Made by a program: the position numbers and the translations under genes | Notes under the pieces: generated by a model | The model's database searches: none | What the model was told of the DNA's origin: nothing | What the model saw: the letters and a program-made list of their open reading frames with translations, nothing else | Shown: positions 1 through 64,000 of the stretch, piece by piece | Numbering within the stretch: the stretch's first letter is position 1 | Layout of the letters: each line of letters starts with the position of its first letter | Assembly: GCF_900141815.1 (NCBI RefSeq) | Contig: NZ_FQYR01000003.1 | Coordinates: forward strand, 558,001-622,000 | Length of the DNA: 64,000 bases | Direction: 5' to 3' | DNA from: Rubritalea squalenifaciens DSM 18772 | Lineage (GTDB): Bacteria; Verrucomicrobiota; Verrucomicrobiia; Verrucomicrobiales; Akkermansiaceae

Positions 1-14
1 ACAATAAATTCACT

Positions 15-2348
15 ATGAAATGCCGAAACTACTTCATTCTACCTCTTGTTGCCGGGACGTTCAGTTTCGTTTCTTGCGATAAGAAATCAGATGAAACCCA
101 AGCTACTGATATGGATTCAGGTTCAACAACTGTGGCTAGTGATTCTGTCGAGACTGTACCTCCAGTGAATGAGGTGGTGAAAGAGAACGCCAAGGAGGTA
201 GAGGATGAGGTCCAGAAAGCTGCAGAGGAGTTTGCCGAAAAAGCGAAGGAAAAGGCGGAAGATCTCGTTAAGCCTCTAGTGGAGGGGACTGTAGAGCAAT
301 TGGCGCAACAGGCGGGCTTTGCACAGTATGTGCCGCAGGGAGCCTCTTCTTATTTTGGTCTTTATGATGGTGCTGAAATGGTGAAAAAGCTGAGAGCATC
401 CAAATTAGGGGTGTTGCTTGAGGAGTTGGCAGAAGAAGAGGGGGAAAGTCTCGATGATGTCGCAAAAGATCCAGATTTTCAGCAATTCGCGACTATTGCT
501 GGAGAAGAGATGTTCCTGGCCGTTGGAGAAGGTGGTCCTGAGCAGACGACTAACCTGGTCGAACTGGCGGATACGCTAAACTTCCATCAATACAAGTTTT
601 ACGTAAAAATGATGGAGGCTCTCGTGAATGGCAAGAGCCTCTTTGAGAACCCGGAGGACTTTGAGCAGGATAACTATCTCTTCGATACGATGAAGCATGA
701 AGGGATTCTCGAAGTCTTTGAGAAATCCAGTATGCCTGCTATTTATCTGGGTTTCAAAGTAAGTGACCAAAAGAAGCGCGCAGCCCTGCTTGGGCAGATT
801 CAGGGATGGACGACAGAGATTCTTGATGAGCAAGATGTAGCTCTATTAACCGCAACGGAGTCCGATCTGGGCGATGGTTTTAAAGGGGTAACTCTTGAGG
901 GTGGATTGCTGGCCGAGCAGATTACAGGCGACGTCGAGGAAATGCTTCACAAGAGAGTGGGTAAAGAGCTTACAGAGAAATACAAAAAGATCATCGCCAA
1001 GAAAAACTGCGTGATGATGGCGGGCTCCTTCAAAGATTATATTGTGATTTTCATGGGTGACTCCAAGGAGCAGCTTAAGTTTGCGGAATCACCATCACAA
1101 TCGATTCTGGTGAATAAGGATATGGCCTTTGCCAAGAAATTTGCGGATAAAGATCTGCTTGGCTTGATCTACTCATCTGAAGATTTACAGAAGGCATCAG
1201 TGGGGAAATCAAGCTCACTGGGGACAATGGCTCTCGGAGTGAAGGCCGGCTTGGAAGAGGCTGAAGGCTTTGGAGATACCAGAGTCCTGGAATTGTTACT
1301 CGAAGATCTAGCGGACTGCGAGAAGGCTGTTTTATCCATGGAGAAGGGGGCTCGCCTAGGAGCTGTGGCTTATCTAGAGGATGGCTTTAAGTTTGAGCTC
1401 TTCGGGGGGAGTAATGTGCCTTCACAGGATTTCACCACAGGTAGAGCTCTGGCATCCATGACAGAGGGAGATGACGTGCTCTTTTCCGCCAATTGGGTGT
1501 CTAATCCAGTCTATATGGAGAGATTGATGGAGTACACGGACTCATTGGGGGCCACATCTTATCACTTGGCCAAGCAGGTGGTTGAAATGGATGTGGAAGA
1601 TCAGGACTTCAGAACCTTCTCCAGTAATTTCCAGATGTTTGACGGCATGTTACGTGAAGATCTGCTTCAAGTCTGGAAAGCGCTACGTGTCGATCTGGCC
1701 AAGGGGCTGGGGAGCGAGTCCGCCTTGGTTGTCGATATCAAAGGGACGCTGCCAACGATTCCTGGTATACCAAAGCCGCTTCTTGAGAACGGTACGGTAC
1801 CGCGTATCAGCTATGTATCCACAGTCGATGACCGGCAAAAGGTGGGTCAAAGCTGGGATAAGCTCAACGTGTCAGTGGAATCCATCCTCGCTAAGATTTC
1901 ACAAATGACCGGGAAAAATATCCCGATGCAAAAGCCGTTCAAGAGCACCAATGAGGGGCTCACGAGCTACACATTTCCGATTCCATCAACTCATCAGAAC
2001 TGTACTCCAGCTGCTGTAGTCAGTGATGAATTGTTCTTCCTGACAAGCTCTCCGGATTTCTCGACTGAGCTCTCCAAGAAGTACGATAAATCCAAGCTCG
2101 CAGATCCCGGTGCCACAATGACCCTGGACTTTGAGGTTCTGCAAAAATGGGCGCAGCAATGGTACGATCTGGTAGATAAGCATGGTGAAGAGTTCATGAG
2201 TGAGTCTGAAATGGACGACTTCAATGAGGAGGTGAAGCCTCAGGTGGACAAACTTTTCAAAGCCATGGATGAGCTGGATCACCTCAAAATCCACACTCGT
2301 ATGGAAGAGGGTGAATTGAGGAGTTCCCTGCACCTCAAAGTGAAGTAA
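15..2348 (+). CDS. large acidic lipoprotein of unknown function
   Basis: 777-residue protein with an N-terminal lipoprotein signal: a short basic start, a hydrophobic stretch and a lipobox ending FVSC, so Cys21 is the likely lipidated residue. Residues about 25-95 are very rich in E, K, D, A and T and look like a flexible linker with helical propensity. The rest is a long soluble region without a motif I recognise; I see no enzyme signature. It is probably anchored in an envelope membrane and exposed to the periplasm. The ATG lies only 14 bases into the window, so its promoter and any operon partner are outside. It is followed by a clean terminator. Function unknown. Confidence 0.8.
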   Translation: MKCRNYFILPLVAGTFSFVSCDKKSDETQATDMDSGSTTVASDSVETVPPVNEVVKENAKEVEDEVQKAAEEFAEKAKEKAEDLVKPLVEGTVEQLAQQAGFAQYVPQGASSYFGLYDGAEMVKKLRASKLGVLLEELAEEEGESLDDVAKDPDFQQFATIAGEEMFLAVGEGGPEQTTNLVELADTLNFHQYKFYVKMMEALVNGKSLFENPEDFEQDNYLFDTMKHEGILEVFEKSSMPAIYLGFKVSDQKKRAALLGQIQGWTTEILDEQDVALLTATESDLGDGFKGVTLEGGLLAEQITGDVEEMLHKRVGKELTEKYKKIIAKKNCVMMAGSFKDYIVIFMGDSKEQLKFAESPSQSILVNKDMAFAKKFADKDLLGLIYSSEDLQKASVGKSSSLGTMALGVKAGLEEAEGFGDTRVLELLLEDLADCEKAVLSMEKGARLGAVAYLEDGFKFELFGGSNVPSQDFTTGRALASMTEGDDVLFSANWVSNPVYMERLMEYTDSLGATSYHLAKQVVEMDVEDQDFRTFSSNFQMFDGMLREDLLQVWKALRVDLAKGLGSESALVVDIKGTLPTIPGIPKPLLENGTVPRISYVSTVDDRQKVGQSWDKLNVSVESILAKISQMTGKNIPMQKPFKSTNEGLTSYTFPIPSTHQNCTPAAVVSDELFFLTSSPDFSTELSKKYDKSKLADPGATMTLDFEVLQKWAQQWYDLVDKHGEEFMSESEMDDFNEEVKPQVDKLFKAMDELDHLKIHTRMEEGELRSSLHLKVK

Positions 2349-2374
2349 GCTTCCCGAGTTGCATTAAGATCACA

Positions 2375-2408
2375 AAAAAGCCCTGACCTTATCTGGTCAG
2401 GGCTTTTT
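2375..2408. terminator. bidirectional intrinsic terminator
   Basis: A perfect 14-bp stem (aaaaagccctgacc and its complement) with a 6-base loop is flanked by an A-run on the left and a T-run on the right. It lies between two convergent genes and can end transcription of both the lipoprotein gene (+) and psd (-). Confidence 0.9.
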
Positions 2409-2427
2409 CTTTTTAAAGAGAAGTTTT

Positions 2428-3336
2428 CTACATTGGGGTTCCCATCGTGTCGCCAATTCTGGCGTAGATCTCTCGCTGCTCGGAGGAGTGCTCCAGTAGG
2501 TCTTGAGCTAACTGGATCTTATTAGGCTGAAAGATCGTGATGGTGGATGAGCCACCGAAGGCAAAGTAGCCCTTCTCGGCACCTTTTTCGACAGCTTGGC
2601 CGGCTTGGTAGGTCTGATGAATAGAGCCTACACAGGTGGCCCCGATTTCCTGGATGAGGACTTTGCCAAAAGCTTCAGTTTCCAGCACGGTACGCGTGCG
2701 TTTGTTTTCCCACATGTAAGCAAGGCGCTGGCGCAGCGCGATTGGTGATACGGAGAACAGCGGCCCCTCGATGGTGGTGCATGCGCTCGGCACCCCAGCG
2801 CAGGGGAAGTGAAAGCGGTGGTAGTCCACTGGGCAGAGGCGTGAGAGAATCAGGGTGCCACCTTTGAATTCCTCATACAGCTCATCGTCAGCAATCAGTG
2901 ACCTGAGATCCCACTGTTGGCCTTTTAGGAAGACGCCTTGGACTTCCTCGGCATTCTCAAAGCCAAGGTGACGGCCGTCAGCTGGGAAAACCGCAGCAGA
3001 TTCGTGGATGGGCCTAGCTTCAGGCTTGAGCTTGCGATAGAAAAAGTCGTTGAAGTGGCCGTAGCTGTCAGCGGAATCGAGAAACTCGGATTCATCCAGT
3101 TGGTACTGCTGGATGAAAGGTGCAATCTTGGCCTTTGTGGAGGCTTGGTTCATCCGCCAGCCATACCATTTCGAGAAAAATGGACGTTTGACGAAGCTGT
3201 GGAGGGCGATTTTGCCAAGTGGATTGCCATAGGCCCATTTCAGGAAAGATTCCCCGTAGACCTGCTCGGTTTCCATGCTACCTGTGTAGCGATTATAGTA
3301 AGTAATGGGCGTCACGCCGCGTAGTGTGGCTGACAA
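2428..3336 (-). CDS. psd: phosphatidylserine decarboxylase proenzyme
   Basis: Converts phosphatidylserine to phosphatidylethanolamine at the membrane. The 302-residue length and the N-terminal block with YYNR and VYGE (residues about 13-30) match the class II (Chlamydia/Clostridium-like) family. The self-cleavage site appears as FGGSST near the C-terminus (GGSS at about 261-264); by family knowledge the proenzyme is cut between Gly and Ser, and the Ser becomes the pyruvoyl prosthetic group. A conserved PVDYHRFH block is at about 168-175. The ATG at 3336 is chosen because the conserved YYNR block starts only about 12 residues in. It is transcribed divergently from the cytochrome c assembly operon; no pssA is next to it. 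Confidence 0.95.
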   Translation of the reverse strand: MSATLRGVTPITYYNRYTGSMETEQVYGESFLKWAYGNPLGKIALHSFVKRPFFSKWYGWRMNQASTKAKIAPFIQQYQLDESEFLDSADSYGHFNDFFYRKLKPEARPIHESAAVFPADGRHLGFENAEEVQGVFLKGQQWDLRSLIADDELYEEFKGGTLILSRLCPVDYHRFHFPCAGVPSACTTIEGPLFSVSPIALRQRLAYMWENKRTRTVLETEAFGKVLIQEIGATCVGSIHQTYQAGQAVEKGAEKGYFAFGGSSTITIFQPNKIQLAQDLLEHSSEQREIYARIGDTMGTPM

Positions 3337-3433
3337 CCGGGGAATTGCAATGCAGAGGAGATGAAATTCTGCGTCAGATCCCTTGCCGATTACCCTTGCC
3401 TAAAAGACAACCTAACGTTATCGCCCGCATATC

Positions 3434-3961
3434 ATGAAATTACGCATGTTCGCACTGATTCCAGTTCTTTGCGCTGTAGTGAGCAGCTGTGAGGATAAGA
3501 CTCAGCCTGTGGAAGTTACTCAGACACGCAATTTAACCACTTTTGACCAAGATTCCGTGCTCCACATGGTGATGCCCAAGGAGTGGCGTCGTGTGCAGGC
3601 CACCAAGTTCAGAGACTTTAATTTTAAGTTCAACAAGGACGGTGAAGTCTATCTTTCCTTGGTGAGCGGTAGCATCAAGGACAACGCCTCCAGATGGCTA
3701 CGCCAATTCGGTCAGTCACCCGAAGTAGAGATAGCGGATCTCGAGAAGATTGAAATGCTCGGTTCTGAAGGGGTGATTATTGAGACATCTGGTAAGTTCA
3801 GTGGTATGGGGGGCGTAGAAAAAAATGACATGGCTTTATTGGGAGCCCTTGTTTTTTCCAGAAACAACCTTATCTCCGTCAAAATGGTCGGTAATAAAGA
3901 CGAAGTGGCGGCGCAGCGTGAGAATTTCATCAGCTATTGCAAGAGCCTGAAGTGGAAATAG
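3434..3961 (+). CDS. small lipoprotein at the head of the cytochrome c assembly operon
   Basis: 175 residues with a lipoprotein signal ending VVSSC (lipidated Cys about residue 19). The mature part has the look of a small alpha/beta domain: MPKEWRRV followed by alternating strands and a final helix ending SYCKSLKWK. I do not recognise the family. Only 4 bases separate its stop from the resB start, so the three genes are almost certainly co-transcribed. This suggests a role in or around cytochrome c maturation at the outer face of the inner membrane, but that rests on context only. Confidence 0.75.
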   Translation: MKLRMFALIPVLCAVVSSCEDKTQPVEVTQTRNLTTFDQDSVLHMVMPKEWRRVQATKFRDFNFKFNKDGEVYLSLVSGSIKDNASRWLRQFGQSPEVEIADLEKIEMLGSEGVIIETSGKFSGMGGVEKNDMALLGALVFSRNNLISVKMVGNKDEVAAQRENFISYCKSLKWK

Positions 3962-3965
3962 AGCA

Positions 3966-5183
3966 ATGAGCGAAACATCTAAAAATAACGGCAAACAGCC
4001 TACCTCGTTAGGGGGGCAGATCATGCGTGTGCTCAGTGGCTATGAAATAGCCATCATCAGCATGCTTCTTCTGCTCCTCTTGACTCTCTTCTGTACCTTG
4101 GAGCAGGTGGAGAGTGGTCTGTACTGGACCTTGAAGAAGTATTTCTCACCGGAAGCTGTGGTGGTTCAGCCGTTCTTTGGAGGTAAGGATTTTCCCTTAT
4201 TTCTTCCCGGCGGTTATTGGGTCTGTGTGGTGTTCACTATTAATCTGGTCCTAGGCGGATTGATCCGCGCGCGCAAAGGGCTCAAGCACATCCCGGTTTT
4301 TGTCAGCCATATGTGCATGGTCTTTATCATGGTGGCAGGTGCAGTGGGCTATCATCAGTCCAAGGAAGCCGTTATTCAGGTAGAAGTCGGCAAGGAGGGG
4401 GACTTTGCACAAAACCTCTATGTTGAGTCGATTGAGGTTTTTGAAGTGGTAGAGGGTAGCAAGACAAAGCCTACCGTCATTAATTCTGACTTACTCTCCG
4501 CTCTGCGGGAAGATCCAGAAGCCAGCCGGAAGTTTCTCCTGCCAGATGAGTTTCCCTTTGATCTTGAAGTCTCGGGCTATTACACCAGTGCCCAGCTGAG
4601 CAATGATCTCTCCAAGGCAGGCATGATGCCTGTGGTGGATGGGGTTTTTCTTCAGCAAACCAAGTCAAACCCACTTGAGGAGCTCAATATCGGCGGATGC
4701 TATCTGAAAGTCACCGATAAGAGTTCAGGTGAGAGCAGGTTGCTGATTCTCAATGAAATGGCTAAAAGCTATGTCACCTTGACCTTTGGTGAAAAAATTT
4801 ATGGTTTCCAGATGGTGCGCGAGATCTGGGATCTTCCTTTTACCTTGCACCTGAATGACTCGATCGGTGAGTTCTTCCCGAATACGACCAGACCGAAACG
4901 CTACGAAAGTGATATTAAAATCATTGATGAAGAGGGAAATGGTCAGGACTTCCACATCGAGATGAATGAGCCTCTGCGCCACAAGGACCTGACAATTTAT
5001 CAGACGAACTGGGATGACAGTACTGGAACGGTAGTCTCAGGATTTACCGTGAAGAAGAACCCTTCAGATCAATGGCCTAAGATCGCTATCTATATCAGTG
5101 CTGTGGCTCTGGCCGTTCACTTTTTGGTCAAATTGACTGCATTTATCACTAACAGCTTGGGAGGTAAGAGACGTGAACACTAA
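3966..5183 (+). CDS. resB: cytochrome c biogenesis protein ResB-like (Ccs1/CcsB, System II)
   Basis: 405 residues with the ResB layout: N-terminal membrane helices (about 25-45, 75-95 and 110-128), a long periplasmic domain, and a final helix near 375-392. The conserved tail block is visible as LRHKDLTIYQTNWD (about 340), typical of ResB proteins. ResB and CcsA together form the System II haem-handling synthetase that attaches haem to CxxCH motifs of apocytochromes c outside the inner membrane. The 3' end overlaps the ccsA start by 11 bases, a sign of translational coupling. The protein is somewhat diverged, so the call rests on topology, the tail motif and the ccsA neighbour. Confidence 0.88.
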   Translation: MSETSKNNGKQPTSLGGQIMRVLSGYEIAIISMLLLLLLTLFCTLEQVESGLYWTLKKYFSPEAVVVQPFFGGKDFPLFLPGGYWVCVVFTINLVLGGLIRARKGLKHIPVFVSHMCMVFIMVAGAVGYHQSKEAVIQVEVGKEGDFAQNLYVESIEVFEVVEGSKTKPTVINSDLLSALREDPEASRKFLLPDEFPFDLEVSGYYTSAQLSNDLSKAGMMPVVDGVFLQQTKSNPLEELNIGGCYLKVTDKSSGESRLLILNEMAKSYVTLTFGEKIYGFQMVREIWDLPFTLHLNDSIGEFFPNTTRPKRYESDIKIIDEEGNGQDFHIEMNEPLRHKDLTIYQTNWDDSTGTVVSGFTVKKNPSDQWPKIAIYISAVALAVHFLVKLTAFITNSLGGKRREH

Positions 5184-7206
5184 GGTATTACGATGGATTG
5201 GATTTGGTCTGGCGATTGCATTGATCGTCACCGTGCTTGGATATGCTGCCCGATACTCTACCGCGGTTAGTAAGCCAGTGGAAATCAAAGGCTACGAGAA
5301 GTGGGATCCCGAATTGGTGAAGGAGTTTGCTGCGCTCCCGGTGCAGGACGGGGGACGTGTAAAACCGTTTTCTACCTGGGCTGGCTTTGAAATGCTGACT
5401 ATCAATGGTAAGCGCTCGATCAAGCTGCAGAGTGGCGATGAGATAATCAAGTTAGGGCCTGTAGAATGGGCTCTAGATTGTATGTTCAGGCCGGATACGG
5501 CGGACCAGATGCCATTCTTCCAGGTTGAGAACGCCCAGGTACTGGACATGATCGAAATGGAGCATGATGAGAAGAAGCGGCGTGACCGTTACTCATTCAT
5601 GGAGTTGAGTGGGGAAAATGGCCAGCGTCTGAGCAAAATCGATGAGATTGGCAATCAGCTGAGAGAGAAGCAGGGCAAGCAGATCGATCTCGATCAGATA
5701 GAGACCCAGTTTGTCGATCTCTCTACCAACATGCGTTCCTACATTTCTATGCGGTCCTTATTGAACCCTGTCAGAAAGCGCCTGAGCCCGGATGATACGG
5801 ATTTCTCATTACTTTCTTATTGGGTGAAAAGCTGGCCGGATCTGGCCAGAGTTCTCCAGATGCAAATGCAGAGTCAAGAGACGGCGGATCAAGCTAGAGG
5901 ACTTCTCAACAATATCGGAATGCGCATGGAGGGCAGCATTTACAGTCAGGTCACCATGATGCCACCGCTGGAGTCTGACCAAAAGGCCTGGCCTGCGCGT
6001 AGGACTTGGCTGATGGACTACATGTCTTTCAAGACACCATTCGATCAGGCTCAATATGACTATCTAGTAGAGCTTGAGAAGCTGGCACTAGCCTATGACA
6101 AAGGTGGTCAAAAAGCACTCCTGGAAGCGGTAAAGGCCTACAAGAAGAAGATTGCTCCTGCGCTCGAATCTCGCGGTGAGGGGCAGAGCATCCCTAGTGA
6201 AATCACTTACTATAAGATGGATTACTTCTTTAATGCCTTCGTCTTCTCTATCCTTGGATTCCTGGCGGTAGCCCTCGGCTGGGTTGCCCCTGGTAGTAAG
6301 CTGTCTAAATGCTGCAACATCATTGGTTGGGTTATTCTTGCGCTAGTCATTGCCATTACCGTCGCTGGGATTACTCACCGCTCGATCTTGATGGAGCGCC
6401 CGCCTGTGGGTAATCTATACGATACGATTCCATTTATCGTAGCGGTCTCCTTAATTGTGTTAGCCATCATAGAATGGCTCACGAAGCGAAGCGTTTGCCT
6501 CGGCCTAGCCTTGTTTTTAGGTATCATTGGTCTGACACTTGCCTTCGCCTATGAACAGAGTGAGGGCAAGGATCACATGGATCCACTTATCGCAGTCCTG
6601 CGCTCCAACTACTGGCTCACCATCCACGTTCTAACCATCACGATCGGTTACGCAGGTGGTCTCTTAACGGCTGGCCTCTCCTATGTATATCTCCTTTGTC
6701 GCTGGCTTGGTTTGGATGAGGGGGACAAAAAGTTCAGACGTCTTATGACCCGTGTGGTTTATGGTGGCATTTGTTTTACCCTGTTCTTTAGCTTGGTAGG
6801 AACGATCCTTGGTGGTGTCTGGGCGAACGATTCCTGGGGCCGTTTCTGGGGTTGGGATCCCAAGGAAAATGGTGCCCTAATCATTGTTCTCTGGTGTCTT
6901 ATCATCCTTCACGCTCGTCTGGGTGGCTACATCCGTGAGTGGGGACTGCATACATGCTCCGTGATCGGGGCAGCTCTGGTGACCTTCTCATGGTGGCACG
7001 TCAATTTCTTAGGCACAGGCTTGCATAGTTATGGTTTCACCGGAGATGCAGGATTGCGTGCAGTCTATACGGTGTATTTCATCAATGGTGCTCTGGCGAT
7101 AGGGGCATTCATTTCTGGCATCATGGAGAGCGAGAAAAAGAAACAGATCGCCTATCAGGCTGAAATGAGTAAAGTCACCGAAAAGGAGACTAAGTCTGAT
7201 GATTAA
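5173..7206 (+). CDS. ccsA: cytochrome c biogenesis protein CcsA (System II haem handling)
   Basis: 677 residues, about twice the usual CcsA length. Residues about 10-30 are a membrane helix, about 35-350 a soluble N-terminal extension, and the C-terminal half is the multi-spanning CcsA/CcmC core. The tryptophan-rich haem-binding WWD segment is clear: WANDSWGRFWGWDPKENGAL near residues 552-571. Conserved His residues flank it (THRS near 402, THIVLT-type IHVLT near 492, WWHVNFLG near 620). Translation begins at a GTG inside the 3' end of resB, preceded by gaggtaagag. The extension resembles the fused ResB/CcsA architecture seen in Bacteroidetes but lacks a full ResB, which is supplied by the separate upstream gene. 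Confidence 0.92.
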   Translation: MNTKVLRWIGFGLAIALIVTVLGYAARYSTAVSKPVEIKGYEKWDPELVKEFAALPVQDGGRVKPFSTWAGFEMLTINGKRSIKLQSGDEIIKLGPVEWALDCMFRPDTADQMPFFQVENAQVLDMIEMEHDEKKRRDRYSFMELSGENGQRLSKIDEIGNQLREKQGKQIDLDQIETQFVDLSTNMRSYISMRSLLNPVRKRLSPDDTDFSLLSYWVKSWPDLARVLQMQMQSQETADQARGLLNNIGMRMEGSIYSQVTMMPPLESDQKAWPARRTWLMDYMSFKTPFDQAQYDYLVELEKLALAYDKGGQKALLEAVKAYKKKIAPALESRGEGQSIPSEITYYKMDYFFNAFVFSILGFLAVALGWVAPGSKLSKCCNIIGWVILALVIAITVAGITHRSILMERPPVGNLYDTIPFIVAVSLIVLAIIEWLTKRSVCLGLALFLGIIGLTLAFAYEQSEGKDHMDPLIAVLRSNYWLTIHVLTITIGYAGGLLTAGLSYVYLLCRWLGLDEGDKKFRRLMTRVVYGGICFTLFFSLVGTILGGVWANDSWGRFWGWDPKENGALIIVLWCLIILHARLGGYIREWGLHTCSVIGAALVTFSWWHVNFLGTGLHSYGFTGDAGLRAVYTVYFINGALAIGAFISGIMESEKKKQIAYQAEMSKVTEKETKSDD

Positions 7207-7350
7207 TGAGGCATACCAACTCTAATAAAAATACTCAGGAAACTCAGTTAGCCTTCAATATGTGCAAATTCGTGATTGCCATTGCTCCTCATGAGGGGTA
7301 ATCAAAAGCGTCCGTTCATCATATTAACGAACAACCAACTCAAGATTCTC

Positions 7351-7587
7351 ATGTCTGATTCAATCGAACAAAAAGTAAAAGATATCGTTGTTGAGCAACT
7401 CAACGTGACCCCTGATCAGGTTAAGCCAGAAGCCAAGTTCATCGACGATCTTGGAGCTGACTCCCTCGACACTGTCGAGCTCGTTATGGCTTTCGAAGAG
7501 GAATTCGGCATCGAGGTGCCTGACGAAGAAGCTGAGAAGCTTCAGTCCGTTGGTGACGTTATCTCCTACGTGGAAAAAGTTTCCTAA
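7351..7587 (+). CDS. acpP: acyl carrier protein
   Basis: 78 residues, the usual ACP length. The 4'-phosphopantetheine attachment site is the DSL motif with Ser38, inside the highly conserved block [18 protein letters not shown]. The charge pattern is strongly acidic as expected. The open frame extends upstream to 7276, but the ATG at 7351 gives the canonical [10 protein letters not shown] start. No fab genes are adjacent; it has its own terminator and is probably monocistronic. It carries acyl chains for cytoplasmic fatty-acid synthesis, connecting functionally with accA at 9.2 kb. Confidence 0.97.
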
Positions 7588-7620
7588 TCTTTTGCAGGAC
7601 ACTAGTCCTGAATGATTTGA

Positions 7621-7656
7621 AGGGCGGACCTCTCAGCTGAGAGTCTGCCCTTTTTT
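7621..7656 (+). terminator. intrinsic terminator after acpP
   Basis: The outer stem agggcgga/tctgccct (one G-U pair) encloses the perfect palindrome ctctcagctgagag and is followed by six T. A separate short hairpin (caggac-acta-gtcctg, 7595-7610) precedes it directly after the acpP stop codon. Confidence 0.88.
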
Positions 7657-7751
7657 CTAATTATCCGGTGATTTTTGTAAACCTTTACAAGACTCTCACC
7701 GTAACCATGGTAGGTTGTAGGTAATAAGTAAATACCTGAAGAAGAAGAGAC

Positions 7752-8279
7752 ATGGATCAAAATCCCGATAAAATCCAGTATGCGATGGAAAACACTCACG
7801 TTTTACGTGAGCCAGATCGTCGTATCGACACCTTTGGGGTGACGAAATTTAAGTTTACGATCATATCGGAGTTGATGGACTCTGTCGGGAAAATTCGGGT
7901 TCGTAGCGGAGAGGTGGAGGCCCAGAAGCCTCAAATCATCAAGCCTGCCGCTTATAACAATGTGGAGCTGGAGGGTTTTGATCAAAAGGCCAATGAATTC
8001 CTGGCTTGGCTGAAGGACAAAGGCTTAGAGCCAGTTTTCTTCCAATATGGATTTTCTTTTCGTCGTACAGAAGCCAATGAAGAGATCATCACTGATCACA
8101 TGGCGAATGTAAAAGACAAGGTTCTGGCAGCAGCTCATGAGAAAGATGATCCTATGATGGCTGTCATTGAAGGTGTGGATGATGCTTGGGAAGTCGGTTT
8201 GCTCAAATTCGCGATTGATATCATTGGCAAATCACAAGAGATCAACAAATTTGATTTCAAGCGCCGCGGTTTGTTATAA
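7752..8279 (+). CDS. conserved protein of unknown function
   Basis: 175 residues, no signal peptide and no membrane helix. Notable segments are an N-terminal REPDRRIDTFG block (about 19-29), an SELMDSVGKIRVR block (about 39-51), and near the C-terminus VIEGVDDAWEVGLLKFAID (about 139-157). I associate this pattern with a conserved hypothetical family of Verrucomicrobia and Planctomycetes, from memory only. An AG-rich stretch (gaagaagaga) stands directly upstream of the ATG. The LysM gene follows 21 bases downstream, so the two are probably co-transcribed. Cytoplasmic; function unknown. Confidence 0.75.
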   Translation: MDQNPDKIQYAMENTHVLREPDRRIDTFGVTKFKFTIISELMDSVGKIRVRSGEVEAQKPQIIKPAAYNNVELEGFDQKANEFLAWLKDKGLEPVFFQYGFSFRRTEANEEIITDHMANVKDKVLAAAHEKDDPMMAVIEGVDDAWEVGLLKFAIDIIGKSQEINKFDFKRRGLL

Positions 8280-8300
8280 GGTGAGCCGTCAGCCGAAATC

Positions 8301-9200
8301 ATGCGAATCATCACCGTCATCAAATTTATTGCTGCAATTGCTGTGTTATCAGCTTTGGCGGCTACTCTGGTCCTTGCAGAGCGCTTTTTTTCGTCTGATC
8401 CAGAGCAAGAGGCTCCCAGTAACAAGCTTGAGGCGCTGATCCCCGCTAAGCCGGCACCCGTGGAAGAGGTTGAGCAGCTCGTTGAAAAGCTGGAAGTGGA
8501 TAATCTCCCGGATGTCACCCCTGGTGAACGTGCCTTTGAATCGGCCCGAGAACTCCTGACGGTGGGGGACTACCTGGCAGCGGAAGAAAAGTTGAAATAT
8601 GTGACGACCTATTATCCCACGGCTCCATCAGCCAAAGAGGCGAGGAGAATCCTTGGGGAAATGAACATGGATCGCTTGTTTTCGGGTGTAGGGGATTCAG
8701 GACAGAAGACTTACACCGTTCAGAGGGGGGACTCATTTCTTAAAATAGCCCGTGAAAATCAGACCAACCTGGATCTGATCCGCCTACTGAATGGGCTGGA
8801 CCGAGTGGATAGGCTGCATCCCGGTGATGAGCTGATCGTCATGCCATTGAATTTAAGATTGGTGGTAGATGTCAGGCAGGAGCTGATTGAGCTCTGGAAG
8901 GGTTCCCAATATATCAAAGCATACGACCCAATGATCATGCAGGTGCCAAAGGGGCAAGGGAGCGTGAAAACCAAAATCAGTGATGTGGAGGCAAAAGCCG
9001 ATGGGCGTGTCACGAATTCCAGTAAAACGAATTACCGCTCCAGTGAAAAAATCTTTGTATTCGCTAAACCTCAGATGGTTATCAGGAGTCCCGGCGATTA
9101 TCCCAAGGAGGGATTCGAGGGGGTGATCCTTAGCGACGCAGATATAGAAGAACTCGCTCTGCTGCTACGCAGCGGAAATTCTGTAGAAATACGATATTAA
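8301..9200 (+). CDS. LysM protein with a degenerate L,D-transpeptidase-like domain
   Basis: 299 residues: an N-terminal membrane anchor or signal (about 5-27), a helical TPR-like segment (about 74-122), one LysM peptidoglycan-binding domain (about 137-182, from TYTVQRGDS to HPGDELIVMP), and a C-terminal domain (about 185-299) that follows the YkuD fold in outline. That domain starts LRLVVDVRQELIELW and ends with LSDADIEELALLLRSGNSVEI, the typical tail after the YkuD active site. The active-site Cys and Arg of the SxGCIR motif are replaced (GFEGVIL) and the catalytic His region is not recognisable, so it should be inactive as a transpeptidase. Likely a cell-wall-binding periplasmic protein. 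Confidence 0.82.
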   Translation: MRIITVIKFIAAIAVLSALAATLVLAERFFSSDPEQEAPSNKLEALIPAKPAPVEEVEQLVEKLEVDNLPDVTPGERAFESARELLTVGDYLAAEEKLKYVTTYYPTAPSAKEARRILGEMNMDRLFSGVGDSGQKTYTVQRGDSFLKIARENQTNLDLIRLLNGLDRVDRLHPGDELIVMPLNLRLVVDVRQELIELWKGSQYIKAYDPMIMQVPKGQGSVKTKISDVEAKADGRVTNSSKTNYRSSEKIFVFAKPQMVIRSPGDYPKEGFEGVILSDADIEELALLLRSGNSVEIRY

Positions 9201-9243
9201 CTTTGCCTAAACTGGCCTAATCATTCAACCTCGACTCCGATTT

Positions 9244-10203
9244 ATGAGCACAAAGCCGCTGGAATTTGAACAACCTATCTTCGAACTCGAAAACGAGCTG
9301 TCGAAGCTGAAGAAGAAGTCCTCGTCCCAGAACATCGACATGAGCGATGAGATCTCTGCCATGGAGCAGAAATTGGCAGATACGAGAAATGAGATTTACA
9401 CCAATCTAACATCGTGGCAACGTGTACAGATCGCTAGACATACCAATAGACCTTTCATGCTCGATTACGTCTTCCATGCTTTCGAAGACTTTTGCGAGCT
9501 GCACGGGGATCGCCACATTGGCGATGATCACTCCATGCCTGGAGGTTTTGCGCGTATTGGTGATAAAAGGGTTGTCGTCATTGGTCATCAGAAAGGCCGT
9601 GATACCAAAGAAAACCTTCTCAGGAATTTCGGCAGTGCTCACCCGGAAGGCTATCGTAAGGCGCTTCGTCTGATGAAAATGGCTGAGCGCTTCAAGCTGC
9701 CCGTCATCTGCATGATCGACACTCCCGGTGCCTTCCCAGGTATTGGAGCTGAGGAGAGAAATATTGCGGAAGCGATCGCCTACAACCTTCGTGAAATGAT
9801 GCTGCTCAAGACTCCGATTATTGCCTGCGTCTTGGGTGAAGGTGGTTCTGGCGGAGCTCTCGGAATCGGCGTGGCTGACAAAGTTTTGATGATGGAGAAT
9901 GCCTACTACTCAGTGATTAGTCCTGAAGGATGTGCGGCCATTCTCTGGAAGCACCGCAAGCATGCCCCAGAAGCTGCGGAGGCGATGAAAATTGCCGCCC
10001 CAGATCTTGGTAAGCTTAACTTGATTGACGAGGTGGTACCTGAGCCAAAAGGTGGCGCTCACAACGATCACAAGCAGACTGCTGAGAATTTCAAATCAGT
10101 CGTGCTCAAGCATCTTGAAGAGGTAGAGCAAATGACTACAGAGGAAATGCTGGAGGCCCGCTATCAGAAATACCGCAAGTACGGTGAGTGGCAGGGTGAG
10201 TAA
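9244..10203 (+). CDS. accA: acetyl-CoA carboxylase carboxyltransferase subunit alpha
   Basis: 319 residues, the normal AccA length. With AccD it transfers the carboxyl group from biotin to acetyl-CoA, making malonyl-CoA for fatty-acid synthesis. Diagnostic blocks are ELHGDRHIGDD (about 89-99), IDTPGAFPGIGAEERN (about 159-174), GEGGSGGALGIGVADKVLMM (about 199-218) and YSVISPEGCAAILWK. The coiled N-terminus (LENELSKLKKK) is also typical. The start at 9244 has no obvious Shine-Dalgarno. accD is not in the window. Confidence 0.97.
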   Translation: MSTKPLEFEQPIFELENELSKLKKKSSSQNIDMSDEISAMEQKLADTRNEIYTNLTSWQRVQIARHTNRPFMLDYVFHAFEDFCELHGDRHIGDDHSMPGGFARIGDKRVVVIGHQKGRDTKENLLRNFGSAHPEGYRKALRLMKMAERFKLPVICMIDTPGAFPGIGAEERNIAEAIAYNLREMMLLKTPIIACVLGEGGSGGALGIGVADKVLMMENAYYSVISPEGCAAILWKHRKHAPEAAEAMKIAAPDLGKLNLIDEVVPEPKGGAHNDHKQTAENFKSVVLKHLEEVEQMTTEEMLEARYQKYRKYGEWQGE

Positions 10204-10231
10204 ACCTTCTTTCGTCTTATTTTTAGAAACT

Positions 10232-10263
10232 AAAAAGCCTCTGGAGTAATCCAGAGGCTTTTT
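10232..10263. terminator. bidirectional intrinsic terminator
   Basis: A perfect 14-bp stem (aaaaagcctctgga and its complement) with a gtaa loop has A- and T-runs on its two sides. It lies between accA (+) and the convergent S41 protease gene (-). Confidence 0.9.
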
Positions 10264-10285
10264 CTTTTGTAGGAAATGAGTTCTC

Positions 10286-13200
10286 TTATCGATTATGGTA
10301 CTGAGCTTTTGGGAACTGGCTCGGCTTGTCCTTGATCTCTTTAGTGAGGACTTCGACTGCCTTTTCAAGTTGGTGGTCGATGCCTGCAGGAATCTCTCCG
10401 GGCATTGGCCAGATCTCGAAATCAGGCTTGGCTCCATTCAGCTCCATGTCCTTTCCGCTATCGATCACAAACCAGCCTCGGAATGGGTAGCGCAGTGAGC
10501 CGTAGCCTAGGACATTCACTTGTCCGGCGGAAATAACGCCGCCTGCGGTCTGAACGCCAACCAGTTTGCCTCGGTTCAAGGTCTTGATCGCATGAGAGAA
10601 AATCTCGGCATTGGAGAAGCTGTTCTGGTTACAAAGCACAATGATAGGCTTATCCCAGGTGGCATAGACAAAGCGATCCTGCGGGTAGCCTGGTCCGCCA
10701 TTGCGGGGAATGGTAAATGCGTGTCTCGGCTGTGTCAGGGCAGTAAGGAGGTGGTCGGTGGTGAAGCCGCCGCCATTGTCTCGTACATCGATAATCAAGC
10801 CGTCTTTGCCTGCACCGTTTTCATAGAGGTGGCGCTCAAACTTCTCGAACTCATCCCACATCATCCTGGCGATGTGGATATAGCCCAGGCGGCCATTGGA
10901 GAGCTTCTCGACCATTTCACGAGTCTTCTCGATATTGTTTTCAGCCGCCAACTCTCTGGCTTCTCCGAATGAGATCGGCTGGATCTCTACTGATCGCGTT
11001 TCTCCGTCTAATCCCTTTACTTCGAGGCTACGAGCCTCGGACAGACGTCCGGTGAGAACCTTGGAGACAGCTGTGTCTGACTGAACTTTGTTTTCATCGA
11101 TGGAGAGGATAATTTCACCAGCTTCGATTTTGCTGCGCTGTTCATCCGCTGGGCTGGTTGGAAGGACTTCCTTCACTTTCAAGCCTTCGCCTTGATGTTC
11201 TGGGTCAAAGATGAGACCAAAATGAGCAACCTCGTCTTTCCAGGCCGAGCGTTTAGACCAAGTGCTTTGCCATGGCTTAGAGCGGAAGCCTGTGTGAGAA
11301 GCGTTGAGCTCGCCGAGTAGCATGGCTACGTAGCGGTCAAAGTCTTTCATGCTAGGAGCGGAGGCCGCGGCGTGCTCATACTTGGAGAGCATGCCCAGCC
11401 AGTTCTTGCCGTTAAGGTGTTCATCGTAGAAGCCATCGCGCATGGTTCTCCAGGCTCCTCGGAAGAGCAGGCGCTGGAAGTCTACTCGATTCTGAGTGGT
11501 GAACACGGTGAAGGGGTAGCCGCTGGACTTGCCGCCTGTGGCTACGGAAGGGATTCCCTTGGAAACCCAATAGAGTTTATTGCCTTTCTCCATACGGAGG
11601 GGAGAGCCCGTTGCTTTGATGTACTCTTTGGTGGCGCCTTTCTCCTTGGCCTCGACGATGTATGTGGATTTGCCTCCCGAGGTCTGGAATATGATGCTCT
11701 TCGAGTCACTGGTCCAGACTAGTTTGTTAGGAGTGGATCCTCTTACTTGAATACGCTCAATACGTTTTTGGATGTTGGTCAGATCATAAGGGCTTTCTTC
11801 TTCCTGCTTATCCGTTTCGTCTTCGGCAGCTGTGGACTCGTCATCCTTTTCTTCCTTCTTGGTAGCAGGCTCCTCCTGCTTGGACTGATCATCGGGATCG
11901 GGATCTGGGTCGGCCTTAGGTTGTGGCTGAGGATTGGCGGGAACCTTCTTCGGGTCAGGCTGGTTATTTGGGTCAGGCTGATTAGGGCTCGGCGGCTCCG
12001 GCTTGTTGGGAGTATCTGGCTCGTCTTTCTTTGGCTCTTTGGCTGGTTCTTCCTTCTTAGGTTCCTCTGGCTTTTCAGGCTCTGCTTTTTTGGACGGTTC
12101 TTCTTTCTTCTTGTATGCAGGATCTTTCTTCATGGCTTTGCGGGCATTTTCGATACGCTGAGCACGTTCGCTTTTGCCTGATCCAATGGAGGTGAGGTCC
12201 ACATAGAAGATGTCATAGCTGCTTCCGTAGCGGCGGCCAACGAAGGCGATTTTCTTTCCGTCAGGAGAGAAGGTGGGGCCGAAGTCGTTATCTGGATGCT
12301 GACTGATGTTGACTGCTTCCATGGATCCGTCCGCTTTGGTGAGGAAGACATCACCGTTGAAGTTGTCGTTTTGGTGGGCGTAGGTGATCCATTTGGAGTC
12401 TGGAGACCATTCAAATGAGGGGGTATCCCATGCGGCTGTAAGTACCTTAGAGTCCTTGCCGTTGATGTCCGAAATCCAGAGTTTGCCGTCTATGGTGGTG
12501 TAGGCAAGCTGCTTGCCGTCTGGGCTAGGATAGAACGTGTCCAGCGTTACAGGGCTATCAATCACGACCTCCGTGTCAAACTCCTGGGCTTCCCACCAGT
12601 ATTTGGAAGCATCCTTTTTGGTGATTTTACAAAGTTTGGTGTTGATGCCGTCATCCTGAATAAAGAAAACCGCTTGGGAGTCCTTGCTAAACACCACATT
12701 GTACTCCCGTGAGAAAGTGCTGGTGATCTGGTTTGGTTCACGCAGGACGGTGTCCATGGCGTAGAGATCATCATTGGCGGTGAAGACGATTTCCAAACCG
12801 CTGCCACTGAAGTCAGCATCGCTCGTAGTGTTGATTTTCAGATCTTTCTCCATGAGAATTTGTAGATCCTCTGAGTGGGTCAGCTGGATTCTCTCTCCAT
12901 CTCCGCCGATGGATGGATCCCATTTGTAGTAATGGAACAACCTGCGGAAAATAAGGGTGGAGCCATCTCGAGAGAGGGTAGGTGTGAGAACTCCATCATC
13001 CTTGAATTGCGTGAGCTGGCTGTTCTCGCTGTTGGCGAAGGTGTATTTCCAGAGATTCCAGGTACCTCCTTCACCATTCGCGTAATAGAACCCGGAGCCA
13101 TCAGGAAGCCATACAGGATCCTTGCAGCCAAATTGACTCTTCACCGGTTGGGTGTATTCGCCTGTGGAGAAATCATAGAGCCAGACTTGGCTGGCTTGTG

Positions 13201-13762
13201 AGCCAGTGTATCCCTTGCGATAAGTTTCTACGCCTTCTCTGACAAAGAGCAATTTGGAGCCATCTGGTGAGATGCGTGCATCTTCTCCATAGGCATCGAA
13301 GAGCAGTTTCTCGGCGTGTTCACCTTCTACATCTTGTGTGTAGAGGCGCAGGGGATTCCTGCCGGGAAAATCACGATAGGCTCTCAGGTAGAGCTGTGAA
13401 TCGTCAGGGCTGATGTCTTCAACCAAAGTCGTCTCAGAGTGGTGGGTGACCTGGACTGGCTTTCCGCGTTTCATGAGATCAAGTTTCCAGACTTGCAAAG
13501 ACCCACTCTGATTAGAGTTAAAATAGAGCGTTTTGCCGTCTCTGGAAAAGAGGGGGTAGATTTCTGTGCCAGGGTGAGTAGTCAGGCGTTCAGCATCTCC
13601 GCCAGCACTGTTGCTAATCCAGATGTCACCATTCCAGCTGAAGACAAGCTTGCTGCCGTCCGGAGAAAGAGAGGGAGTGACTGGGTTTAGCATGTCCGTG
13701 GCCCCATGGGCTAGGCTGCCTAGGGCGCTGAGAGAGATGAGAGGTATGACAATAAATCGCAT
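10286..13762 (-). CDS. secreted tricorn-like protease (PD40 beta-propeller, PDZ, S41 peptidase)
   Basis: 1158 residues from the chosen ATG, which begins a clear signal peptide (MRFIVIPLISLSALGSLAHG). The open frame runs 20 codons further upstream, but those codons put non-signal sequence ahead of it. Order: two sets of PD40/TolB-like beta-propeller repeats (about 25-530, with recurring SPDGSKL/FSPDGKK units), a low-complexity P/E/K/D linker (about 560-670), a tricorn core region with NASHTGF (about 840), a PDZ domain (about 890-960), and the S41 core with DVRDNGGG and the nucleophile segment NQNSFSNAE (about 1065). ELNGAKPDFEIWP near the C-terminus supplies the late acidic residue. Catalytic residues look intact, so an active periplasmic peptide-degrading protease is likely. 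Confidence 0.92.
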   Translation of the reverse strand: MRFIVIPLISLSALGSLAHGATDMLNPVTPSLSPDGSKLVFSWNGDIWISNSAGGDAERLTTHPGTEIYPLFSRDGKTLYFNSNQSGSLQVWKLDLMKRGKPVQVTHHSETTLVEDISPDDSQLYLRAYRDFPGRNPLRLYTQDVEGEHAEKLLFDAYGEDARISPDGSKLLFVREGVETYRKGYTGSQASQVWLYDFSTGEYTQPVKSQFGCKDPVWLPDGSGFYYANGEGGTWNLWKYTFANSENSQLTQFKDDGVLTPTLSRDGSTLIFRRLFHYYKWDPSIGGDGERIQLTHSEDLQILMEKDLKINTTSDADFSGSGLEIVFTANDDLYAMDTVLREPNQITSTFSREYNVVFSKDSQAVFFIQDDGINTKLCKITKKDASKYWWEAQEFDTEVVIDSPVTLDTFYPSPDGKQLAYTTIDGKLWISDINGKDSKVLTAAWDTPSFEWSPDSKWITYAHQNDNFNGDVFLTKADGSMEAVNISQHPDNDFGPTFSPDGKKIAFVGRRYGSSYDIFYVDLTSIGSGKSERAQRIENARKAMKKDPAYKKKEEPSKKAEPEKPEEPKKEEPAKEPKKDEPDTPNKPEPPSPNQPDPNNQPDPKKVPANPQPQPKADPDPDPDDQSKQEEPATKKEEKDDESTAAEDETDKQEEESPYDLTNIQKRIERIQVRGSTPNKLVWTSDSKSIIFQTSGGKSTYIVEAKEKGATKEYIKATGSPLRMEKGNKLYWVSKGIPSVATGGKSSGYPFTVFTTQNRVDFQRLLFRGAWRTMRDGFYDEHLNGKNWLGMLSKYEHAAASAPSMKDFDRYVAMLLGELNASHTGFRSKPWQSTWSKRSAWKDEVAHFGLIFDPEHQGEGLKVKEVLPTSPADEQRSKIEAGEIILSIDENKVQSDTAVSKVLTGRLSEARSLEVKGLDGETRSVEIQPISFGEARELAAENNIEKTREMVEKLSNGRLGYIHIARMMWDEFEKFERHLYENGAGKDGLIIDVRDNGGGFTTDHLLTALTQPRHAFTIPRNGGPGYPQDRFVYATWDKPIIVLCNQNSFSNAEIFSHAIKTLNRGKLVGVQTAGGVISAGQVNVLGYGSLRYPFRGWFVIDSGKDMELNGAKPDFEIWPMPGEIPAGIDHQLEKAVEVLTKEIKDKPSQFPKAQYHNR

Positions 13763-13798
13763 AGACAATAGTAGCGTAAGTTGATCCGGTTTTTTTTC

Positions 13799-13838
13799 AA
13801 AAAAAATCACCCGATAACACAAAGGTTACCGGGTGATT
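13799..13838 (-). terminator. intrinsic terminator after sdhB
   Basis: A 14-bp inverted repeat with one mismatch (aatcacccgataac / gttaccgggtgatt) and a 6-base loop. On the minus strand the hairpin is followed by a run of eight T. It ends sdhB transcription just before the tricorn-like gene start. Confidence 0.88.
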
Positions 13839-13859
13839 AGCAAAGATGTTCAGGTTGAC

Positions 13860-14621
13860 TTAGGCAAGTCCTTCTTTAGCAGCGGCTAGAGCGTAATCGC
13901 GGTTCAGTTTAGCGATGTTGTCTGCGCTGATTTCTTTCGGGCAAACGGCTTCGCACTCGTACTGGTTGGTGCAGTTGCCGAAGCCTTCCTCGTCCATCTG
14001 GCGTACCATGGCGAGAGCGCGTTTGTCTTTCTCTGGCTGACCTTGTGGGAGCTTGTTGAGGTGGGAAACTTTTGCGGAAACGAAGAGCATAGCACTTGCG
14101 TTCTTACAGGCTGCTACACAGGCGCCGCAACCAATGCATGCAGCGGCGTCGAATGCTTCGTCAGCCAGACGCTTTTCAACAGGCATGGAGTTTGCATCTG
14201 GAGCTGAACCAGTGCGTACGTCAATGAAGCCGCCTGCAGCAATGATGCGGTCAAAGGCTCCGCGGTCAGTAACCAAGTCTTTAACGACAGGGAATGCTTT
14301 GGCGCGGAATGGCTCAATCCAGATGGTGTCACCATCATTAAATTTACGCATGTGAAGCTGGCAAGTGGTGATGCCGCGCTCTTTGGAGTGTGGAATGCCA
14401 TTAATGGTCAATGAGCACATGCCACAAATGCCTTCACGGCAGTCGTGATCGAAGTGAATTGGGTTGCCGCCATCTTCGATGATGCGCTCGTTAACGATGT
14501 CGAGCATTTCCAAGAAGGAAGCTTCCTGAGGAATGTCTTTGGCATCGTAGGTTTCGATGTGTCCCTCGTCATTGGCATTCTTTTGACGCCAGACTTTGAG
14601 TGTGAGATTGAGGTTGGCCAT
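13860..14621 (-). CDS. sdhB: succinate dehydrogenase / fumarate reductase iron-sulfur subunit
   Basis: 253 residues. It passes electrons between the flavoprotein and the membrane quinone site. Cys61, Cys66, Cys69 and Cys87 (in CREGICGMC and TTCQLHM) hold the 2Fe-2S cluster. Cys162/165/168/172 ([11 protein letters not shown]) and Cys217/223/227 ([12 protein letters not shown]) hold the 4Fe-4S and 3Fe-4S clusters. The length and sequence fit the Bacteroidetes-type (type B) enzymes. Unusually, neither sdhA nor sdhC is next to it: secA lies upstream and a terminator downstream. It may be transcribed from its own promoter in the 75-base gap or together with secA. Confidence 0.95.
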
Positions 14622-14696
14622 AGCTATTGGTGATAGGATAGGAGAGAAATTTGTTTTGAAAACAGCAAAATCAAACTGATAGAGAGCTGTCTGGGC

Positions 14697-17600
14697 TTAT
14701 TGTTCGGCGCCGCAGCAATCCTTGAGTTTTTTACCGGATCCGCATGGACATGGAGCGTTTTTGCCTGTTGGTTTGAGCTCGATTGGCTTGCGTTTAGCAA
14801 GCTGTACCTTGACCGGTTTGTCCTTCTTCTTAAGTGGTTGACCTGCAACCTGAGCGGAGGTGAGGACCTGTGCCAGATTCTCGTTTGAGAATGAAGGTTG
14901 TGGCTCGTCGCCACCTACGAGATCTTGAGGGAGGCTCTGAAGAAGCTGCTCAAACTGATCCAGGGAAGATGTGGAGCGGAAGAGATTGCCTAAAGCGTCC
15001 TCCTTGATGCTGCCCATCAGCGTTTGGAAGAGGCTGTATGCTTCATTCTTGTACTCAATCAGAGGGTCCTTTTGGCCTTGAGCACGGAGGTGAACACCTT
15101 CACGGAGAGCATCCATGTTGTAGAGGTGTTCCTGCCAGCGCTTATCGATTGCGGTAAGGATGATCTGGCGCTCAAGATGATCCAGATAAGCTGGGGATTC
15201 ATCTTTTACTTTGAGTTCGTATGCCTCACGAACTTCCTTGATGAGCCAGTCTGAAGTTTCTTCAGCTGTTTTCTCTTCAAGTTGAGCTTCTTCCTTGGTC
15301 AGGCCAAGTGGGAAAGTAGTGTTGATCCAGTTGAGTAGCTCAAGGAGGTCAGGGGATCCTTCGTCGCGATTCTCGTAGTAGGAGAAGACGGTGTCAGGAA
15401 TGACTTCCTCGATCACTTCGTCGATGAGTTCGCGTGGGTCTTCTGCTGAGAGGGCGTCATTACGGTAGCCGTAGACAACTTCACGCTGCATGTTCATGAC
15501 GTCATCGAAGTCCAGAACACGTTTACGCCACTGGTAGTCGCGCTGCTCGACGCGTTTCTGAGCGGTTTCGATGGAGCGGTTGAGCCACTTATGCTCAAGA
15601 GCTTCACCTTCTTCCATGCCGAAGCGCTCCATCATGGTGGTCATGCGGTCAGCGGCTGCGAAGTTGCGCATCAGGTCATCTTCAAAGGAGATGTAGAACT
15701 GTGATTTACCAGGGTCGCCCTGACGTGCGCATCGTCCGCGAAGCTGGCGGTCAACACGGCGTGATGGGTAGCGTTCACAACCAATCACGAAGAGGCCGCC
15801 CAGTTCTGGTACGCCTTCACCCAGCTTGATGTCAGTACCACGTCCAGCCATGTTAGTGGAGACGGTGACGGCTCCTTTCTTGCCAGCACGAGCAATGATT
15901 TCCGCTTCCTGTTCGTGGAACTTAGCGTTCAGCACAGAGTGTGGGATTTTGGCACGCTTGAGCATGCGGGAGAGAGTCTCGGATGCGTCCACGGAGGCTG
16001 TACCTACGAGAACGGGCTGGCCATTAGCGTGAGACTCGGAAATTTTCTTCACGACCGCATTGTACTTCTCACGTCGCGTTTTGAAGACTTGGTCGTTCTC
16101 GTCATCACGTTGGTTCGGGCGATTGGTAGGGATCGGGAGAACATCCAGGTTGTAGATGTCATGGAATTCCGCTGCTTCTGTCTCGGCAGTACCAGTCATG
16201 CCACCGAGCTTTTCATAGAGACGGAAGTAGTTCTGAATCGTGATGGTGGCGAATGTTTGTGTCTCGCGCTCCACAGTGACACCCTCTTTCGCTTCTACAG
16301 CTTGGTGTAGGCCATCTGACCAACGGCGGCCTTCCATCTTGCGGCCTGTCTGCTCGTCAACGATGACAACCTTGTTGTCTTCAACAACGTATTCAACGTC
16401 TTTTTCGTAAATACAGTAAGCTTTGAGGAGCTGGGTGATGGAATGCATCTTCTGACCTTGGTGGTCAAGGCGAGTCTGAAGGATCTCTTTCTTCTCTGCC
16501 TTGTCTTCGTCGCTCAGCTCAAGGTTGGCGTCGATTTCAGCGTACTCTTCAGCTAGGTCGGGCAAGACAAAGGACTCTGAGTCATTAGGGTCCAAGAAGT
16601 TGCGACCCATATCCATGAGGTCCGCATCGTGAGATTTCTCATCGATGGTGTAGTAGAGCTCTTCCTTGATGGCGTAGAGATCTTTCTTCTGGGCATCCTG
16701 ATACATGTCCAGCTCGGTCTTTTCGATCAGGCGGCGGGTATCAGGCTCCTGCATGAAGCGCATCAACTGCTTGTTGCGTGGTTGACCAAGCTTGATTTTA
16801 AAGAGGGATCGGCCGGCGTGTTCCTCATCACCTTCTTCGAGAGCTTTTTTGGCTTCTTCAGCAAGCTCGTTACAGAGGACGTTCTGCTTTTTGACCAGGC
16901 TCTCAATCATGCCTTTGAACTGACCGTATTGCTCAGTATTGGAAATGGTAGAAGGTCCGGAGATGATGAGTGGGGTACGAGCTTCGTCGATGAGAATGGA
17001 GTCAACCTCATCAATAATCGCGAAGTAGTGACCGCGTTGTACTTGCTCGTCACGAGAGTTCGCCATGCCGTTATCACGAAGGTAGTCAAAGCCAAATTCA
17101 GCATTGGTACCGTAGGTGATGTCGCACTGGTATTGTTCGCGACGGAACTGTGGCGGCTGCTGGCTTTGGATACAGCCAACTGTCAGACCAAGATATCTGT
17201 AGAGGGAGCCCATCCAGTCAGAGTCACGCATGGCGAGGTAGTCGTTCACGGTGACGACGTGTACGCCAAGACCTGTAAGCGCATTAAGGAATACGGGAAG
17301 GGTACCCACGAGGGTTTTACCTTCACCAGTTTGCATCTCAGAAATCATCCCGTTGTGGAGCGCAATACCACCGACGAGCTGTACGTCGAAGTGAACCATG
17401 TTCCACTCCATTTCGTTGTCAGTTACATTGATGGTGCGGCCACACATACGGCGGGCAGCATTCTTTGCTACAGCATAGGCTTCAGGAAGGATCTCATCGA
17501 GGTACTTGGCTCTGAGTTCCGGGAAATCATCTTCAATGTCTGCAAAAGCTTTTTTAGCGGACTCGATAGCTGCCGGTGTGGCTTCTACTTTTGGCAGTGA

Positions 17601-17885
17601 TGGGTATTCGCTGCGGAGGGCGGAGAGGCGGTCTTCGAGGTAGTTAGCGAGCTGGCTAATAGTCTCGCTGTCCATGCTTTCAATGGTTCTCTTGGTCGGT
17701 ACATCGAGAGGAAGGTAGCGGTGGAGGTGCTTTTGCCACTCTTTGACCTTGGCGAGAACGGTCTCTTCGGACTCGTTCTGGAGGGCCTCCTCAATTTCAT
17801 TGATTTTCGCAACAATTGGCTGCAAGCGCTTTAGTTCGCGCTGGTTCTTGTTGCCGACGATTTTCTGGAGAATCCACTTAAGCAT
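14697..17885 (-). CDS. secA: preprotein translocase ATPase SecA
   Basis: 1062 residues, about 160 longer than E. coli SecA. The motor drives unfolded preproteins through SecYEG. Seen directly: Walker A region MQTGEGKTL (about 182-190), DEVDSILIDEART (about 291-303), GRRWSDGLHQAVEAKEGV, TNMAGRGTD, and the RQLRGRCARQGDPG motif VI. The C-terminus carries the zinc-binding SEC-C motif APCPCGSGKKLKDCC. The extra length is mainly an acidic, helical insertion at about 330-470 within the preprotein cross-linking region, as I recall from Bacteroidetes/PVC SecA proteins. The start is the only ATG consistent with the conserved N-terminus. Confidence 0.97.
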   Translation of the reverse strand: MLKWILQKIVGNKNQRELKRLQPIVAKINEIEEALQNESEETVLAKVKEWQKHLHRYLPLDVPTKRTIESMDSETISQLANYLEDRLSALRSEYPSLPKVEATPAAIESAKKAFADIEDDFPELRAKYLDEILPEAYAVAKNAARRMCGRTINVTDNEMEWNMVHFDVQLVGGIALHNGMISEMQTGEGKTLVGTLPVFLNALTGLGVHVVTVNDYLAMRDSDWMGSLYRYLGLTVGCIQSQQPPQFRREQYQCDITYGTNAEFGFDYLRDNGMANSRDEQVQRGHYFAIIDEVDSILIDEARTPLIISGPSTISNTEQYGQFKGMIESLVKKQNVLCNELAEEAKKALEEGDEEHAGRSLFKIKLGQPRNKQLMRFMQEPDTRRLIEKTELDMYQDAQKKDLYAIKEELYYTIDEKSHDADLMDMGRNFLDPNDSESFVLPDLAEEYAEIDANLELSDEDKAEKKEILQTRLDHQGQKMHSITQLLKAYCIYEKDVEYVVEDNKVVIVDEQTGRKMEGRRWSDGLHQAVEAKEGVTVERETQTFATITIQNYFRLYEKLGGMTGTAETEAAEFHDIYNLDVLPIPTNRPNQRDDENDQVFKTRREKYNAVVKKISESHANGQPVLVGTASVDASETLSRMLKRAKIPHSVLNAKFHEQEAEIIARAGKKGAVTVSTNMAGRGTDIKLGEGVPELGGLFVIGCERYPSRRVDRQLRGRCARQGDPGKSQFYISFEDDLMRNFAAADRMTTMMERFGMEEGEALEHKWLNRSIETAQKRVEQRDYQWRKRVLDFDDVMNMQREVVYGYRNDALSAEDPRELIDEVIEEVIPDTVFSYYENRDEGSPDLLELLNWINTTFPLGLTKEEAQLEEKTAEETSDWLIKEVREAYELKVKDESPAYLDHLERQIILTAIDKRWQEHLYNMDALREGVHLRAQGQKDPLIEYKNEAYSLFQTLMGSIKEDALGNLFRSTSSLDQFEQLLQSLPQDLVGGDEPQPSFSNENLAQVLTSAQVAGQPLKKKDKPVKVQLAKRKPIELKPTGKNAPCPCGSGKKLKDCCGAEQ

Positions 17886-18030
17886 AGCTGTAGGCCCGGA
17901 TGTTTAGACAATGGGCGGGGGCTTCCATACACCCAGCCAGCCTGATAGGCAAGGATGCATAGGCATATTCTGGGAAGTTTCGGCTGAAATTTACCGAAAA
18001 GATTAAAATTTAACCTTGGTTAGGCAAATT

Positions 18031-18483
18031 CTAGAGCTTTTTCCTCAGCTTCTGCAGTAATGCAGAGTCATCTTTGAGCTCTTCAAGCAGGACGTCGATG
18101 ACTCTCAGAGTCGATTTGGAAACATGATGCTCCATGCCTTCCACGTCATGATAGATCGTGTCTTCATCAAGACCGAAAAGACGAAGGAACTCTGTTAGTG
18201 TTTGGTGGCGAGTGATGATGGCATCTGCGATCATGCGGCCTTTGTCAGTAAGTATTGTGCCTCGATATTTCTCATGTTTGACAAGCCCTTCAGCATCAAG
18301 CCTCTGAAGCATGTTGGTGACGCTGGCTTGAGAGATGCCAAGGTTTTTGGAAATGTCGACAGGGCGGGCATATCCTTTTTCTTCAATGAGATTGAGGATT
18401 TGCTCGAGGTAGTCATCCATGGCGACTGAGCCGCTGGTGCGATGTGACTTGGCAGACATGAGGTAGGTGAAATTGTTCGACAA
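18031..18483 (-). CDS. mntR: MntR-type manganese/iron-dependent transcriptional repressor (DtxR family)
   Basis: 150 residues: a winged helix (about 22-85) followed by the metal-binding dimerisation domain. Residues match the Bacillus subtilis MntR ligands in spacing: Asp24 and Glu27 (MDDYLEQ), His93 (TRHQTL), Glu115, Glu118 and His119 (DVEGMEHH). The block EEKGYARPVDI is close to the MntR consensus. No FeoA-like SH3 domain follows, which also fits MntR rather than DtxR/IdeR. Expected to repress Mn uptake genes when Mn(II) is high, but no mntH or mntABC lies in the window. It is 33 bases downstream of nagZ on the same strand. The starts at codons 1, 9 and 22 are all possible. Confidence 0.88.
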   Translation of the reverse strand: MSNNFTYLMSAKSHRTSGSVAMDDYLEQILNLIEEKGYARPVDISKNLGISQASVTNMLQRLDAEGLVKHEKYRGTILTDKGRMIADAIITRHQTLTEFLRLFGLDEDTIYHDVEGMEHHVSKSTLRVIDVLLEELKDDSALLQKLRKKL

Positions 18484-18516
18484 ATAGAGGGGGGGAATGG
18501 CTTTTTGTCTAGATGT

Positions 18517-19614
18517 TTAATAGTCCTCCACAGGGCTGCGGGAGTTCTGGATGTGGTCCGACTGGTCCTGAGCACCTTCTTCACCAAGGACTTCGACGCG
18601 AAGCTGCATGATGTCATTATTTATCTTATCCCATTTCTTTTGATCGAAAGGATAGGTCTTTGGGATTTTCTTCTTCAGCTTGGCAATGCGTTTGAGGGAG
18701 TCAGCAATCTCCGCATAAGGGAGCTCTTCCAGAGCGGCTAATGCAGCCTCAGTCGTGTCCGTCTGGTGGCAGATCATGGCCATGTCGTTACCAGCTTGAA
18801 TGGCCATTTTTACATCGTTGCCTCTGCCGTAGGTGTTGATAATGGCGCCCATGTCGAGGTCATCTGTCATGATGACGCCGTCGAAACCTAGTTGATTGCG
18901 CAGGAGGTTGGTGATGATGTTTTTGGAGAGGGAAGCAGGCAAACCTGGTTCCCCGGGATCCAATGCAGAGAAGTGGGTGTGGCAGGTGAGAATGGCGTTC
19001 AGTTCAGGCATCAATGCTGTGTAGGGGAGTAGGTCTGAAGCTAAGAGGTCTTCCTTGGACTTGTCTACAACAGGAAGTTTGTAGTGTGGGTCAACATTGG
19101 CCAGACCGCAGGAAGGAAAGTGTTTGCCGCAACTGAGGATTTTCTGGCGACGCATGTTGCGGTTGAAAATGCCCGCATTGGTGATGACTTCTTGGGAGTT
19201 CTTGCCGTAGCAGCGGCCTCGAAGTGCGTTGTCGCACTCATCATCATAGGAAATATCCAGTACTGGGGCTAGATTCATGTTGCAGCCCAGTTGTATGAGT
19301 AGTTCTGCTGTGAGGGTGCCGTGCCAAGCGATCGCTGAGGGGTTGTCGGCTTGGCTGAGTTGGCCGGCAGAGGGGGGGATGTTGCCGATCTCTTTTGTGC
19401 GGGTGACACGGCCTCCTTCCTGATCAATGCAGATGAGTGGTGGATTGTCACAAATTTCCCTCAGGGAGTCAGTGAGTGCACGCACTTGCTGGGGGGACTC
19501 TACGTTTCTGCCAAAAAGTACAAAGCCTCCTGGTTGAACTTTTTGGAGGATGTGTCTTTCGTTCGCTGAGAGTTCGAGTCCCTTGATGCCTAAAAGCAGT
19601 AGCTGGCCATGCAT
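18517..19614 (-). CDS. nagZ: beta-N-acetylhexosaminidase, glycoside hydrolase family 3 (NagZ-like)
   Basis: 365 residues from the ATG at 19614. Blocks: ICIDQEGGRVTR (about 61-72), KHFPSCG (about 164-170), the NagZ Asp-His element DPHYKLP (Asp175, His177) and the nucleophile region TDDLDM (about 250-255). NagZ removes GlcNAc from anhydro-muropeptides during cytoplasmic cell-wall recycling. The open frame extends 94 codons upstream to 19896, but this would overlap the divergent gpmI gene by 120 bases and the extra residues look non-coding. The canonical KHFPGHG is KHFPSCG here, a mild divergence near the active site. Confidence 0.9.
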   Translation of the reverse strand: MHGQLLLLGIKGLELSANERHILQKVQPGGFVLFGRNVESPQQVRALTDSLREICDNPPLICIDQEGGRVTRTKEIGNIPPSAGQLSQADNPSAIAWHGTLTAELLIQLGCNMNLAPVLDISYDDECDNALRGRCYGKNSQEVITNAGIFNRNMRRQKILSCGKHFPSCGLANVDPHYKLPVVDKSKEDLLASDLLPYTALMPELNAILTCHTHFSALDPGEPGLPASLSKNIITNLLRNQLGFDGVIMTDDLDMGAIINTYGRGNDVKMAIQAGNDMAMICHQTDTTEAALAALEELPYAEIADSLKRIAKLKKKIPKTYPFDQKKWDKINNDIMQLRVEVLGEEGAQDQSDHIQNSRSPVEDY

Positions 19615-19774
19615 ACGGTCAAAGTGAGATAGGAAACTGAAGTTATCAAGATAAAGCGGGTGGAGTTTTTCAGCTAGGCGAAGTTGTGAGATTTCGTCGG
19701 AGTGTCGCGATTTTCCATTATGGCCTAAATCGGTCTTTGCTAGCAGGGGGAGCGGCTGTATAAGCGCTTTCAAG

Positions 19775-21313
19775 ATGGCTAAGAAACCAGTAGTTCTGAT
19801 TATTCGTGATGGCTGGGGGGTAAACCCAGGTGGGCAGGAAACTGCAGAGAGAGATGGAAACGCGACATTGCTCGCAGACACTCCATTCCATGACAAAATG
19901 CTGGCGACTTATCCGAAGGGGTTCGTGAGCGCATCCGGGATGGATGTGGGACTTCCTGATGGTCAGATGGGTAACTCCGAGGTGGGTCACCTTAATCTGG
20001 GTGCCGGCCGGATTGTTTACCAAGACCTGACACGCATCAATAAGTCGATTGCCGATGGCGAGATGCCAGAGATCGAAGTGCTGAAGAACGCGTTCGAGCA
20101 GGCTAAGCAAACACGAATCCACTTTATGGGATTGGTTTCTGATGGTGGTGTACATAGTCACCAGGATCATCTGGCAGCTTTTGTCAAAGCAGCCGCTGAC
20201 GCAGGCGTGAAGGAAATCTACATTCACGCCATCACTGATGGTCGTGACACTTCACCAACTGGTGGCGTGAATTACTTGAAGAAGCTAGAGGCGGACATTG
20301 AAGGGACTGGTGCGAAAATCGTGACAGTCATTGGCCGTTACTATGCGATGGACCGTGATACCCGCTGGGAGCGTAACAAGCTTGCGTGGGATGCGATGGT
20401 TCTTGGCCGTGGCGAGAATTTTGATGGCAAAGCCAGTGAGGCGATTGCTGCAGAATATGAGAAGGGGAATACGGATGAGTTCCTTAAACCGATCATTCTC
20501 TCTGACTCCGATGAGCAGCGTGTGCGCGATGGGGATGTGGTGTTCTGGTTCAACTTCCGTGCTGACCGTGCCCGCCAGCTTTCTAATGCATTCTTAGACG
20601 GTGAAAAGTTCGAAGGTTTCGATAAAGAGGTTCACCCTAAGACTCATTACGTGACTCTCACGCAATACGATGAAAATTATGACTGTGAAGTTGTTTATCC
20701 TGCCAGCAGCATGAAGAATGTTCTGGGCGAGGTCGTGGCTGACGCTGGTCTGCACCAGCTCCGTATCGCTGAGACTGAAAAGTACCCTCATGTCACCTAC
20801 TTCTTCAATGGTGGAGCAGAGACACCTTTTGCGAATGAAGACCGTCAAATCGTAGCTTCGCCAAAGGTAGCTACGTATGATCTACAGCCAGAGATGAGTG
20901 CTCCAGAAGTGACTGAAGTACTCGTGGAGCGCCTGAAGGACTATGATCTGGTGATCCTTAACTTCGCTAACCCAGACATGGTCGGGCACACAGGTATCGT
21001 GGATGCCGCCAAGAAGGCTTGTGAGACCATTGATCGTGGTGTTCAAGCCGTCGCTGAGGAAACACTTCGCCTAGGAGGTAAGCTTCTTATTACTGCTGAC
21101 CACGGAAACTGTGAGAAGATGATCAATGAGGACGGCTCTCCTCATACCGCTCACACGACAAATCTAGTCCATGCGATTTATGTTGCTGCTGATCACGAGG
21201 GCGTGAAAGTGAAGGATGGTATTCTCGCTGATGTGGCTCCTACTTTGCTGGATATGCTTGGTGTCTCTAAGCCCGAGGAGATGACTGGCAATAGCCTTCT
21301 TGAACGCGCCTAA
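19775..21313 (+). CDS. gpmI: 2,3-bisphosphoglycerate-independent phosphoglycerate mutase
   Basis: 512 residues, the normal iPGM length. It interconverts 3- and 2-phosphoglycerate in glycolysis using two Mn ions and a phosphoserine. The nucleophile is Ser68 in QMGNSEVGHLNLGAGR. Other metal and substrate blocks include IRDGWG (about 10-15), AITDGRDTSPTGG (about 149-161), NFRADRARQLS, NPDMVGHTG and TADHGNCEKM near the C-terminus. The first ATG fits the family N-terminus; no clear Shine-Dalgarno is present. Confidence 0.97.
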   Translation: MAKKPVVLIIRDGWGVNPGGQETAERDGNATLLADTPFHDKMLATYPKGFVSASGMDVGLPDGQMGNSEVGHLNLGAGRIVYQDLTRINKSIADGEMPEIEVLKNAFEQAKQTRIHFMGLVSDGGVHSHQDHLAAFVKAAADAGVKEIYIHAITDGRDTSPTGGVNYLKKLEADIEGTGAKIVTVIGRYYAMDRDTRWERNKLAWDAMVLGRGENFDGKASEAIAAEYEKGNTDEFLKPIILSDSDEQRVRDGDVVFWFNFRADRARQLSNAFLDGEKFEGFDKEVHPKTHYVTLTQYDENYDCEVVYPASSMKNVLGEVVADAGLHQLRIAETEKYPHVTYFFNGGAETPFANEDRQIVASPKVATYDLQPEMSAPEVTEVLVERLKDYDLVILNFANPDMVGHTGIVDAAKKACETIDRGVQAVAEETLRLGGKLLITADHGNCEKMINEDGSPHTAHTTNLVHAIYVAADHEGVKVKDGILADVAPTLLDMLGVSKPEEMTGNSLLERA

Positions 21314-21331
21314 TAGCCGCATTCATTGATG

Positions 21332-21369
21332 AAAAAAAGGATGACCTTGTTACGGGTCATCCTTTTTTT
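21332..21369. terminator. bidirectional intrinsic terminator
   Basis: A 15-bp perfect stem (aaaaaaaggatgacc and its complement) with an 8-base loop, A-run left and T-run right. It sits between the convergent gpmI (+) and proA (-) genes. Confidence 0.9.
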
Positions 21370-21395
21370 GTTAGGCAAATTGATGAAGGGGTGAG

Positions 21396-22700
21396 TTACG
21401 CTTCTTGCGTAGAGAGCAACGCATCCTGCCTGGCTTTATCTTTAATTTGTCCATCGCCAGTTACACGGTATTGGTAGCTGGTGAGCTCCTTGAGACCCAT
21501 TGGTCCGCGGGCATGTAGCTTGTCTGTGCTGATGCCGATCTCGGCTCCGAAGCCATACTCTTCTCCATCGGAGAAGCGGGTGGATACATTGTGGTAAACA
21601 CAAGCGCTATCTACTCCTGTTAGGAATTGATTAGCGGCTACATCATCACGGGTGATGATGACTTCACTGTGTTGAGAACTGTATTCGTTGATGTGTTCGA
21701 TAGCTGCCTGGATGCTGTCGACGACTTTGACGGCAATGATCAAATCCAGGTATTCGGTAACCCAGTCTTCATCAGTGGCCGCTTTGGCATCTGATAGGAT
21801 CTTCAGGGCATGCTCATCCGCGCGAATTTCTACGCCGCGGACTTTCAGTCGCTGCTCTAGTTTGGGAAGAAATTCTTCAGCGATGTCTTTATGGACGAGT
21901 ACAGTCTCGAGTGCATTGCAGACGGAAGGTTTCTGAGTCTTGCCGTCGTCAATGATGGCTACAGCGAGGTCTTGGTCAGCCGCTGCGTCCACGAATGCGT
22001 GGCAGATGCCATCGTAGTGCTTGATAACTGGCATACGTGCAAGACTGACAACGGTCTCGATGAGTCCCTTGCCTCCACGGGGAATGATGAGGTCAAGATA
22101 CTTGTCCATGCCAGCGAGTACTTGCACGCTTTCGCGATCAGTGAATGGAATGAGCTGGATTGCACCGTCTGGAAGGCCGGCTGGTTCACCACCTTCTTGC
22201 AGGGCTTTGGCAATGGCTCTGTTTGAGTGAATGGCCTCACTTCCACCACGAAGAATGGTGGCATTACCTGACTTGAGGCACAGCACTGCTGCGTCTGAAG
22301 TGACGTTTGGGCGACTCTCGTAAATGATGCCAATCACACCAATAGGTACTCGGACCTTAGTAATGTGAATGCCGTTCGGGCGGTCGATTTTTTCCAGTTC
22401 CTCACCCACGGGATCAGGGAGGTCGGCTACTTGCTCAATACCACCGGCGATGGCATCGACTCTGTTGGCATCGAGTCTAAGGCGATCTAGCATCGCTCCA
22501 GTGAGTCCTTTGGCTTCGCCAGCTTCAATGTCTTTGGCATTAGCAGCTAGGATCTCGGGAGTGGCTTCTCGCACGGCACGAGCCATCGCGCGAAGAATGG
22601 AGGCTTTCTCCACTTCAGTAAGTTGGGACAGCTTGAGTGCTGCTGCACGGGCTTTCTTTCCCATGCTATAAATGTGATCTTTGATCTCTTCGGAATTCAT
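21396..22700 (-). CDS. proA: glutamate-5-semialdehyde dehydrogenase (gamma-glutamyl phosphate reductase)
   Basis: 434 residues. Second step of proline synthesis: NADPH reduction of gamma-glutamyl phosphate to glutamate semialdehyde in the cytoplasm. Catalytic Cys261 lies in KTQKPSVCNALE. Other ProA blocks: PIGVIGIIYESRPNVTSD (about 119-136), LKSGNATILRGGSEA (about 142-156), PRGGKGLI (about 207-214) and the tail GPMGLKELTSYQY. It lies 124 bases downstream of proB on the same strand, forming a proBA pair, though the gap is wide for tight coupling. Confidence 0.96.
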   Translation of the reverse strand: MNSEEIKDHIYSMGKKARAAALKLSQLTEVEKASILRAMARAVREATPEILAANAKDIEAGEAKGLTGAMLDRLRLDANRVDAIAGGIEQVADLPDPVGEELEKIDRPNGIHITKVRVPIGVIGIIYESRPNVTSDAAVLCLKSGNATILRGGSEAIHSNRAIAKALQEGGEPAGLPDGAIQLIPFTDRESVQVLAGMDKYLDLIIPRGGKGLIETVVSLARMPVIKHYDGICHAFVDAAADQDLAVAIIDDGKTQKPSVCNALETVLVHKDIAEEFLPKLEQRLKVRGVEIRADEHALKILSDAKAATDEDWVTEYLDLIIAVKVVDSIQAAIEHINEYSSQHSEVIITRDDVAANQFLTGVDSACVYHNVSTRFSDGEEYGFGAEIGISTDKLHARGPMGLKELTSYQYRVTGDGQIKDKARQDALLSTQEA

Positions 22701-22824
22701 GTAAAAAATATATCGGTTAAAATAGACCTTGGATAGTCCAGTTAGTGTCTGTTTCGAGGGTGCACAAAGACAGGTACCTGTAAAAGGTACTCCATGTGCA
22801 TGTGAGCTGCGAGCGTGGTAGCCT

Positions 22825-23601
22825 CTATGCAGGCTGTTTCTGAGCTCTGAAGCGAGTGCAATAGCCGTCGCCAGCTACAATGTCTTGTAAGCGCTCCGGC
22901 TCGCGGCCATTAGCAATGCAGGTCTCTATGCCGCCATTAACCGCGCGGCGTACAGCCTTTAACTTGGCCTGCATTCCGCCTTGAGACATTTTACCAGTCT
23001 TCTTCTCGGCGAAGTTCATGACTTCGTCGATATCGTCGACTTCGCGGATGATCTCACCACCGATGTCTCCAGGGGCGTAAAGGCCATCAATACTGGAGAA
23101 GATGACGAGCATCTTTGCGCCGATAAGCTCGGCTACGCGGACGGCAAGCATGTCGTTGTCTCCGACACAATAATCGCGGAATGCGACTGTGTCGTTCTGG
23201 TTAACGATGGGGACGACGGCCGGCTCATTAAGGAGCCTTGAAAGGGTGGCCTTGGTATTGTCCCTGCGCTCAGGATCTCTGAAATCATCTGCTGTCCTGA
23301 GTAATTGGGCGACATTCATCCGGAAATGTCCGAATAAGTTTTCGTAAGCATGCATGAGTCGGGTCTGGCCGACTGCTGAAACTGCCTGCTTGGTCGCTAG
23401 GTCTTTAGGATATTCGTTCAAACCGAATGCGGTGACACCTGCTCCGACAGCTCCGCTTGATACGAGTACGCACTTGCCGAAGTCTCCGACGGTCTGTGCG
23501 ATTGCGTTTACAAGCCTTAAAAGGGCGGCTCCGTCGAGGGTTGCATCCTGTGCTCTGGTGAGTACACCGGTTCCTACTTTGACTACGATTGGTTGGTCCA
23601 C
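22825..23601 (-). CDS. proB: glutamate 5-kinase lacking the PUA domain
   Basis: 258 residues: an amino-acid-kinase domain only. First step of proline synthesis, phosphorylating the gamma-carboxyl of glutamate. Visible blocks are VVKVGTGVLT (about 6-15), VLVSSGAVGAG (about 45-55), the QND motif in IVNQNDTVAF (about 137-146) with GDNDMLAVRVA, and KMSQGGMQAKLKAVRRA near the C-terminus. E. coli ProB (367 residues) has an additional C-terminal PUA domain, absent here; the stop is well placed and I see no PUA remnant in the 124-base gap before proA. The short form is known in other bacteria. Confidence 0.95.
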   Translation of the reverse strand: MDQPIVVKVGTGVLTRAQDATLDGAALLRLVNAIAQTVGDFGKCVLVSSGAVGAGVTAFGLNEYPKDLATKQAVSAVGQTRLMHAYENLFGHFRMNVAQLLRTADDFRDPERRDNTKATLSRLLNEPAVVPIVNQNDTVAFRDYCVGDNDMLAVRVAELIGAKMLVIFSSIDGLYAPGDIGGEIIREVDDIDEVMNFAEKKTGKMSQGGMQAKLKAVRRAVNGGIETCIANGREPERLQDIVAGDGYCTRFRAQKQPA

Positions 23602-23919
23602 TATTATTTTTTGTTAGTTAGGTCCCGCAATAGCTGTCAGGCGCAGATTAACGAAAAAAGATAGGGTTGAATCCTCCAACGATGGCTTAGCAGTCTTCAT
23701 TGACCACAAGAACAGTTTACTCAACCGTTCATTGCCAGTCTGCAACCATTGACAACGGCTGGGACGCGCCCACCATAAGGTGGATGCATGATGAATGCAA
23801 AGAGAAATCCAATATAATCCTGTCACGAATTTGTTTAAACACAAGGATTTTAAAACTATATGTACAAAATAGGTGTGAATATTTCTCGTTGCTAGCGTTC
23901 CCTGAACGCTTGTGTTAGA
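23602..23919. other. intergenic region between divergent proB and the App1-like gene
   Basis: 318 bases without a convincing gene. The right half is AT-rich (tttgtttaaacacaagg, aaaactatatgtacaaaat) and probably holds the promoter of the App1-like gene. A perfect 7-bp inverted repeat (agcgttc-cct-gaacgct, 23894-23910) stands immediately before that gene's start. A TTGACA hexamer occurs in accattgacaacgg near 23748, but no -10 box at good spacing is clear. The short open frame at 23700-23918 has no coding character. Confidence 0.6.
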
Positions 23920-24975
23920 ATGTCGACAATGAAGCGATTGGGGATATGGCTACGACATGGTTGCCTAGTGATCGAATGGTTACTAGGTGTTCTGTGGGGC
24001 GCCGTCTCATGGATTATTCCCAGAAAGAGGAGAAGGCCTGTGGCTGATGTTTATAATTCCTTCAAGCATCCCAAGGGTATTTATGTGTTTGGGCGCGTGC
24101 TTACTGAAAGACGTTTGATTCCTCCGAGCCCTGAAGACGGGATGTGGTTAAATTTTCGCCGTATGGCTAGCCAATGGTTCACGCGTGAAATTCCGAAGGC
24201 ATTCATTGAGATCCATATTGGAGACCAGAAATTCGAACGCCGGTCAGATGCCGAAGGTTACTTTGTGTTTCACCATGATGAATTAATAGAGGTGGATAAA
24301 GTGACCGTATGCTTGCCTGGTTATGGCTATGAGAAAGATTACCCGCTGATCAGCCACTACACGACTCCTCCATTGGTGGTTATCAGTGATGTGGACGATA
24401 CGCTGATGGAGACAGGTGCTGTCTCTCTGGGGAAAATGCTCAAGACAACTTTGTTTGGGAATTCCCTGACACGTGAACTTGTAGATGGCGTATCTGAGGT
24501 CATTCAGGAACTCAATGCCGGTGGGAGAAATCCCGTCTTCTACATTACCAGCTCACCTTGGAATTTGGCTCATTTTCTCAAGCGGGTTTTCATTCGAGCT
24601 GAGCTCCCCATGGGGGGATTATTCATGACCGACTGGGGGCTGACCCCTGAGTATTGGATTACCCCCAGTCACGATAAGCACAAAAGACAGGCTATTGATC
24701 AAGTCGTGGCTTGGTTTCCAGACTCAAAATATGTTCTGCTAGGAGATGATAGTCAGATGGATCCTGATATCTATGCTGGCGCCTTGAGAGATTATCCCGA
24801 AATGGTAGACGGCATATTCATTCGCAACGTATCGGATGACATTGTAGCAAACCGTGTTGCCAAACAATATGCAGAGCTGAATAAAGAATACGGCGAGTTG
24901 GCGTTTACGTTCAGCGGGACGCAGGAAATGCGTACCCAGATGCGTAAAATTGGACTGCTTCCGTCTGGTGAATGA
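23920..24975 (+). CDS. App1-type phosphatidate phosphatase-like protein (DUF2183)
   Basis: 351 residues: a hydrophobic N-terminal segment (about 15-33) followed by basic residues, then the App1 domain. The HAD-type catalytic motif is ISDVDDTLMETGA (Asp157, Asp159). Later blocks include FYITSSPWNLAHFLK (about 206-220), SHDKHK, the VLLGDDSQMDPDIYA acidic motif (about 270-284) and IFIRNV. In yeast, App1 dephosphorylates phosphatidate; bacterial members are not well characterised to my knowledge. The likely membrane anchor agrees with a lipid substrate. The ATG at 23929 is an alternative start. Confidence 0.87.
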   Translation: MSTMKRLGIWLRHGCLVIEWLLGVLWGAVSWIIPRKRRRPVADVYNSFKHPKGIYVFGRVLTERRLIPPSPEDGMWLNFRRMASQWFTREIPKAFIEIHIGDQKFERRSDAEGYFVFHHDELIEVDKVTVCLPGYGYEKDYPLISHYTTPPLVVISDVDDTLMETGAVSLGKMLKTTLFGNSLTRELVDGVSEVIQELNAGGRNPVFYITSSPWNLAHFLKRVFIRAELPMGGLFMTDWGLTPEYWITPSHDKHKRQAIDQVVAWFPDSKYVLLGDDSQMDPDIYAGALRDYPEMVDGIFIRNVSDDIVANRVAKQYAELNKEYGELAFTFSGTQEMRTQMRKIGLLPSGE

Positions 24976-25019
24976 AGATGGGTGTTTGCAACTTTCTTGA
25001 TGCCGTCTATGGATAGGGC

Positions 25020-26426
25020 ATGACCGAATATGATGTAGCTGTGATTGGTGGTGGAAGTGGTGGCTATGCTGCGGCTCGCACTGCAGCCGCTGGTGGGATG
25101 AAGACTGTAGTGGTGGATGGAGCAGATGAGCTTGGCGGGCTGTGCATACTCCGAGGGTGTATGCCCAGTAAGACGCTAATCGAGTCAGCTAACCGTAATA
25201 TCGTGATTCGCGAAGCGGAAGAGTTCGGGCTTAAGGTGGATGGGAGTTCGGTTGACACCAAGAAGATCATCGAGAGGAAGCGCTGGTTGATTAAAGATTT
25301 CAGTGATTACCGTGAGGGTCAACTTAACGATGGTAGATTTGATCTGCTTAGGGGCTTTGCCCGGTTCGAAGATGCAAATACCTTGAAGGTTCAGCTTCGA
25401 GATGGTGGCGAAGAAGTCATCAAAGCGAAGACCGTTATCATTGCCAGCGGCTCCAGTATTTTTGTTCCGGAGATTCCAGGCCTCAAGGAGGCTGGCTATC
25501 TGACTAGTGATGATGTGCTTGATAAAGAGGATGCCCCTGAGTCAGTGATTGTTTTAGGTGGTGGCGCTATAGCGCTAGAGCTGGCGCATTATTATGATGG
25601 GATCGGAAAGAGAGTAACTGTGATCCAGCGCAGTGAGCACCTGCTTACGGGGATGGATCATGATGTTGCGGATGAGCTGGAGACCGCATTGAAAGATCGA
25701 GGTCTAGAAGTTTTCTGCGGTACAAAGATCCTCAAGGTTGATGTTCTAACAGATGGTGTGAAGCGAGTGACCTTCGAGCACAAGGGGCAGACAGTAGAAG
25801 TCGCCGGGGAGGAGATCTTGGTTGCCTTGGGGCGAAATGCAACAAGTGATAAACTGGCTCTAGATAAGGCCGGAGTCGCACTGAATAAAGACAAAGTAAA
25901 GGTGGAGGCAAGTATGCAGACGACAGCTCCAAATATATTTGCTGCCGGTGATGTCTGTGGTCCCTACGAGATTGTGCACATCGCTATCGAGCAAGGTGAG
26001 AAAGCCGCAGAGAATGCGATGATGTATCTGCGCGGATGTGATCCTACGGAGTACCAGTTGATGGATTACCGTCTTAAGCTCTATGGAATATTTACCGAGC
26101 CTCAGGTGGCGACTGTGGGGATCACCGAGATCGAAGCAGCGCGAGAAGGGCGTGAAGTTCTTGTAGAAACGTATCCTTTCAATGATCATGGAAAATCCAT
26201 GGTACACGGAAGTAAGCATGGTTTCGTGAAATTGATTGGGGATGCCAAGACTAAAGAGATTCTTGGCGGTGCAGTCGTAGGACCTGAGGGAACCGAGTTA
26301 ATCCATGAGATAGTCGTCGCCATGGCTTTCAGGGCTACGGCTGGGCAATTGGCCCGAATACCGCATTACCACCCGACACTGAGCGAAATCTGGACTTATC
26401 CGGCCGAAGATATCGCGGATGCTTGA
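25020..26426 (+). CDS. dihydrolipoamide dehydrogenase-like NAD(P)/FAD oxidoreductase
   Basis: 468 residues. An FAD-binding GGGSGGYAAAR motif (about 10-20) is followed by the redox-active disulfide in CILRGCMPSK (Cys42 and Cys47; the first Cys is followed by ILRG instead of the usual LNVG). A second GGGAIALE nucleotide-binding motif is near 180, ALGRN is at about 269, a DVCGPYEIVHIA block at about 312, and the C-terminal active-site His is in PHYHPTLSE (about 450). This is the class I pyridine nucleotide-disulfide family (Lpd, Sth, MerA-like). The atypical CILRGC spacer argues against a simple lpdA call, and no 2-oxoacid dehydrogenase genes are nearby, so the electron acceptor is unknown. Confidence 0.88.
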   Translation: MTEYDVAVIGGGSGGYAAARTAAAGGMKTVVVDGADELGGLCILRGCMPSKTLIESANRNIVIREAEEFGLKVDGSSVDTKKIIERKRWLIKDFSDYREGQLNDGRFDLLRGFARFEDANTLKVQLRDGGEEVIKAKTVIIASGSSIFVPEIPGLKEAGYLTSDDVLDKEDAPESVIVLGGGAIALELAHYYDGIGKRVTVIQRSEHLLTGMDHDVADELETALKDRGLEVFCGTKILKVDVLTDGVKRVTFEHKGQTVEVAGEEILVALGRNATSDKLALDKAGVALNKDKVKVEASMQTTAPNIFAAGDVCGPYEIVHIAIEQGEKAAENAMMYLRGCDPTEYQLMDYRLKLYGIFTEPQVATVGITEIEAAREGREVLVETYPFNDHGKSMVHGSKHGFVKLIGDAKTKEILGGAVVGPEGTELIHEIVVAMAFRATAGQLARIPHYHPTLSEIWTYPAEDIADA

Positions 26427-26452
26427 TAGGGTGCTCAATAGAATGACTTCTG

Positions 26453-26484
26453 TGGGGATAGGCTTTTAGCTTATCCCCATTTGT
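26453..26484 (+). terminator. intrinsic terminator
   Basis: A 12-bp stem with one G-U pair (tggggataggct / agcttatcccca), loop ttt, followed by tttgtttt. It separates the flavoprotein gene from the HerA-like ATPase gene. Confidence 0.8.
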
Positions 26485-26524
26485 TTTGGCTTTTCATGGC
26501 ATGAGGTTTGATTAATGTTTAGAT

Positions 26525-28936
26525 ATGGAAATTTTGGAATCCGACTATGAGAAGTTAGGGGCGTTTTATCTGGGGCGTGAATACGACCTGAAGAAGAGTG
26601 AAATGCAGGATCAGCTTGTCATGTATGATTCCAAGGATCTGGTTACACATGGAGTGGTGCTTGGGATGACTGGCAGTGGAAAGACAGGTCTTTGTATATC
26701 TCTGTTAGAAGAGGCGGCCATGGACAATATCCCGGCCATAGTGATCGACCCTAAAGGAGATATAGCCAATTTGATGCTTACTTTTCCCGAAATGCAGGGT
26801 AGCGATTTCCGCCCCTGGATTAATGAGGACGATGCAGCGAAGAAGGGATTGAGCGGCGAGGAGTACGCCAAAAAGACGGCTAAGATGTGGAAGGAGGGGA
26901 TTGAGAGCTGGGGACAAGGCTGTGATCGTGTGAAAGCATTCAGGGAGAATGTGGATGTAAATATATTTACGCCAGGTAGTCGTGCGGGGATTCCCGTGTC
27001 AATTCTAGGTTCCTTGGAGGTTCCGCCTTTCGAGGTGATGGACGATAGTGAGTTGTTAGGTGACCGTATTGAAAGCACGGTGAGCTCCTTGCTGTCCTTG
27101 GTTGGCGTGGATGCAGATTCCATACAAAGCCCAGAGGCTGTTTTGCTCTCGACCGTATTCAATCATGCTTGGAATGCTGAGAAGAGTCTCACGATAGAGA
27201 GTCTGATCGTAGCGATCATGAATCCGGATTTTGATAAGGTGGGTGTGATTGACTTGGAGAGCTTTTACCCGGCGAAGAAGCGCCAAGAGTTGGCTCTGAA
27301 GTTTAATAACCTTCTGGCATCTCCCGGTTTCTCTACCTGGATGGAGGGGCCCAGCTTAGATATTCAGAAAATGCTGTATCAGGATAACGGCAAAGCGCGG
27401 ATTTCGATTTTCTCTATTGCCCACCTCAGTGACAGCGAGCGGATGTTTTTTGTCAGTATCCTGCTGAATCAAATGCTGGGTTGGATGCGTACTCAGAGTG
27501 GGACCACGAGTCTGCGTGCGTTGCTTTATATGGATGAAATCTATGGGTACCTGCCGCCCACAGCAAACCCACCGAGCAAGAAGCCGATGATGACCATGCT
27601 AAAGCAGGCACGGGCCTTTGGTTTGGGAGTACTCTTGGCTACCCAAAACCCAGTAGATTTGGACTACAAAGCGCTCTCTAACATTGGAACCTGGTGGTTG
27701 GGGCGCTTGCAGACCGAGCGTGATAAAATGCGTGTTCTCGATGGCCTTCAAGGTGCAGCAGCAAGTCAGGATAGTTCATTTGATCGTGAAGCAATGGAGA
27801 CTTTGCTCGCCGGCTTGGGTAGCAGAGTTTTCCTCATGAACAATGTGCATGAGGATGGCCCGGTGGTCTTCCATGTACGCTGGGTCATGAGCTACTTGCG
27901 TGGTCCGCTGACCCGTAGGCAAATCAAGACCTTGATGGATCCCAAAAGGGATGCCTGGAAACAAAAGGAAGTGCCGCATAAAGCGACACCTAATACTAAC
28001 CCAATGGCCATGCCTGAGAAACAGCAGGGAAGTGTGGCCGCAGGAGCTGTTAGGCCAGTGGTGAGTGATGGCGTGGAAGAGTTTTTCACAGAAGCTCACC
28101 GTGGTCAGCACTACACTCCTCACTTGCTGAGACAGGCCACCGTGCACTTCAGTAATGAGAAGCGTGGGATAGATGGAGCGCGCGTCGTGCGATTCATCAA
28201 TCGTATTCAAGAGGACGGGATTGATTGGGATCACGATGTGGTGGTGAAAGAAAGCCTGGATGCTCTTCAGGAAGTTCCCTCAGATGGTGTGGATTTTGCC
28301 GAGCTTCCGGGCTTTGCCATGAACGAGAAAAATTACCAAGGAGTAGAGGATGATTTTGAAGAATGGCTCTACCGTAATGAGCGCCTTGAGCTGCTCTATT
28401 GTCCTTTGACAGATCAGTACTCGAAGATGGGAGAGGTGGAGGGACAGTTCCGTGCCCGCTTGGCACATGCCGCTAGAGAGGCACGTGATGAGGCGATCGA
28501 AAAGATCCGCGATAAAGTCGAAAGTAAGGTGAAGACTAAGGAGGGGCAGTTGAGCCGGGCCATTGCTGCTGTGGAGCGTGAGAGGACGCAGGCAAATAAT
28601 GCCAAGTTAAGGGCAGGCGGGAGTATTCTTAACGCAGTGATTGGAGTGTTATTCAGCCGGAAGAAAATCAGTTCTACTAATGTTCGTCGCGGCAGTAGTT
28701 CCGTTACCCAAGCGGGTAATGCGATGCAGCAGGCCCGCGATGTCGAGGTGGCTGAAGCCAAAGTAGAGGATATTCGCGCTCAAATCGCTGAACTTGAAGA
28801 CGAGCTTAGAGATGAAATCCGTGAGCTTGAGCAAAAGTTCGACCCGGCAGCGGTCAAGCTAGAGAGGGATGTGGTGAAGCCCTACAAGAAGGATATCCAG
28901 ATCGATTCCGTGGGACTGATTTGGATTGGGCTGTAA
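26525..28936 (+). CDS. HerA-like ATPase (FtsK/HerA superfamily)
   Basis: 803 residues. Walker A GMTGSGKT at 47-54 and the VIDPKGDIANL block at about 72-82 are typical of HerA/DUF853-like ATPases. A Walker B-like segment ALLYMDEIYGYLPP is at about 336-349, and KQARAFGLGVLLATQNPVDL (about 360-379) corresponds to the sensor region. The C-terminal third is rich in E, K and R, with coiled coils at about 635-695 and 735-785, separated by a short glycine/hydrophobic segment. No NurA-like nuclease is adjacent and no secretion or conjugation genes accompany it. I would expect a cytoplasmic DNA- or protein-remodelling hexamer of unknown task. Confidence 0.85.
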   Translation: MEILESDYEKLGAFYLGREYDLKKSEMQDQLVMYDSKDLVTHGVVLGMTGSGKTGLCISLLEEAAMDNIPAIVIDPKGDIANLMLTFPEMQGSDFRPWINEDDAAKKGLSGEEYAKKTAKMWKEGIESWGQGCDRVKAFRENVDVNIFTPGSRAGIPVSILGSLEVPPFEVMDDSELLGDRIESTVSSLLSLVGVDADSIQSPEAVLLSTVFNHAWNAEKSLTIESLIVAIMNPDFDKVGVIDLESFYPAKKRQELALKFNNLLASPGFSTWMEGPSLDIQKMLYQDNGKARISIFSIAHLSDSERMFFVSILLNQMLGWMRTQSGTTSLRALLYMDEIYGYLPPTANPPSKKPMMTMLKQARAFGLGVLLATQNPVDLDYKALSNIGTWWLGRLQTERDKMRVLDGLQGAAASQDSSFDREAMETLLAGLGSRVFLMNNVHEDGPVVFHVRWVMSYLRGPLTRRQIKTLMDPKRDAWKQKEVPHKATPNTNPMAMPEKQQGSVAAGAVRPVVSDGVEEFFTEAHRGQHYTPHLLRQATVHFSNEKRGIDGARVVRFINRIQEDGIDWDHDVVVKESLDALQEVPSDGVDFAELPGFAMNEKNYQGVEDDFEEWLYRNERLELLYCPLTDQYSKMGEVEGQFRARLAHAAREARDEAIEKIRDKVESKVKTKEGQLSRAIAAVERERTQANNAKLRAGGSILNAVIGVLFSRKKISSTNVRRGSSSVTQAGNAMQQARDVEVAEAKVEDIRAQIAELEDELRDEIRELEQKFDPAAVKLERDVVKPYKKDIQIDSVGLIWIGL

Positions 28937-28995
28937 GTGGCGTTTATCTGTGCTCAAAGTCTTGATCGGCGGGCATTGTAGGAGTATTGGTGGGT

Positions 28996-30174
28996 ATGAT
29001 CTATTTGGATTCCAATGCGACCACTCAAGTGCATCCAGAAGTGCTGGAGGCGATGCTGCCTTATCTGACGGACCAGTGCTATAATCCGTCCAGTGGCTAT
29101 CGTGCAGGGAAGAAGGTCAAGGAGGCAATAGAGGAAGCAAGGGTTCAGATGGCGCAGCTTATCAACGCGGAACCTGATGAGATCTACTTCACTGGTTGCG
29201 GGACAGAATCCAATAATGCGGTTCTACTCTCGCTGGCTAAGATGGCGGGTGAGAATAAGAGGATTGTGACCAGTGCCATTGAGCATAGTGCTATTTTGAG
29301 AGTCTGTGAGGAATTGGAGCGTGAAGGCTTCCTCGTGGAGCGCGTAGGTGTGGACTCTGAGGGGAGACTCGACCTCGATGCCTGGAAGACTGCGGTGTCT
29401 AAGGGGGACGTCTGTATGGCGACACTTATGTGGGCCAATAACGAAACCGGGGTGATCCAGCCTATTGCAGAAGCCTATAAAGCGGCCAATGATGCTGGGG
29501 TGCCATTCCATACTGATGCGATTCAGGCTGTGGGGAAGGCGCATGTGGATGTGAAGGAGGTGCCTGTCGATTTTCTTTCCATTTCTGGCCACAAGTTCCA
29601 CGCACCGAAAGGTGTGGGCGCTCTGTACATTCGTCAGGGGGTTGGTTTCGAACCCTTGCTTCGAGGCGGCGGACAAGAGAAGGGGAAGCGCAGTGGGACT
29701 GAGAATGTGGCGTCCATCATCGGCATGGGGACGGCTGCAGAATTGATGCGCTCACGATTGGAGATGGACTGTCACGATTGCGTCGGGGCGCTGAGAGATC
29801 ATCTTGAGCACCGTCTGCTGACAGAGCTCGATGGAGTGCAGATTAATGGCTCCATGGAGCATCGCACCAAGAACACGTCTCATCTTTCCTTTGAGGGCTG
29901 CGAGGCGGCAGGTCTACTGATTCTGCTCGATGAGTACGGGGTGGCCTGCTCTGCGGGGAGTGCCTGCATGACAGGGAAACAAAAGCCAAGTCACGTGCAG
30001 AAAGCAATGGGCTTTGATGACGCCAGAGCTAAGAGCAGCCTGCGTATCTCGTTCTCGATTCTTACGACTAAAGATGAGACGGACAAGGCTGTCGAGGCCA
30101 TCAAGAAGGCTGTCGGCAAGCTCCGCAGTGTGCAGGGTGCTGGCGGTGTGGGGCCTGTGGTGGTATACACCTAG
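28996..30174 (+). CDS. cysteine desulfurase (NifS/IscS family)
   Basis: 392 residues from the ATG at 28996; GTG at 28990 and TTG at 28987 are alternatives, and a GGAG at 28981-28984 sits closer to those. PLP Lys200 is in SISGHKFHAPKG. The active-site loop has Cys324 in CSAGSACMTG. The YLDSNATT start, GTESNNA (about 69-75), SAIEHSAI (about 93-100) and MWANNETG (about 145-152) blocks are typical. It takes sulfur from cysteine for Fe-S clusters or thiolation; relatives can also act on selenocysteine. No iscU, suf or thiI gene is adjacent, so the acceptor is not shown by context. Confidence 0.93.
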   Translation: MIYLDSNATTQVHPEVLEAMLPYLTDQCYNPSSGYRAGKKVKEAIEEARVQMAQLINAEPDEIYFTGCGTESNNAVLLSLAKMAGENKRIVTSAIEHSAILRVCEELEREGFLVERVGVDSEGRLDLDAWKTAVSKGDVCMATLMWANNETGVIQPIAEAYKAANDAGVPFHTDAIQAVGKAHVDVKEVPVDFLSISGHKFHAPKGVGALYIRQGVGFEPLLRGGGQEKGKRSGTENVASIIGMGTAAELMRSRLEMDCHDCVGALRDHLEHRLLTELDGVQINGSMEHRTKNTSHLSFEGCEAAGLLILLDEYGVACSAGSACMTGKQKPSHVQKAMGFDDARAKSSLRISFSILTTKDETDKAVEAIKKAVGKLRSVQGAGGVGPVVVYT

Positions 30175-30235
30175 ACTCCAGATTAGCAAAAATCGGGATG
30201 TTTTAGGGTCGTCCAGGCTGTAAGGTAAGGATCGA

Positions 30236-31069
30236 ATGACGAATAAACATCCAGATCTTCCGAGCGGGCATGCTTCTGCTGTCCAGCGAGCGTGTGTCCT
30301 CTTGCGTGAAGGGCAAACGATTGACTATGTCAGCAGGAAGGTGGGTATGAGCCGTTATCATTTCCAGAGAGTATTTAAAGAGACTCTGGGCTGTACACCG
30401 GGAGCCTATGTGAAGAGTTGCCGTGCGGATAAGCTCAGGGAGAGGTTATCAGAGAGTGACAGCGTTACAGACGCTATCTATGCGTCGGGTTACGGGGCTA
30501 GTTCCCGGTTCTATGAAGAAGCGAATGAGATATTGGGGATGGCTGCTAATCGCTACCGAAAAGGGGGAGAAGGTGAGGTCATCCGTTTCGCTGTAGGAGA
30601 GTGCTCGCTAGGAGCAGTTTTGGTGGCCTCATCTGAAAAAGGTATCTGTGCTTTATTCCTCGGTGACGACCCTCAGGAGTTGGTGAATGATTTGGAAAAA
30701 CGATTCGGAAAAGCGGTGCTTTTAGGGGGTGAAAAAGACTATGAAGAAATCGTCGCGAAGGTGGTAGGATTCATCGAATCACCGAGTCAGAAATTTGATT
30801 TGCCTCTGGATTTGAGAGGGAGTGTTTTTCAGATGAAAGTTTGGAAAGCTCTGGCTGGGATCAAGCATGGAGAGACGGTAAGCTATGCCGAACTGGCCCA
30901 GAGAGTGGGGATGCCCAAAGCAACCCGGGCGGTAGCTAGTGCTTGTGGAGCGAATCCTGTCTCAGTCGTCATTCCCTGTCACCGGGTTGTTAGGGCGGAT
31001 GGGTCTTTATCTGGTTACCGCTGGGGGGTGGAGCGGAAGAAGAGATTGCTAGATAGAGAGCGTCGTTGA
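30236..31069 (+). CDS. AraC-type HTH fused to O6-methylguanine-DNA methyltransferase (Ada-like)
   Basis: 277 residues. Residues about 10-107 form an AraC-family helix-turn-helix domain (MSRYHFQRVFKETLGCTPGAYV; ASGYGASSRFYEEANEILG). Residues about 115-277 form the methyltransferase: PCHRVV with acceptor Cys248, followed by SGYRWGVERKKRLL. The Zn-dependent N-terminal Ada domain, which in E. coli Ada senses methylphosphotriesters through Cys38, is absent, so this is the two-thirds form. It repairs O6-alkylguanine in DNA and may activate its own operon, though what it would sense is unclear. One base separates its stop from the AlkB start. Confidence 0.93.
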   Translation: MTNKHPDLPSGHASAVQRACVLLREGQTIDYVSRKVGMSRYHFQRVFKETLGCTPGAYVKSCRADKLRERLSESDSVTDAIYASGYGASSRFYEEANEILGMAANRYRKGGEGEVIRFAVGECSLGAVLVASSEKGICALFLGDDPQELVNDLEKRFGKAVLLGGEKDYEEIVAKVVGFIESPSQKFDLPLDLRGSVFQMKVWKALAGIKHGETVSYAELAQRVGMPKATRAVASACGANPVSVVIPCHRVVRADGSLSGYRWGVERKKRLLDRERR

Positions 31070-31070
31070 G

Positions 31071-31661
31071 ATGGACCTTTTTGGCTATGACCCGGCTGCG
31101 AATCTACTTCCTTGTGATGGGGAGGCTTATTATCACGGGCCTATCTTTGAGGGCGCCTATTTTGGCCAGTTGATGAGGGAGACCGAGTGGCGCCAAGATG
31201 AGGCCGTCATCTATGGTAAACGTATCCTTACGGCACGTAAGGTAGCATGGTGTGGTGACAAGCGTTATCGCTATCGTTATTCAGGCACTGTGAAGATTGC
31301 GCAGCCATGGTCTCCCGGGCTCAGTCAGTTGCGTGATCGGGTGGGTGCAGTCTTGGGGGCACATTTCAATTCTTGCTTACTCAATCTCTATGAAGATGGC
31401 AGTCAGGGGATGGCTTGGCACAGTGATGATGAGACGATGCTTAGGAGGCACGGGGTGATTGCATCTGTCAGTTTTGGAGCGGAACGTAGATTTTTGTTCA
31501 AGCACAAGAAGAGCGGGGAGAAGGTCGAATTGATGTTAGAGGATGGCAGTCTTTTAGTGATGAAAGGCACGACTCAGGATCACTGGCTACACAGCATTCC
31601 CAAGATGGCTCGAGTGAAAGGCCCTAGGATTAACCTTACCTTCCGACAAATCTTAGAATGA
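31071..31661 (+). CDS. AlkB-like Fe(II)/2-oxoglutarate-dependent DNA dealkylase
   Basis: 196 residues, the size of the ALKBH2/3-like bacterial AlkB group. Iron ligands are His117 and Asp119 (WHSDDE) and His174 (HWLHSIP). The 2-oxoglutarate-binding arginines fit Arg186 and Arg192 (RINLTFRQ). Family function is oxidative removal of methyl groups from 1-methyladenine and 3-methylcytosine in DNA. It begins one base after the stop of the AraC-MGMT gene, so alkylation reversal by two chemistries is encoded as one unit. No terminator is obvious in the following intergenic region. Confidence 0.93.
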   Translation: MDLFGYDPAANLLPCDGEAYYHGPIFEGAYFGQLMRETEWRQDEAVIYGKRILTARKVAWCGDKRYRYRYSGTVKIAQPWSPGLSQLRDRVGAVLGAHFNSCLLNLYEDGSQGMAWHSDDETMLRRHGVIASVSFGAERRFLFKHKKSGEKVELMLEDGSLLVMKGTTQDHWLHSIPKMARVKGPRINLTFRQILE

Positions 31662-31868
31662 GCTATGTAAAAATCGTCACATCCTTGAGTGTATCAGGGT
31701 GAAACATGGTCTTTTTCGCGAAAGGGTTGAGTTTTTACGGCATATTCTTTTTGTATTCTTGACTGATTGAGTATGTAATACCAGTTTCTTCGCCGTTCTA
31801 GGACTTAGCCAAGACCTCAATAAGGTGCTGAGCAAGAACACTTACAAACCAATTCATACAACTAAGGA

Positions 31869-32915
31869 ATGGCTGCTAAAATCTACACAAACAAGGACTG
31901 CAACATTGCGAGCATCAAGCGCAAGAAACTCGCAGTGATCGGCTTCGGTTCACAGGGCCACGCACACGCTCTGAACCTTAAGGATAGTGGATGCGATGTT
32001 ACCATCGGTCTCTACAAGAAGTCCAAGTCTCGCGCCGTAGCTCAGAAGCTCGGCTTCAAAGTTGATGACACTGCTGAAGTAGTAAAGAACTGCGATGTCA
32101 TCATGGTTGCTCTTCCAGACACTGTTATCCCAGAAGTATACGAAAAGGAAATCGCTCCAAACCTGAAGAAGGGTCAGACCCTCATCTTCTGTCACGGTTT
32201 CGCAGTACACTTCGGTTTCATTTCCGTTCCTAAGGACGTTAACGTAATCATGGTTGCTCCTAAGGGCCCAGGTCACACTGTTCGTTCCCAGTACGTAAAC
32301 GGCAAGGGTGTACCAACACTCATCGCTATCGAGAACGATGCTGACGGCAAAGCTCAGAAGATCGCTCTTGGCTGGGCCAAGGGTATCGGTGGTTCCCGCG
32401 CTGGTGTTTTCGAAACAAACTTCCGTGAAGAGACTGTTACTGACCTCTTCGGTGAGCAGGTTGTTCTCTGCGGTGGCGCATCCGCACTTGTTAAGGCTGG
32501 CTTCGAGACTCTTGTTGAAGCTGGTTATCAGCCAGAGATGGCTTACTTCGAGTGCTTGCACGAGCTTAAGCTCATCGTTGACCTCATGGTTGAGAGCGGC
32601 ATCGCCGGTATGCGTTTCTCCATCTCTGAGACTGCTGAGTACGGTGACGTAACAGTTGGTCCTAAGATCATTAACGACTCTGTTAAGAAGCGTATGGCTG
32701 CTCAGCTTAAGCGCATCGAAGACGGCAAGTTTGCCAAAGAGTGGATGAAGGAATACAAGGACGGCTGCAAGAACTTCAACGCGATCCGCAAGGCTGAAGC
32801 CAAGCATCAGATCGAAGAAGTTGGCGAGCGTCTTCGTGGCACCATGAGCTGGATCAAGAAGTCCAAGATCGGTAAGGGTGTTTCTCAGGCATCTTACGTT
32901 TCTGCTTCCAAGTAA
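31869..32915 (+). CDS. ilvC: ketol-acid reductoisomerase (class I)
   Basis: 348 residues. Isomerises and reduces acetolactate in valine, leucine and isoleucine synthesis, using Mg and NADPH. Dinucleotide motif GFGSQGHAHALNL (about 26-38), KGPGHTVRSQY (about 137-147), FGEQVVLCGG (about 196-205), and the metal-binding ECLHELKLIVDLM (about 237-249). The end GKGVSQASYVSASK is longer than in many class I enzymes. Codon choice is strongly biased towards gtt, gct, ctc, cgt, ttc and aag, unlike neighbouring genes, suggesting very high expression. AAGG stands 5 bases before the ATG. ilvB/ilvN are not adjacent. Confidence 0.97.
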   Translation: MAAKIYTNKDCNIASIKRKKLAVIGFGSQGHAHALNLKDSGCDVTIGLYKKSKSRAVAQKLGFKVDDTAEVVKNCDVIMVALPDTVIPEVYEKEIAPNLKKGQTLIFCHGFAVHFGFISVPKDVNVIMVAPKGPGHTVRSQYVNGKGVPTLIAIENDADGKAQKIALGWAKGIGGSRAGVFETNFREETVTDLFGEQVVLCGGASALVKAGFETLVEAGYQPEMAYFECLHELKLIVDLMVESGIAGMRFSISETAEYGDVTVGPKIINDSVKKRMAAQLKRIEDGKFAKEWMKEYKDGCKNFNAIRKAEAKHQIEEVGERLRGTMSWIKKSKIGKGVSQASYVSASK

Positions 32916-32938
32916 TTCCGCTGAATCAGCAAATTTCC

Positions 32939-32971
32939 AAAGCCTCTCGGTAGATTCCGAGAGGCTTTTTT
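32939..32971 (+). terminator. intrinsic terminator after ilvC
   Basis: A 12-bp perfect stem (aaagcctctcgg / ccgagaggcttt) with loop tagatt and a T-run immediately after. Confidence 0.92.
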
Positions 32972-33028
32972 GTATCCACGATATCGGCATGTCTTGCTTG
33001 ATTGGGGTTGAACCGCTAGAGACAGGAA

Positions 33029-33493
33029 ATGAAGGACGGATACAACATCGACTCAGAGATGGAGAATGCATGCTACCGCCTGGCGAGTATCATGGATGAT
33101 CTTGAGGAGCATTGGCACTTTAGCAAGGTGACCGAGTGGGGGCTGGATGATGAAGCTGGATTGATCCACTGGACTTTACCAAATGGTAAGCAGGTTTCTG
33201 CGGCTTGCCAGGTGATGGGTACCTATGACCTTGGTACCGGATCATTCCTGTGGGCCTGGGGGAATGAGTCCATCGATAGCAATTTGAAGGAGGATGCCCA
33301 GCGTGTGCACGATTTCGGGCAACAGAACGGCGTCGATTTCCTGACCTTCCGAAAATTGGATTGTGCTGAGGACGATGTGTGGGACCTCATTGCGCTGGCA
33401 TCACAGATTTGCGATAGTCGTGGTGCTTATTGTGGGGAGATGGATGGTGTGCTGATTTACGTAAGCTTCGGAGATATTAAAGTAGTCAGTTGA
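33029..33493 (+). CDS. small protein of unknown function (DUF6882-like)
   Basis: 154 residues, no signal peptide or membrane segment, acidic. The block GTGSFLWAWGNESIDSNLKE (about 69-88) resembles the LWAWxNxS motif I associate with DUF6882 proteins; this assignment is from memory. The C-terminal half contains a predicted helix (EDDVWDLIALASQIC) and strands. Its stop codon overlaps a TTG that is a possible start of the next gene, so the two are probably translated from one message. Function unknown. Confidence 0.72.
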   Translation: MKDGYNIDSEMENACYRLASIMDDLEEHWHFSKVTEWGLDDEAGLIHWTLPNGKQVSAACQVMGTYDLGTGSFLWAWGNESIDSNLKEDAQRVHDFGQQNGVDFLTFRKLDCAEDDVWDLIALASQICDSRGAYCGEMDGVLIYVSFGDIKVVS

Positions 33494-33495
33494 AC

Positions 33496-34218
33496 ATGAA
33501 GGGATACGCGCTATTTGATTTGGACCAGACCATTGTGCCTTGGGATACTCAGTTGCTGTTCTGTAATTTTGTACTCAAAAAGGAGCCTTTGCGTCGCTTG
33601 CATGTTTTGGGGTTTCTCCCGTTTTTGCCGTTCAATAAGTTGATCGGCACAGAAGGGATGAAGAGGGTGTTTTTAAATTACCTCTATGGCTTAGATCAGT
33701 CTGTCCTGGATGCTTATGCTAAGGAGTTCGTTGATGAATTGATGGAGGGTGGCCTCTACGATGAGATCGTTGATGAGGTGAAGCGCCAGAAGTCGGAAGG
33801 GCGATTGACTATTCTTAATTCTGCTAGCCCGGAAATCTGGGTCAAATATTTGGGGCCGGCACTGGGTTTCGATCATTGGTATGGAACTCGTGTAGTCATC
33901 AATGGGAAGGTTGATCTCTTCCCGGATATTTACGGCGGTAATAACAAAGGGGCCGTCAAGCTGGGACGTATGAAGAAACATTTCCCGGAGGGCTGGAGTG
34001 AGGGGGATGTTTTGCCCAATAGCTGGGGCTACTCTGATAGTCACGCGGATATCCCGATGCTGGATATCTGCGAGCATAACGTAATGGTTCATCCTACCAG
34101 CAAGCTATTAGAATATGGCCAGGGCAAAGGGTGGGAGGTAAGAACGCCTAAACGTCCTACTGCTAACAGGACTCAATTTGGTATTGCTTGTTTCAAGCAG
34201 ATGCTCGGGGTCTATTAA
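33496..34218 (+). CDS. HAD-IB family phosphatase (SerB/PSPase-like)
   Basis: 240 residues from the ATG at 33496; a TTG at 33490, overlapping the upstream stop codon, would add two residues. Motif I is FDLDQTIVPWDTQ (first Asp nucleophile, second Asp acid/base). Motif II Ser is in LNSASPEIWVKYLGPALGFD, and motif III/IV is GYSDSHADIPML. The core order and the FD(L)DxTI start are those of HAD-IB enzymes such as phosphoserine and glycerol phosphatases. Residues needed for catalysis are present. The substrate cannot be read from the sequence; no serine genes are adjacent. Confidence 0.88.
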   Translation: MKGYALFDLDQTIVPWDTQLLFCNFVLKKEPLRRLHVLGFLPFLPFNKLIGTEGMKRVFLNYLYGLDQSVLDAYAKEFVDELMEGGLYDEIVDEVKRQKSEGRLTILNSASPEIWVKYLGPALGFDHWYGTRVVINGKVDLFPDIYGGNNKGAVKLGRMKKHFPEGWSEGDVLPNSWGYSDSHADIPMLDICEHNVMVHPTSKLLEYGQGKGWEVRTPKRPTANRTQFGIACFKQMLGVY

Positions 34219-34260
34219 AAAAAGCCCCGCACACTGGATGGTGGCGAGGCTGGTTTTAAG
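34218..34260. terminator. possible weak bidirectional terminator
   Basis: An imperfect hairpin (aaaaaaagccccgc ... gtggcgaggctggtttt) with A- and T-rich flanks lies between the converging HAD-IB gene and the candidate selenoprotein gene. A mismatch and a bulge interrupt the stem. Confidence 0.5.
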
Positions 34261-34275
34261 TGATGTCTGTTGCGA

Positions 34276-34629
34276 TTACTTCGCGGTCACTTCTACAACA
34301 ACAAACTCTTCAGCTTTGGGACCTAAGGACTGAATAGCCATTTCTTTGGTGAAATCACCATCGCTTATTATGGTGATAGTCTGGGCGTCTTTGTTGGCGC
34401 GATCGACTTCAATCGATTTCACCCCGGTGATAGTTTCGAATGCCGCACGGACACTCTTTTCACAGCCGCCTCAGACAACGCCCGTCATGGAGACGGTATA
34501 AGTCTTGCCTTCAGCTGTAGCCTCCTGAGAGGCTTCTGAGCTTGTAGTGCTTGTTTCAGCTTTCTTCTCACACGCGACAAAGCCTAGGGTCATTGCCGCA
34601 GCAAGCATTGGTAATAGTGTATATTTCAT
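34276..34629 (-). CDS. candidate selenoprotein: HMA-domain lipoprotein with in-frame UGA (Sec53)
   Basis: Read through one TGA (34471-34473), the frame runs 118 codons from ATG 34629 to TAA 34276 (ATG 34632 is also possible). Residues 1-20 are a lipoprotein signal ending GFVAC (Cys20); about 21-41 is a Ser/Thr/Glu linker; about 43-117 is a heavy-metal-associated (HMA) domain: TYTVSMTGVV, then UGA, then GGCEKSVRAAFETITGVKSI, followed by strands and helices normal for the ~70-residue beta-alpha-beta-beta-alpha-beta fold. The UGA replaces the first Cys of the metal-binding CxxC, giving U53-G-G-C56. A stem-loop matching bacterial SECIS rules follows the codon. It is 75 bases downstream of ruvC on the same strand. 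A nonsense mutation of a Cys codon is the alternative, but nothing else in the frame is damaged. A Sec-Cys pair would suit soft-metal (Hg, Cu) binding or redox work outside the inner membrane. Confidence 0.78.
34438..34456 (-). promoter_or_regulatory. putative bacterial SECIS element
   Basis: In the mRNA, bases 15-21 after the UGA (GAGUGUC) pair with bases 27-33 (GGCAUUC) as seven consecutive pairs, two of them G-U. The 5-base apical loop is CGUGC, with G at its second position, 23 bases after the UGA. The known bSECIS rule is a small loop with G among its first two bases about 16-37 bases downstream of the UGA, which SelB binds. The match is by hand folding only. Confidence 0.65.
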
Positions 34630-34704
34630 CATGCTACTGGTTTGAGTTGCATGGCTAACATCGCACACATTGACGTGAGTGTCTAATTGTGTGGCGATTA
34701 GGCT

Positions 34705-35208
34705 TTATACACGGCTAGATTGGAGCAAGGAGGCCTTGGCGGGGTCTGAGGCAGATAGGTGTGCAATTGCTATGGCGATCGCGTCAGCGGCGTCGTGAGG
34801 CGGTGTTTCAGATAATCCTAACAAAGCCCTGACCATAAAGGCAACTTGAGCTTTATCCGCGTTACCATTTCCAACGACGGCTTTTTTGACTTTCTTGGGG
34901 GCGTACTCGTAGATTTCGAGCCCGTGATCGGCGGCTGCTATCAAAGCCGCCGCCCTGGCTGCGCCCATGCTGATGGCCGTGCGAACAGACTGCACGAAGA
35001 TGATTCCCTCGACGGCGACCACGTCAGGCTCGTACTGGGTGATCAAATTAGCCAGTCCAGTCCTGACGGCGGAGAGTGCTCCGGATTGGGGAATCTTGGC
35101 GGGGATAGAGATGACCCCGTAGTCAATCGCACGTTGCTTGCTGTGATCGCCTTCGATCACGGCGTACCCTGTATTCCTGACAGCTGGGTCAATAGAGAGG
35201 ACACGCAT
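34705..35208 (-). CDS. ruvC: Holliday junction resolvase RuvC
   Basis: 167 residues. Cuts Holliday junctions together with RuvAB during recombination repair. The acidic catalytic residues are Asp7 (MRVLSIDPA), Glu67 (VAVEGIIF), Asp139 and Asp142 (PPHDAADAIAIAIAH). The YAPKKVKKAVVGNGNADKAQV block (about 102-122) is also typical. It follows the DEAD-box helicase gene by 33 bases on the same strand; ruvA and ruvB are not in the window. Confidence 0.96.
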   Translation of the reverse strand: MRVLSIDPAVRNTGYAVIEGDHSKQRAIDYGVISIPAKIPQSGALSAVRTGLANLITQYEPDVVAVEGIIFVQSVRTAISMGAARAAALIAAADHGLEIYEYAPKKVKKAVVGNGNADKAQVAFMVRALLGLSETPPHDAADAIAIAIAHLSASDPAKASLLQSSRV

Positions 35209-35241
35209 GGATCTAACGATAAAACGACTGATCAGTGAGGA

Positions 35242-36501
35242 CTATCGGCGGCGTCTGCGAGGGGCAGATGGACGTTTCTTTCTAATCGATTTGGCCGGGG
35301 ATTCGTCTAGTAAGGCTGTGTACTTGTAGTCAAAGTTTTCAAGCTTACGGCGCTTAATCTTCTGGTTCACAAAATTTTCTACTGAAGTAGCGAAGTCTAG
35401 TTCGTCTGCAGTGAGGATGGTGAATGCATCACCCTCGGACTCGGCACGGCCAGTACGGCCGATGCGGTGTACGTAGTCTTCTGCATTCTCAGGGACTCGG
35501 TAGTTGATCACATGAGTCACCGTGGAGATATCGATGCCGCGGGCAGCGACATCTGTGGCCACAAGGATGTTGTAGGTGCCGTCTTTGAAGCCACTGAGAG
35601 CTTTCATGCGATCAGACTGCTTGATGTCTGAGTGCATGGCGGTGACCTTGGCATCGCTACGTGTGTTCAGCATGGAGCAGACTTGGTCGGCTTCTTTACG
35701 AGTACGGGTGAATACCATGACGGAGTTGAAATCCGTCTGCTTGAGAAGAGCGAGCAGTAGATCATCACGCTGATCCATGGAGACTGGATAGAAGGCGTGG
35801 TTGATGGTCTTGGCCACTTCACGACGTGCGATCTCGATTTTAGCCGGGTTGTCCAAGCAGAAATCTGCAAACCCCTGGATGGCTGGAGGCATGGTGGCAG
35901 AGAAGAAGAGTGTCTGGCGGTCGGCAAACTCTCTAAGCTTAAACTTCTCTTCACGCTCCTCTCGAGGCTTGTTGAGTGCATTCTTCCATGGGCAGAGATT
36001 GACAATCTTGCGAACGATTGGAAGGAAACCCATGTCGAGCATGCGATCCACCTCATCGAGGATAAGAATTTTTAGGTCTCCGAAGCGCATGGTGCCTCTG
36101 TAGAAGTGATCTACCATGCGGCCTGGAGTGGCTACTACGATGTCAGCACCGGCTTGGAGAGCTTCTGTCTGGGCTCCATAGCCTACACCTCCGTAGAGTA
36201 GGGCCACTTTGCAGCCAGTATGCTTTCCATAGGTCTCAAACTGCTCAGCAACCTGGTGTGCCAGTTCCCTTGTAGGCTCCAAGACAAGAATCTGAGGTTT
36301 GCCGATGGGTTTGATTTTCGAAAGAGAGGGGAGGGCGAATGCGGCAGTCTTTCCTGTGCCAGTTTGAGAAGCACCTACGACATCTCGACCCTCCAATACC
36401 AATGGGATTGCCTGTGCCTGAATGGGGGTAGGGTTTTCGTAGCCGGCTTCTGTAACGGCTTTAAGAATAGGCTCTGAGAGTCCGAGATCTTTGAAAGACA
36501 T
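35242..36501 (-). CDS. DEAD-box ATP-dependent RNA helicase (RhlE-like)
   Basis: 419 residues. Q motif NPTPIQAQAIP (about 22-32), motif I ASQTGTGKTAA (about 44-54), Ia PTRELAHQ, motif II LDEVDRMLDMGF (DEVD instead of DEAD), motif III FSATMP, motif V VATDVAARGIDI and motif VI HRIGRTGRA. The C-terminal tail is short and very basic (KSIRKKRPSAPRRRRR), as in RhlE-type proteins that bind structured RNA. Likely roles are ribosome assembly or RNA turnover. The DEVD variant keeps the two residues needed for Mg-ATP hydrolysis. Confidence 0.94.
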   Translation of the reverse strand: MSFKDLGLSEPILKAVTEAGYENPTPIQAQAIPLVLEGRDVVGASQTGTGKTAAFALPSLSKIKPIGKPQILVLEPTRELAHQVAEQFETYGKHTGCKVALLYGGVGYGAQTEALQAGADIVVATPGRMVDHFYRGTMRFGDLKILILDEVDRMLDMGFLPIVRKIVNLCPWKNALNKPREEREEKFKLREFADRQTLFFSATMPPAIQGFADFCLDNPAKIEIARREVAKTINHAFYPVSMDQRDDLLLALLKQTDFNSVMVFTRTRKEADQVCSMLNTRSDAKVTAMHSDIKQSDRMKALSGFKDGTYNILVATDVAARGIDISTVTHVINYRVPENAEDYVHRIGRTGRAESEGDAFTILTADELDFATSVENFVNQKIKRRKLENFDYKYTALLDESPAKSIRKKRPSAPRRRRR

Positions 36502-36829
36502 GAGTGCGAATTAGGGCGAAACTTCACGAAGTGAAAGTAAAATCGTTGATTTCTAGGGATTTCAGAAAATTTTAGCTGAATATCTGCTCTCTTTGATGGC
36601 TTTAGATCATGTGTTTTGGCGAACGCGATTTTTTTCGGAATATTCCCCACGGCTGGTACAATGCTCAAGCTTCCACAATGGGAGGTGTATCCAGAAGTTT
36701 GTATTATCTGTACTATAGTGTGGTTTTAGCCTCGCATTAAGTGATTAAATTATTGAGATAATTGATAAGACTAAGCAACGATTGTCGTTTTTTGAACAAC
36801 GGTGCGAGACAGATGGTGCACGATGTGCT

Positions 36830-37504
36830 ATGGATTTCTTAAAGATGTCAGACGAAGAAGAGGATAAAGAGAGAGATGAGATGCTGCAGAGCGGGTTTGC
36901 CAAAACCCGCAAGAGCCTCATTGCCCGCCTGGATAACTGGGAAGACCAGCGTACCTGGGATGAATTTTACCAGACCTACTGGAGGTTGATCTACAGCGTG
37001 GCCCTGAAGTCAGGTCTGCGATCCGAAGAGGCGTTTGACTGTGTCCAGGAGACCATTCTTTCTATTGCTAAGCAGTCCAAGAAGCAACTGTATGATCCAG
37101 AGCAGGGCAGCTTCAAGACTTGGCTCATGAATATGACCCGCTGGCGTATCAATGATCAATTCCGTAAGCGGAAGAAAGATACTGCCATGACAGCAGGCTT
37201 TGCCGACGACGAGCGTAAAACAGCTGTGATCGATCGTGTAGAGGATCCCAAGGGGGATGTGCTGGACAGATTGTGGGAGGTAGAATGGAAGAAAAACATC
37301 GCTGATGCCGCGCTTGCGAGAGTTAAATCTCAGGTGTCGCCTAAGCAATATCAGATTTTTGACTGCTATGTGGTCAAGCAATGGGATGCCAAGAAGGTTC
37401 AGGATCGACTAGGCGTCAGCATGGCTCAGGTTTATCTCGCAAAGCATCGTGTTGGTTCCGTTCTGAAGAAAGAGCTAGCCAAGCTGGAGAAGGAATCTGA
37501 ATAA
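36830..37504 (+). CDS. ECF sigma factor paired with a Ser/Thr kinase
   Basis: 224 residues from ATG 36830; an in-frame TTG at 36782 would add 16 residues and ATG 36845 would remove five. None has a clear Shine-Dalgarno. Sigma region 2 spans about 35-95 (WDEFYQTYWRLIYSVALKSG, FDCVQETILSIAKQ, FKTWLMNMTRWRINDQFRKR). Region 4 spans about 165-215 (SPKQYQIFDCYVVKQWDAKK, LGVSMAQVYLAKHRVG). There is no classical anti-sigma gene. The kinase gene starts 2 bases after its stop, a gene pair known for ECF groups of Planctomycetes and Verrucomicrobia in which phosphorylation is thought to control sigma activity. Confidence 0.88.
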   Translation: MDFLKMSDEEEDKERDEMLQSGFAKTRKSLIARLDNWEDQRTWDEFYQTYWRLIYSVALKSGLRSEEAFDCVQETILSIAKQSKKQLYDPEQGSFKTWLMNMTRWRINDQFRKRKKDTAMTAGFADDERKTAVIDRVEDPKGDVLDRLWEVEWKKNIADAALARVKSQVSPKQYQIFDCYVVKQWDAKKVQDRLGVSMAQVYLAKHRVGSVLKKELAKLEKESE

Positions 37505-37506
37505 CC

Positions 37507-40122
37507 ATGACCAACAAGATCCGCCCAGACGTCAAGATTCCAGATCATGAGGTGCTCCGCAAAATCGGCGGTGGCTCCTATGGTGAGGTTTGGCTTGCCC
37601 GCGGTGTTACCGGGGCCTGGAGGGCGGTCAAGATTGTCTGGCGTGAGGACTTTGAGGATGACCGCGGATTTGAGCGTGAATTTGAAGGCATTCTCAAGTT
37701 TGAACCAATTTCTCGCGATCATCCGGGTCTCGTAAATGTCCTTCACGTAGGGCGTAGTAAAGAAGGTGAGGATGTCTTCTATTACTATGTGATGGAGCTC
37801 GGCGATGACATCCGCAAGGGGCGTGAGATCAATCCCGTGGAGTATGAAGCGCGTACCCTGCGCTCAGATTTGGTGGAGGCCAATGGCAAGCCTCTCGACT
37901 TGGAATTTTGTCTCGAAACGGGAATCCGCCTCTCCAATGCTCTCGTGCATCTACACAATAAGGGCTTGGCGCACAGGGATGTGAAGCCCAGTAATGTGAT
38001 TTTCGTGGGTGGGAAAGCCAAGCTGGCCGACATCGGTCTGGTGGCTGCCAGGGGACAGAGAACTTTCGTGGGTACCGAGGGCTTTGTTCCTCCGGAGGGG
38101 CCTGGTACGGCCCAAGCGGATATTTATAGTCTGGGTAAGGTTCTATATGAAATGATCACGGGTAAAGACCGCATGCAGTTCCCGGAGCTGCCTGATGAGT
38201 TGCCCGGTGGTGAGAAGCGCAAGCAGTTGCTCGCCTTTAACCAAGTGATTTGTGAGATTTGTGAGCCGCGTGTCAGTAAACGAAACATCACTTCTGCTGA
38301 GCAACTCAGTGAGGCCTTGGAGAGGCTTCAGAGAGGTAAGCGTATCCGTCTAAAGCGGAACTCCTGGGCCATGAAGGGGGGGCTTGCTGTTCTCCTGCTA
38401 TCAATGGCCAGTGTTGCGCTTTACTATACCAAACCTTGGGAGGTCGAGCCTAAGCTCACGGACATCAAGAGGAATGGTCAAAACGGAGGAGTAAATCCGG
38501 CAGATAGCGTACCGAAGGCTCCCAAGTATGAGCATTGTGCTGTCGTGATCACGACCAAGCCTACTGGGGCTTACGTCTACGAGAATGGCTTGTTGCTTGA
38601 GCAACAGACTCCCACGGATTTCAGGGATTATAAACCGGGTACTGAAGTCACTTTCAGATTTGAAATGAGCGGCTTCAAACCCAAGACGGTGACTTATACG
38701 GTTCCGGATCAGGACTTGGATGAGGTGAGTGAAGAGCTGGAGAAGTTTACGCCTCCCGTGGCTGATGTTCCTTGGATAGACCCATTGGGGGTAACGTATT
38801 TACCTGTCGATGATGCCCACCTGTCAGGCTTCGTCAAAAAGGGTAAATTTGCTCAATTCCTTAAGAAGTACCCGAACGTAAAAGCATTTGAATATGTTCC
38901 CTTTAGTCAGAATGGTGAAGTAGGGGAAATCGTCTTAATGACCAGAGAAGTGGCTGAGAATTATACCCATTGGCTGGAGCAGCTTTCCTTAGATAATGGA
39001 TACTTGGAGACCTCTCAGATGATCATTCCACGGCAAGATCCAGATCTCGTAGTCAGTGGTTTTGGTGATGTGCAGAAGAAAGCGGGTCTTTTACCCACGC
39101 GCTGTGAGGTCAAAATGATCCCCTATGCTAGCATACGGATAGCATCTGACCCTGAAGGGGCGCGGGTCTATGTGAATGGCGAGTGGCGTGGAGTTGCTCC
39201 TATCCCTGTCGAAAAGATTCGCCCGGGTAAAGTGATGGTGGAAATGCGGATGGATGGCTACAGAAAGCATACTGAGGTCCTCAATCTCGCTGACCGGGAG
39301 GAGCGCCGCTATACCGTCAAACTGAAGCGTAATAATGGTGTGGTCTTCGGTAAGCCATGGGAGAATAGTCTCAAAATGAAAATGGTGCCTGTGACAGACA
39401 CCATGATGGCATCGGCTTGGGAAGTTCGCGTGGCTGACTATGCTGAGTTTATCAAGAGTAGCGGTCACAGGGGGGGGAGAAATCCAGGGTTTGAGCAGGG
39501 GCCAGACCATCCAATGGTCGGAGTCAACCGCAAGGATGCCATCGACTTCTGCAAATGGCTCACAGAGAAAGAGAGAAAGGAAGAGCGTATTAGTGACAAG
39601 CATCGCTATAAATTACCCTCCGACAGTGAGTGGAGCCTGTTCTTTGGAGTGGAGGAAAAAGAGGGCTTAAGTCCGTGGGAGAGAAATGGTAGTGCTCGTA
39701 ATAACCCAGTGCTCGCTGATTTGACTCTCTGGGGAGGAGAGTTTCCGCCGAAAGCGCTGGTCGGCAACTTGTCAGACGAGTCAGCCGCTGAAGCTGAAGG
39801 GATTAGTAAGGAGCGCAGTATTCAAGGCTACAATGATGGCTATCAGAATACCTCTCCAGTCGGTAAATTTCCCCCTAACAACCTGGGCATGTACGACCTC
39901 TGTGGAAATGCCTTTGAGTGGGTGACCGACAACTACAAGCAAGATGATAATACGGGCACGGTCCGGGGTGGTAGTTGGGCGACTTACGCTGAGCACCAGT
40001 TGTTGGTGCGCTGGCGCTCTGCGGTTGCTCCTGGTTTGCGAGACAACCAATATGGATTCAGGGTGGTCTTGGTAGATGAGTCTATCAAGGTGCCAGCCTC
40101 CGATATTCCGGAAGAAGAATAG
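37507..40122 (+). CDS. transmembrane Ser/Thr kinase with PEGA repeats and FGE-sulfatase domain
   Basis: 871 residues. The kinase domain is at about 14-275: glycine loop GGGSYGEVW, ATP-anchoring Lys42 (RAVKIV), catalytic HRDVKPSN (Asp158), DIG in place of DFG (Asp175) and PPEGPG in place of APE. A transmembrane helix at about 290-307 is followed by two PEGA domains (about 340-400 and 535-595), then a formylglycine-generating-enzyme/sulfatase-modifying-like domain (about 620-862) with LPSDSEWSLF, LGMYDLCGNAFEWV, VRGGSW and YGFRVV. The motif residues of an active kinase are present. The outside part probably binds a ligand or wall component and signals to the neighbouring sigma factor. Confidence 0.93.
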   Translation: MTNKIRPDVKIPDHEVLRKIGGGSYGEVWLARGVTGAWRAVKIVWREDFEDDRGFEREFEGILKFEPISRDHPGLVNVLHVGRSKEGEDVFYYYVMELGDDIRKGREINPVEYEARTLRSDLVEANGKPLDLEFCLETGIRLSNALVHLHNKGLAHRDVKPSNVIFVGGKAKLADIGLVAARGQRTFVGTEGFVPPEGPGTAQADIYSLGKVLYEMITGKDRMQFPELPDELPGGEKRKQLLAFNQVICEICEPRVSKRNITSAEQLSEALERLQRGKRIRLKRNSWAMKGGLAVLLLSMASVALYYTKPWEVEPKLTDIKRNGQNGGVNPADSVPKAPKYEHCAVVITTKPTGAYVYENGLLLEQQTPTDFRDYKPGTEVTFRFEMSGFKPKTVTYTVPDQDLDEVSEELEKFTPPVADVPWIDPLGVTYLPVDDAHLSGFVKKGKFAQFLKKYPNVKAFEYVPFSQNGEVGEIVLMTREVAENYTHWLEQLSLDNGYLETSQMIIPRQDPDLVVSGFGDVQKKAGLLPTRCEVKMIPYASIRIASDPEGARVYVNGEWRGVAPIPVEKIRPGKVMVEMRMDGYRKHTEVLNLADREERRYTVKLKRNNGVVFGKPWENSLKMKMVPVTDTMMASAWEVRVADYAEFIKSSGHRGGRNPGFEQGPDHPMVGVNRKDAIDFCKWLTEKERKEERISDKHRYKLPSDSEWSLFFGVEEKEGLSPWERNGSARNNPVLADLTLWGGEFPPKALVGNLSDESAAEAEGISKERSIQGYNDGYQNTSPVGKFPPNNLGMYDLCGNAFEWVTDNYKQDDNTGTVRGGSWATYAEHQLLVRWRSAVAPGLRDNQYGFRVVLVDESIKVPASDIPEEE

Positions 40123-40125
40123 TTT

Positions 40126-40533
40126 ATGGTAGAAATTACGGTTAATTATGAAGGTGAGCTGAGATGTTCAGCGACTCACGGACCATCAGGGAAGATGCTT
40201 CAGACTGATGCTCCAGTAGACAACAATGGCAAAGGGGAGACATTTTCTCCTACAGACCTCATGGCTACAGCTTTAGGGTCTTGTATGGCTACTATCATGG
40301 GCATCGTAGCGGCACGCAGGGAGATCTCTCTGGAAGGTTTGTCCATCAAGGTGGAGAAGCACATGTCTGAGGACATGCCTCGTAGGATAGCCAAGCTTCC
40401 TGTTCAAATCACCATGCCGATGCCTGAGGATTCTCCTTTCAAGGATCTCATGATCAATGCTGCGCTCACATGCCCGGTACATAAGAGTCTCAGGGAGGAT
40501 ATCGAGGTGCCCATCACCTGGATCTGGCAATAA
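40126..40533 (+). CDS. OsmC/Ohr-family peroxidase-like protein
   Basis: 135 residues. The two conserved cysteines of the family are Cys53 (ALGSCMATIMG) and Cys116 (LTCPVHKSL), used to reduce organic hydroperoxides. The start block ITVNYEGELRCSATHGPSG and FSPTDLMATALGSC fit the YhfA/OsmC branch. It begins 3 bases after the kinase stop codon, so an oxidative-stress defence protein lies in the sigma/kinase operon, suggesting that system answers to oxidative or envelope stress. Confidence 0.92.
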   Translation: MVEITVNYEGELRCSATHGPSGKMLQTDAPVDNNGKGETFSPTDLMATALGSCMATIMGIVAARREISLEGLSIKVEKHMSEDMPRRIAKLPVQITMPMPEDSPFKDLMINAALTCPVHKSLREDIEVPITWIWQ

Positions 40534-40548
40534 TCAATTTCTTGAAGC

Positions 40549-40573
40549 AAGGCGTCCATAGGGCGCCTTTTTT
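40549..40573 (+). terminator. intrinsic terminator after the osmC-like gene
   Basis: A 9-bp stem (aaggcgtcc / gggcgcctt, one G-U pair), loop ata, followed by six T. Confidence 0.88.
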
Positions 40574-40591
40574 CTTTCTAGATCAAACAAC

Positions 40592-40628
40592 AAAAAACCT
40601 GCATGACTGAAGTCTTGCAGGTTTTTTT
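40592..40628 (-). terminator. terminator of the tRNA-Lys transcript
   Basis: The arms aaaaaacctgca and tgcaggttttt enclose a smaller inner gact/agtc stem. It stands directly downstream of tRNA-Lys and reads as a hairpin plus T-run on the minus strand (and also on plus). Confidence 0.82.
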
Positions 40629-40639
40629 TATTGGAGAAG

Positions 40640-40712
40640 TACGCAGACTGGGACTCGAACCCAGGACCAATTGGTTAAAAGCCAACTGCTCTACCAACTG
40701 AGCTATCTGCGC
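40640..40712 (-). tRNA. tRNA-Lys (anticodon TTT)
   Basis: 73 bases folding as a full cloverleaf: 7-bp acceptor stem (GCGCAGA with TCTGCGT, first pair G-U), D arm GCTC/GAGC, anticodon stem GTTGG/CCAAT with loop CTTTTAA, and T arm CTGGG-TTCGAGT-CCCAG. The discriminator base is A, and CCA is not encoded. The anticodon TTT reads Lys codons AAA and AAG. Confidence 0.96.
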
Positions 40713-40860
40713 ATTCGTTGGTGATTAGGGTGCCTTGCGGCGGGCAGAGACGTAGTGCCTCACGCGATAAATGGCAAGAAGCTTTTTCGTTTTTTTGTGA
40801 AAAAGTTTGGTGAGCTTAACTGTCTCATTTCATTAAATGATTTATGAAGTGAGACTTGCG

Positions 40861-42225
40861 CTAGAATTGCATGATTTGCTCGGGGAAGGGGCATTCGTCA
40901 CAATCGGAGTCGTCTTGGAGGCAGAAGTCCTGGTAAATCTGCAAGAGCGCCTGATGTTGCCACGCTCTCTTGAGGAAATTGGCTGAATCACTACGTTTGC
41001 CGAAAAGGCGTATGGCTGCTTTCTGGACCTTCTCATTGGTAGAAGGTGCCGGAAGGCTGAGATAGTAATCCCAAGCAGATGGCTGTCCTTCCAGAATCTG
41101 AAGGGGAAGAATGTGGTTAGTCAGTAAGTCTTGGATGCGGTCTTTTCCCAGCAGGCTGAGTTTGCGCTCGGATTTCTTGGAGGTGAGGGTGTAGTGGTGG
41201 GACCAGAATGGGTCTTCTAACTCAGAAAGCCATTTCACGAGAGACCTGGGTTGAGTGGAAAGTTTTCTGAAAGCTTTCCAGTGACGGCAAACAAGAGCCA
41301 AAGCTGCTAGGCGACGCTGTGGGTGATTGACAGGGCGAATCCCGCTCATGACCCAGGGGATCTGTCGCTCAGTAGACAATTCATGATCGATACGGTGTTG
41401 CCACCAGGTATCCCAGAGCTCTCTGAGCCACTGGCGGGAGTCCTCTGGTGCTTTCTCATGGATATCTGGGTGGAGGAAGGCGGCACAGCCGAAGAGTAGG
41501 GCTGTAGAGATGTTGCTATGTTGAACAAGGTAGCGGACTGGTAGTCGCTGGGCGATCAAGGTCATGCTGACCTTGTTAGGCCTATACCCCAGTGTTTGAG
41601 CTAGTGCGAACCAGAGGGCTTGATCACTGCCGTGAGTCTCCCTGATGTGGGCCAGGTAGCCGGCTTTGTATTGCAGGCGGTGCTTGGCAGCACTTTTCAT
41701 GAGAGTATCGATTCTCTCGCCTTCCATAAATTGAAGCGGGTGAGAGCATCTGCCAGGGTGTGCTGTGGTGCGTGCGATCGGGGGGTGATTCAGTGCTTTC
41801 TCAATGATGTCTCTGGGGATGATGACTTTGGGAACCTCTCGCTGCTCTGAAGTTCTGGTGAAGTGCGTGTGTGGGCCATTCTGGAACACGACATGGAGAA
41901 TGGTGTCATTGAATGCAGGGTTACTCTGATGTCCGTGTGCTTCCCAGTCTGTGGAGTTTGTGTCAATCTCCAGTGGCCCCGACTTGACTAGGCCATTGAT
42001 CTCAATGGCTGCGTGGAGAAAGTCCGGGCCTGCGGAACGGTTCCAAAAGCCAAACTGCTTGATGCGGACCTGGTCACCATGAATGGTGGTGAACTCTCTG
42101 CCGAAAAGACCATTGTACCAGATAGACTGGAGTTCTAACTCATCAGGAAGTGATAAATTTTCGGTCTCTTGGATTCGGAGGGTATCTGAAGTCTGCTCGA
42201 GGAGTTTTTGGTAGGCAGCTGGCAT
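40861..42225 (-). CDS. DUF2851 family protein
   Basis: 454 residues. I recognise the DUF2851 layout of Bacteroidetes and Verrucomicrobia: ELQSIWYNGLFGREFTT near the start (about 31-47), WNRSAGPDFLHAAIEING (about 61-78), DWEAHGHQSNPAFNDTILHVV (about 93-113) and a C-terminal cysteine cluster around CLQDDSDCDECPFP that could bind a metal or Fe-S cluster. The early part with Asp/His-rich, nuclease-like spacing has been suggestive but I know of no proven activity. It is the last gene of a three-gene minus-strand operon, 6 bases after the TIGR03790-like gene. Confidence 0.88.
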   Translation of the reverse strand: MPAAYQKLLEQTSDTLRIQETENLSLPDELELQSIWYNGLFGREFTTIHGDQVRIKQFGFWNRSAGPDFLHAAIEINGLVKSGPLEIDTNSTDWEAHGHQSNPAFNDTILHVVFQNGPHTHFTRTSEQREVPKVIIPRDIIEKALNHPPIARTTAHPGRCSHPLQFMEGERIDTLMKSAAKHRLQYKAGYLAHIRETHGSDQALWFALAQTLGYRPNKVSMTLIAQRLPVRYLVQHSNISTALLFGCAAFLHPDIHEKAPEDSRQWLRELWDTWWQHRIDHELSTERQIPWVMSGIRPVNHPQRRLAALALVCRHWKAFRKLSTQPRSLVKWLSELEDPFWSHHYTLTSKKSERKLSLLGKDRIQDLLTNHILPLQILEGQPSAWDYYLSLPAPSTNEKVQKAAIRLFGKRSDSANFLKRAWQHQALLQIYQDFCLQDDSDCDECPFPEQIMQF

Positions 42226-42231
42226 GAAGGT

Positions 42232-43794
42232 TTATTTTTTGCGGGGTTCGGCAGGTGGTGGAGGTGGTGGGTCGAGAATGGTGATCAGTGATCTGAGTGA
42301 TTCTGCGGCCGGCTCATCTTTGTTACTTTCCAGTGTTTCGCGTAGCAGTTTCAGGGCATCGGCTTTCTTGCCGATCTTGCGATACATGTCTGCTAGGTGC
42401 AGGGTGATGCGAATCTCATCACGCGGTGAGAGATAGGATTTCTCCGCTGAATTGAAAAAGGCAGCGGCGGCTTGCATGTTATCCATGTAGATGTACCAGA
42501 GACCACAGACTTCATAGAGGCGGGCATCTTTGGTTTTGGCTGCAGCACTGCGGAGCTTGGTAATCAGCTTGTCAGGGTCATTAGCCCATTTGCTCCAGGC
42601 GAGATTAATGGCCCGGTAAACCTTGTCTTCATCACGGACTTCTCCAGATCCATCGAGGTGCAGATAGGGTCTATAGAGTGGGTCGCCTACAACGAGTCCT
42701 TGCCAGGACAGAGCGGGCATTGCTGCAGCTGCAGCCTCTACCAGGGTAAAGCCTTTCAGTAAGCGGTCATGTAGGATGTCCAGATTATGGGTGAGGGATA
42801 GGTAAGGTTCGTAGACATTTCCTACGGTGGCTGCGGCTCCTTTCTTTAAGAGTGGTCCTACCCAGTGATGACCTGCATTGTGAATATCAGAAGCGCTGTA
42901 GGAATGGATATGGATGGCGATGGAGCCCTTTTTGAGTCGGAAGTTGGGATCCAAAAAGGTGCCGTTCACGCTGGAGATATACCATCCGTAGTAGAGAGCG
43001 ACGTCCCTCATAGGGTAATTGGTGAGGTAGGTCTGTTTGTTGTGATCCACAGTCGTGGGGATCCCGTGTTTCCAGTTCTCTTTCTCGATGTTTTCTATCC
43101 AATCATCACCCACTTTATAGCTGGCGCCTTTGTGTGCGAAATCCAAATAGCACATACCCCAGAGGCCTGTTTTCTCGGTGTCGATGGCGTCATCGATGAG
43201 TTGTTTGGCGATTTCAAAAGTGGGGCCGTCGATACGACCAGTGAGCATGGTGAAGGGTAGTCGTGTGTTAGCGAACCGCTCAGTGGACTTGTAGTATTTG
43301 TTGACCAGAGGTCCGTTGATGGGGGCATCTATGATTCCCAAGGCTGCGAGTTCGGAGTCTACTGATGCGCGGTTGCTAATCTTGAGCTTTGCCTGATTAT
43401 CACCCTCTAGCGGCACGCTGTTTTGTTTTACACCAAAGGGGACACCGCGTACGGAGACAATGAGGCGGATCTTATTCCTGACTGCGATGGTTAAACCATC
43501 CTTGGTTTTTCCCGTCTGCCACCAGCTCTTCTGATCAAAGAGTTTTACTAGAGGTTCCTTGATGAGGGTGTTGTATTCATCCCGGGTAATGTGGCGCTTC
43601 TTGGGCAAAGGGAGGCCCACTAGCTGGGTCAGTGGGATCTCTCGTTTGTTGGCATAGTATTCTGCGAGTTCCTTGGACTGGGCATCGTCGCTATTGTACA
43701 GAATGATGATAGACTCTTTCTGAATGGCTGACTGCGCTGTGGCCAATGATTGGCACCAGAATAGAATAAGCAGCAAATAGGCGGGAAATCTCAT
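42232..43794 (-). CDS. secreted TIGR03790-family protein
   Basis: 520 residues from the ATG at 43794, which begins a clear signal peptide (MRFPAYLLLILFWCQSLATA). The frame stays open 63 codons upstream, but that would overlap the PhnP-like gene and hide the signal. Body: IIILYNSDDAQSKELAEYYA near the mature N-terminus and IRLIVSVRGVPFGV, both typical of TIGR03790; later VGNVYEPYLSLTHNLDI and LVVGDPLYRPY. The C-terminal part (about 420-505) looks like TPR helices with a short proline run before the stop. Function unknown; the fold resembles caspase-like/gingipain-type domains in outline only. Confidence 0.85.
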   Translation of the reverse strand: MRFPAYLLLILFWCQSLATAQSAIQKESIIILYNSDDAQSKELAEYYANKREIPLTQLVGLPLPKKRHITRDEYNTLIKEPLVKLFDQKSWWQTGKTKDGLTIAVRNKIRLIVSVRGVPFGVKQNSVPLEGDNQAKLKISNRASVDSELAALGIIDAPINGPLVNKYYKSTERFANTRLPFTMLTGRIDGPTFEIAKQLIDDAIDTEKTGLWGMCYLDFAHKGASYKVGDDWIENIEKENWKHGIPTTVDHNKQTYLTNYPMRDVALYYGWYISSVNGTFLDPNFRLKKGSIAIHIHSYSASDIHNAGHHWVGPLLKKGAAATVGNVYEPYLSLTHNLDILHDRLLKGFTLVEAAAAAMPALSWQGLVVGDPLYRPYLHLDGSGEVRDEDKVYRAINLAWSKWANDPDKLITKLRSAAAKTKDARLYEVCGLWYIYMDNMQAAAAFFNSAEKSYLSPRDEIRITLHLADMYRKIGKKADALKLLRETLESNKDEPAAESLRSLITILDPPPPPPAEPRKK

Positions 43795-43837
43795 GATTAT
43801 CAATTGTCTAGCAGGTTTAGTGTCTGAGTCCAAGTAT

Positions 43838-44614
43838 CTATGTGATGACGAGGGTGTCGTAGGCGAAGCGGACATTTTCAGGGAACTTTCTCTGCTCGAT
43901 ACGGTAGTCAGTTTCATGGGAAATATGCGTGAGCCATGTGTTCTTGGCACCCATTTTCCTAGATGCTTCCAGAGCTTCAGCAATACTCATGTGTGTGGGG
44001 TGCTCGTAATTTCTCAAAGAGTCGATGATGAGGTAATCTACATCCTTTAGAATTTCCATAGTGGAGTCAGGGATTCGCTTCACGTCTGGAATGTAGGCAA
44101 TGCTTGGATTGTCCGGGTAGCTGAAATGGTAGCCGATTGTCTCTACGGAACCGTGATCGACTGGGAGTGGAGTGATGCTTAGTTCGCCCAGCTTGAACGG
44201 GCCAGATATCGGTTTAGGGTCTGGCTTGACGTATCCTTTGTAGGTGTTTTCCGGGGCAAATGCCCATGCGAACATTCTCTTGAGCTCGCTCATGCACTCA
44301 TCTGTGCCGTACAGAGGGAGTGGGTCTTCCCTGCGCCAGCAAAAGGCTCTAAGCTCATCAAAACCTGAAATATGGTCTAGGTGGTGATGGGTATAGAGTA
44401 CTGCATCGACTCTACGCAAATTGTGACGTAGGGCCTGGTGACGAAGGTCAGGGCCTGCATCCACCAGAATGGAGTGAGTGGGGGTCTGTAAATGGATAGA
44501 GGCTCTCATTCGCTTGTCCCTCGGATCAGTGGAAGTGCAAGTAGTGCAATCGCAGCCAATTACAGGAATGCCGACTGAGGTTGAGGTGCCGAGGAATGTG
44601 ATGGTGGGAGTCAA
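43838..44614 (-). CDS. PhnP-like metallo-beta-lactamase-fold phosphodiesterase
   Basis: 258 residues. The metal-binding motif is THHHLDHISG (about 75-84), with additional ligands in VDHGS (about 155), PDV (about 177) and the C-terminal THISHE. A Cys pair GCDCTTC (about 20-26) near the N-terminus matches the structural zinc site of PhnP. Members hydrolyse cyclic phosphodiesters, but no phn genes are near, so the substrate here is open (tRNA- or nucleotide-like diesters are possible). First gene of an operon with the TIGR03790-like and DUF2851 genes, with spacings of 43 and 6 bases. Confidence 0.9.
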   Translation of the reverse strand: MTPTITFLGTSTSVGIPVIGCDCTTCTSTDPRDKRMRASIHLQTPTHSILVDAGPDLRHQALRHNLRRVDAVLYTHHHLDHISGFDELRAFCWRREDPLPLYGTDECMSELKRMFAWAFAPENTYKGYVKPDPKPISGPFKLGELSITPLPVDHGSVETIGYHFSYPDNPSIAYIPDVKRIPDSTMEILKDVDYLIIDSLRNYEHPTHMSIAEALEASRKMGAKNTWLTHISHETDYRIEQRKFPENVRFAYDTLVIT

Positions 44615-44745
44615 AATGTCAGAGGTGTGGTGATTGGTTGTGAAGGAGTTGTGAGATCCTGAGGTCTGTGCTGGCTTTGTTTTGCAGATGTGAAGTTGAT
44701 TATGGAGCAGATGCTTGCATAATCGCGACCAACTCGCAAAACGGA

Positions 44746-46398
44746 ATGCTTACGCTACTGAATATAAAAAACCTCGCATTGGTCGATCATTTATCTTGGC
44801 AATTAGGCAAGGGGCTCATCGGGGTGACCGGCGAAACCGGCGCTGGCAAATCGGTCATAGTCGGTGCACTCAAGCTGGTACTTGGTGAGCGTGGAGACAA
44901 GGGAATGATCCGTACCGGTGAATCCAGTTGTAGCGTAGAGGCCGTTTTTGATCTGGAGAATTCGAAGCAAATCAACCGTTTGTTAGAACAGGCTGGTGTC
45001 GAGGCCTGCGAGGGAGATCAGCTGATCGTACGCAGGGTGATGGGGCAAAGCTCTAACAAACAATTCGTGAATAATTCTCCAGTGACTTTATCTGTTCTTA
45101 AATCATTGGGAGAGTATCTGGTGGATCTCCATGGACCTCATGATCACCAGTCACTATTTTGCATAGATCGTCAGCTCGCGATGCTGGATGCCTATGCGGC
45201 TGCGGACAAAGAGTTGTCTGCCTACCGTGATGTCTGGAAGGCTTGGAAGGCGAAGCATAACGAGTATGAAGCTCTTCGGAAACAAGAGCAGGCCGGTGAG
45301 CAGGAGCTTGATCTACTGAGATTCCAAGTGGAAGAAATCGAGCGAGCCGAGTTGAAGCCCGAAGAGGAAAGTGACATTGAAGAAAGGTACCAGCGTGCAT
45401 CCAATAGCACGCGCTTGGTAGAGCTTGCTACGCAAACGGCAGGAGTACTTGAGCAGGGGGTTAATGAATCCCTCTCTGATGTTCAGCGCATGGCCAGAGA
45501 GCTGGAGCGTCTGGATCCGGCCATACGTTCTTTATTTGAAGGTTTGGATAGCGCCATAGTGGAGCTTCAGGAGCTGGAGCGTGGCCTAGTGGACTATGTG
45601 GAGGATCTGGATGTCGATGGCAACGAGGCACAAGCCTTGGAGGATAGAATCAATACCTTTGAAACGCTCAAGAGAAAGTATGGTCCTTCGCTGGAGGATG
45701 TTGTAGTCCATGGAGCGAAGATTCGCTCAAAGCTGGATAGTTACGAAAATCGTGGTGAACTTCTTGATTCACTAGAGAGCGAAGTAAAGCGGAAGCTGGA
45801 GGAACTTAAGAATCTGGGCTTGAAACTCAGTGATAAGCGCCGGAAACAGGCTCCTAAGCTTTCCAAGGAGATTGCATCCCATTTGAAGGAGCTAGGTTTC
45901 AAACAGGCTTCCTTTGAGGTGCGCCTGGAGGCTCATGCGTCACCCGATAAGGGGGGGCTGGAATCCGTGGATTTCCACTTTGGACCGAACCCTGGCGAGC
46001 CACTCAAGCCTTTGAGGCAGATTGCCTCCAGTGGAGAGATTTCACGTGTGATGCTGGCTGTGAAGAGTGCCTTAGCTGACCAAGATGCAACCCCGCTGAT
46101 GGTATTCGACGAAATTGATGCCAACGTTGGTGGCGAAATAGCCAGAGCAGTAGGGGAAAAGATGGCTGCTCTGGGTGAGAGACATCAAGTGATAGCGATC
46201 ACGCACTTTCCTCAAGTGGCGGCAGTGGCTGCTGAGCACTTTGTCGTGGATAAGCAGGTGGAGAAGGGTAGGACCCGTTCCACCATGAAAAAAGTAGATG
46301 GTGATGCCAGGGTGGACGAGCTTGTCCGCATGTTGGGTGGCGGTGATGGTGAGAGAGCCAGAGCCATGGCAGATAGTTTGTTGGCGGCAAAGCCGTGA
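44746..46398 (+). CDS. recN: DNA repair protein RecN
   Basis: 550 residues from ATG 44746 (MLTLLNIKNLALVDHL, the canonical RecN N-terminus). The frame extends to 44668 but without family similarity. SMC-like ATPase: Walker A GETGAGKS at 29-36, a long central coiled coil (about 155-370), signature LRQIASSGEISRVMLAVKSAL and Walker B PLMVFDEIDANVGGEIA, then AITHFPQVAA. It acts in double-strand-break repair in the cytoplasm. A 20-base gap leads to the next gene on the same strand. Confidence 0.96.
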   Translation: MLTLLNIKNLALVDHLSWQLGKGLIGVTGETGAGKSVIVGALKLVLGERGDKGMIRTGESSCSVEAVFDLENSKQINRLLEQAGVEACEGDQLIVRRVMGQSSNKQFVNNSPVTLSVLKSLGEYLVDLHGPHDHQSLFCIDRQLAMLDAYAAADKELSAYRDVWKAWKAKHNEYEALRKQEQAGEQELDLLRFQVEEIERAELKPEEESDIEERYQRASNSTRLVELATQTAGVLEQGVNESLSDVQRMARELERLDPAIRSLFEGLDSAIVELQELERGLVDYVEDLDVDGNEAQALEDRINTFETLKRKYGPSLEDVVVHGAKIRSKLDSYENRGELLDSLESEVKRKLEELKNLGLKLSDKRRKQAPKLSKEIASHLKELGFKQASFEVRLEAHASPDKGGLESVDFHFGPNPGEPLKPLRQIASSGEISRVMLAVKSALADQDATPLMVFDEIDANVGGEIARAVGEKMAALGERHQVIAITHFPQVAAVAAEHFVVDKQVEKGRTRSTMKKVDGDARVDELVRMLGGGDGERARAMADSLLAAKP

Positions 46399-46418
46399 GT
46401 CTAAGGTAAAATGAAGTA

Positions 46419-46847
46419 ATGGATAAAAAGGTTATTGGCAGAAGTGAGAAGGTCTGGTTCCCCAACTGGGGGATCGAGAATGTAAACGCGAGGATTGATA
46501 CTGGTGCCATGACATCCTCACTTCATGCAGAGCATATTGAAGTCTTTCAAAAAGAGGGTGAGGAATGGATACGTTTCTGGTTCGATGGGCATGAGGGAGA
46601 GCAAGTCGAAGCCAAAGTTGTCAAAGATACTCAGGTAAAGAGCTCCAATGGTGAGGCAATGCACCGCTATTTTGTGACGACGACCATCGAGTTTGCCGAT
46701 GGCGCTGAGCAAGAAGTCCTTCTCAGTCTGGCCAATCGTTCCGCCATGAAGCACCCAGTGCTTATCGGCAGGCGTCTTCTCTCAGGAAAATTCCTCGTAG
46801 ACTCTGGCCTATCCTTTGTGTTGGGGAAAAAGAGAGGCTCAGCGTAG
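46419..46847 (+). CDS. retropepsin-like aspartic peptidase-fold protein (Zn_protease/RimK-associated family)
   Basis: 142 residues. The motif ARIDTGAMTSSLHA (about 24-37, Asp27) and the second block SLANRSAMKHPVLIGRRLLS (about 103-122) define the family annotated as putative ATP-dependent zinc protease or retropepsin-like protein. The DTGA motif is that of a single-domain aspartic protease that works as a dimer. Relatives are often next to rimK (ATP-grasp ligase); no rimK is seen here. It follows recN by 20 bases. An active peptidase is plausible but not proven for most members. Confidence 0.88.
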   Translation: MDKKVIGRSEKVWFPNWGIENVNARIDTGAMTSSLHAEHIEVFQKEGEEWIRFWFDGHEGEQVEAKVVKDTQVKSSNGEAMHRYFVTTTIEFADGAEQEVLLSLANRSAMKHPVLIGRRLLSGKFLVDSGLSFVLGKKRGSA

Positions 46848-46853
46848 TCAGCT

Positions 46854-47660
46854 CTACTTCGTAGGCTCTTTGACTGTGGCAGAGATGGGAGCTTTTGCGA
46901 GGTCTTTGAAATCCTTGTTGCTTTGAGTTCCGGCAGGTGCTTCACGAACCTCTACCGTCCAGCGAGTCTCATCTTGGTTCCGGTAGGCATAAAAATCTCC
47001 CATAAGGCTGAGCCCGGCTGTTCCGATGGCGGTGTATGAGGAAGTGCCGTTTGAGAACTTGCCGTCGGTAAAGTTCACGGTGATGGAATCACCTGCTGAT
47101 TTTGGAGTGCCATCCGAGTTCTTTTCCATACTGTAGAAGACGATACGGAGTGTGCCGGATTTTGAAGAGGAAGGGTCCAAATGGATTTCTGCAGCAGGTA
47201 CCAGAGCATTTTCTTCACGGCTAAATGCAGATGCAGGCTCCTGCCACCAGGAGTCTATATGGTCAATGCTAGCGAAGTTTCCCGTGGCTGGTGTGTTTGC
47301 GCTATATTCGCGCTGATCTGATGTGTCAAACTGGGTGGAGATTTGGCCGAAGAAGCAATACCCAGTAGCGATGAGGATGAGGAAAACGGTGACCTGGGAG
47401 ATTCTCTCTACGGCCGAAGTGGGTGTCTTTGGTTTACTTGGCTGAGAGGCTGGAGCTTTCGCTGCGGCTGTTTTCGTAGGGGATGCTCCTTCTGATGGTT
47501 GTGGATTGGTTGATTCAGCTACTTCAGCCTGAGGAGTGTGGGTACTGCTCTGGCTTGGCTCATTGGCCTCAGAGATGATGTCATCGACCCCCTGAGAGTC
47601 GATATCCCAGAAACTTTCGTCTTCAGATTCAGGTGATGGAGTAGGTTTTTCGTCAGCCAT
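46854..47660 (-). CDS. single-pass membrane protein of unknown function
   Basis: 268 residues. N-terminal about 85 residues are disordered, rich in S, P, T, E, A and Q; one membrane helix (about 90-108, VTVFLILIATGYCFFGQI) follows; the C-terminal about 160 residues form a probable periplasmic beta-rich domain. I do not recognise the family. The stop is only 6 bases from the convergent retropepsin-like gene and no terminator is visible between them. Confidence 0.7.
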   Translation of the reverse strand: MADEKPTPSPESEDESFWDIDSQGVDDIISEANEPSQSSTHTPQAEVAESTNPQPSEGASPTKTAAAKAPASQPSKPKTPTSAVERISQVTVFLILIATGYCFFGQISTQFDTSDQREYSANTPATGNFASIDHIDSWWQEPASAFSREENALVPAAEIHLDPSSSKSGTLRIVFYSMEKNSDGTPKSAGDSITVNFTDGKFSNGTSSYTAIGTAGLSLMGDFYAYRNQDETRWTVEVREAPAGTQSNKDFKDLAKAPISATVKEPTK

Positions 47661-47869
47661 AGAATTTTCTCACTAGGAGGAATGGGTTGGGGAACTTGTA
47701 AAGGGAAGCTTGAGATTTGGCTAGAAGGAATCCGCAATTCCTAGACGGGGCAGGACAAAACTAGCGTATTTCAATGAAAATTGATGCCAGAGGAGCTGAT
47801 CAACGGTTAAAATAGTTGCCAATCAGCCATATGGTGATTAGCTCTGGCGCGTAAGAATTTTTTTATCCT

Positions 47870-48106
47870 ATGGCAGACAAAGAAGATAAGAATCCTGAAA
47901 ACATTACTGGTGCATTTTACGTTGATAGTCAGTGCATCGACTGTGACCTGTGCCGTGAGACAGCTCCAAATAACTTCACTCGTGAAGAAGACGAGGGGTA
48001 TTCCTATGTATACAAGCAGCCTGAGAACGATGACGAGCGTGAGCAGTGCATCGAGGCTATGGAAGGCTGCCCTGTAGAGGCAATCGGCGAGGATGGAGAA
48101 GACTAA
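47870..48106 (+). CDS. small single-cluster ferredoxin
   Basis: 78 residues, acidic. CxxCxxC at Cys22, Cys25 and Cys28 (QCIDCDLC) with Cys67 followed by Pro (EGCPVEAIG) forms one 4Fe-4S cluster site; Cys60 is an extra cysteine. The region between the two half-motifs lacks a second cluster, as in Pyrococcus/Thermotoga-type monocluster ferredoxins. Cytoplasmic electron carrier; its partners are not shown. The 3' end overlaps the next gene by 14 bases. Confidence 0.93.
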   Translation: MADKEDKNPENITGAFYVDSQCIDCDLCRETAPNNFTREEDEGYSYVYKQPENDDEREQCIEAMEGCPVEAIGEDGED

Positions 48107-48500
48107 TCCAGATAGTCCGAAACGATTTAAAAATAGCGCGCAATCGCTTGAGTGGTTGCGCGCTTTGTCTCTGCGCCAGTGGAGACATGCGGATCCTGTT
48201 CTTGATCCGAAACGTAATATTCATACTGCTTCAGAGCATATTGATAAGTTGCTCAGCCAGATGGGGATCTCTGGTGGCTTGGAGGAGGAGCGCCTGAAGC
48301 AAGCCTGGGTAAAGGTTGCGGGTGATTTTGTTGCTAAGAATACGAAGCCTGAATCTCTGAAGAATGGTGTGTTGGTTCTGAGCGTGTTACAACCTTCGAT
48401 GAGGTTTCACCTAGAGCAGATGAAGGGGAAGCTGCTCAAGAATCTCAGATCGGAGCTCGGTGAGGGCGTCGTGAAGCAAGTCAGATTCAAGGTGGGCTAG
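48093..48500 (+). CDS. dciA: DUF721/DciA-like protein
   Basis: 135 residues. After a basic N-terminus the DUF721 domain spans about 45-135: IDKLLSQMGISGGLEEERLKQAW, FVAKNTKPESLKNGVLVLSV and SMRFHLEQMKGKLLKNLRSEL. DciA is the ancestral loader of the replicative helicase DnaB in bacteria without DnaC/DnaI. The ATG lies inside the ferredoxin gene, so it is probably translationally coupled. An assignment to the DciA function, rather than just the domain, is inference. Confidence 0.85.
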   Translation: MEKTNPDSPKRFKNSAQSLEWLRALSLRQWRHADPVLDPKRNIHTASEHIDKLLSQMGISGGLEEERLKQAWVKVAGDFVAKNTKPESLKNGVLVLSVLQPSMRFHLEQMKGKLLKNLRSELGEGVVKQVRFKVG

Positions 48501-48511
48501 AAAAACGAGAG

Positions 48512-49162
48512 ATGATCAGGAATTGGATATTTGATTGGTCGGGGACTTTGGTGGATGACATGGCTTTGGTAGTCTGTGCCACCAATCATGTACTACGCCA
48601 GTACGGTGTGGCTGAAATTGGTCGTGAAGAGTTCCGCAAGTCATTCAAGCTGCCTTATAGTGATTTTTATCAGGAATATCTTCCTGGGGTATGCATGGAG
48701 GAAATAGAAGCCCATTTCCGCTATGGTTTCTCCATTTCAGAAGCTTCTGTACCCAAGCTGGAATATTCAGAGGAGTTTCTGGCCTACATCAAAGAACAGG
48801 GAGGCAGAATGTTCGTCCTGACATCCATGTGTGAGATCGCATTTGGAGAGCAGTTGGTGGATTTGGGAATGGAGCCCTATTTTGAGCGTACCTATGCAGG
48901 CGTACTGGATAAGCGAGAGCTCATCGGGGATATTCTCCAAGAGCAAAATCTTGCCAAAGAGGAGACGGTTTTTGTAGGGGATATGACGCATGATGTGGAT
49001 ACCGCTCATCATGGTGGGGTCTGGTCTGTAGGAGTCCTCACAGGCTACAATCATCGGAAAACCCTCATGTCCTCCAAGCCGAGCGTACTTGTTAATGACC
49101 TCAAAGAGCTGAGGGGGCTGCTGGAGAGTGGCTCTACTTTATTTACTTCCTGCGATGAATGA
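48512..49162 (+). CDS. HAD-family hydrolase with atypical DxS motif I
   Basis: 216 residues of HAD-I type with a helical cap (about 15-85). Motif I reads FDWSGTLVDD: the nucleophile Asp8 is present, but the second Asp (acid/base) is Ser10. Motif II is VLTSMCEI (Thr/Ser), and motif IV is FVGDMTHDVDTA. In phosphonoacetaldehyde hydrolases the second position is Ala and catalysis differs, so this protein may not be a normal phosphatase. 11 bases follow the dciA-like stop and its 3' end overlaps folB by 8 bases. Confidence 0.85.
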   Translation: MIRNWIFDWSGTLVDDMALVVCATNHVLRQYGVAEIGREEFRKSFKLPYSDFYQEYLPGVCMEEIEAHFRYGFSISEASVPKLEYSEEFLAYIKEQGGRMFVLTSMCEIAFGEQLVDLGMEPYFERTYAGVLDKRELIGDILQEQNLAKEETVFVGDMTHDVDTAHHGGVWSVGVLTGYNHRKTLMSSKPSVLVNDLKELRGLLESGSTLFTSCDE

Positions 49163-49505
49163 TAAGATTCTTGTTAAACGCTTGAGAGTGCCTACCTACA
49201 TCGGGGTACCTGACGAGGAGAGAGCCGAACAGCAGGAGCTGAGACTCAGCCTGGAACTCACTCCGATTCAAGGCTTCGAAGGTCTGGATGATGATATCGA
49301 GAGAGCTGTAAACTACTACGAGGTAGCTCAACGTGTGAAGTGCGTCGCTTTGGAGCGCCCTAGGAAACTGATTGAAACCTTGGGTGAGGAGATTACAGCC
49401 ATGATTTTGTCCGAATTTGCGGTCCAAGAGGTCGTGCTGGAAATCGAGAAATATATCCTACCGGATACGGACTGGGTGGGGCTGAGAATGATGCGTAAAA
49501 AATAA
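49155..49505 (+). CDS. folB: dihydroneopterin aldolase
   Basis: 116 residues from the ATG at 49155. FolB blocks: VKRLRVPTYIGVPDEERAEQQ (about 6-26, the family's IGV-x-E-E-R motif), VNYYEVAQRV (about 54-63), PRKLIETLGEEI and VEIEKYILPDT near the C-terminus. It cleaves dihydroneopterin in folate synthesis. The start overlaps the end of the HAD gene by 8 bases, so a HAD phosphatase next to folB could in principle act on dihydroneopterin phosphate, but the DxS motif makes this uncertain. Confidence 0.92.
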   Translation: MNDKILVKRLRVPTYIGVPDEERAEQQELRLSLELTPIQGFEGLDDDIERAVNYYEVAQRVKCVALERPRKLIETLGEEITAMILSEFAVQEVVLEIEKYILPDTDWVGLRMMRKK

Positions 49506-49562
49506 AGCTGAATATTGAACGGAAATCACTTAGTGTTGTCTTGTAACTCTAAGTAATTCGGA

Positions 49563-50225
49563 ATGTCTAGTATTTCAGCCAGCGCGCATGACTCTCAGAT
49601 GGCCGCCAATGAGGCAGCCGATGAAGTCGCGGCTGCACGTGTTGACCCGGATCTGGAGCTCGTCAGGCTAGCTCAGTCAGGGGACACTAAGGCATTTGAC
49701 ATGCTCATCGTAAAATACAGCCCAAAGCTGTATGGTTTGGTTTACCACATGACATCCAACAAGGATGATGCGCACGACTTGCTGCAAGATGTGTTTGCCA
49801 AGGCCTATCGCTCCGTCAGTAAATTCAAGGGCAATTCGATGTTCTACACTTGGTTGTATTCCATAGCCACGAACATGACTCTGAATTTCCTCAAAAAGAG
49901 AAAACGAAGGGCGGCCAGTAGTTTGGATATGGTGGATACAGGTATCCAGAATGATCCCGCCTTTGTGGATTATGGGCACCGGTCAAATCCCAGGAGACAA
50001 ACAAACATCCATGAGCTTCAAAAAAAATTGAACGAAGCTATGCAGAAGTTGTCTGATGACCATAGAGCGGTGGTTACCATGTTTGATATTCAAGGAATGG
50101 CTCATGGAGAAATAGCTGAAATCCTTGGTATATCGGATGGAACTGTCAGATCTCGACTATTCTATGCCCATCAACAACTGCGAGGTTATTTGTCAGATTT
50201 CCACGGCAGCGAGTTAGAGCAATAG
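49563..50225 (+). CDS. ECF sigma factor (RpoE-like)
   Basis: 220 residues. An N-terminal Ala/Glu-rich extension (about 1-25) precedes sigma region 2 (KAFDMLIVKYSPKLYGLVYH, DDAHDLLQDVFAKAYRSVSKF, FYTWLYSIATNMTLNFLKKR) and region 4 (KLSDDHRAVVTMFDIQGMAH, EIAEILGISDGTVRSRLFYA). The region 2.2 and 4.2 motifs are intact. It heads an operon with a small membrane protein and a secreted HtrA-like pseudoprotease. Upstream, tgaacgg at 49516 and tcttg near 49539 hint at an ECF-type promoter, but this is weak. Confidence 0.93.
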   Translation: MSSISASAHDSQMAANEAADEVAAARVDPDLELVRLAQSGDTKAFDMLIVKYSPKLYGLVYHMTSNKDDAHDLLQDVFAKAYRSVSKFKGNSMFYTWLYSIATNMTLNFLKKRKRRAASSLDMVDTGIQNDPAFVDYGHRSNPRRQTNIHELQKKLNEAMQKLSDDHRAVVTMFDIQGMAHGEIAEILGISDGTVRSRLFYAHQQLRGYLSDFHGSELEQ

Positions 50226-50248
50226 ATAATTTACTAACGAATTTTATC

Positions 50249-50668
50249 ATGAACGACCAAGAACTACAGGATCTTATTCGCCTTAAGCGCTACGAGCAGC
50301 CCGAGGAAGGATACTTTGAGTCCTTCCTGGAAGAGTTTCATGAGAAGCGTCAGCAAGAGCTCCTTACCAATTCAGCAAGGAGCCTGTTGATGGAGCGCAT
50401 CGGTGTTTGGTTTAATCAGTTAGGTGCGATCAAATGGGTTGCTGGTGCGGGGCTTGCCTATGCTGCGGTAGCGATTTCTATCTCAGTATGGAATGTAAGT
50501 GATGAGTCCACTCTACCAGTGGCTCACACGGGTACTGCAGAGCAGGCTAGTTCCGCAGAGTCATCTCCTGAGGTGCAGATTATCCCTCTAAGTTTGGCGC
50601 ATTCAGAGCCTGTGAGCTTTCACAAAGTACAACAGCCAGTGGTGGGTGGTACAGATCAGCTCTTTTAG
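50249..50668 (+). CDS. probable anti-sigma factor (small single-pass membrane protein)
   Basis: 139 residues. The N-terminal about 60 residues are cytoplasmic, helical and charged (YEQPEEGYFESFLEEFHEKRQ), a membrane helix lies at about 65-85 (KWVAGAGLAYAAVAISISVW), and the remaining about 55 residues are extracytoplasmic and S/E/P-rich. No cysteine/histidine zinc-binding ZAS motif is present. The position 23 bases after an ECF sigma gene and the topology argue for a membrane anti-sigma that holds the sigma factor; the sequence itself shows no known anti-sigma family. Confidence 0.72.
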   Translation: MNDQELQDLIRLKRYEQPEEGYFESFLEEFHEKRQQELLTNSARSLLMERIGVWFNQLGAIKWVAGAGLAYAAVAISISVWNVSDESTLPVAHTGTAEQASSAESSPEVQIIPLSLAHSEPVSFHKVQQPVVGGTDQLF

Positions 50669-50708
50669 TACTTGCTGATTTGTTCTTCGGCTTGTTAGCT
50701 AGGATCAT

Positions 50709-51617
50709 ATGTTTAGACAATTTATCTTAAGTGGAGTCGCCGTAGCGGCATCGACATTAACTCTGCTAGGACAGGCTCTAGATTTAGAGTTTACGCATGC
50801 CGAGGGCATGGAAAAGGGGAAGTCTCCCGCAAAAGGTGTGCTGATAGATGATGAGGGCACTTTGGCCACAGTAGCTGTATACGGTACGGATCCGCATAAA
50901 GCCTTTTGGGTAGATTCTACTGGTAAAGAAGTAGCACTCACACTTCTGGCTCACGATGAGGTGAGCAGAATCACTTTGCTCAAAGTTCCCAAGCCGGTTA
51001 GCGAGGGGAAGAAAGTCGTCAAGCAGATGGGAGAGTCGAGTGATCTCGTGCCAGCTGCTGCACTAACCACTGACTTGGAAACCAAAGGAGGTGTGAGCCG
51101 TCTAGTGAGCAAGGTGAAGAGATTTGATGGCAAAGTTCTCCCTCTGACTTTGATGCGTGTAGCGCACACAAAAGAAGGTGTGATGCCTGGTACACCCTTG
51201 TTCGACGAGAAAGGTGATCTGGTAGGCTTGGCTCACGAAGCTGTCGTTTCTCAGAAGAGCAACACATATGCTCTACCCGTTGAGGCCCTGAAGCACATCC
51301 TGGCAATCTCTAATGATGCCGGTAAAGATAAGGAAGGGGTAGTGAAAAGGTGTTGGGTAGGTCTAGCTCTGGATGCTCAGAGTGACTCGCCCGTGGTCAC
51401 CGGCGTCAGACCTGAATCTCCTGCTCGTAAGGCTGGAATCATAAAAGGGGATATCATTCTTTCTGTGGCTGGTGAAAACGTCGCTGAATACGCTGATGTG
51501 GTCGATTCCTTTTACTATATGCAGCCGAAGAAGGCTGTTACCTTCAAGGTTCTCCGAGGCACTGAAGTTAAAGAATTCAGTGTCGTTCCAGAAGTAAATC
51601 CTCTATTCAAAGAATAG
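50709..51617 (+). CDS. secreted HtrA-like pseudoprotease with PDZ domain
   Basis: 302 residues. Signal peptide about 1-23 (AVAASTLTLLGQA). A chymotrypsin-like barrel (about 25-200) follows the HtrA/DegP pattern in outline: GVLIDDEGTLAT, DEVSRITLLKV and GTPLFDEKGDLVGLAHEAV, but the catalytic triad is missing: no His after the first block, no Asp in DxAllKv, and the GNSGGP serine replaced in GVMPGTP. A PDZ domain with GVRPESPARKAGIIKGDIIL spans about 210-297. It is likely a non-catalytic sensor or chaperone of the envelope, probably tied to the sigma system upstream by operon. Confidence 0.87.
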   Translation: MFRQFILSGVAVAASTLTLLGQALDLEFTHAEGMEKGKSPAKGVLIDDEGTLATVAVYGTDPHKAFWVDSTGKEVALTLLAHDEVSRITLLKVPKPVSEGKKVVKQMGESSDLVPAAALTTDLETKGGVSRLVSKVKRFDGKVLPLTLMRVAHTKEGVMPGTPLFDEKGDLVGLAHEAVVSQKSNTYALPVEALKHILAISNDAGKDKEGVVKRCWVGLALDAQSDSPVVTGVRPESPARKAGIIKGDIILSVAGENVAEYADVVDSFYYMQPKKAVTFKVLRGTEVKEFSVVPEVNPLFKE

Positions 51618-51656
51618 AGAATTTTACTTCCTATTGGATGAGGTTCCACCTGACCC

Positions 51657-51693
51657 CAAGCTTCTGCTTCTTAGTTAGCAGAAGCTTGATTTT
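51657..51693 (+). terminator. intrinsic terminator overlapping the convergent gene's stop
   Basis: A 12-bp perfect stem (caagcttctgct / agcagaagcttg) with an 8-base loop followed by atttttat. Its right arm lies inside the last codons of the minus-strand gene at 51671. Confidence 0.8.
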
Positions 51694-52612
51694 TATCTAC
51701 AGGCACAGGGGGAACCTCGTCGTAGAACTGCACCATGCCAGCAGGGTTGCTCGCGTGTCTGCGTGGGTCATGATAAGCGAATAAATAGGCGCGTGTATCT
51801 GAACTCAGTCTTAGAGTGCTGTTGTAGAATTGTCGCTTACTGCCATTCTTGGCGACCAAATGAGCTACAGCCTTAGTACGGTTCTTTTGGTTTACATTCG
51901 GTGAGAACCTACGTGATTCCATCGGCTTTAGAGTGTATTTTTTGAAGCCTGAGCCTACAGGAAGTTCGACTTCCAGTCCGTATGGCGTGGCATTGAAGAC
52001 CAAAAGAGAGCCTCCGGGGAGCTTCTGGGGGCTGGTGTCGAAAGACTTGATGACGGGGTCTTTCCAGCCTTCTTTTTGATTGGTTCTGTTGATGAGTGCC
52101 AGGAGAATATTGGACTGGTTCTCGCTGACTGTGGCAGAAGCGTAGCGTTTCAGTTCCATCTTGGCATCTTCACCTGCTACCTGTCGTCTGAGTAGGATAT
52201 CCAGTCTTGCACGGTAGGAGAGTTCTTGTTCCTGAGTACAGGCGTTCAAGATTAACGGTGAAGTAACCATTTTGCCCGTATCCACAGCCTTGCGCTCAGG
52301 AATGTAGACGAGAGGCGGGAGGTACTCGAAATCCTTTCCCATGACTTCGACTGGCGAGCCAGCTGGTATGGTCTCAGTGATGACCTCACCCTCAGGAGTC
52401 CTTAGTTTGATTACCTTGGGCTCTTTTGTTTGTTCAAACTTTGCGAGTCGTCGGTGCCCTAGAGCCACCATTCGTAATCCCAGTTTCTTTTCGTGGGCTT
52501 CGAATTGTGGTGACTCACCACCATTGGGCTGTTGTTCATCTTGAGCTAGTCCTGATATTGGAGGTATGAACAGGAGACAGCTTAGCATGATTGATTTGTA
52601 ATAATGATTCAT
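51671..52612 (-). CDS. secreted partner protein of giant pilin-like protein, copy 2
   Basis: 313 residues. Signal peptide about 1-23 (SIMLSCLLFIPPISGLAQ). The mature protein contains DPVIKSFDTSPQKLPGGSLLVFNA, which corresponds to DPKVNTYNLSKIKLDQSSIFMINA in the gene at 56623, so the two are diverged paralogues sharing a strand-rich core of about 80-100 residues (about 185-285), with a Lys/Arg-rich end. Family unknown. It stands 53 bases downstream of the giant pilin-like gene at 52666, the same arrangement as in the other copy. Confidence 0.8.
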   Translation of the reverse strand: MNHYYKSIMLSCLLFIPPISGLAQDEQQPNGGESPQFEAHEKKLGLRMVALGHRRLAKFEQTKEPKVIKLRTPEGEVITETIPAGSPVEVMGKDFEYLPPLVYIPERKAVDTGKMVTSPLILNACTQEQELSYRARLDILLRRQVAGEDAKMELKRYASATVSENQSNILLALINRTNQKEGWKDPVIKSFDTSPQKLPGGSLLVFNATPYGLEVELPVGSGFKKYTLKPMESRRFSPNVNQKNRTKAVAHLVAKNGSKRQFYNSTLRLSSDTRAYLFAYHDPRRHASNPAGMVQFYDEVPPVPVDKNQASAN

Positions 52613-52665
52613 AGCTATTCTGCGGTAATAAGAGATTACCAGGAGGTCAGTTATTTTTGAAGGTG

Positions 52666-55600
52666 TTAGTTCATAGAGATCTCATCAGGATTGAGCCATC
52701 TGAAGGATTCGATTTTGTACTTTCGTCCAAAGTCCTTGTTGAGCTCTGAGTTTAGATCATCGAATTTTACAGTCGCATTGTCCGCACTAGAGTCGATGTA
52801 TTCAGAGGTCCGTTGAACCACGGCTTCACACCAGGCGGTGGCCATGACTCGTCCCTTAGAGTCACGTGATTCACCATAAGCACGGATACGGAAGGTATCA
52901 GAACGAGGTGTGAGTAAGGCTCCGATGGTTTCGAGAACCTTACCTTGGGTTAGGTGAGCTGGCGAGTTGGCATAGCATTCGTTTGGCAAATTCGCTGTCG
53001 CAAAGCCCTCAGCACCTCCAGCAACCAGCGAAGCTTTGGTATACTCTTGGCCTGATTTAATCGGGATGTCTCTCAGGCTGGCATTCAAGGCCGCCTTTTG
53101 AATGGCGATTTCGATAGGTCCAGCATAGCTGAGGAGGTCTTCTTCTGTTTGTTCTGCAAGAGTAGGAGCTGCATTCGGATCAATCTCGGCCTGTCTTAAT
53201 CTGCGATTTACAAAGTCAGATAGTGAAATGAATGGAGCACGTCGTTTGACTTGTACTACGATCTGTTCTGCTAATCTATTCAGTTCTTGCTCGTTTAGCT
53301 GTCTGTAACCAGTCCAGGTTTCTGAATCCATAGAACCTCCAGGTGTGGTGCCGTTGCCAGCAGGTGCTGAGATGCCCGGGAATGGCGCGGCATTGTCAGC
53401 CGTATTCTTCCCATCAATATCCATGCCCATATTCATAGACAGAAGAGCTTTCCAGGCGATGACGTTTGTTGAATTGACGGAGTGATGATTATGCAGTCTC
53501 AAGTTTTTAGCTATAGTATCTGCCGCTTTCTCCTGATTATCATTAAGGTTAGCGCCGGAGTCATTGACTACATAGATGTTTGGGTTAGGTAGTGATCCTT
53601 TTTCCGTATATGAACTGAGGCTGGTATTTTGTGGTTTGGTAGAGAAGAAAAAATCGTCCCAGAGAGCATGGTTGATCTCATACCTGTAATCATATGCGGC
53701 GTAATTGGTTTCCGGATCGTAGGAGTTTTCCCACCAAGTCGCATTGCCAGTAACACGCGATTGATGCAGCCCGTTCCACCACATGCTCTTGTATTGATTT
53801 TTGGGAAATGCTGTGTGCTCGCGCGGGGATGTGACTGGCACCATACTTTCTCCAATAATGAATGAAGGAGCACTGAATTCATGGGTCAGAGGTGCCTGTC
53901 TTAATTGGCCTATGGAATATACATCAACCTCTGCTGGAGGAATGTCGAATATGGTATAGCGCAGTTCGCCTAGGCTGCTGCTGTTCATGAACGGGGAGGT
54001 CTCAGCTACGCCTTCAGAGGTGTACCTGGGTAACATAAAGGGATCCAAGTATCCGGGTTGCTCCTGGTTCTCACTGGCCAAGGGTCCGAATGAATATTCA
54101 TGCTTAACAGTTGGAATCCAGAAGATCCAGTCCCAGGGTGTTCTACGGTAAAAGGGGGATCTCATGTTAGAAAGTTCCCAGATAGGGTAGTTCCAGAAGG
54201 CGTTCGGCAAATTAGCCATATTCTCAGCAGTTTCTCTAAAAGATTTCAGACGCATGCCAATCTTTGTGCGGTTATCTGGAGGTACTGAATTTGCTGAGGA
54301 CATCTTAAGTACAGGCAGCCAAGGGCGGTTGATGTCATGCCAGCGCCCTTCATTGCCACGTACCCAGTTGTGGATGTCCATCGTATGCACGATTGGGTAA
54401 TTGGGGCTGTCTGTGCTGCCAGAAATGACCTGGTCATAGCGTGTCGGTCCGTTTGATAGACGCAGGCGGGCAGAGGTCGATTCACCGTATCCAATGTGAT
54501 AGCCGTTTTGCCAGAAGCGTTTGAATTTGTATTGAATATTTTTGCTGGTGTTGATGGCTGGGCCACCGGCCATGTCTACATAGAAGCAATTGAGATCCAT
54601 AGGGTCGCTCTCTGCGCTCAGAATGTTATTTTGAATAGCGCCATCACGATATTCGAGCTTCTGTGGGGTGGTGTTTTTAGGTGTAAACACGAGCGACTGT
54701 CCAGGTTCGATCTCGACTGGATCCAGGAAAAAGAACATGTAGGCCGTTCTTGCCTTGGCTCCATCATTGCCGAGAATATTACCCCAGTAGGATGAATTCC
54801 AATTGTATGAATCGGGTTTGCCGTCTTTGTTCGCATCTTGGTTGGTTTCAATCTGAAGAGTTGCTCTCTGATTAATTTGGACGAAATAACCAGATGTTCT
54901 GATGGTGACGTTGTATGGGTTCCAGAGGGTGACTCGAGGATAAAGCAAGAGTGAGATGTTCTTTGATGCTGCAGAGTTGATGACTGGGCGTGCATAAAAG
55001 CTGTACTCGACGATGTAAGGGTGTACACCAGCTTTAATGACCTTGGTGGGGTCTGGATAATCTTGCAGCGCTCCACCGCCGTATTTGGCGATCTGGGGAT
55101 TGATTGTACGATTCTTGCCTGCCATATTTCCTAGTTTGATATAATCACGAAGAATACCAAATTTTGGAGAAAGCCTCTTGAAGCGGTCATGTTCAAGCAT
55201 CGGGGTTTCATCGATGAGTAAGGTCTGGTTTTGACCGTCCAGTTCACCTAATCCAGCGCTTGAGGTGTTTTGTATGAATGGTGTTAGGTCTTTCTTGAAC
55301 TCACCTGTGAGGGTGTTGATGATGAGCGCGCTATTGTGGCTGGTGATTTCCTGGCTGTGAGTTTTTAGGAAGTCTCTGGCGAGTTGATTCGCGGAACCAT
55401 CTGGGTCCAAGGCTCCAGTTCCATAGCTCACATAGCGGTTTGTTTGCTCGGAGTCTTGAACAAGCTCGTCATCGGCGAGGTTGGACAAGGGTTGAGTCTC
55501 AGATAGTTTGGCGTATTGGCGTTTTTGGCCCGTATAGAGATTGGCATAACCTCCATCACTAACAGATTCGATGCTTGGTTGCGCTGATACATTCTTGTTA

Positions 55601-56256
55601 TATTGAATAATAGGGGAGGCCATGCCAAGGTCTGTAACGTGGTATGCATAACTTCCTGTTTTTTTGCCATTAGACTTTGTGGAGACAAGTGGAGCTAGCA
55701 CTGGATCGCCATTATCGAATCCTAAAGCGATGGCGTCCGTACCTTCTGACAGCTCACTGACACGTGGATCAAAGTTACCTTTTTCTGATCCGCTAACAAG
55801 CCAGGTCAGGACTTGTTCTTTATGATCGATGTGTCCCGGATCAGAGGGGTTACGGCGGTCAGAGTGATAACCATTTTGCTCTTGATAGATAATGGGATCA
55901 CCATCTTCTGTCACTGTCGACCATACGCCTACCGTTGATGGGTGGTTAACATCTTCAATGGGTAAAGTATCTGGGTCACTATCAAATACGCTGGCGGTAG
56001 CTGTTACCCTTTGGTCAGGTCCAGTGTATTTTTGGAGTTGTGCCAGAGCAATCGTGATTGCCAGGCGCGCATTGGCTTTGGCCTCTGCTTCATATTTTTC
56101 TCCTGATACAACTCGTGATGTGTTGCTGGATAGCGTAATGACGCCCATGGCAATCGTCACTAAGAGTATGAGGATTGTTATGGTCGAAACGAGTGCAAAG
56201 CCTAATCGATCTACGTGAGTAGAGCTTGCCACTCTACTGGGTTTGGTGATGTACAT
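52666..56256 (-). CDS. giant pilin-headed surface/secretion protein, Verrucomicrobia type, copy 2
   Basis: 1196 residues. After a basic leader the pilin-type segment GFALVSTITILILLVTIAMG (about 19-38) forms one membrane helix, followed by ANARLAITIALAQLQKYTGPDQRVTA (pilin-like helix, 65-90 region). Central 800 residues are beta-rich with many W, Y, N and G and no motif I know. C-terminal blocks IVVQVKRRAPFISLSDFVNRRL (about 1020), DTFRIRAYGESRD (about 1125) and MATAWCEAVVQRTSEY are shared with the copy at 57601. The shape resembles GspK-type minor pseudopilins scaled up. I associate it with the large hypothetical families around the Verru_Chthon cassettes, from memory. Confidence 0.85.
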   Translation of the reverse strand: MYITKPSRVASSTHVDRLGFALVSTITILILLVTIAMGVITLSSNTSRVVSGEKYEAEAKANARLAITIALAQLQKYTGPDQRVTATASVFDSDPDTLPIEDVNHPSTVGVWSTVTEDGDPIIYQEQNGYHSDRRNPSDPGHIDHKEQVLTWLVSGSEKGNFDPRVSELSEGTDAIALGFDNGDPVLAPLVSTKSNGKKTGSYAYHVTDLGMASPIIQYNKNVSAQPSIESVSDGGYANLYTGQKRQYAKLSETQPLSNLADDELVQDSEQTNRYVSYGTGALDPDGSANQLARDFLKTHSQEITSHNSALIINTLTGEFKKDLTPFIQNTSSAGLGELDGQNQTLLIDETPMLEHDRFKRLSPKFGILRDYIKLGNMAGKNRTINPQIAKYGGGALQDYPDPTKVIKAGVHPYIVEYSFYARPVINSAASKNISLLLYPRVTLWNPYNVTIRTSGYFVQINQRATLQIETNQDANKDGKPDSYNWNSSYWGNILGNDGAKARTAYMFFFLDPVEIEPGQSLVFTPKNTTPQKLEYRDGAIQNNILSAESDPMDLNCFYVDMAGGPAINTSKNIQYKFKRFWQNGYHIGYGESTSARLRLSNGPTRYDQVISGSTDSPNYPIVHTMDIHNWVRGNEGRWHDINRPWLPVLKMSSANSVPPDNRTKIGMRLKSFRETAENMANLPNAFWNYPIWELSNMRSPFYRRTPWDWIFWIPTVKHEYSFGPLASENQEQPGYLDPFMLPRYTSEGVAETSPFMNSSSLGELRYTIFDIPPAEVDVYSIGQLRQAPLTHEFSAPSFIIGESMVPVTSPREHTAFPKNQYKSMWWNGLHQSRVTGNATWWENSYDPETNYAAYDYRYEINHALWDDFFFSTKPQNTSLSSYTEKGSLPNPNIYVVNDSGANLNDNQEKAADTIAKNLRLHNHHSVNSTNVIAWKALLSMNMGMDIDGKNTADNAAPFPGISAPAGNGTTPGGSMDSETWTGYRQLNEQELNRLAEQIVVQVKRRAPFISLSDFVNRRLRQAEIDPNAAPTLAEQTEEDLLSYAGPIEIAIQKAALNASLRDIPIKSGQEYTKASLVAGGAEGFATANLPNECYANSPAHLTQGKVLETIGALLTPRSDTFRIRAYGESRDSKGRVMATAWCEAVVQRTSEYIDSSADNATVKFDDLNSELNKDFGRKYKIESFRWLNPDEISMN

Positions 56257-56300
56257 TGTTTATCTCTGAGTCTGCGTGTATAAGAGTGCGTCTTCCTGAT

Positions 56301-56353
56301 GGTGTGTTATGTAAGATATCCTAATTTAGGATTTTGGGTATGTATAACACGCC
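56301..56353. repeat. nested inverted repeat upstream of the pilin-like gene
   Basis: Outer arms ggtgtgttat (56301-56310) and ataacacgcc (56344-56353) are complementary with one G-U; inside lies the near-perfect palindrome atcctaatttaggat (56318-56332). It is 45-97 bases before the gene's ATG on the minus strand. It could be a protein-binding operator or an RNA leader hairpin. Confidence 0.6.
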
Positions 56354-56555
56354 TAGAAAGAGTGGGTTGAATTGTTTGGTTGCAGAGATATTCAATTAAA
56401 CTGCTCCTCGGGACATTTGCAAAATCTGCATCTGATGAAATTCTGCACAACAGCTTATACAGAATAGTGGGAGGCTTCGGTCTTAGGGTTCCAGAATGGG
56501 GGGAGATTCATATTCGGTAAGGCTCTTCTGTGATGAATGACGACCATGCTGCTAC

Positions 56556-56587
56556 GAAAAAGGCGCTGCAATTTTTTGCAGCGCCTT
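56556..56587 (-). terminator. intrinsic terminator of the copy-1 module
   Basis: A 12-bp perfect stem (aaggcgctgcaa / ttgcagcgcctt) with loop tttt. On the minus strand it is followed by tttttcg. It ends the transcript of the module 57601-61302 plus 56623. Confidence 0.88.
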
Positions 56588-56622
56588 AGTGCGATGAGGT
56601 TTTGTAAGATGAGATTCAGAGC

Positions 56623-57549
56623 CTATGGCTGGGGACGATAAATGGGGGCATCCTGGCAGTTTTCATCAGCCTTGATCTTGCTCCGAGCGAGTTTGAAGCC
56701 TCGGAAATCCTCCTGCGGAGTAACGGGGTAAGTCACGAACAAGTAGGTGAAGTTCTTGGCATTGGGGAGTGCAAGATCCTGAGGATTGGCCCATTTTCTG
56801 CCATCAGGAGAGGCTGCAAGTTTCATTTTAACACCGTTTTCTTTGAGAGAGGGAAATACCTTTGTAGCGTAAGGTTTCAGAGCAAATTTTTCATCGTGTA
56901 GATATCCACCAATGTAGCGCTCTGATCCCGCATTGATCATAAAGATAGAGGACTGGTCGAGTTTGATTTTACTGAGATTATACGTATTCACTTTGGGGTC
57001 AGTCCACTTTTTGGTTTTGAGCGGTTTGGTCACTGTTACCAGAAGCCTCTTTTGTTCAGGCTGCATCTTATAGGAAAAAGCTTTTTTAAATACTTCCTTA
57101 CCCTCCTTATTTCTTTTCATTTCGTAAAAATCCAAGATAGGGGTTTTGGGTTTAAGTCGAACAGGATTCCCTAAGCTATTCAGGTTGCAGGAGACTACTT
57201 GATAGTGGTCTCCAGTCTTCAAATAGTATCTCGTTGGTGGTCTCTCGTCTTCTGGTCTGATGACTACCTGAAGTCCAGTTTCATGAGAGGGGGCGGACCG
57301 GGTTTCGCCTTCACCTTCACCCTCGGTAGGAGTACTGTTTGCATTCGGAGTATCAGCAGGGGCTTTTTTCTTAGGAGCCTGGTGTTTAAAGATCATTAGC
57401 TCCTGTGGGCCGATGGGCATGATTTGTACATCAATGTATGGCGGAGCTTTCTCTTCAGGTTTAGGGACTGGCTGAGGAGCGTCCTGTGCTGTCAAGAACT
57501 GCGTGGATAGAGCCAGTGCAAGCGTCGTAAACAAAGTACGTCTAGTCAT
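56623..57549 (-). CDS. secreted partner protein of giant pilin-like protein, copy 1
   Basis: 308 residues. Signal peptide about 1-21 (LFTTLALALSTQFLTA, AQ cut). A P/K/E/T-rich stretch at about 24-90 contains the run EGEGEGE, then a strand-rich body: IVIRPEDE, RYYLKTGDHYQVVSC, DPKVNTYNLSKIKLDQSS. It is related to the 51671 protein in the core but diverged elsewhere. 51 bases separate it from the giant pilin-like gene upstream. Function unknown; co-occurrence in both modules suggests it works with, or is exported alongside, the giant protein. Confidence 0.8.
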   Translation of the reverse strand: MTRRTLFTTLALALSTQFLTAQDAPQPVPKPEEKAPPYIDVQIMPIGPQELMIFKHQAPKKKAPADTPNANSTPTEGEGEGETRSAPSHETGLQVVIRPEDERPPTRYYLKTGDHYQVVSCNLNSLGNPVRLKPKTPILDFYEMKRNKEGKEVFKKAFSYKMQPEQKRLLVTVTKPLKTKKWTDPKVNTYNLSKIKLDQSSIFMINAGSERYIGGYLHDEKFALKPYATKVFPSLKENGVKMKLAASPDGRKWANPQDLALPNAKNFTYLFVTYPVTPQEDFRGFKLARSKIKADENCQDAPIYRPQP

Positions 57550-57600
57550 GGATATAATGAGTTTTAGTATTTTAAGTCAGTCAGTTTGAAATCAGTCTTA

Positions 57601-60600
57601 CTATTCTGCTGGTTCTAATTCATTACGCTGAAGCCATCTAAAGCTCGTGATGATGAATCTTCTGCCAGGGTCGTTCTCAACTCCAGCGATAGGGTTGAGT
57701 GCAGCCTGTGTGGTATCCGGATTGATTGGTTCCGGAATACGTTGAACGGTCGCCTCGCACCATGCCTTAGCCATGACTTTGCCATCTGTGGAGAGAGACT
57801 CTCCGTAAGCGCGGATGGTGAATGTATCTGAGCGGGCAGTAAGGACACTGCCGACTTGTTGGAGAATGTCGTTCTGAGTCAAGTAACCAGGAGCACCCTC
57901 GGCCTTGGAGAGCCGTACTGGCTGTGACTCACCATTTGCCTGGTATTCAAAGCTTCCATAGGTTTGCGCATGTGGGGTGCGAGTTGGTCCACCCCAGTAT
58001 TCAGCACCATAAGTATAATTGTCTTCGGCCTCTTTAGCTGTGGGCAGGTTGAAATCACTTGGTGAAGAGCTGTCAAGGCGATCATTAATGCCTGAGTTGT
58101 TGATGGCAGCCTGAAGTGCGCCAAAGAACTCTATCTCGTCGTCCTCGCCGTCTGGTGTGTCCAGTCTGCGGTTCACGAAATCAGCTACTCCAATGAATGG
58201 TGCTCTTTTCTTCACTTGGACTACGATCTTCTCAGCCAGCAGGGTAATCTCTTGATCGGTCAGATCACGGTAGCCGGCCCAGAGTAGATCCTCATTAGCA
58301 GATGCAGCACTTCCCGCACCTTTCTCACTGATTAGCAAACTGGAGAAGGGGTTTGCTGAGAAGTTGCTTCCATTTCTGGATGGGAGCTTCACTCCATTGA
58401 ATGAGCGAAGTAACGCTTCCCAGGCCAACTTGCTGGTGGAGTTTACATTGAAGCCACCTTGGATCATCAAGCTGTTAGCCGCCTTGTGGTAGTTAGTTAA
58501 GTCTGGGCGGTTGTTTGATGAAGGGTCAAAGGTGTTGAGTACCATGCGTGAATTAGGCAATGGTGTGTTTGAATCCCATTTGTCGTTGTTCCAGGTAGCC
58601 GATGGGCCAGAGATAGGAACGGATGAAAGGAAGTATTTATCCCACATGAAGTAATTGGTCTCGTAAGCCATATCAAAGATCATGGGGTTATCTCCAGCTT
58701 CGCTGAGAAGGTGGACTTCATCATTGTTGCCTTCAAAGAGGCGGTTGAGCTTATCTTGCCAGCTTTGTCGTTGGTCGCTGAATGTCAGCGAGGTAGTCTG
58801 TGGATCTACGTACGGAGAGCAAATGCCTGTACCGATCACATAGGATGGGTGCCATACATGAGGCGTGAACTGAACATGTTGCAACTGGCCGAGTGATTGT
58901 GGTGAGATCACTGTGTCAGGAAGCTCGAAAAGAGGGAAGACTTGCTCTGAGCTGGTAAACGTGTTGTTAAAGAATGGAGAAGTACGGAATTTACCGGAGT
59001 CTGCGCTGTAGTGTGGTGAGACCTCTGGGTCATTCCAAGCAGGGAACTGTCGTGTTTGCGAAATTGGACCCCAGGAATAGAGGTGGGCGCGGCCACTGCC
59101 ATAGGCTGTGTTTTCAGCGGTCGACCCTGTGCCAGCGCCTGTGTAGACCTGACCAAACATGTTGTCAGAATCCCAACGGTGAATGTGTCTTGCCCTGACG
59201 TTGTTGTGGACGAGTGGGGCATAGTACCAAGGTTCGCGAAGTGCCTTGCCATATACGCGGTTTGAGTAACTTTCGTAGAAGTGCTTCCAGCGCATGCCGT
59301 ATCCAATGATAGTTTCAGGGATGATGTTCTGTGCGAGATGGTTACCGATAGGTTCAACAACACGAGGCGGTCTGTAGCCTGGCAGCCAGCGTCCGTTGTT
59401 GCCTCGAGAATAGTTGTCGATGTAATAGCGCTGGATAGCAGGGAAACTGTCGCGGCCAAGATCGGTAAACTTAGGATTACCGGATCCACCTTTAGCTGCA
59501 TAGAGGTATACAGACTGTACTGGTTTATCACCATGCCAGAGGATGCCTCCTCCATAGTTCATTCTGATCGTATTAGGGATGTAGTCTTTGCGTAACTGTT
59601 TGTTGCTACCATTTCCGTTGCTGTTCTTTACGAAGCGATAAAAGCAGTTGAGGTCTGTTGGGTCTGTGCTGGCACTCAAGCGGTTGCCTCCGATGCCTGA
59701 ATTGGAGCGGGCAAAGGGTTTGGCCTTGGAGAAGAGTGATGCGCCGCTTGGGTCCGCGGTGAATTGAAGGCACTCACCCGGCTCGAATGTGGTGCCTGGA
59801 ATGGTGAAGATAATTCTGTCATTTCCGCCGTAACCAAAGTTATAGTTAATTGTGGTGCGGATTTTATCAGTCTGGATTCTCCCATTACCGTCTTTGTATT
59901 GGTACTCCATATCGTAGTAATCATTCCCTTTGAACTCGAAGGCGACGTAAAGGTCAGGCGTCTTGAGGCGGACGTTATATGGGTTCCAGAGTACTACACG
60001 TGGGTAAATTAACTCATAGATGTAGCGGGAAACTGGATCGTATGAGTAGTTCGTTTGATAGACAGCCTCCATCAAAGTTGGTTGAATAGGCTGTTTGGTA
60101 AAGTTGTTAAGTTCAGCAGTTTTGTACGTGCTGTCGTAGTTGGCAAAGGTCATCTCGATCGTCTGAGATCCCCTTTGTCCAGAGAGCTGATCTTTAAGAT
60201 TGTACCATTCACGGATAGCGCCAAACTTTGGCCCGATGAGGTCACGCTGAGGCATGTCGAAGAGAATCGGGGTGGTGTCATTGATGCCTTGCATGCTGCC
60301 GCTGCCTTGGACATCACCGTTACTTTCAAGATAAGCAGTTAGGTTCTTTTTAAGTCCTCCTTTGACAGGGTCTGCCAAGACACTGAGTGACTGGGTGGTG
60401 ACGTCATGGCGGAGCATTTTAACCGCCTTTTTAAGGTCTGGATCAATAGGAGATGAGCCCATGCTTGCCAAGCTGGACTGGTTTTGGGTGAGAATTTTTG
60501 CAATTTCCCTGTTGGTGAGTTGGGCATAGTCAGAGAAGACATTGCCTAAACCAAATCGGTTTGGGGAAAGGACTTGATAGAGAGTTTCATAGTTCGTCAT

Positions 60601-61302
60601 GTCCGGTTGGTCAGAGCTATCATCATCAGCAAGGGAAATGTTAGCTTTGGTGTTTTCATCACTGACCCAGTAGGCGTAGCTACCTGTCTTGTTAGCTAGC
60701 GAAACCTTTTCTGCATACACGCTTTTCTCTCTAATGGTCTGCTTTGTTTCGTCTGAACTGTCAGAGGCTGCGTTATAGAGGATGACAGGATTGTTGAGTG
60801 TGGATTGCGGGGAGCTCTGATTACCGCTGACCAGCCACTGTAATACTTGATCGGACTTTTCATAATTATTAGCTCGATCATCGATGAGTGGGCCGTCTTG
60901 AGTCGGATGAATGAAGGGGGTGTCACTTGTGCTGCCTTTCAGTCCATTGGTTTTCCACACGCCCACCCAGTGCTGGTGTTCGACTCCATCAATAGCTTCT
61001 GATTCTGGGTCAGTATCCAGTATGGAAGCGGTGGCGGTGACGCGTTGGTCTGGTCCTGCATATTTTTGCAGTTGTCCAATGGCGATTGACAGAGCTAGCC
61101 GGGCATTGGCCTGGGCTTCTGCTGCATATCTGTCTTGAGTGGCTCCTTTGGAGGAGATGGTGGATAAGGAGATGACTCCAAGTCCAATCATGAGCAAAAG
61201 CATCATCACGGTGATGGTGGATACCAAAGCAAATCCGTGGCGCTTGAGTTGTTTTTTGACTAGTATATTAGTCGTTGGGTTTACGAGAGCAGGTTTCATC
61301 AT
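57601..61302 (-). CDS. giant pilin-headed surface/secretion protein, Verrucomicrobia type, copy 1
   Basis: 1233 residues. Basic leader (VKKQLKRHG), then pilin-type helix FALVSTITVMMLLLMIGLGV (about 24-43), then ANARLALSIAIGQLQKYAGP (about 66-85). The middle is beta-rich and asparagine-, tyrosine- and tryptophan-rich. Near the C-terminus are VQVKKRAPFIGVADFVNRRL (about 1055), DTFTIRAYGESLS (about 1170), AKAWCEATVQR. The same blocks occur in the 52666 protein, so the genes are tandem duplicates with extensive divergence in the middle. The second ATG (codon 2) is an alternative start. Export probably depends on a type II/IV-pilus-like system not in this window. Confidence 0.86.
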   Translation of the reverse strand: MMKPALVNPTTNILVKKQLKRHGFALVSTITVMMLLLMIGLGVISLSTISSKGATQDRYAAEAQANARLALSIAIGQLQKYAGPDQRVTATASILDTDPESEAIDGVEHQHWVGVWKTNGLKGSTSDTPFIHPTQDGPLIDDRANNYEKSDQVLQWLVSGNQSSPQSTLNNPVILYNAASDSSDETKQTIREKSVYAEKVSLANKTGSYAYWVSDENTKANISLADDDSSDQPDMTNYETLYQVLSPNRFGLGNVFSDYAQLTNREIAKILTQNQSSLASMGSSPIDPDLKKAVKMLRHDVTTQSLSVLADPVKGGLKKNLTAYLESNGDVQGSGSMQGINDTTPILFDMPQRDLIGPKFGAIREWYNLKDQLSGQRGSQTIEMTFANYDSTYKTAELNNFTKQPIQPTLMEAVYQTNYSYDPVSRYIYELIYPRVVLWNPYNVRLKTPDLYVAFEFKGNDYYDMEYQYKDGNGRIQTDKIRTTINYNFGYGGNDRIIFTIPGTTFEPGECLQFTADPSGASLFSKAKPFARSNSGIGGNRLSASTDPTDLNCFYRFVKNSNGNGSNKQLRKDYIPNTIRMNYGGGILWHGDKPVQSVYLYAAKGGSGNPKFTDLGRDSFPAIQRYYIDNYSRGNNGRWLPGYRPPRVVEPIGNHLAQNIIPETIIGYGMRWKHFYESYSNRVYGKALREPWYYAPLVHNNVRARHIHRWDSDNMFGQVYTGAGTGSTAENTAYGSGRAHLYSWGPISQTRQFPAWNDPEVSPHYSADSGKFRTSPFFNNTFTSSEQVFPLFELPDTVISPQSLGQLQHVQFTPHVWHPSYVIGTGICSPYVDPQTTSLTFSDQRQSWQDKLNRLFEGNNDEVHLLSEAGDNPMIFDMAYETNYFMWDKYFLSSVPISGPSATWNNDKWDSNTPLPNSRMVLNTFDPSSNNRPDLTNYHKAANSLMIQGGFNVNSTSKLAWEALLRSFNGVKLPSRNGSNFSANPFSSLLISEKGAGSAASANEDLLWAGYRDLTDQEITLLAEKIVVQVKKRAPFIGVADFVNRRLDTPDGEDDEIEFFGALQAAINNSGINDRLDSSSPSDFNLPTAKEAEDNYTYGAEYWGGPTRTPHAQTYGSFEYQANGESQPVRLSKAEGAPGYLTQNDILQQVGSVLTARSDTFTIRAYGESLSTDGKVMAKAWCEATVQRIPEPINPDTTQAALNPIAGVENDPGRRFIITSFRWLQRNELEPAE

Positions 61303-61523
61303 GATACTAATACGTGTTTACGATGTATTTATAATGTACCACTTTTGTTTTTTCTGTGTAGCAAAGAATGGTTGTTTTATGAATTGATGCGCAATTGTGA
61401 AAAATGTCCCTTTGCGTGCTGTGTTACAGGTTATCAGATCTAGCACAGATAAGGTGGGTTCGAAGTGAGATAAGTCACTTCGGTGAGAAGGGGAAGCGGA
61501 GATGTACTGGTATCAGTGGCGAG
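61303..61523. other. intergenic region with an 8-bp perfect hairpin
   Basis: 221 bases between the pilin-like gene start and the pseudouridine synthase stop. It holds AT-rich sequence near 61303-61380 that should include the promoter of copy 1, and the inverted repeat cgaagtga-gataag-tcacttcg at 61461-61482, which has no T-run on either side and is not a clear terminator. Confidence 0.6.
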
Positions 61524-62201
61524 TTATAAGTCGCAGGCAGTGAGTAGCCTGAATTCTCCAGCTTGTAGGTCGTTCAGTTGGTGGTGACCTACTGATTCGC
61601 GGTGAAGAGAGGTGACTTTATTCCCCACGGCGAAGAACATTCTTTTGATCTGATGGTATCTACCTTCGCGTAAATAGATACGTACAAGAGTGGGTTCGAT
61701 GATGTCAAAATGGGTCGGTAGAGTCGTTTTATCCTCGTATGCAAAGTATATACCGTTGCGAAATGTCTCTTGTGTGCTGGGGCTAACAGGGTTCCTTAAT
61801 CTGACCAGATAGGTCTTGGTTATCTTGCTCGATGGCATGGTGATAGCTCGTGACCAAGTACCGTCATTGGTAAGTAGCAGAAGTCCTGTAGAGGCTCTGT
61901 CGAGGCGACCGGCCACGTGGAGTCCCTCGTGTAGTTCCTCAGGAATGAGCTCCATGACGGTGGGGTGCTTGTCATCCTTTGTGGCACTGAGATAGCCGGC
62001 GGGCTTATTCAGCATGATATAGACAGGCTTTTTGTCCTGAAGGCACTCTCCGTTCACCACTACCTTAGTGAACTGCTTTACTTCGTGACGGGTATTCATT
62101 TGAACCTCGTCATCAACGAGCACGGATCCTGCCGCCAGAAGTCTCTGGACCTCTTTGCGGCTCAATCTAGTACGTGCTGTCAGGAAGCGATCTAGTCTCA
62201 T
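61524..62201 (-). CDS. RsuA-family 16S/23S rRNA pseudouridine synthase
   Basis: 225 residues from ATG 62201 (MRLDRFL, the canonical start). The upstream TTG at 62237 would add 12 residues without similarity. An S4 RNA-binding domain (about 1-55, RLDRFLTARTRLSRKEVQRL) precedes the catalytic domain with GRLDRASTGLLLLTNDG (catalytic Asp about 102). YLVRL, EGRYHQIKRMFFAVGNKV and LHRESVG complete the family. Substrate is probably a single uridine of rRNA, as for RsuA/RluE-type enzymes; which one cannot be told. The 36-base gap to the divergent gene is short, so the two promoters would overlap. Confidence 0.9.
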   Translation of the reverse strand: MRLDRFLTARTRLSRKEVQRLLAAGSVLVDDEVQMNTRHEVKQFTKVVVNGECLQDKKPVYIMLNKPAGYLSATKDDKHPTVMELIPEELHEGLHVAGRLDRASTGLLLLTNDGTWSRAITMPSSKITKTYLVRLRNPVSPSTQETFRNGIYFAYEDKTTLPTHFDIIEPTLVRIYLREGRYHQIKRMFFAVGNKVTSLHRESVGHHQLNDLQAGEFRLLTACDL

Positions 62202-62237
62202 TAACGGAGAGCATAGTTTTTTGGGAACGATGCACAA

Positions 62238-63749
62238 GTGTCTTGCAAATGTTTGGTGACTGTTTATGCATCAGCCCCGTTGCGTAATTTAATTACAGAC
62301 CCAGCCTGGACCTATGAGGATCTAGGCGCACCCCTTCCAGATGACCGTCATGCCGTATCTGTCTGCCTGCCAACGTGGGATTCAGTGGTAGACTATGAGG
62401 AAGGGCGTGACAAAGTAGTGAAGCGTCTCCGTTGCGGATATCCTCGATTTTTCAGGCATCCCGCTGTGGGGAGGCTCTTTGCGGCTGCCTCTGAGCAGCT
62501 TGCTGTGGACTCCGAACGTGTGGTTCTGTTCCCGCACCGTGCGGCAGCTCAACGAGCCCTTCGTTTTGTTGAAAAACGAACTGGGGCGGCGGCTAGAGTG
62601 GTGTCCTACGATGGCTTGCAGGCCTTGATTGTTCCTGAAGCTGTGTATGCCGTTGCGATGGAATACTGGCGCTATACTGGTGAAGTGGTCTCCAGTAGGC
62701 AAGCGTTGGATGTTCTAGAGGGGGGCGGGCTCTGGAAGTATGATTCCAGTGAGCTGAGGCAAAGAGTCGCTGGGTTTGGTGATTATGATGCAGAGGATGT
62801 CTTTCTCTATGAAAGTGGCATGTCTGGTGTGTTTTCGGTATTCCGTGCGGTAACTAGTCTTCTGCCTGGCCGTAAAACGCTTCAACTGGATTTTCCCTAT
62901 GTGGATGTGCTCAAGATTCAGAACCATTTTGGTACTGGGGCAGTGTTCTTGAATGACGCCACAGGTGAGTCGTTCGATGAAGCTCTAAAGCGTATTCGTG
63001 ATGGTGAGTTTGCGGTCGTCTTCTGTGAGGTGCCCAGCAATCCATTGCTGAGAACAGTTGATCTGGCCAGAGTAAGCGCGGCCTGTAAGGAGGGGGGCGT
63101 GCCCTTGGCTGTGGATGATACCATCTGCAGCGTGCTCAATGTGGATGTAGCTCAATATGCCGACATTGTGACGACCAGCCTGACGAAATGGATCTCCGGT
63201 AAAGGCGATGTCATGGCAGGCGGTGTCCAGCTGGTGAAAACTAGCCGGTTTTATGGGGATCTGCGGGCGTTTTTTGATGACGATTGCCCGGAAGGGTGTC
63301 GACTCTATGCTGCTGATGCAGCAGTGCTTGATGAGAACTCGAAAGGTTTCAGGGAGCGCATGCAGCCAGTGAACGAGGCTGGAGAGGCGATTGCTGATTT
63401 TCTAGTCAGTCATCCAGCTGTCGATCAGGTCTGGTACCCCAAGCTCTCGACCACGGAGAATTACGAAGTCTTGCGCCGCGAGAATGGTGGCTTCGGGGGG
63501 CTGATATCCTTTACGATCAAAAATTCTAAGCGCTCAGCCAAGGTGTTTGATAGCTTGCAGTTGTCGAAGGGGCCGAGTCTGGGGACAGAATTCAGCCTGG
63601 CCTGTCCTTATACGCTTTTGGCTCACTATGATGAGCTGGACTGGGCGGGTGGATGTGGGGTTCCTAGTCACTTGATTCGCCTCTCAGTGGGTACTGAGGG
63701 TAGTGAGATTTTGATTTCGAAGCTCGAGGAAGCTCTCTCTGAGGCTTAA
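62238..63749 (+). CDS. cystathionine gamma-synthase-like PLP enzyme with N-terminal extension
   Basis: 503 residues. PLP Lys lies in VTTSLTKWISGKGD, preceded by LAVDDTICSVLN (cofactor Asp). Blocks FLYESGMSGVFSVFRAV, LDFPYVDVLKIQNHFG and EVPSNPLLRTVDL match the Cys/Met-metabolism family, closest in my reading to the long fungal cystathionine gamma-synthases (STR2/MET7-like) with a ~130-residue N-terminal region, rather than the ~380-residue bacterial MetB. No in-frame ATG exists before residue about 140, so a GTG (62238 or 62256) or TTG (62253 or 62280) start is needed; the exact start is uncertain. Probably joins an activated homoserine to cysteine in methionine synthesis, but the substrate is not determined. 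Confidence 0.85.
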   Translation: MSCKCLVTVYASAPLRNLITDPAWTYEDLGAPLPDDRHAVSVCLPTWDSVVDYEEGRDKVVKRLRCGYPRFFRHPAVGRLFAAASEQLAVDSERVVLFPHRAAAQRALRFVEKRTGAAARVVSYDGLQALIVPEAVYAVAMEYWRYTGEVVSSRQALDVLEGGGLWKYDSSELRQRVAGFGDYDAEDVFLYESGMSGVFSVFRAVTSLLPGRKTLQLDFPYVDVLKIQNHFGTGAVFLNDATGESFDEALKRIRDGEFAVVFCEVPSNPLLRTVDLARVSAACKEGGVPLAVDDTICSVLNVDVAQYADIVTTSLTKWISGKGDVMAGGVQLVKTSRFYGDLRAFFDDDCPEGCRLYAADAAVLDENSKGFRERMQPVNEAGEAIADFLVSHPAVDQVWYPKLSTTENYEVLRRENGGFGGLISFTIKNSKRSAKVFDSLQLSKGPSLGTEFSLACPYTLLAHYDELDWAGGCGVPSHLIRLSVGTEGSEILISKLEEALSEA

Positions 63750-63824
63750 TCGGCTGTTTTTGTTGATATTCACTTGATTTCGGGCGCTTCTGGCGCCAGC
63801 AATACAGCGTAACAAATTTGATTT

Positions 63825-64000
63825 ATGGGACGCGCATTTGAATACAGAAGAGCCTCAAAGGAGAAACGTTGGGATAAAATGTCCAAGTTGTTCCCTAAGT
63901 TGGCTCGAGCCATTACCATGGCAGCTAAAGAGGGGGGGGATGATCCGGATACGAACGCTAAGCTTCGTGCAGCCATTGCTACAGCCAAGGCTGAGAATAT
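63825..64000 (+). CDS. YebC/PmpR-family protein, 3' end outside the window
   Basis: Partial gene: 58 codons are present and the frame is open at the window edge. The start [20 protein letters not shown] and the run [26 protein letters not shown] match the N-terminus of the YebC/TACO1 family (usual start MAGHSKWxxIKxxK replaced by a MGRAFEYRR form seen in the YebC-II-like branch). Family members act as transcription regulators or as translation factors helping polyproline synthesis. GGAG-like Shine-Dalgarno is not evident. Confidence 0.9.

Follow-up and report, generated by a model that had tools for sequence, protein, structure and literature searches.

An in-frame UGA codon in a heavy-metal-associated domain gene of Rubritalea squalenifaciens: a probable exported selenoprotein with relatives across the Verrucomicrobiales

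A gene interrupted by a single TGA codon in Rubritalea squalenifaciens DSM 18772 is very likely a genuine selenoprotein gene encoding an exported heavy-metal-associated (HMA) protein, a joint claim in which selenocysteine (Sec) insertion and export are inferred. The gene, here called Sec-HMA, lies in a 64 kb stretch of contig NZ_FQYR01000003.1 that was analysed as a whole and is referred to as the window. The selenoprotein reading rests on the presence of the Sec machinery, the exchange of Cys and TGA at one codon, a covarying SECIS-type hairpin and an association with selA. Sequence evidence strongly supports the gene itself, a UGA lying in frame at a position of Cys exchange, the downstream hairpin, the predicted fold and the presence of Sec machinery. 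Actual Sec insertion, export, lipid attachment and soft-metal binding are inferred, with no data on the product, selenium labelling or expression.

The interrupted gene and its predicted product

The initial annotation gave no strand for the interrupted gene, which was found to lie on the minus strand (Table 1); no frame of comparable quality was found on the plus strand at this locus. With TGA translated as Sec, the protein reads MMKYTLLPMLAAAMTLGFVAC and continues directly with EKKAETSTTSSEASQEATAEGKTYTVSMTGVVUGGCEKSVRAAFETITGVKSIEVDRANKDAQTITIISDGDFTKEMAIQSLGPKAEEFVVVEVTAK, followed by TAA. The TGA stands in for the first Cys of a CxxC motif and is the only one in frame between the signal peptide and the stop. 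Three earlier claims held on translation and alignment, namely that the TGA falls exactly at the first Cys of the metal-binding motif (U-G-G-C), that the frame is otherwise open to TAA, and that calling TGA as a stop leaves a stub of 52–65 residues, the longest call without recoding being a 65-aa stub at 34471-34668. The upstream neighbour, ruvC (34705-35208), is on the same strand, and the gene on the other side, for a HAD-type hydrolase (33490-34218), is on the opposite strand. No consensus promoter or terminator was found for the Sec-HMA gene.

Table 1. Positions of features of the Sec-HMA gene in the window
Feature	Position	Strand	Details and basis
Sec-HMA CDS	34276..34632	minus	ATG at 34632 or 34629, one in-frame TGA; translation and homologue alignments
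Signal peptide ending in lipobox-like GFVAC	34570..34632	minus	By eye, no signal-peptide program; homologues
Lipobox Cys codon	34572-34570	minus	Sequence
HMA-type domain	34282..34506	minus	Pfam PF00403 (30 bits), AlphaFold, Foldseek
UGA Sec codon, first residue of U-G-G-C	34471..34473	minus	63 distinct family members with TGA, 30 with TGY
TGT, second Cys codon of UxxC	34462..34464	minus	Sequence
SECIS apical hairpin GAGUGUC-CGUGC-GGCAUUC, 7 pairs	34438..34456	minus	Comparative tests and covariance model
TAA stop of the CDS	34278-34276	minus	

Elsewhere in the window, positions 30236-31661 hold a gene for an Ada-like O6-methylguanine methyltransferase with an AraC-type HTH, with a gene for an AlkB-like dioxygenase directly after it. 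These are probably an ordinary alkylation-repair pair.

The claim of a complete HMA domain needs some qualification. The Pfam HMA model (PF00403) scored 30.2 bits against a cut-off of 24.8, with the match limited to the first 39 of 62 positions, while AlphaFold, run with 32 family members, predicted the full beta-alpha-beta-beta-alpha-beta domain (strands at 42-49, 70-76, 83-89 and 110-116, helices at 54-65 and 95-107) with a pLDDT of about 85–95 per block and low confidence for the signal peptide and linker. Foldseek matched the model to HMA domains and to MerP, ATX1, CopZ and ZntA. Sec was placed immediately ahead of the first helix, in the HMA metal loop. The PF00403 score and the ferredoxin-like fold satisfy the criteria for HMA membership, and the CxxC loop is present in the form UxxC. 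For the proposed lipoprotein with lipobox GFVAC, the motif is present, with an unusual Phe at −3; most homologues lack a lipobox and carry an ordinary signal peptide of the Ala-x-Ala type. An exported HMA protein is thus supported by the signal peptide or lipobox and the predicted fold, with export and lipid attachment both inferred.

Evidence for selenocysteine decoding

The genome (4.32 Mb, 97% complete) was found to contain all four components sought, selA (507 bits), selB (300 bits), selD (378 bits) and a tRNA-Sec scoring 50.8 bits, over its cut-off, and named tRNA-SeC(tca) by ARAGORN, with anticodon TCA. The selD gene has an in-frame TGA of its own within MASCGGUASK, the CGGU of which is the classic, known Sec site of the enzyme. 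The presence of selA, selB, tRNA-Sec and a Sec-type selD means that the organism almost certainly decodes UGA as Sec. A lack of Sec machinery, one of the refuting outcomes listed in the initial annotation, is thereby excluded.

Homologues were found in 63 of the 143 related genomes searched, many with exactly one in-frame TGA. The TGA fell at a single shared codon, within MTGVTU(G/A/N)GC or near variants of it, where the remaining homologues encode Cys; this satisfies the criterion for a bacterial selenoprotein that UGA align to Cys in homologues. In total, 63 distinct Sec-form sequences (that of the window included) and 30 distinct Cys-form sequences were collected from the Verrucomicrobiales; because the collecting script accepted only sequences whose frame was open on both sides of the motif, members with a second nearby stop could not be recovered. 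The earlier argument that the position of the TGA is beyond chance held, and the refuting outcome named in the initial annotation, that this strain alone carries TGA, was not borne out.

Among 387 genomes of the order, selA was present in 57 of the 60 with Sec forms and in 3 of the 65 with Cys forms only. The three Sec-form genomes without selA are MAGs with a completeness of about 90%, 59% and 53%. The counts do not cover the weakest-scoring forms, and the Fisher p of 5e-28 is inflated, as the test ignores shared ancestry; only about four changes between Sec and Cys were needed on the family tree, at least two of them on supported branches. The window protein is divergent, with no more than 48% identity to any relative over the domain, and its position on a long branch is unsure. 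One Cys form (L022, at G025:C16:32640-32972) still has a SECIS-like loop, CGTGG, and selA was not detected in its genome. This loop looks like a relic of a Sec ancestor. A recent Sec-to-Cys conversion is likely here, and the case hints at a route of Sec loss.

The evidence for the hairpin is comparative and comes from its conservation and covariation, since folding of the window sequence by itself was not significant. Folded alone in stretches of 44–61 nt, the window hairpin was no more stable than shuffled sequences. In the window, the hairpin begins 14 nt past the UGA and its loop, CGUGC, 21 nt past it. All 59 distinct 45-base Sec sequences likewise had the stem 14 nt after the UGA with 5–7 of 7 standard pairs, and the loop N-GU-NN stood at +21 in every Sec form. 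Sec forms averaged 6.08 of 7 stem pairs, and Cys forms, which as a group lack the loop, averaged 2.57. Synonymous recoding of the Sec forms reduced the mean to 4.32 pairs (sd 0.11, maximum 4.64, n=200) and weakened the mean hairpin energy from −5.37 to −1.17 kcal/mol. The protein sequence therefore does not account for the hairpin, as recoding costs pairs and most of the stability. Both partners had changed at 4 of the 7 pairs, among them columns 21/33, where U-A and A-U occur in place of C-G, and columns 24/30, with a compensatory U-A in place of C-G. Covariation was stronger than in any of 500 shuffles or any slid control. A leave-one-out covariance model, from which the window was excluded, scored the window site at 50.1 bits (E 6.8e-15), compared with 8.6 bits for the next best site in the 64 kb and no more than 13 bits for the Cys relatives searched.

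Published criteria for bacterial SECIS elements are a loop of 3–9 nt, an upper stem of 4–16 bp, a G in loop position 1–2, a distance of 16–37 nt from the UGA and an MFE of −7.5 kcal/mol or lower (PMC13188914). The window hairpin met these with a 5-nt loop, 7 bp, a G at position 2 and 21 nt. Its MFE was −8.0 kcal/mol for 37 nt with the outer pairs and −5.9 for the 19-nt apical part, the energy limit being reached only when the outer pairs are counted. An Rfam search returned nothing at the hairpin site, which was not counted against a SECIS.

Two alternatives to Sec decoding bear directly on these results. The first, a pseudogene created by a nonsense mutation or a sequencing error in this strain, has nothing in its favour beyond the ordinary role of TGA as a stop. 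It is all but ruled out, since 63 distinct sequences share the TGA at that codon, the hairpin covaries and the downstream frame is intact. The second, reading of UGA as Trp or Cys through a variant code or a suppressor, can be dismissed with the same confidence, as no support for it was found, the aligned residue is Cys and not Trp, the Sec system is complete with a Sec-type selD, and the hairpin is specific to TGA forms.

Putative function and genome context

In the mechanism proposed, SelB with Sec-tRNA would bind the hairpin just downstream of the UGA and the ribosome would insert Sec, as in other bacterial selenoproteins. The predicted product of ~117 residues would start with a (lipo)protein signal peptide, joined through a short linker to a single HMA domain with a Sec-Gly-Gly-Cys metal loop. 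With its selenolate-thiolate pair it may act, in the manner of MerP, as a scavenger or metallochaperone in the periplasm or on the membrane surface, binding a soft metal ion, for instance Hg(II), Cu(I), Ag(I) or Cd(II). We lean towards such soft-metal binding at the cell envelope, by inference and without an assay; against it stand the lack of a partner conserved across genera and of a mer operon. The mercury- or copper-binding or redox role suggested earlier remains plausible and inferred only. No mer operon was found in the organism's own genome, nor a credible MerT, the best PF02411 match being interrupted and scoring 15.6 bits against a cut-off of 32.9. The same genome encodes a second exported-looking HMA protein (L214, at G000:C3:480906-481082), a Cys form whose N-terminal region is rich in Cys and Lys.

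An envelope redox selenoprotein remains possible, in which Sec and Cys would form a selenenylsulfide and the protein, instead of carrying metal, would serve as a small oxidoreductase or peroxide/disulfide exchanger. In its favour, UxxC is a frequent redox motif in prokaryotic selenoproteins and a 2026 review expects most uncharacterised selenoproteins to be redox proteins (PMC13188914). A protein of the same genus (L154), with Sec in two HMA-like domains that have lost the second Cys, also appears ill-suited to two-ligand metal binding. Against it, the fold is HMA and not thioredoxin-like by AlphaFold and Foldseek, Sec occupies a known metal ligand position, and no redox partner gene recurs nearby.

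Clustering of neighbouring genes gave no general rule and no fixed partner conserved across genera. In genus g17 (L115, L119-L122, L125, L127, L133-L134, L164, L167-L168), mnmH, which encodes tRNA 2-selenouridine synthase, and a gene for a NifS-like cysteine desulfurase lie divergently to the Sec-HMA gene, with selA 4–10 kb away in some members. In genus g32 (L135, L137-L139, L141, L147) it follows, on the same strand, a gene for a ZnuA-like metal-binding protein. Neighbours outside g17 were priA, genes for a ZnuA-like protein and a lipase/ceramidase, or unrelated genes. A NifS-like gene in the window (28987-30174) was considered as a linked partner and rejected, being several genes away. The g17 arrangement, including the nearby selA, would fit a role in selenium metabolism, for example in uptake, with the protein binding selenite, or selenium in reduced form, on the cell surface. 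This is unlikely, as the mnmH/NifS arrangement is restricted to g17 and genomes lacking selA still keep Cys forms. The neighbouring genes leave the choice of function undecided, and we rank the MerP-like metal role above a redox protein and both above selenium uptake.

Distribution, known relatives and significance

Among 388 genomes sampled from the phylum, the strong matches were in the order Verrucomicrobiales. A 46-base Sec-plus-SECIS pattern matched 43 stretches in 84,980 species genomes, all in Verrucomicrobia records and mostly in Verrucomicrobiales or Akkermansiaceae MAGs; the pattern was derived from the family itself, so more distant kin are not excluded. No relative was found in viral contigs, phages or plasmids; the viral scan used Cys patterns and would be biased toward other stretches of the protein.

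The window protein was not accepted by any NCBIfam 2026 model at its cut-off, a comparison that covers this protein only; the rest of the family hit those metal-binding models too. MerP (TIGR02052; PDB 1osd, which was matched) shares the exported single HMA domain and two-chalcogen metal loop, but the score of 29.6 bits is far under the equivalog cut-off of 92.55, Sec replaces the first Cys, and no credible companion MerT is present. The UxxU metal-binding selenoprotein (NF041115) is HMA-like as well, but its model is named for two Sec whereas the window protein has one, in UxxC (23.2 bits against 95). The MerT/CopZ fusion-like heavy metal transport selenoprotein (NF045683) also combines Sec with a heavy-metal domain but is fused to a MerT-like part (17.1 bits against 375). 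CopZ/ATX1 copper chaperones share the fold and loop position but are cytoplasmic and contain only Cys; the CopZ model gave 27 bits, with a cut-off of 85. The cation-transporting P-type ATPase selenoprotein has UxxC in a metal-transport protein, a large membrane ATPase unlike the small exported protein described here (PMC13188914).

A 'Mercuric transport protein MerP' selenoprotein was listed, without a motif, for 2 Global Ocean Sampling sequences in a 2008 table (PMC2398784). It was named as a Sec-containing MerP, but the text gives no motif, sequence or lineage and it is absent from the 2026 table, so its identity with the present family is unsettled. That table, of 119 families, includes the UxxU metal-binding, MerT-type and P-type ATPase selenoproteins and no small exported UxxC HMA protein (PMC13188914). 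The initial view that a secreted Sec-Cys metal-binding protein would be unusual must therefore be qualified: with Sec MerP-like and UxxU proteins already known (PMC2398784, PMC13188914), such a protein is not unprecedented, and the small exported UxxC form adds a variant to the known Sec-HMA/MerP-type proteins.

Further Sec-HMA forms were observed. A second exported subfamily, SG(L/M)xUxxxC (L221-L241, also L151-L153 and L155-L158), comprises about 22 distinct sequences from Akkermansiaceae-type relatives, several of them of the window's genus, and has its own strongly conserved SECIS-like hairpin, GUGC(A/G)G(U/G)CUGCAC or a close variant. The same-genus lipoprotein L154 (G004:C79, near 14610-14897, minus strand) has an in-frame TGA followed by a hairpin in each of its two domains, with the second motif Cys missing in both. 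Tandem two-domain proteins occur in two lineages, L024/L208 (G104:C79) and L100 (G558:C333)/L199; each domain carries a single Sec and its own SECIS-type hairpin.

On a bolder reading, which we offer tentatively and consider to fall just short of being favoured, the Verrucomicrobiales evolved an exported Sec-HMA repertoire, made up of UxxC and UxxxC proteins, tandem proteins with two Sec and forms with Sec but no Cys, that uses selenolate as an extracytoplasmic metal ligand. If true, this would be a selenium-based metal-handling system not previously described as such.

Thioredoxin-like redox proteins make up the majority of known selenoproteins (PMC13188914). In the present family, an exported protein with an HMA fold has Sec in place of a metal ligand, in an order barely touched on in the selenoprotein literature searched. 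Sister genera with Cys and Sec versions provide matched natural proteins for comparing the metal affinity and redox properties of selenium and sulfur. Calling based on stop codons would truncate such genes, and envelope metal proteins are thus probably missing from annotations made in this way.

Follow-up and report, generated by a model that had tools for sequence, protein, structure and literature searches.

GspK-like giant proteins and their co-inherited secreted partners form a multicopy two-gene family in Rubritalea squalenifaciens and other Verrucomicrobiota

The genome of Rubritalea squalenifaciens DSM 18772 (4.32 Mb) encodes a multicopy family of giant pilin-like proteins, each paired and co-inherited with a secreted partner protein. 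The giants lack glutamate at mature position 5 (Glu5) and have a predicted GspK fold, and they co-occur across genomes with a set of D-, B-, and C-like pilins that is present only once in R. squalenifaciens. We favour, with some reserve, the reading that the giants are many alternative GspK-type tips which share a single base of minor pilins and which each have an Ig-like partner inherited with them.

Two adjacent modules in the window

The window, i.e. the whole stretch of 64,000 nucleotides that was analysed (C3:558001-622000), contains two adjoining modules with the same gene order and strand, each consisting of a giant of ~1.2 kilo-residues with a pilin helix followed by a signal-peptide protein of ~310 residues. 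The ORF coordinates confirm this arrangement, which had been described in the first-pass annotation of the window, and all four ORFs were found on the minus strand at the positions given there. The features are as follows.

57601..61302, minus strand: giant B, 1233 aa, GspK-like minor pseudopilin family (homology to giant A and nine further giants of the genome)
61060..61236, minus strand: prepilin-type mature start of giant B (GFALVS...) and long N-terminal helix, no Glu5 (sequence aligned to the predicted helix of giant A)
56623..57549, minus strand: partner B, 308 aa, signal peptide and two predicted Ig/transthyretin-like beta-sandwich domains (predicted model and fold matches)
56560..56587, minus strand: terminator-like hairpin 3' of partner B, 12 pairs followed by a T run (position and fold)
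52666..56256, minus strand: giant A, 1196 aa, GspK-like minor pseudopilin family (predicted model; GspK/XcpX are the top four fold matches)
56023..56199, minus strand: predicted long N-terminal helix of giant A, residues 20-78 (AlphaFold2 model)
53197..53274, minus strand: conserved block LAExIVxxVKxRGPFxSLxDFVNRRL of giant A, residues 995-1020 (sequence comparison)
52693..52896, minus strand: C-terminal beta-strands RSDTFxIRAYGE...AWCEAVVQR...SFRWL of giant A, residues 1121-1188 (sequence comparison and model)
51671..52612, minus strand: partner A, 313 aa, with a signal peptide and in one family with partner B
49563..51617, plus strand: context, namely an ECF sigma factor, an anti-sigma-like protein, and an HtrA-like protein

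Giants A and B are similar over their full length (30% identity; 428 bits; E 5e-134) and belong to one family. As had been noted earlier, they are alike at their ends and unlike in the middle: identity is 47.5% in residues 19-210, 22.9% in residues 211-850, and 34.1% in residues 851-1196 (numbering of giant A). The partners are, again as proposed, distantly alike, being barely similar in a pairwise comparison (24 bits, E 0.004; E 0.04 within the set of 11 proteins) and members of one family by profile. The hairpin and T run behind partner B, which a simple terminator scan did not list, suggest that modules B and A are probably separate transcription units. Composition gave no sign of a foreign origin (46-49% G+C in the modules versus 49.6% in the window).

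The trio of ECF sigma factor, anti-sigma-like, and HtrA-like genes is found at other sites in congeners without modules. The HtrA-like protein (window 50709-51617), encoded behind the other two genes, carries PGTPLF at its serine motif, as judged by eye, in place of GNSGGP, which we take to be the usual motif; it may therefore be inactive as a protease.

The giant-partner family

A genome-wide search identified 11 giants in R. squalenifaciens. Each is followed 3' on the same strand, at a gap of -11 to 60 nt, by a gene for a protein of 236-325 aa with a signal peptide (judged by eye). Since all 11 giants have a partner, the two genes represent the normal unit of the family. The first-pass annotation had regarded the module as the usual cassette reduced to two genes; this does not hold, the two-gene module being the rule here and similarity to TIGR02600 (Verru_Chthon_A) being restricted to the N-terminal helix.

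Among 123 full-length giants, a profile built from the 11 partners of R. squalenifaciens recognises the gene behind 83 of the 112 from other genomes, which is the independent figure; the overall count of 94/123 includes the 11 pairs used for profile building. A broader partner profile adds four giants with a partner, three giants lie at a contig end, and the remaining 22, all from other genomes and with room behind them, have no partner detectable by either profile. One group of giants without the usual partner (L048, L053, L054, L057, L059, L063, L065, L069, and L071) is mostly from metagenome genomes, and a different gene (MLCRKVVP...) is common to L057, L059, and L071 behind the giant.

Across 94 modules, the distances between partners follow those between their giants (Mantel r 0.669, with none of 999 permutations exceeding 0.074), as they do within the 11 modules of R. 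squalenifaciens (r 0.459, p 0.0006), and the nearest relative is identical for giant and partner in 49 of the 94 modules. Giants and partners are thus co-inherited.

At least 577 loci in the genome contig collection encode relatives of the giants. The best 80 of these are from Verrucomicrobiota or Kiritimatiellota by record title, apart from one titled only 'Bacterium'; Luteolibacter, Roseibacillus, and Persicirhabdus, genera with cultivated members, are represented among the matches listed. In an even sample of the phylum, a giant was present in 27 of 145 genomes, a count of presence only, with at most four candidates scored per genome. In the per-genome counts of giants and C-like genes, gene pieces were merged by distance, so that a fragment at the end of a contig may have been counted as a gene of its own. 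Seven loci (L049, L051, L055, L069, L110, L111, and L125) are titled Akkermansia muciniphila and have contig names of dated samples; these titles may be wrong. A search of titles and abstract starts in the open-access literature found nothing on the giant family or on Verru_Chthon.

Resemblance of the giants to GspK

No Pfam family matches the giants above cut-off, and a sequence search of solved structures with the giants gave no matches. An AlphaFold2 model of giant A (60-row alignment; pLDDT 78.9, pTM 0.87) was compared with solved structures, and the top four chains are all GspK/XcpX: 3ci0_K (Z 11.6, 3.1 A, 246/280 residues), 5vtm_X (Z 11.6), 6utu_C (Z 11.2), and 9a1f_T (Z 11.0, 261/295 residues). 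The fifth row has a Z of 4.3. In this model, a domain is inserted into the pilin fold as in the GspK/XcpX structures, and the N- and C-terminal parts of the giant, which are the best conserved, are where the GspK core sits. Foldseek by itself also places GspK first but with an E of 0.086, and a profile comparison of the giants with the GspK of the same genome aligned the N-terminal 60 residues (the helix) and nothing more, so that the assignment of a GspK fold rests on one predicted model.

The giants combine a prepilin signal with the absence of Glu5, a GspK trait: Glu5 occurs in none of the 118 readable giants (5 of the 123 are unreadable). By contrast, it is present in the genome's D-, B-, and C-like pilins. 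Like the giants, GspK and PilX lack Glu5 (PMC7541494). In the giant at C2:6 kb (L046:6465-10217), Ala replaces the Gly before the cleavage site (KAFALVS).

Against the NCBIfam GspK model NF037980 (cut-off 130 bits), giant A scores 15.1 bits and giant B has no match listed, and none of the 11 modules lies within the gsp cluster at C3:188-207 kb. Because both family cut-off and operon context were tested in this way and neither places the giants in GspK, we call them GspK-like, not GspK. Nor are they full-length matches to TIGR02600 (cut-off 332.3 bits): giants A and B score 17.7 and 15.6 bits, over the first ~60 positions only, a profile comparison aligned 67 columns confined to the N-terminal helix, and no locus in the genome exceeds the TIGR02600 cut-off.

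Fold of the partner proteins

The model of partner B (pLDDT 82.8, pTM 0.75) contains two beta-sandwich domains and shows no C-terminal beta-propeller of the PilY1 type. Its closest fold match is the two-domain extracellular region of PepT2 (Z 13.7, 182 residues), followed by the single domains of HGSNAT (Z about 10) and AlgF (Z 7.9). The predicted partner folds are Ig/transthyretin-like sandwiches, a description that carries no functional inference. Pfam contains no family for the partner, and a sequence search of solved structures with the partners gave weak, unrelated matches only.

The type II secretion system and a single set of D-B-C-like pilins

A complete-looking type II secretion system (T2SS) is encoded at C3:188-207 kb and includes a canonical GspK of its own, which matches NF037980 over its whole length at 70 bits, below the cut-off of 130; the other gsp names at this site were assigned by eye or from weak matches. 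The only D-B-C-like set in the genome consists of three successive prepilin genes that stand alone at C5:127.4-129.9 kb. Of these, the first has a match to Verru_Chthon D (23.8 bits, ranked after a general prepilin model), the best match of the third is Verru_Chthon C (45.4 bits), and all Verru_Chthon matches of the set are below the cassette cut-offs. Adjacent pilins B, C, and D are part of the definition of Verru_Chthon cassette protein A; none of these pilins lies beside any of the 11 modules.

At E<1e-10, a C-like pilin is present in 17 of 19 genomes with giants and in none of 11 without (Fisher 1.4e-6); this test covers 30 genomes, including that of R. squalenifaciens, its relatives are not independent, and the threshold of 1e-10 was set after the values had been seen. 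The two giant-bearing genomes that lack the pilin are G001, which is 58% complete, and G016, whose giant contains stops. Weak C-like matches (~1e-6) occur in four giant-less genomes (G020, G021, G025, and G029), all with a classic cassette. Giants number 1-14 per genome, compared with mostly one C-like gene (G004 has two). In G022, the giant, partner, D, B, and C genes are contiguous on one strand, and in G008 the order is D, B, C, a pyrE-like gene, giant, and partner.

The giant of G016 (C11) is broken by four stops; module and shared set may decay together. Another three-gene set (L151:4863-8019, at C4:337 kb) encodes a 695-aa protein with a pilin-like start, KGFVNITVVVV, and no Glu5. This protein is possibly a large tip pilin of a second kind, with no relationship to the giants.

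Origin of the adjacent pair

The first-pass annotation had explained the pair by an old duplication followed by diversification. An old split of homologous giants and partners is upheld, but a tandem duplication in place is not. The two modules share only two longer significant patches of DNA (132 bases, 73% identical; 65 bases, 75% identical), and any common origin is therefore old. Trees were constructed for the 123 giants and, with an AU test, more carefully for 21 giants. Giant A groups with L056 (47% identical) and with L157 of congener G004, and giant B groups with the R. squalenifaciens giant at C3:865 kb and two giants of congener G002, L160 and L159. Forcing A and B to be sisters costs 544 log-likelihood units (p-AU 8e-51, tree of 21).

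No second giant was found beside the A orthologues in the stretches read of G004 and L056. In congeners G005 and G010, the genes corresponding to window positions 48093, 48512, and 49128 directly adjoin those of 61524 and 62238, so that the whole block is absent from this site. In G007, the sigma, anti-sigma, and HtrA-like genes are in place and are followed by a different gene. Eight close pairs of giants occur elsewhere (one each in L152, L153, L155, L156, L097, and L105 and two in L154). In the tree of 123, the two giants of a pair are immediate sisters only in L156 and L097 and are near each other in L155. Most close pairs are hence unrelated within the family, and clusters appear to arise mostly from separate modules that were brought together.

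These data bear on the proposal that one reduced Verru_Chthon cassette was duplicated in place and then diversified. The adjacency of the modules, their common order and strand, and the two patches at 73-75% identity would agree with it, as would the sister relationship of the A-side and B-side clades (support 96/97), by which the A and B lineages may go back to a very ancient duplication. The non-sister position of the giants themselves, the lone A orthologues, the empty site in two congeners, the scarcity of sister pairs elsewhere, and the sub-threshold TIGR02600 scores all oppose it. We regard this proposal as very improbable, and as it stands it fails.

Proposed mechanism and alternatives

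In the scheme that we favour, each module would provide one alternative tip for a type II secretion or type IV pilus-like filament. The giant would be a GspK-type minor pseudopilin: it would have a prepilin signal, a long helix lacking Glu5, and several hundred variable residues inserted within a GspK fold, would be processed by prepilin peptidase, and would cap the filament, like GspK or PilX. The partner, exported by its own Sec signal and inherited with the giant, would most likely bind the giant's tip domain as PilY1 binds PilX, an analogy drawn from its position, its signal peptide, and its co-inheritance with a tip-type pilin that lacks Glu5. The other minor pilins of the tip would be supplied by the D-B-C-like set at C5:127 kb, common to all giants. 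A cell would then possess about 11 interchangeable tips on one base, each presenting a different binding or cargo surface outward; an assembling machine (a T2SS or a pilus system) and a ligand are presumed parts of the scheme. For many Verrucomicrobiota, we propose more tentatively an exchangeable-tip filament in which one minor-pilin trio may serve a dozen or more giant tips with co-evolving Ig-like partners, the modules being scattered, gained and lost as two-gene units, and presenting many surfaces or selecting many cargoes. Counting against the scheme that we favour are the complete T2SS with a GspK of its own, the 22 giants without a detectable partner, and the second C-like match of G004.

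The presence of that T2SS suggests another role, in which the giants would be secretion-specific T2SS tips that replace GspK and recruit cargo, such as the glycan-active and PEP-CTERM proteins encoded nearby, the partner being cargo or chaperone. GspK has been proposed to touch T2SS substrates (PMC7541494), and the flanks of the R. squalenifaciens modules include GH94, GH31, GH20, GH38, sialidase, CBM4_9, F5/8, and LamG/PEP-CTERM proteins, although this nearness of CAZymes has no null comparison behind it. PEP-CTERM genes lie within 3 kb of 3 of 10 loci (1.1 expected, p 0.08); the value at 2 kb (3 versus 0.76 expected, p 0.035) is the lowest of four distances tried. The modules of the window adjoin HtrA and pseudouridine synthase genes, and no recurrent gene class was found among near or far neighbours over many genomes. 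Linkage to glycan and PEP-CTERM genes was thus suggestive in the R. squalenifaciens genome but unconvincing overall, and our preferred explanation is accordingly not based on it; a role as cargo-recruiting T2SS tips is unlikely, though it deserves consideration. It might also be that the pilin-like N-terminus does no more than anchor the protein in a membrane or direct its sorting, with the giants acting as inner-membrane or periplasmic scaffolds outside any filament. Assembly into a filament is itself inferred, and a domain of several hundred residues may pass a secretin with difficulty. Conservation is nevertheless highest in the parts that hold the GspK core, and the co-occurrence and shared cassettes with D-B-C pilins likewise make a scaffold role improbable. 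As a separate observation, the genome contains 113 PEP-CTERM motifs above the curated cut-off, i.e. a large sorting-signal repertoire.

Comparison with known systems

If the shared-base arrangement is correct, a large uncharacterised family gains a testable role, namely that of alternative tips for a secretion or pilus filament. By placing about a dozen giant tips on one set, a single machine would diversify what it binds or exports in a new manner, and this could be relevant to the way in which these bacteria deal with many substrates. To our knowledge, a described system contains a single GspK or, at most, a small number of tip sets that each include minor pilins of their own.

The closest likeness is to GspK/XcpX, the minor pseudopilin at the T2SS tip (PDB 3ci0 and 5vtm), which takes part in the I-J-K tip complex and is required for secretion; with it the giants share the predicted core fold, a prepilin-type N-terminus without Glu5, and an extra domain that is inserted into the pilin part, not appended at the end. 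They differ in being four times longer, below the NCBIfam GspK cut-off, and outside the gsp operon, and in occurring in up to 14 copies per genome with a dedicated secreted partner and alongside a canonical GspK. Verru_Chthon_A resembles them in size, in the N-terminal ~65 residues, in being multicopy in the same phylum, and in the presence of D/B/C-like pilins in the genome; however, no similarity is detectable past the helix, and the R. squalenifaciens genome has no TIGR02600 protein above cut-off. Among eight classic Verru_Chthon loci inspected, several have a B-type pilin next to A and none has a partner of the giant type.

The proposed use of several alternative tip sets by one machine has a counterpart in the type IVa PilX-PilY1 tip complexes of Myxococcus xanthus, in which a single machine is supplied by three tip clusters that have been proposed to form tips of different properties (PMC7541494). 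Each M. xanthus cluster contains all four minor pilins, whereas the giants appear to use one common set, and the partner there is a PilY1 beta-propeller, whereas that of the giants is predicted to be Ig-like. Pilin modules that carry large functional domains are represented by ComZ of Thermus, whose domain is inserted in the sheet, and by PilB/PilC of Streptococcus sanguinis; pilins bearing large grafts occur widely, and in GspK, as in ComZ, the additional domain lies within the sheet (PMC8179133). In contrast to these proteins, the insert of the giants contains no recognised known domain, is far larger, and occurs in large paralogue families. The proposed arrangement would extend the grafted-domain pilins to many giant tips with one common set of smaller pilins.
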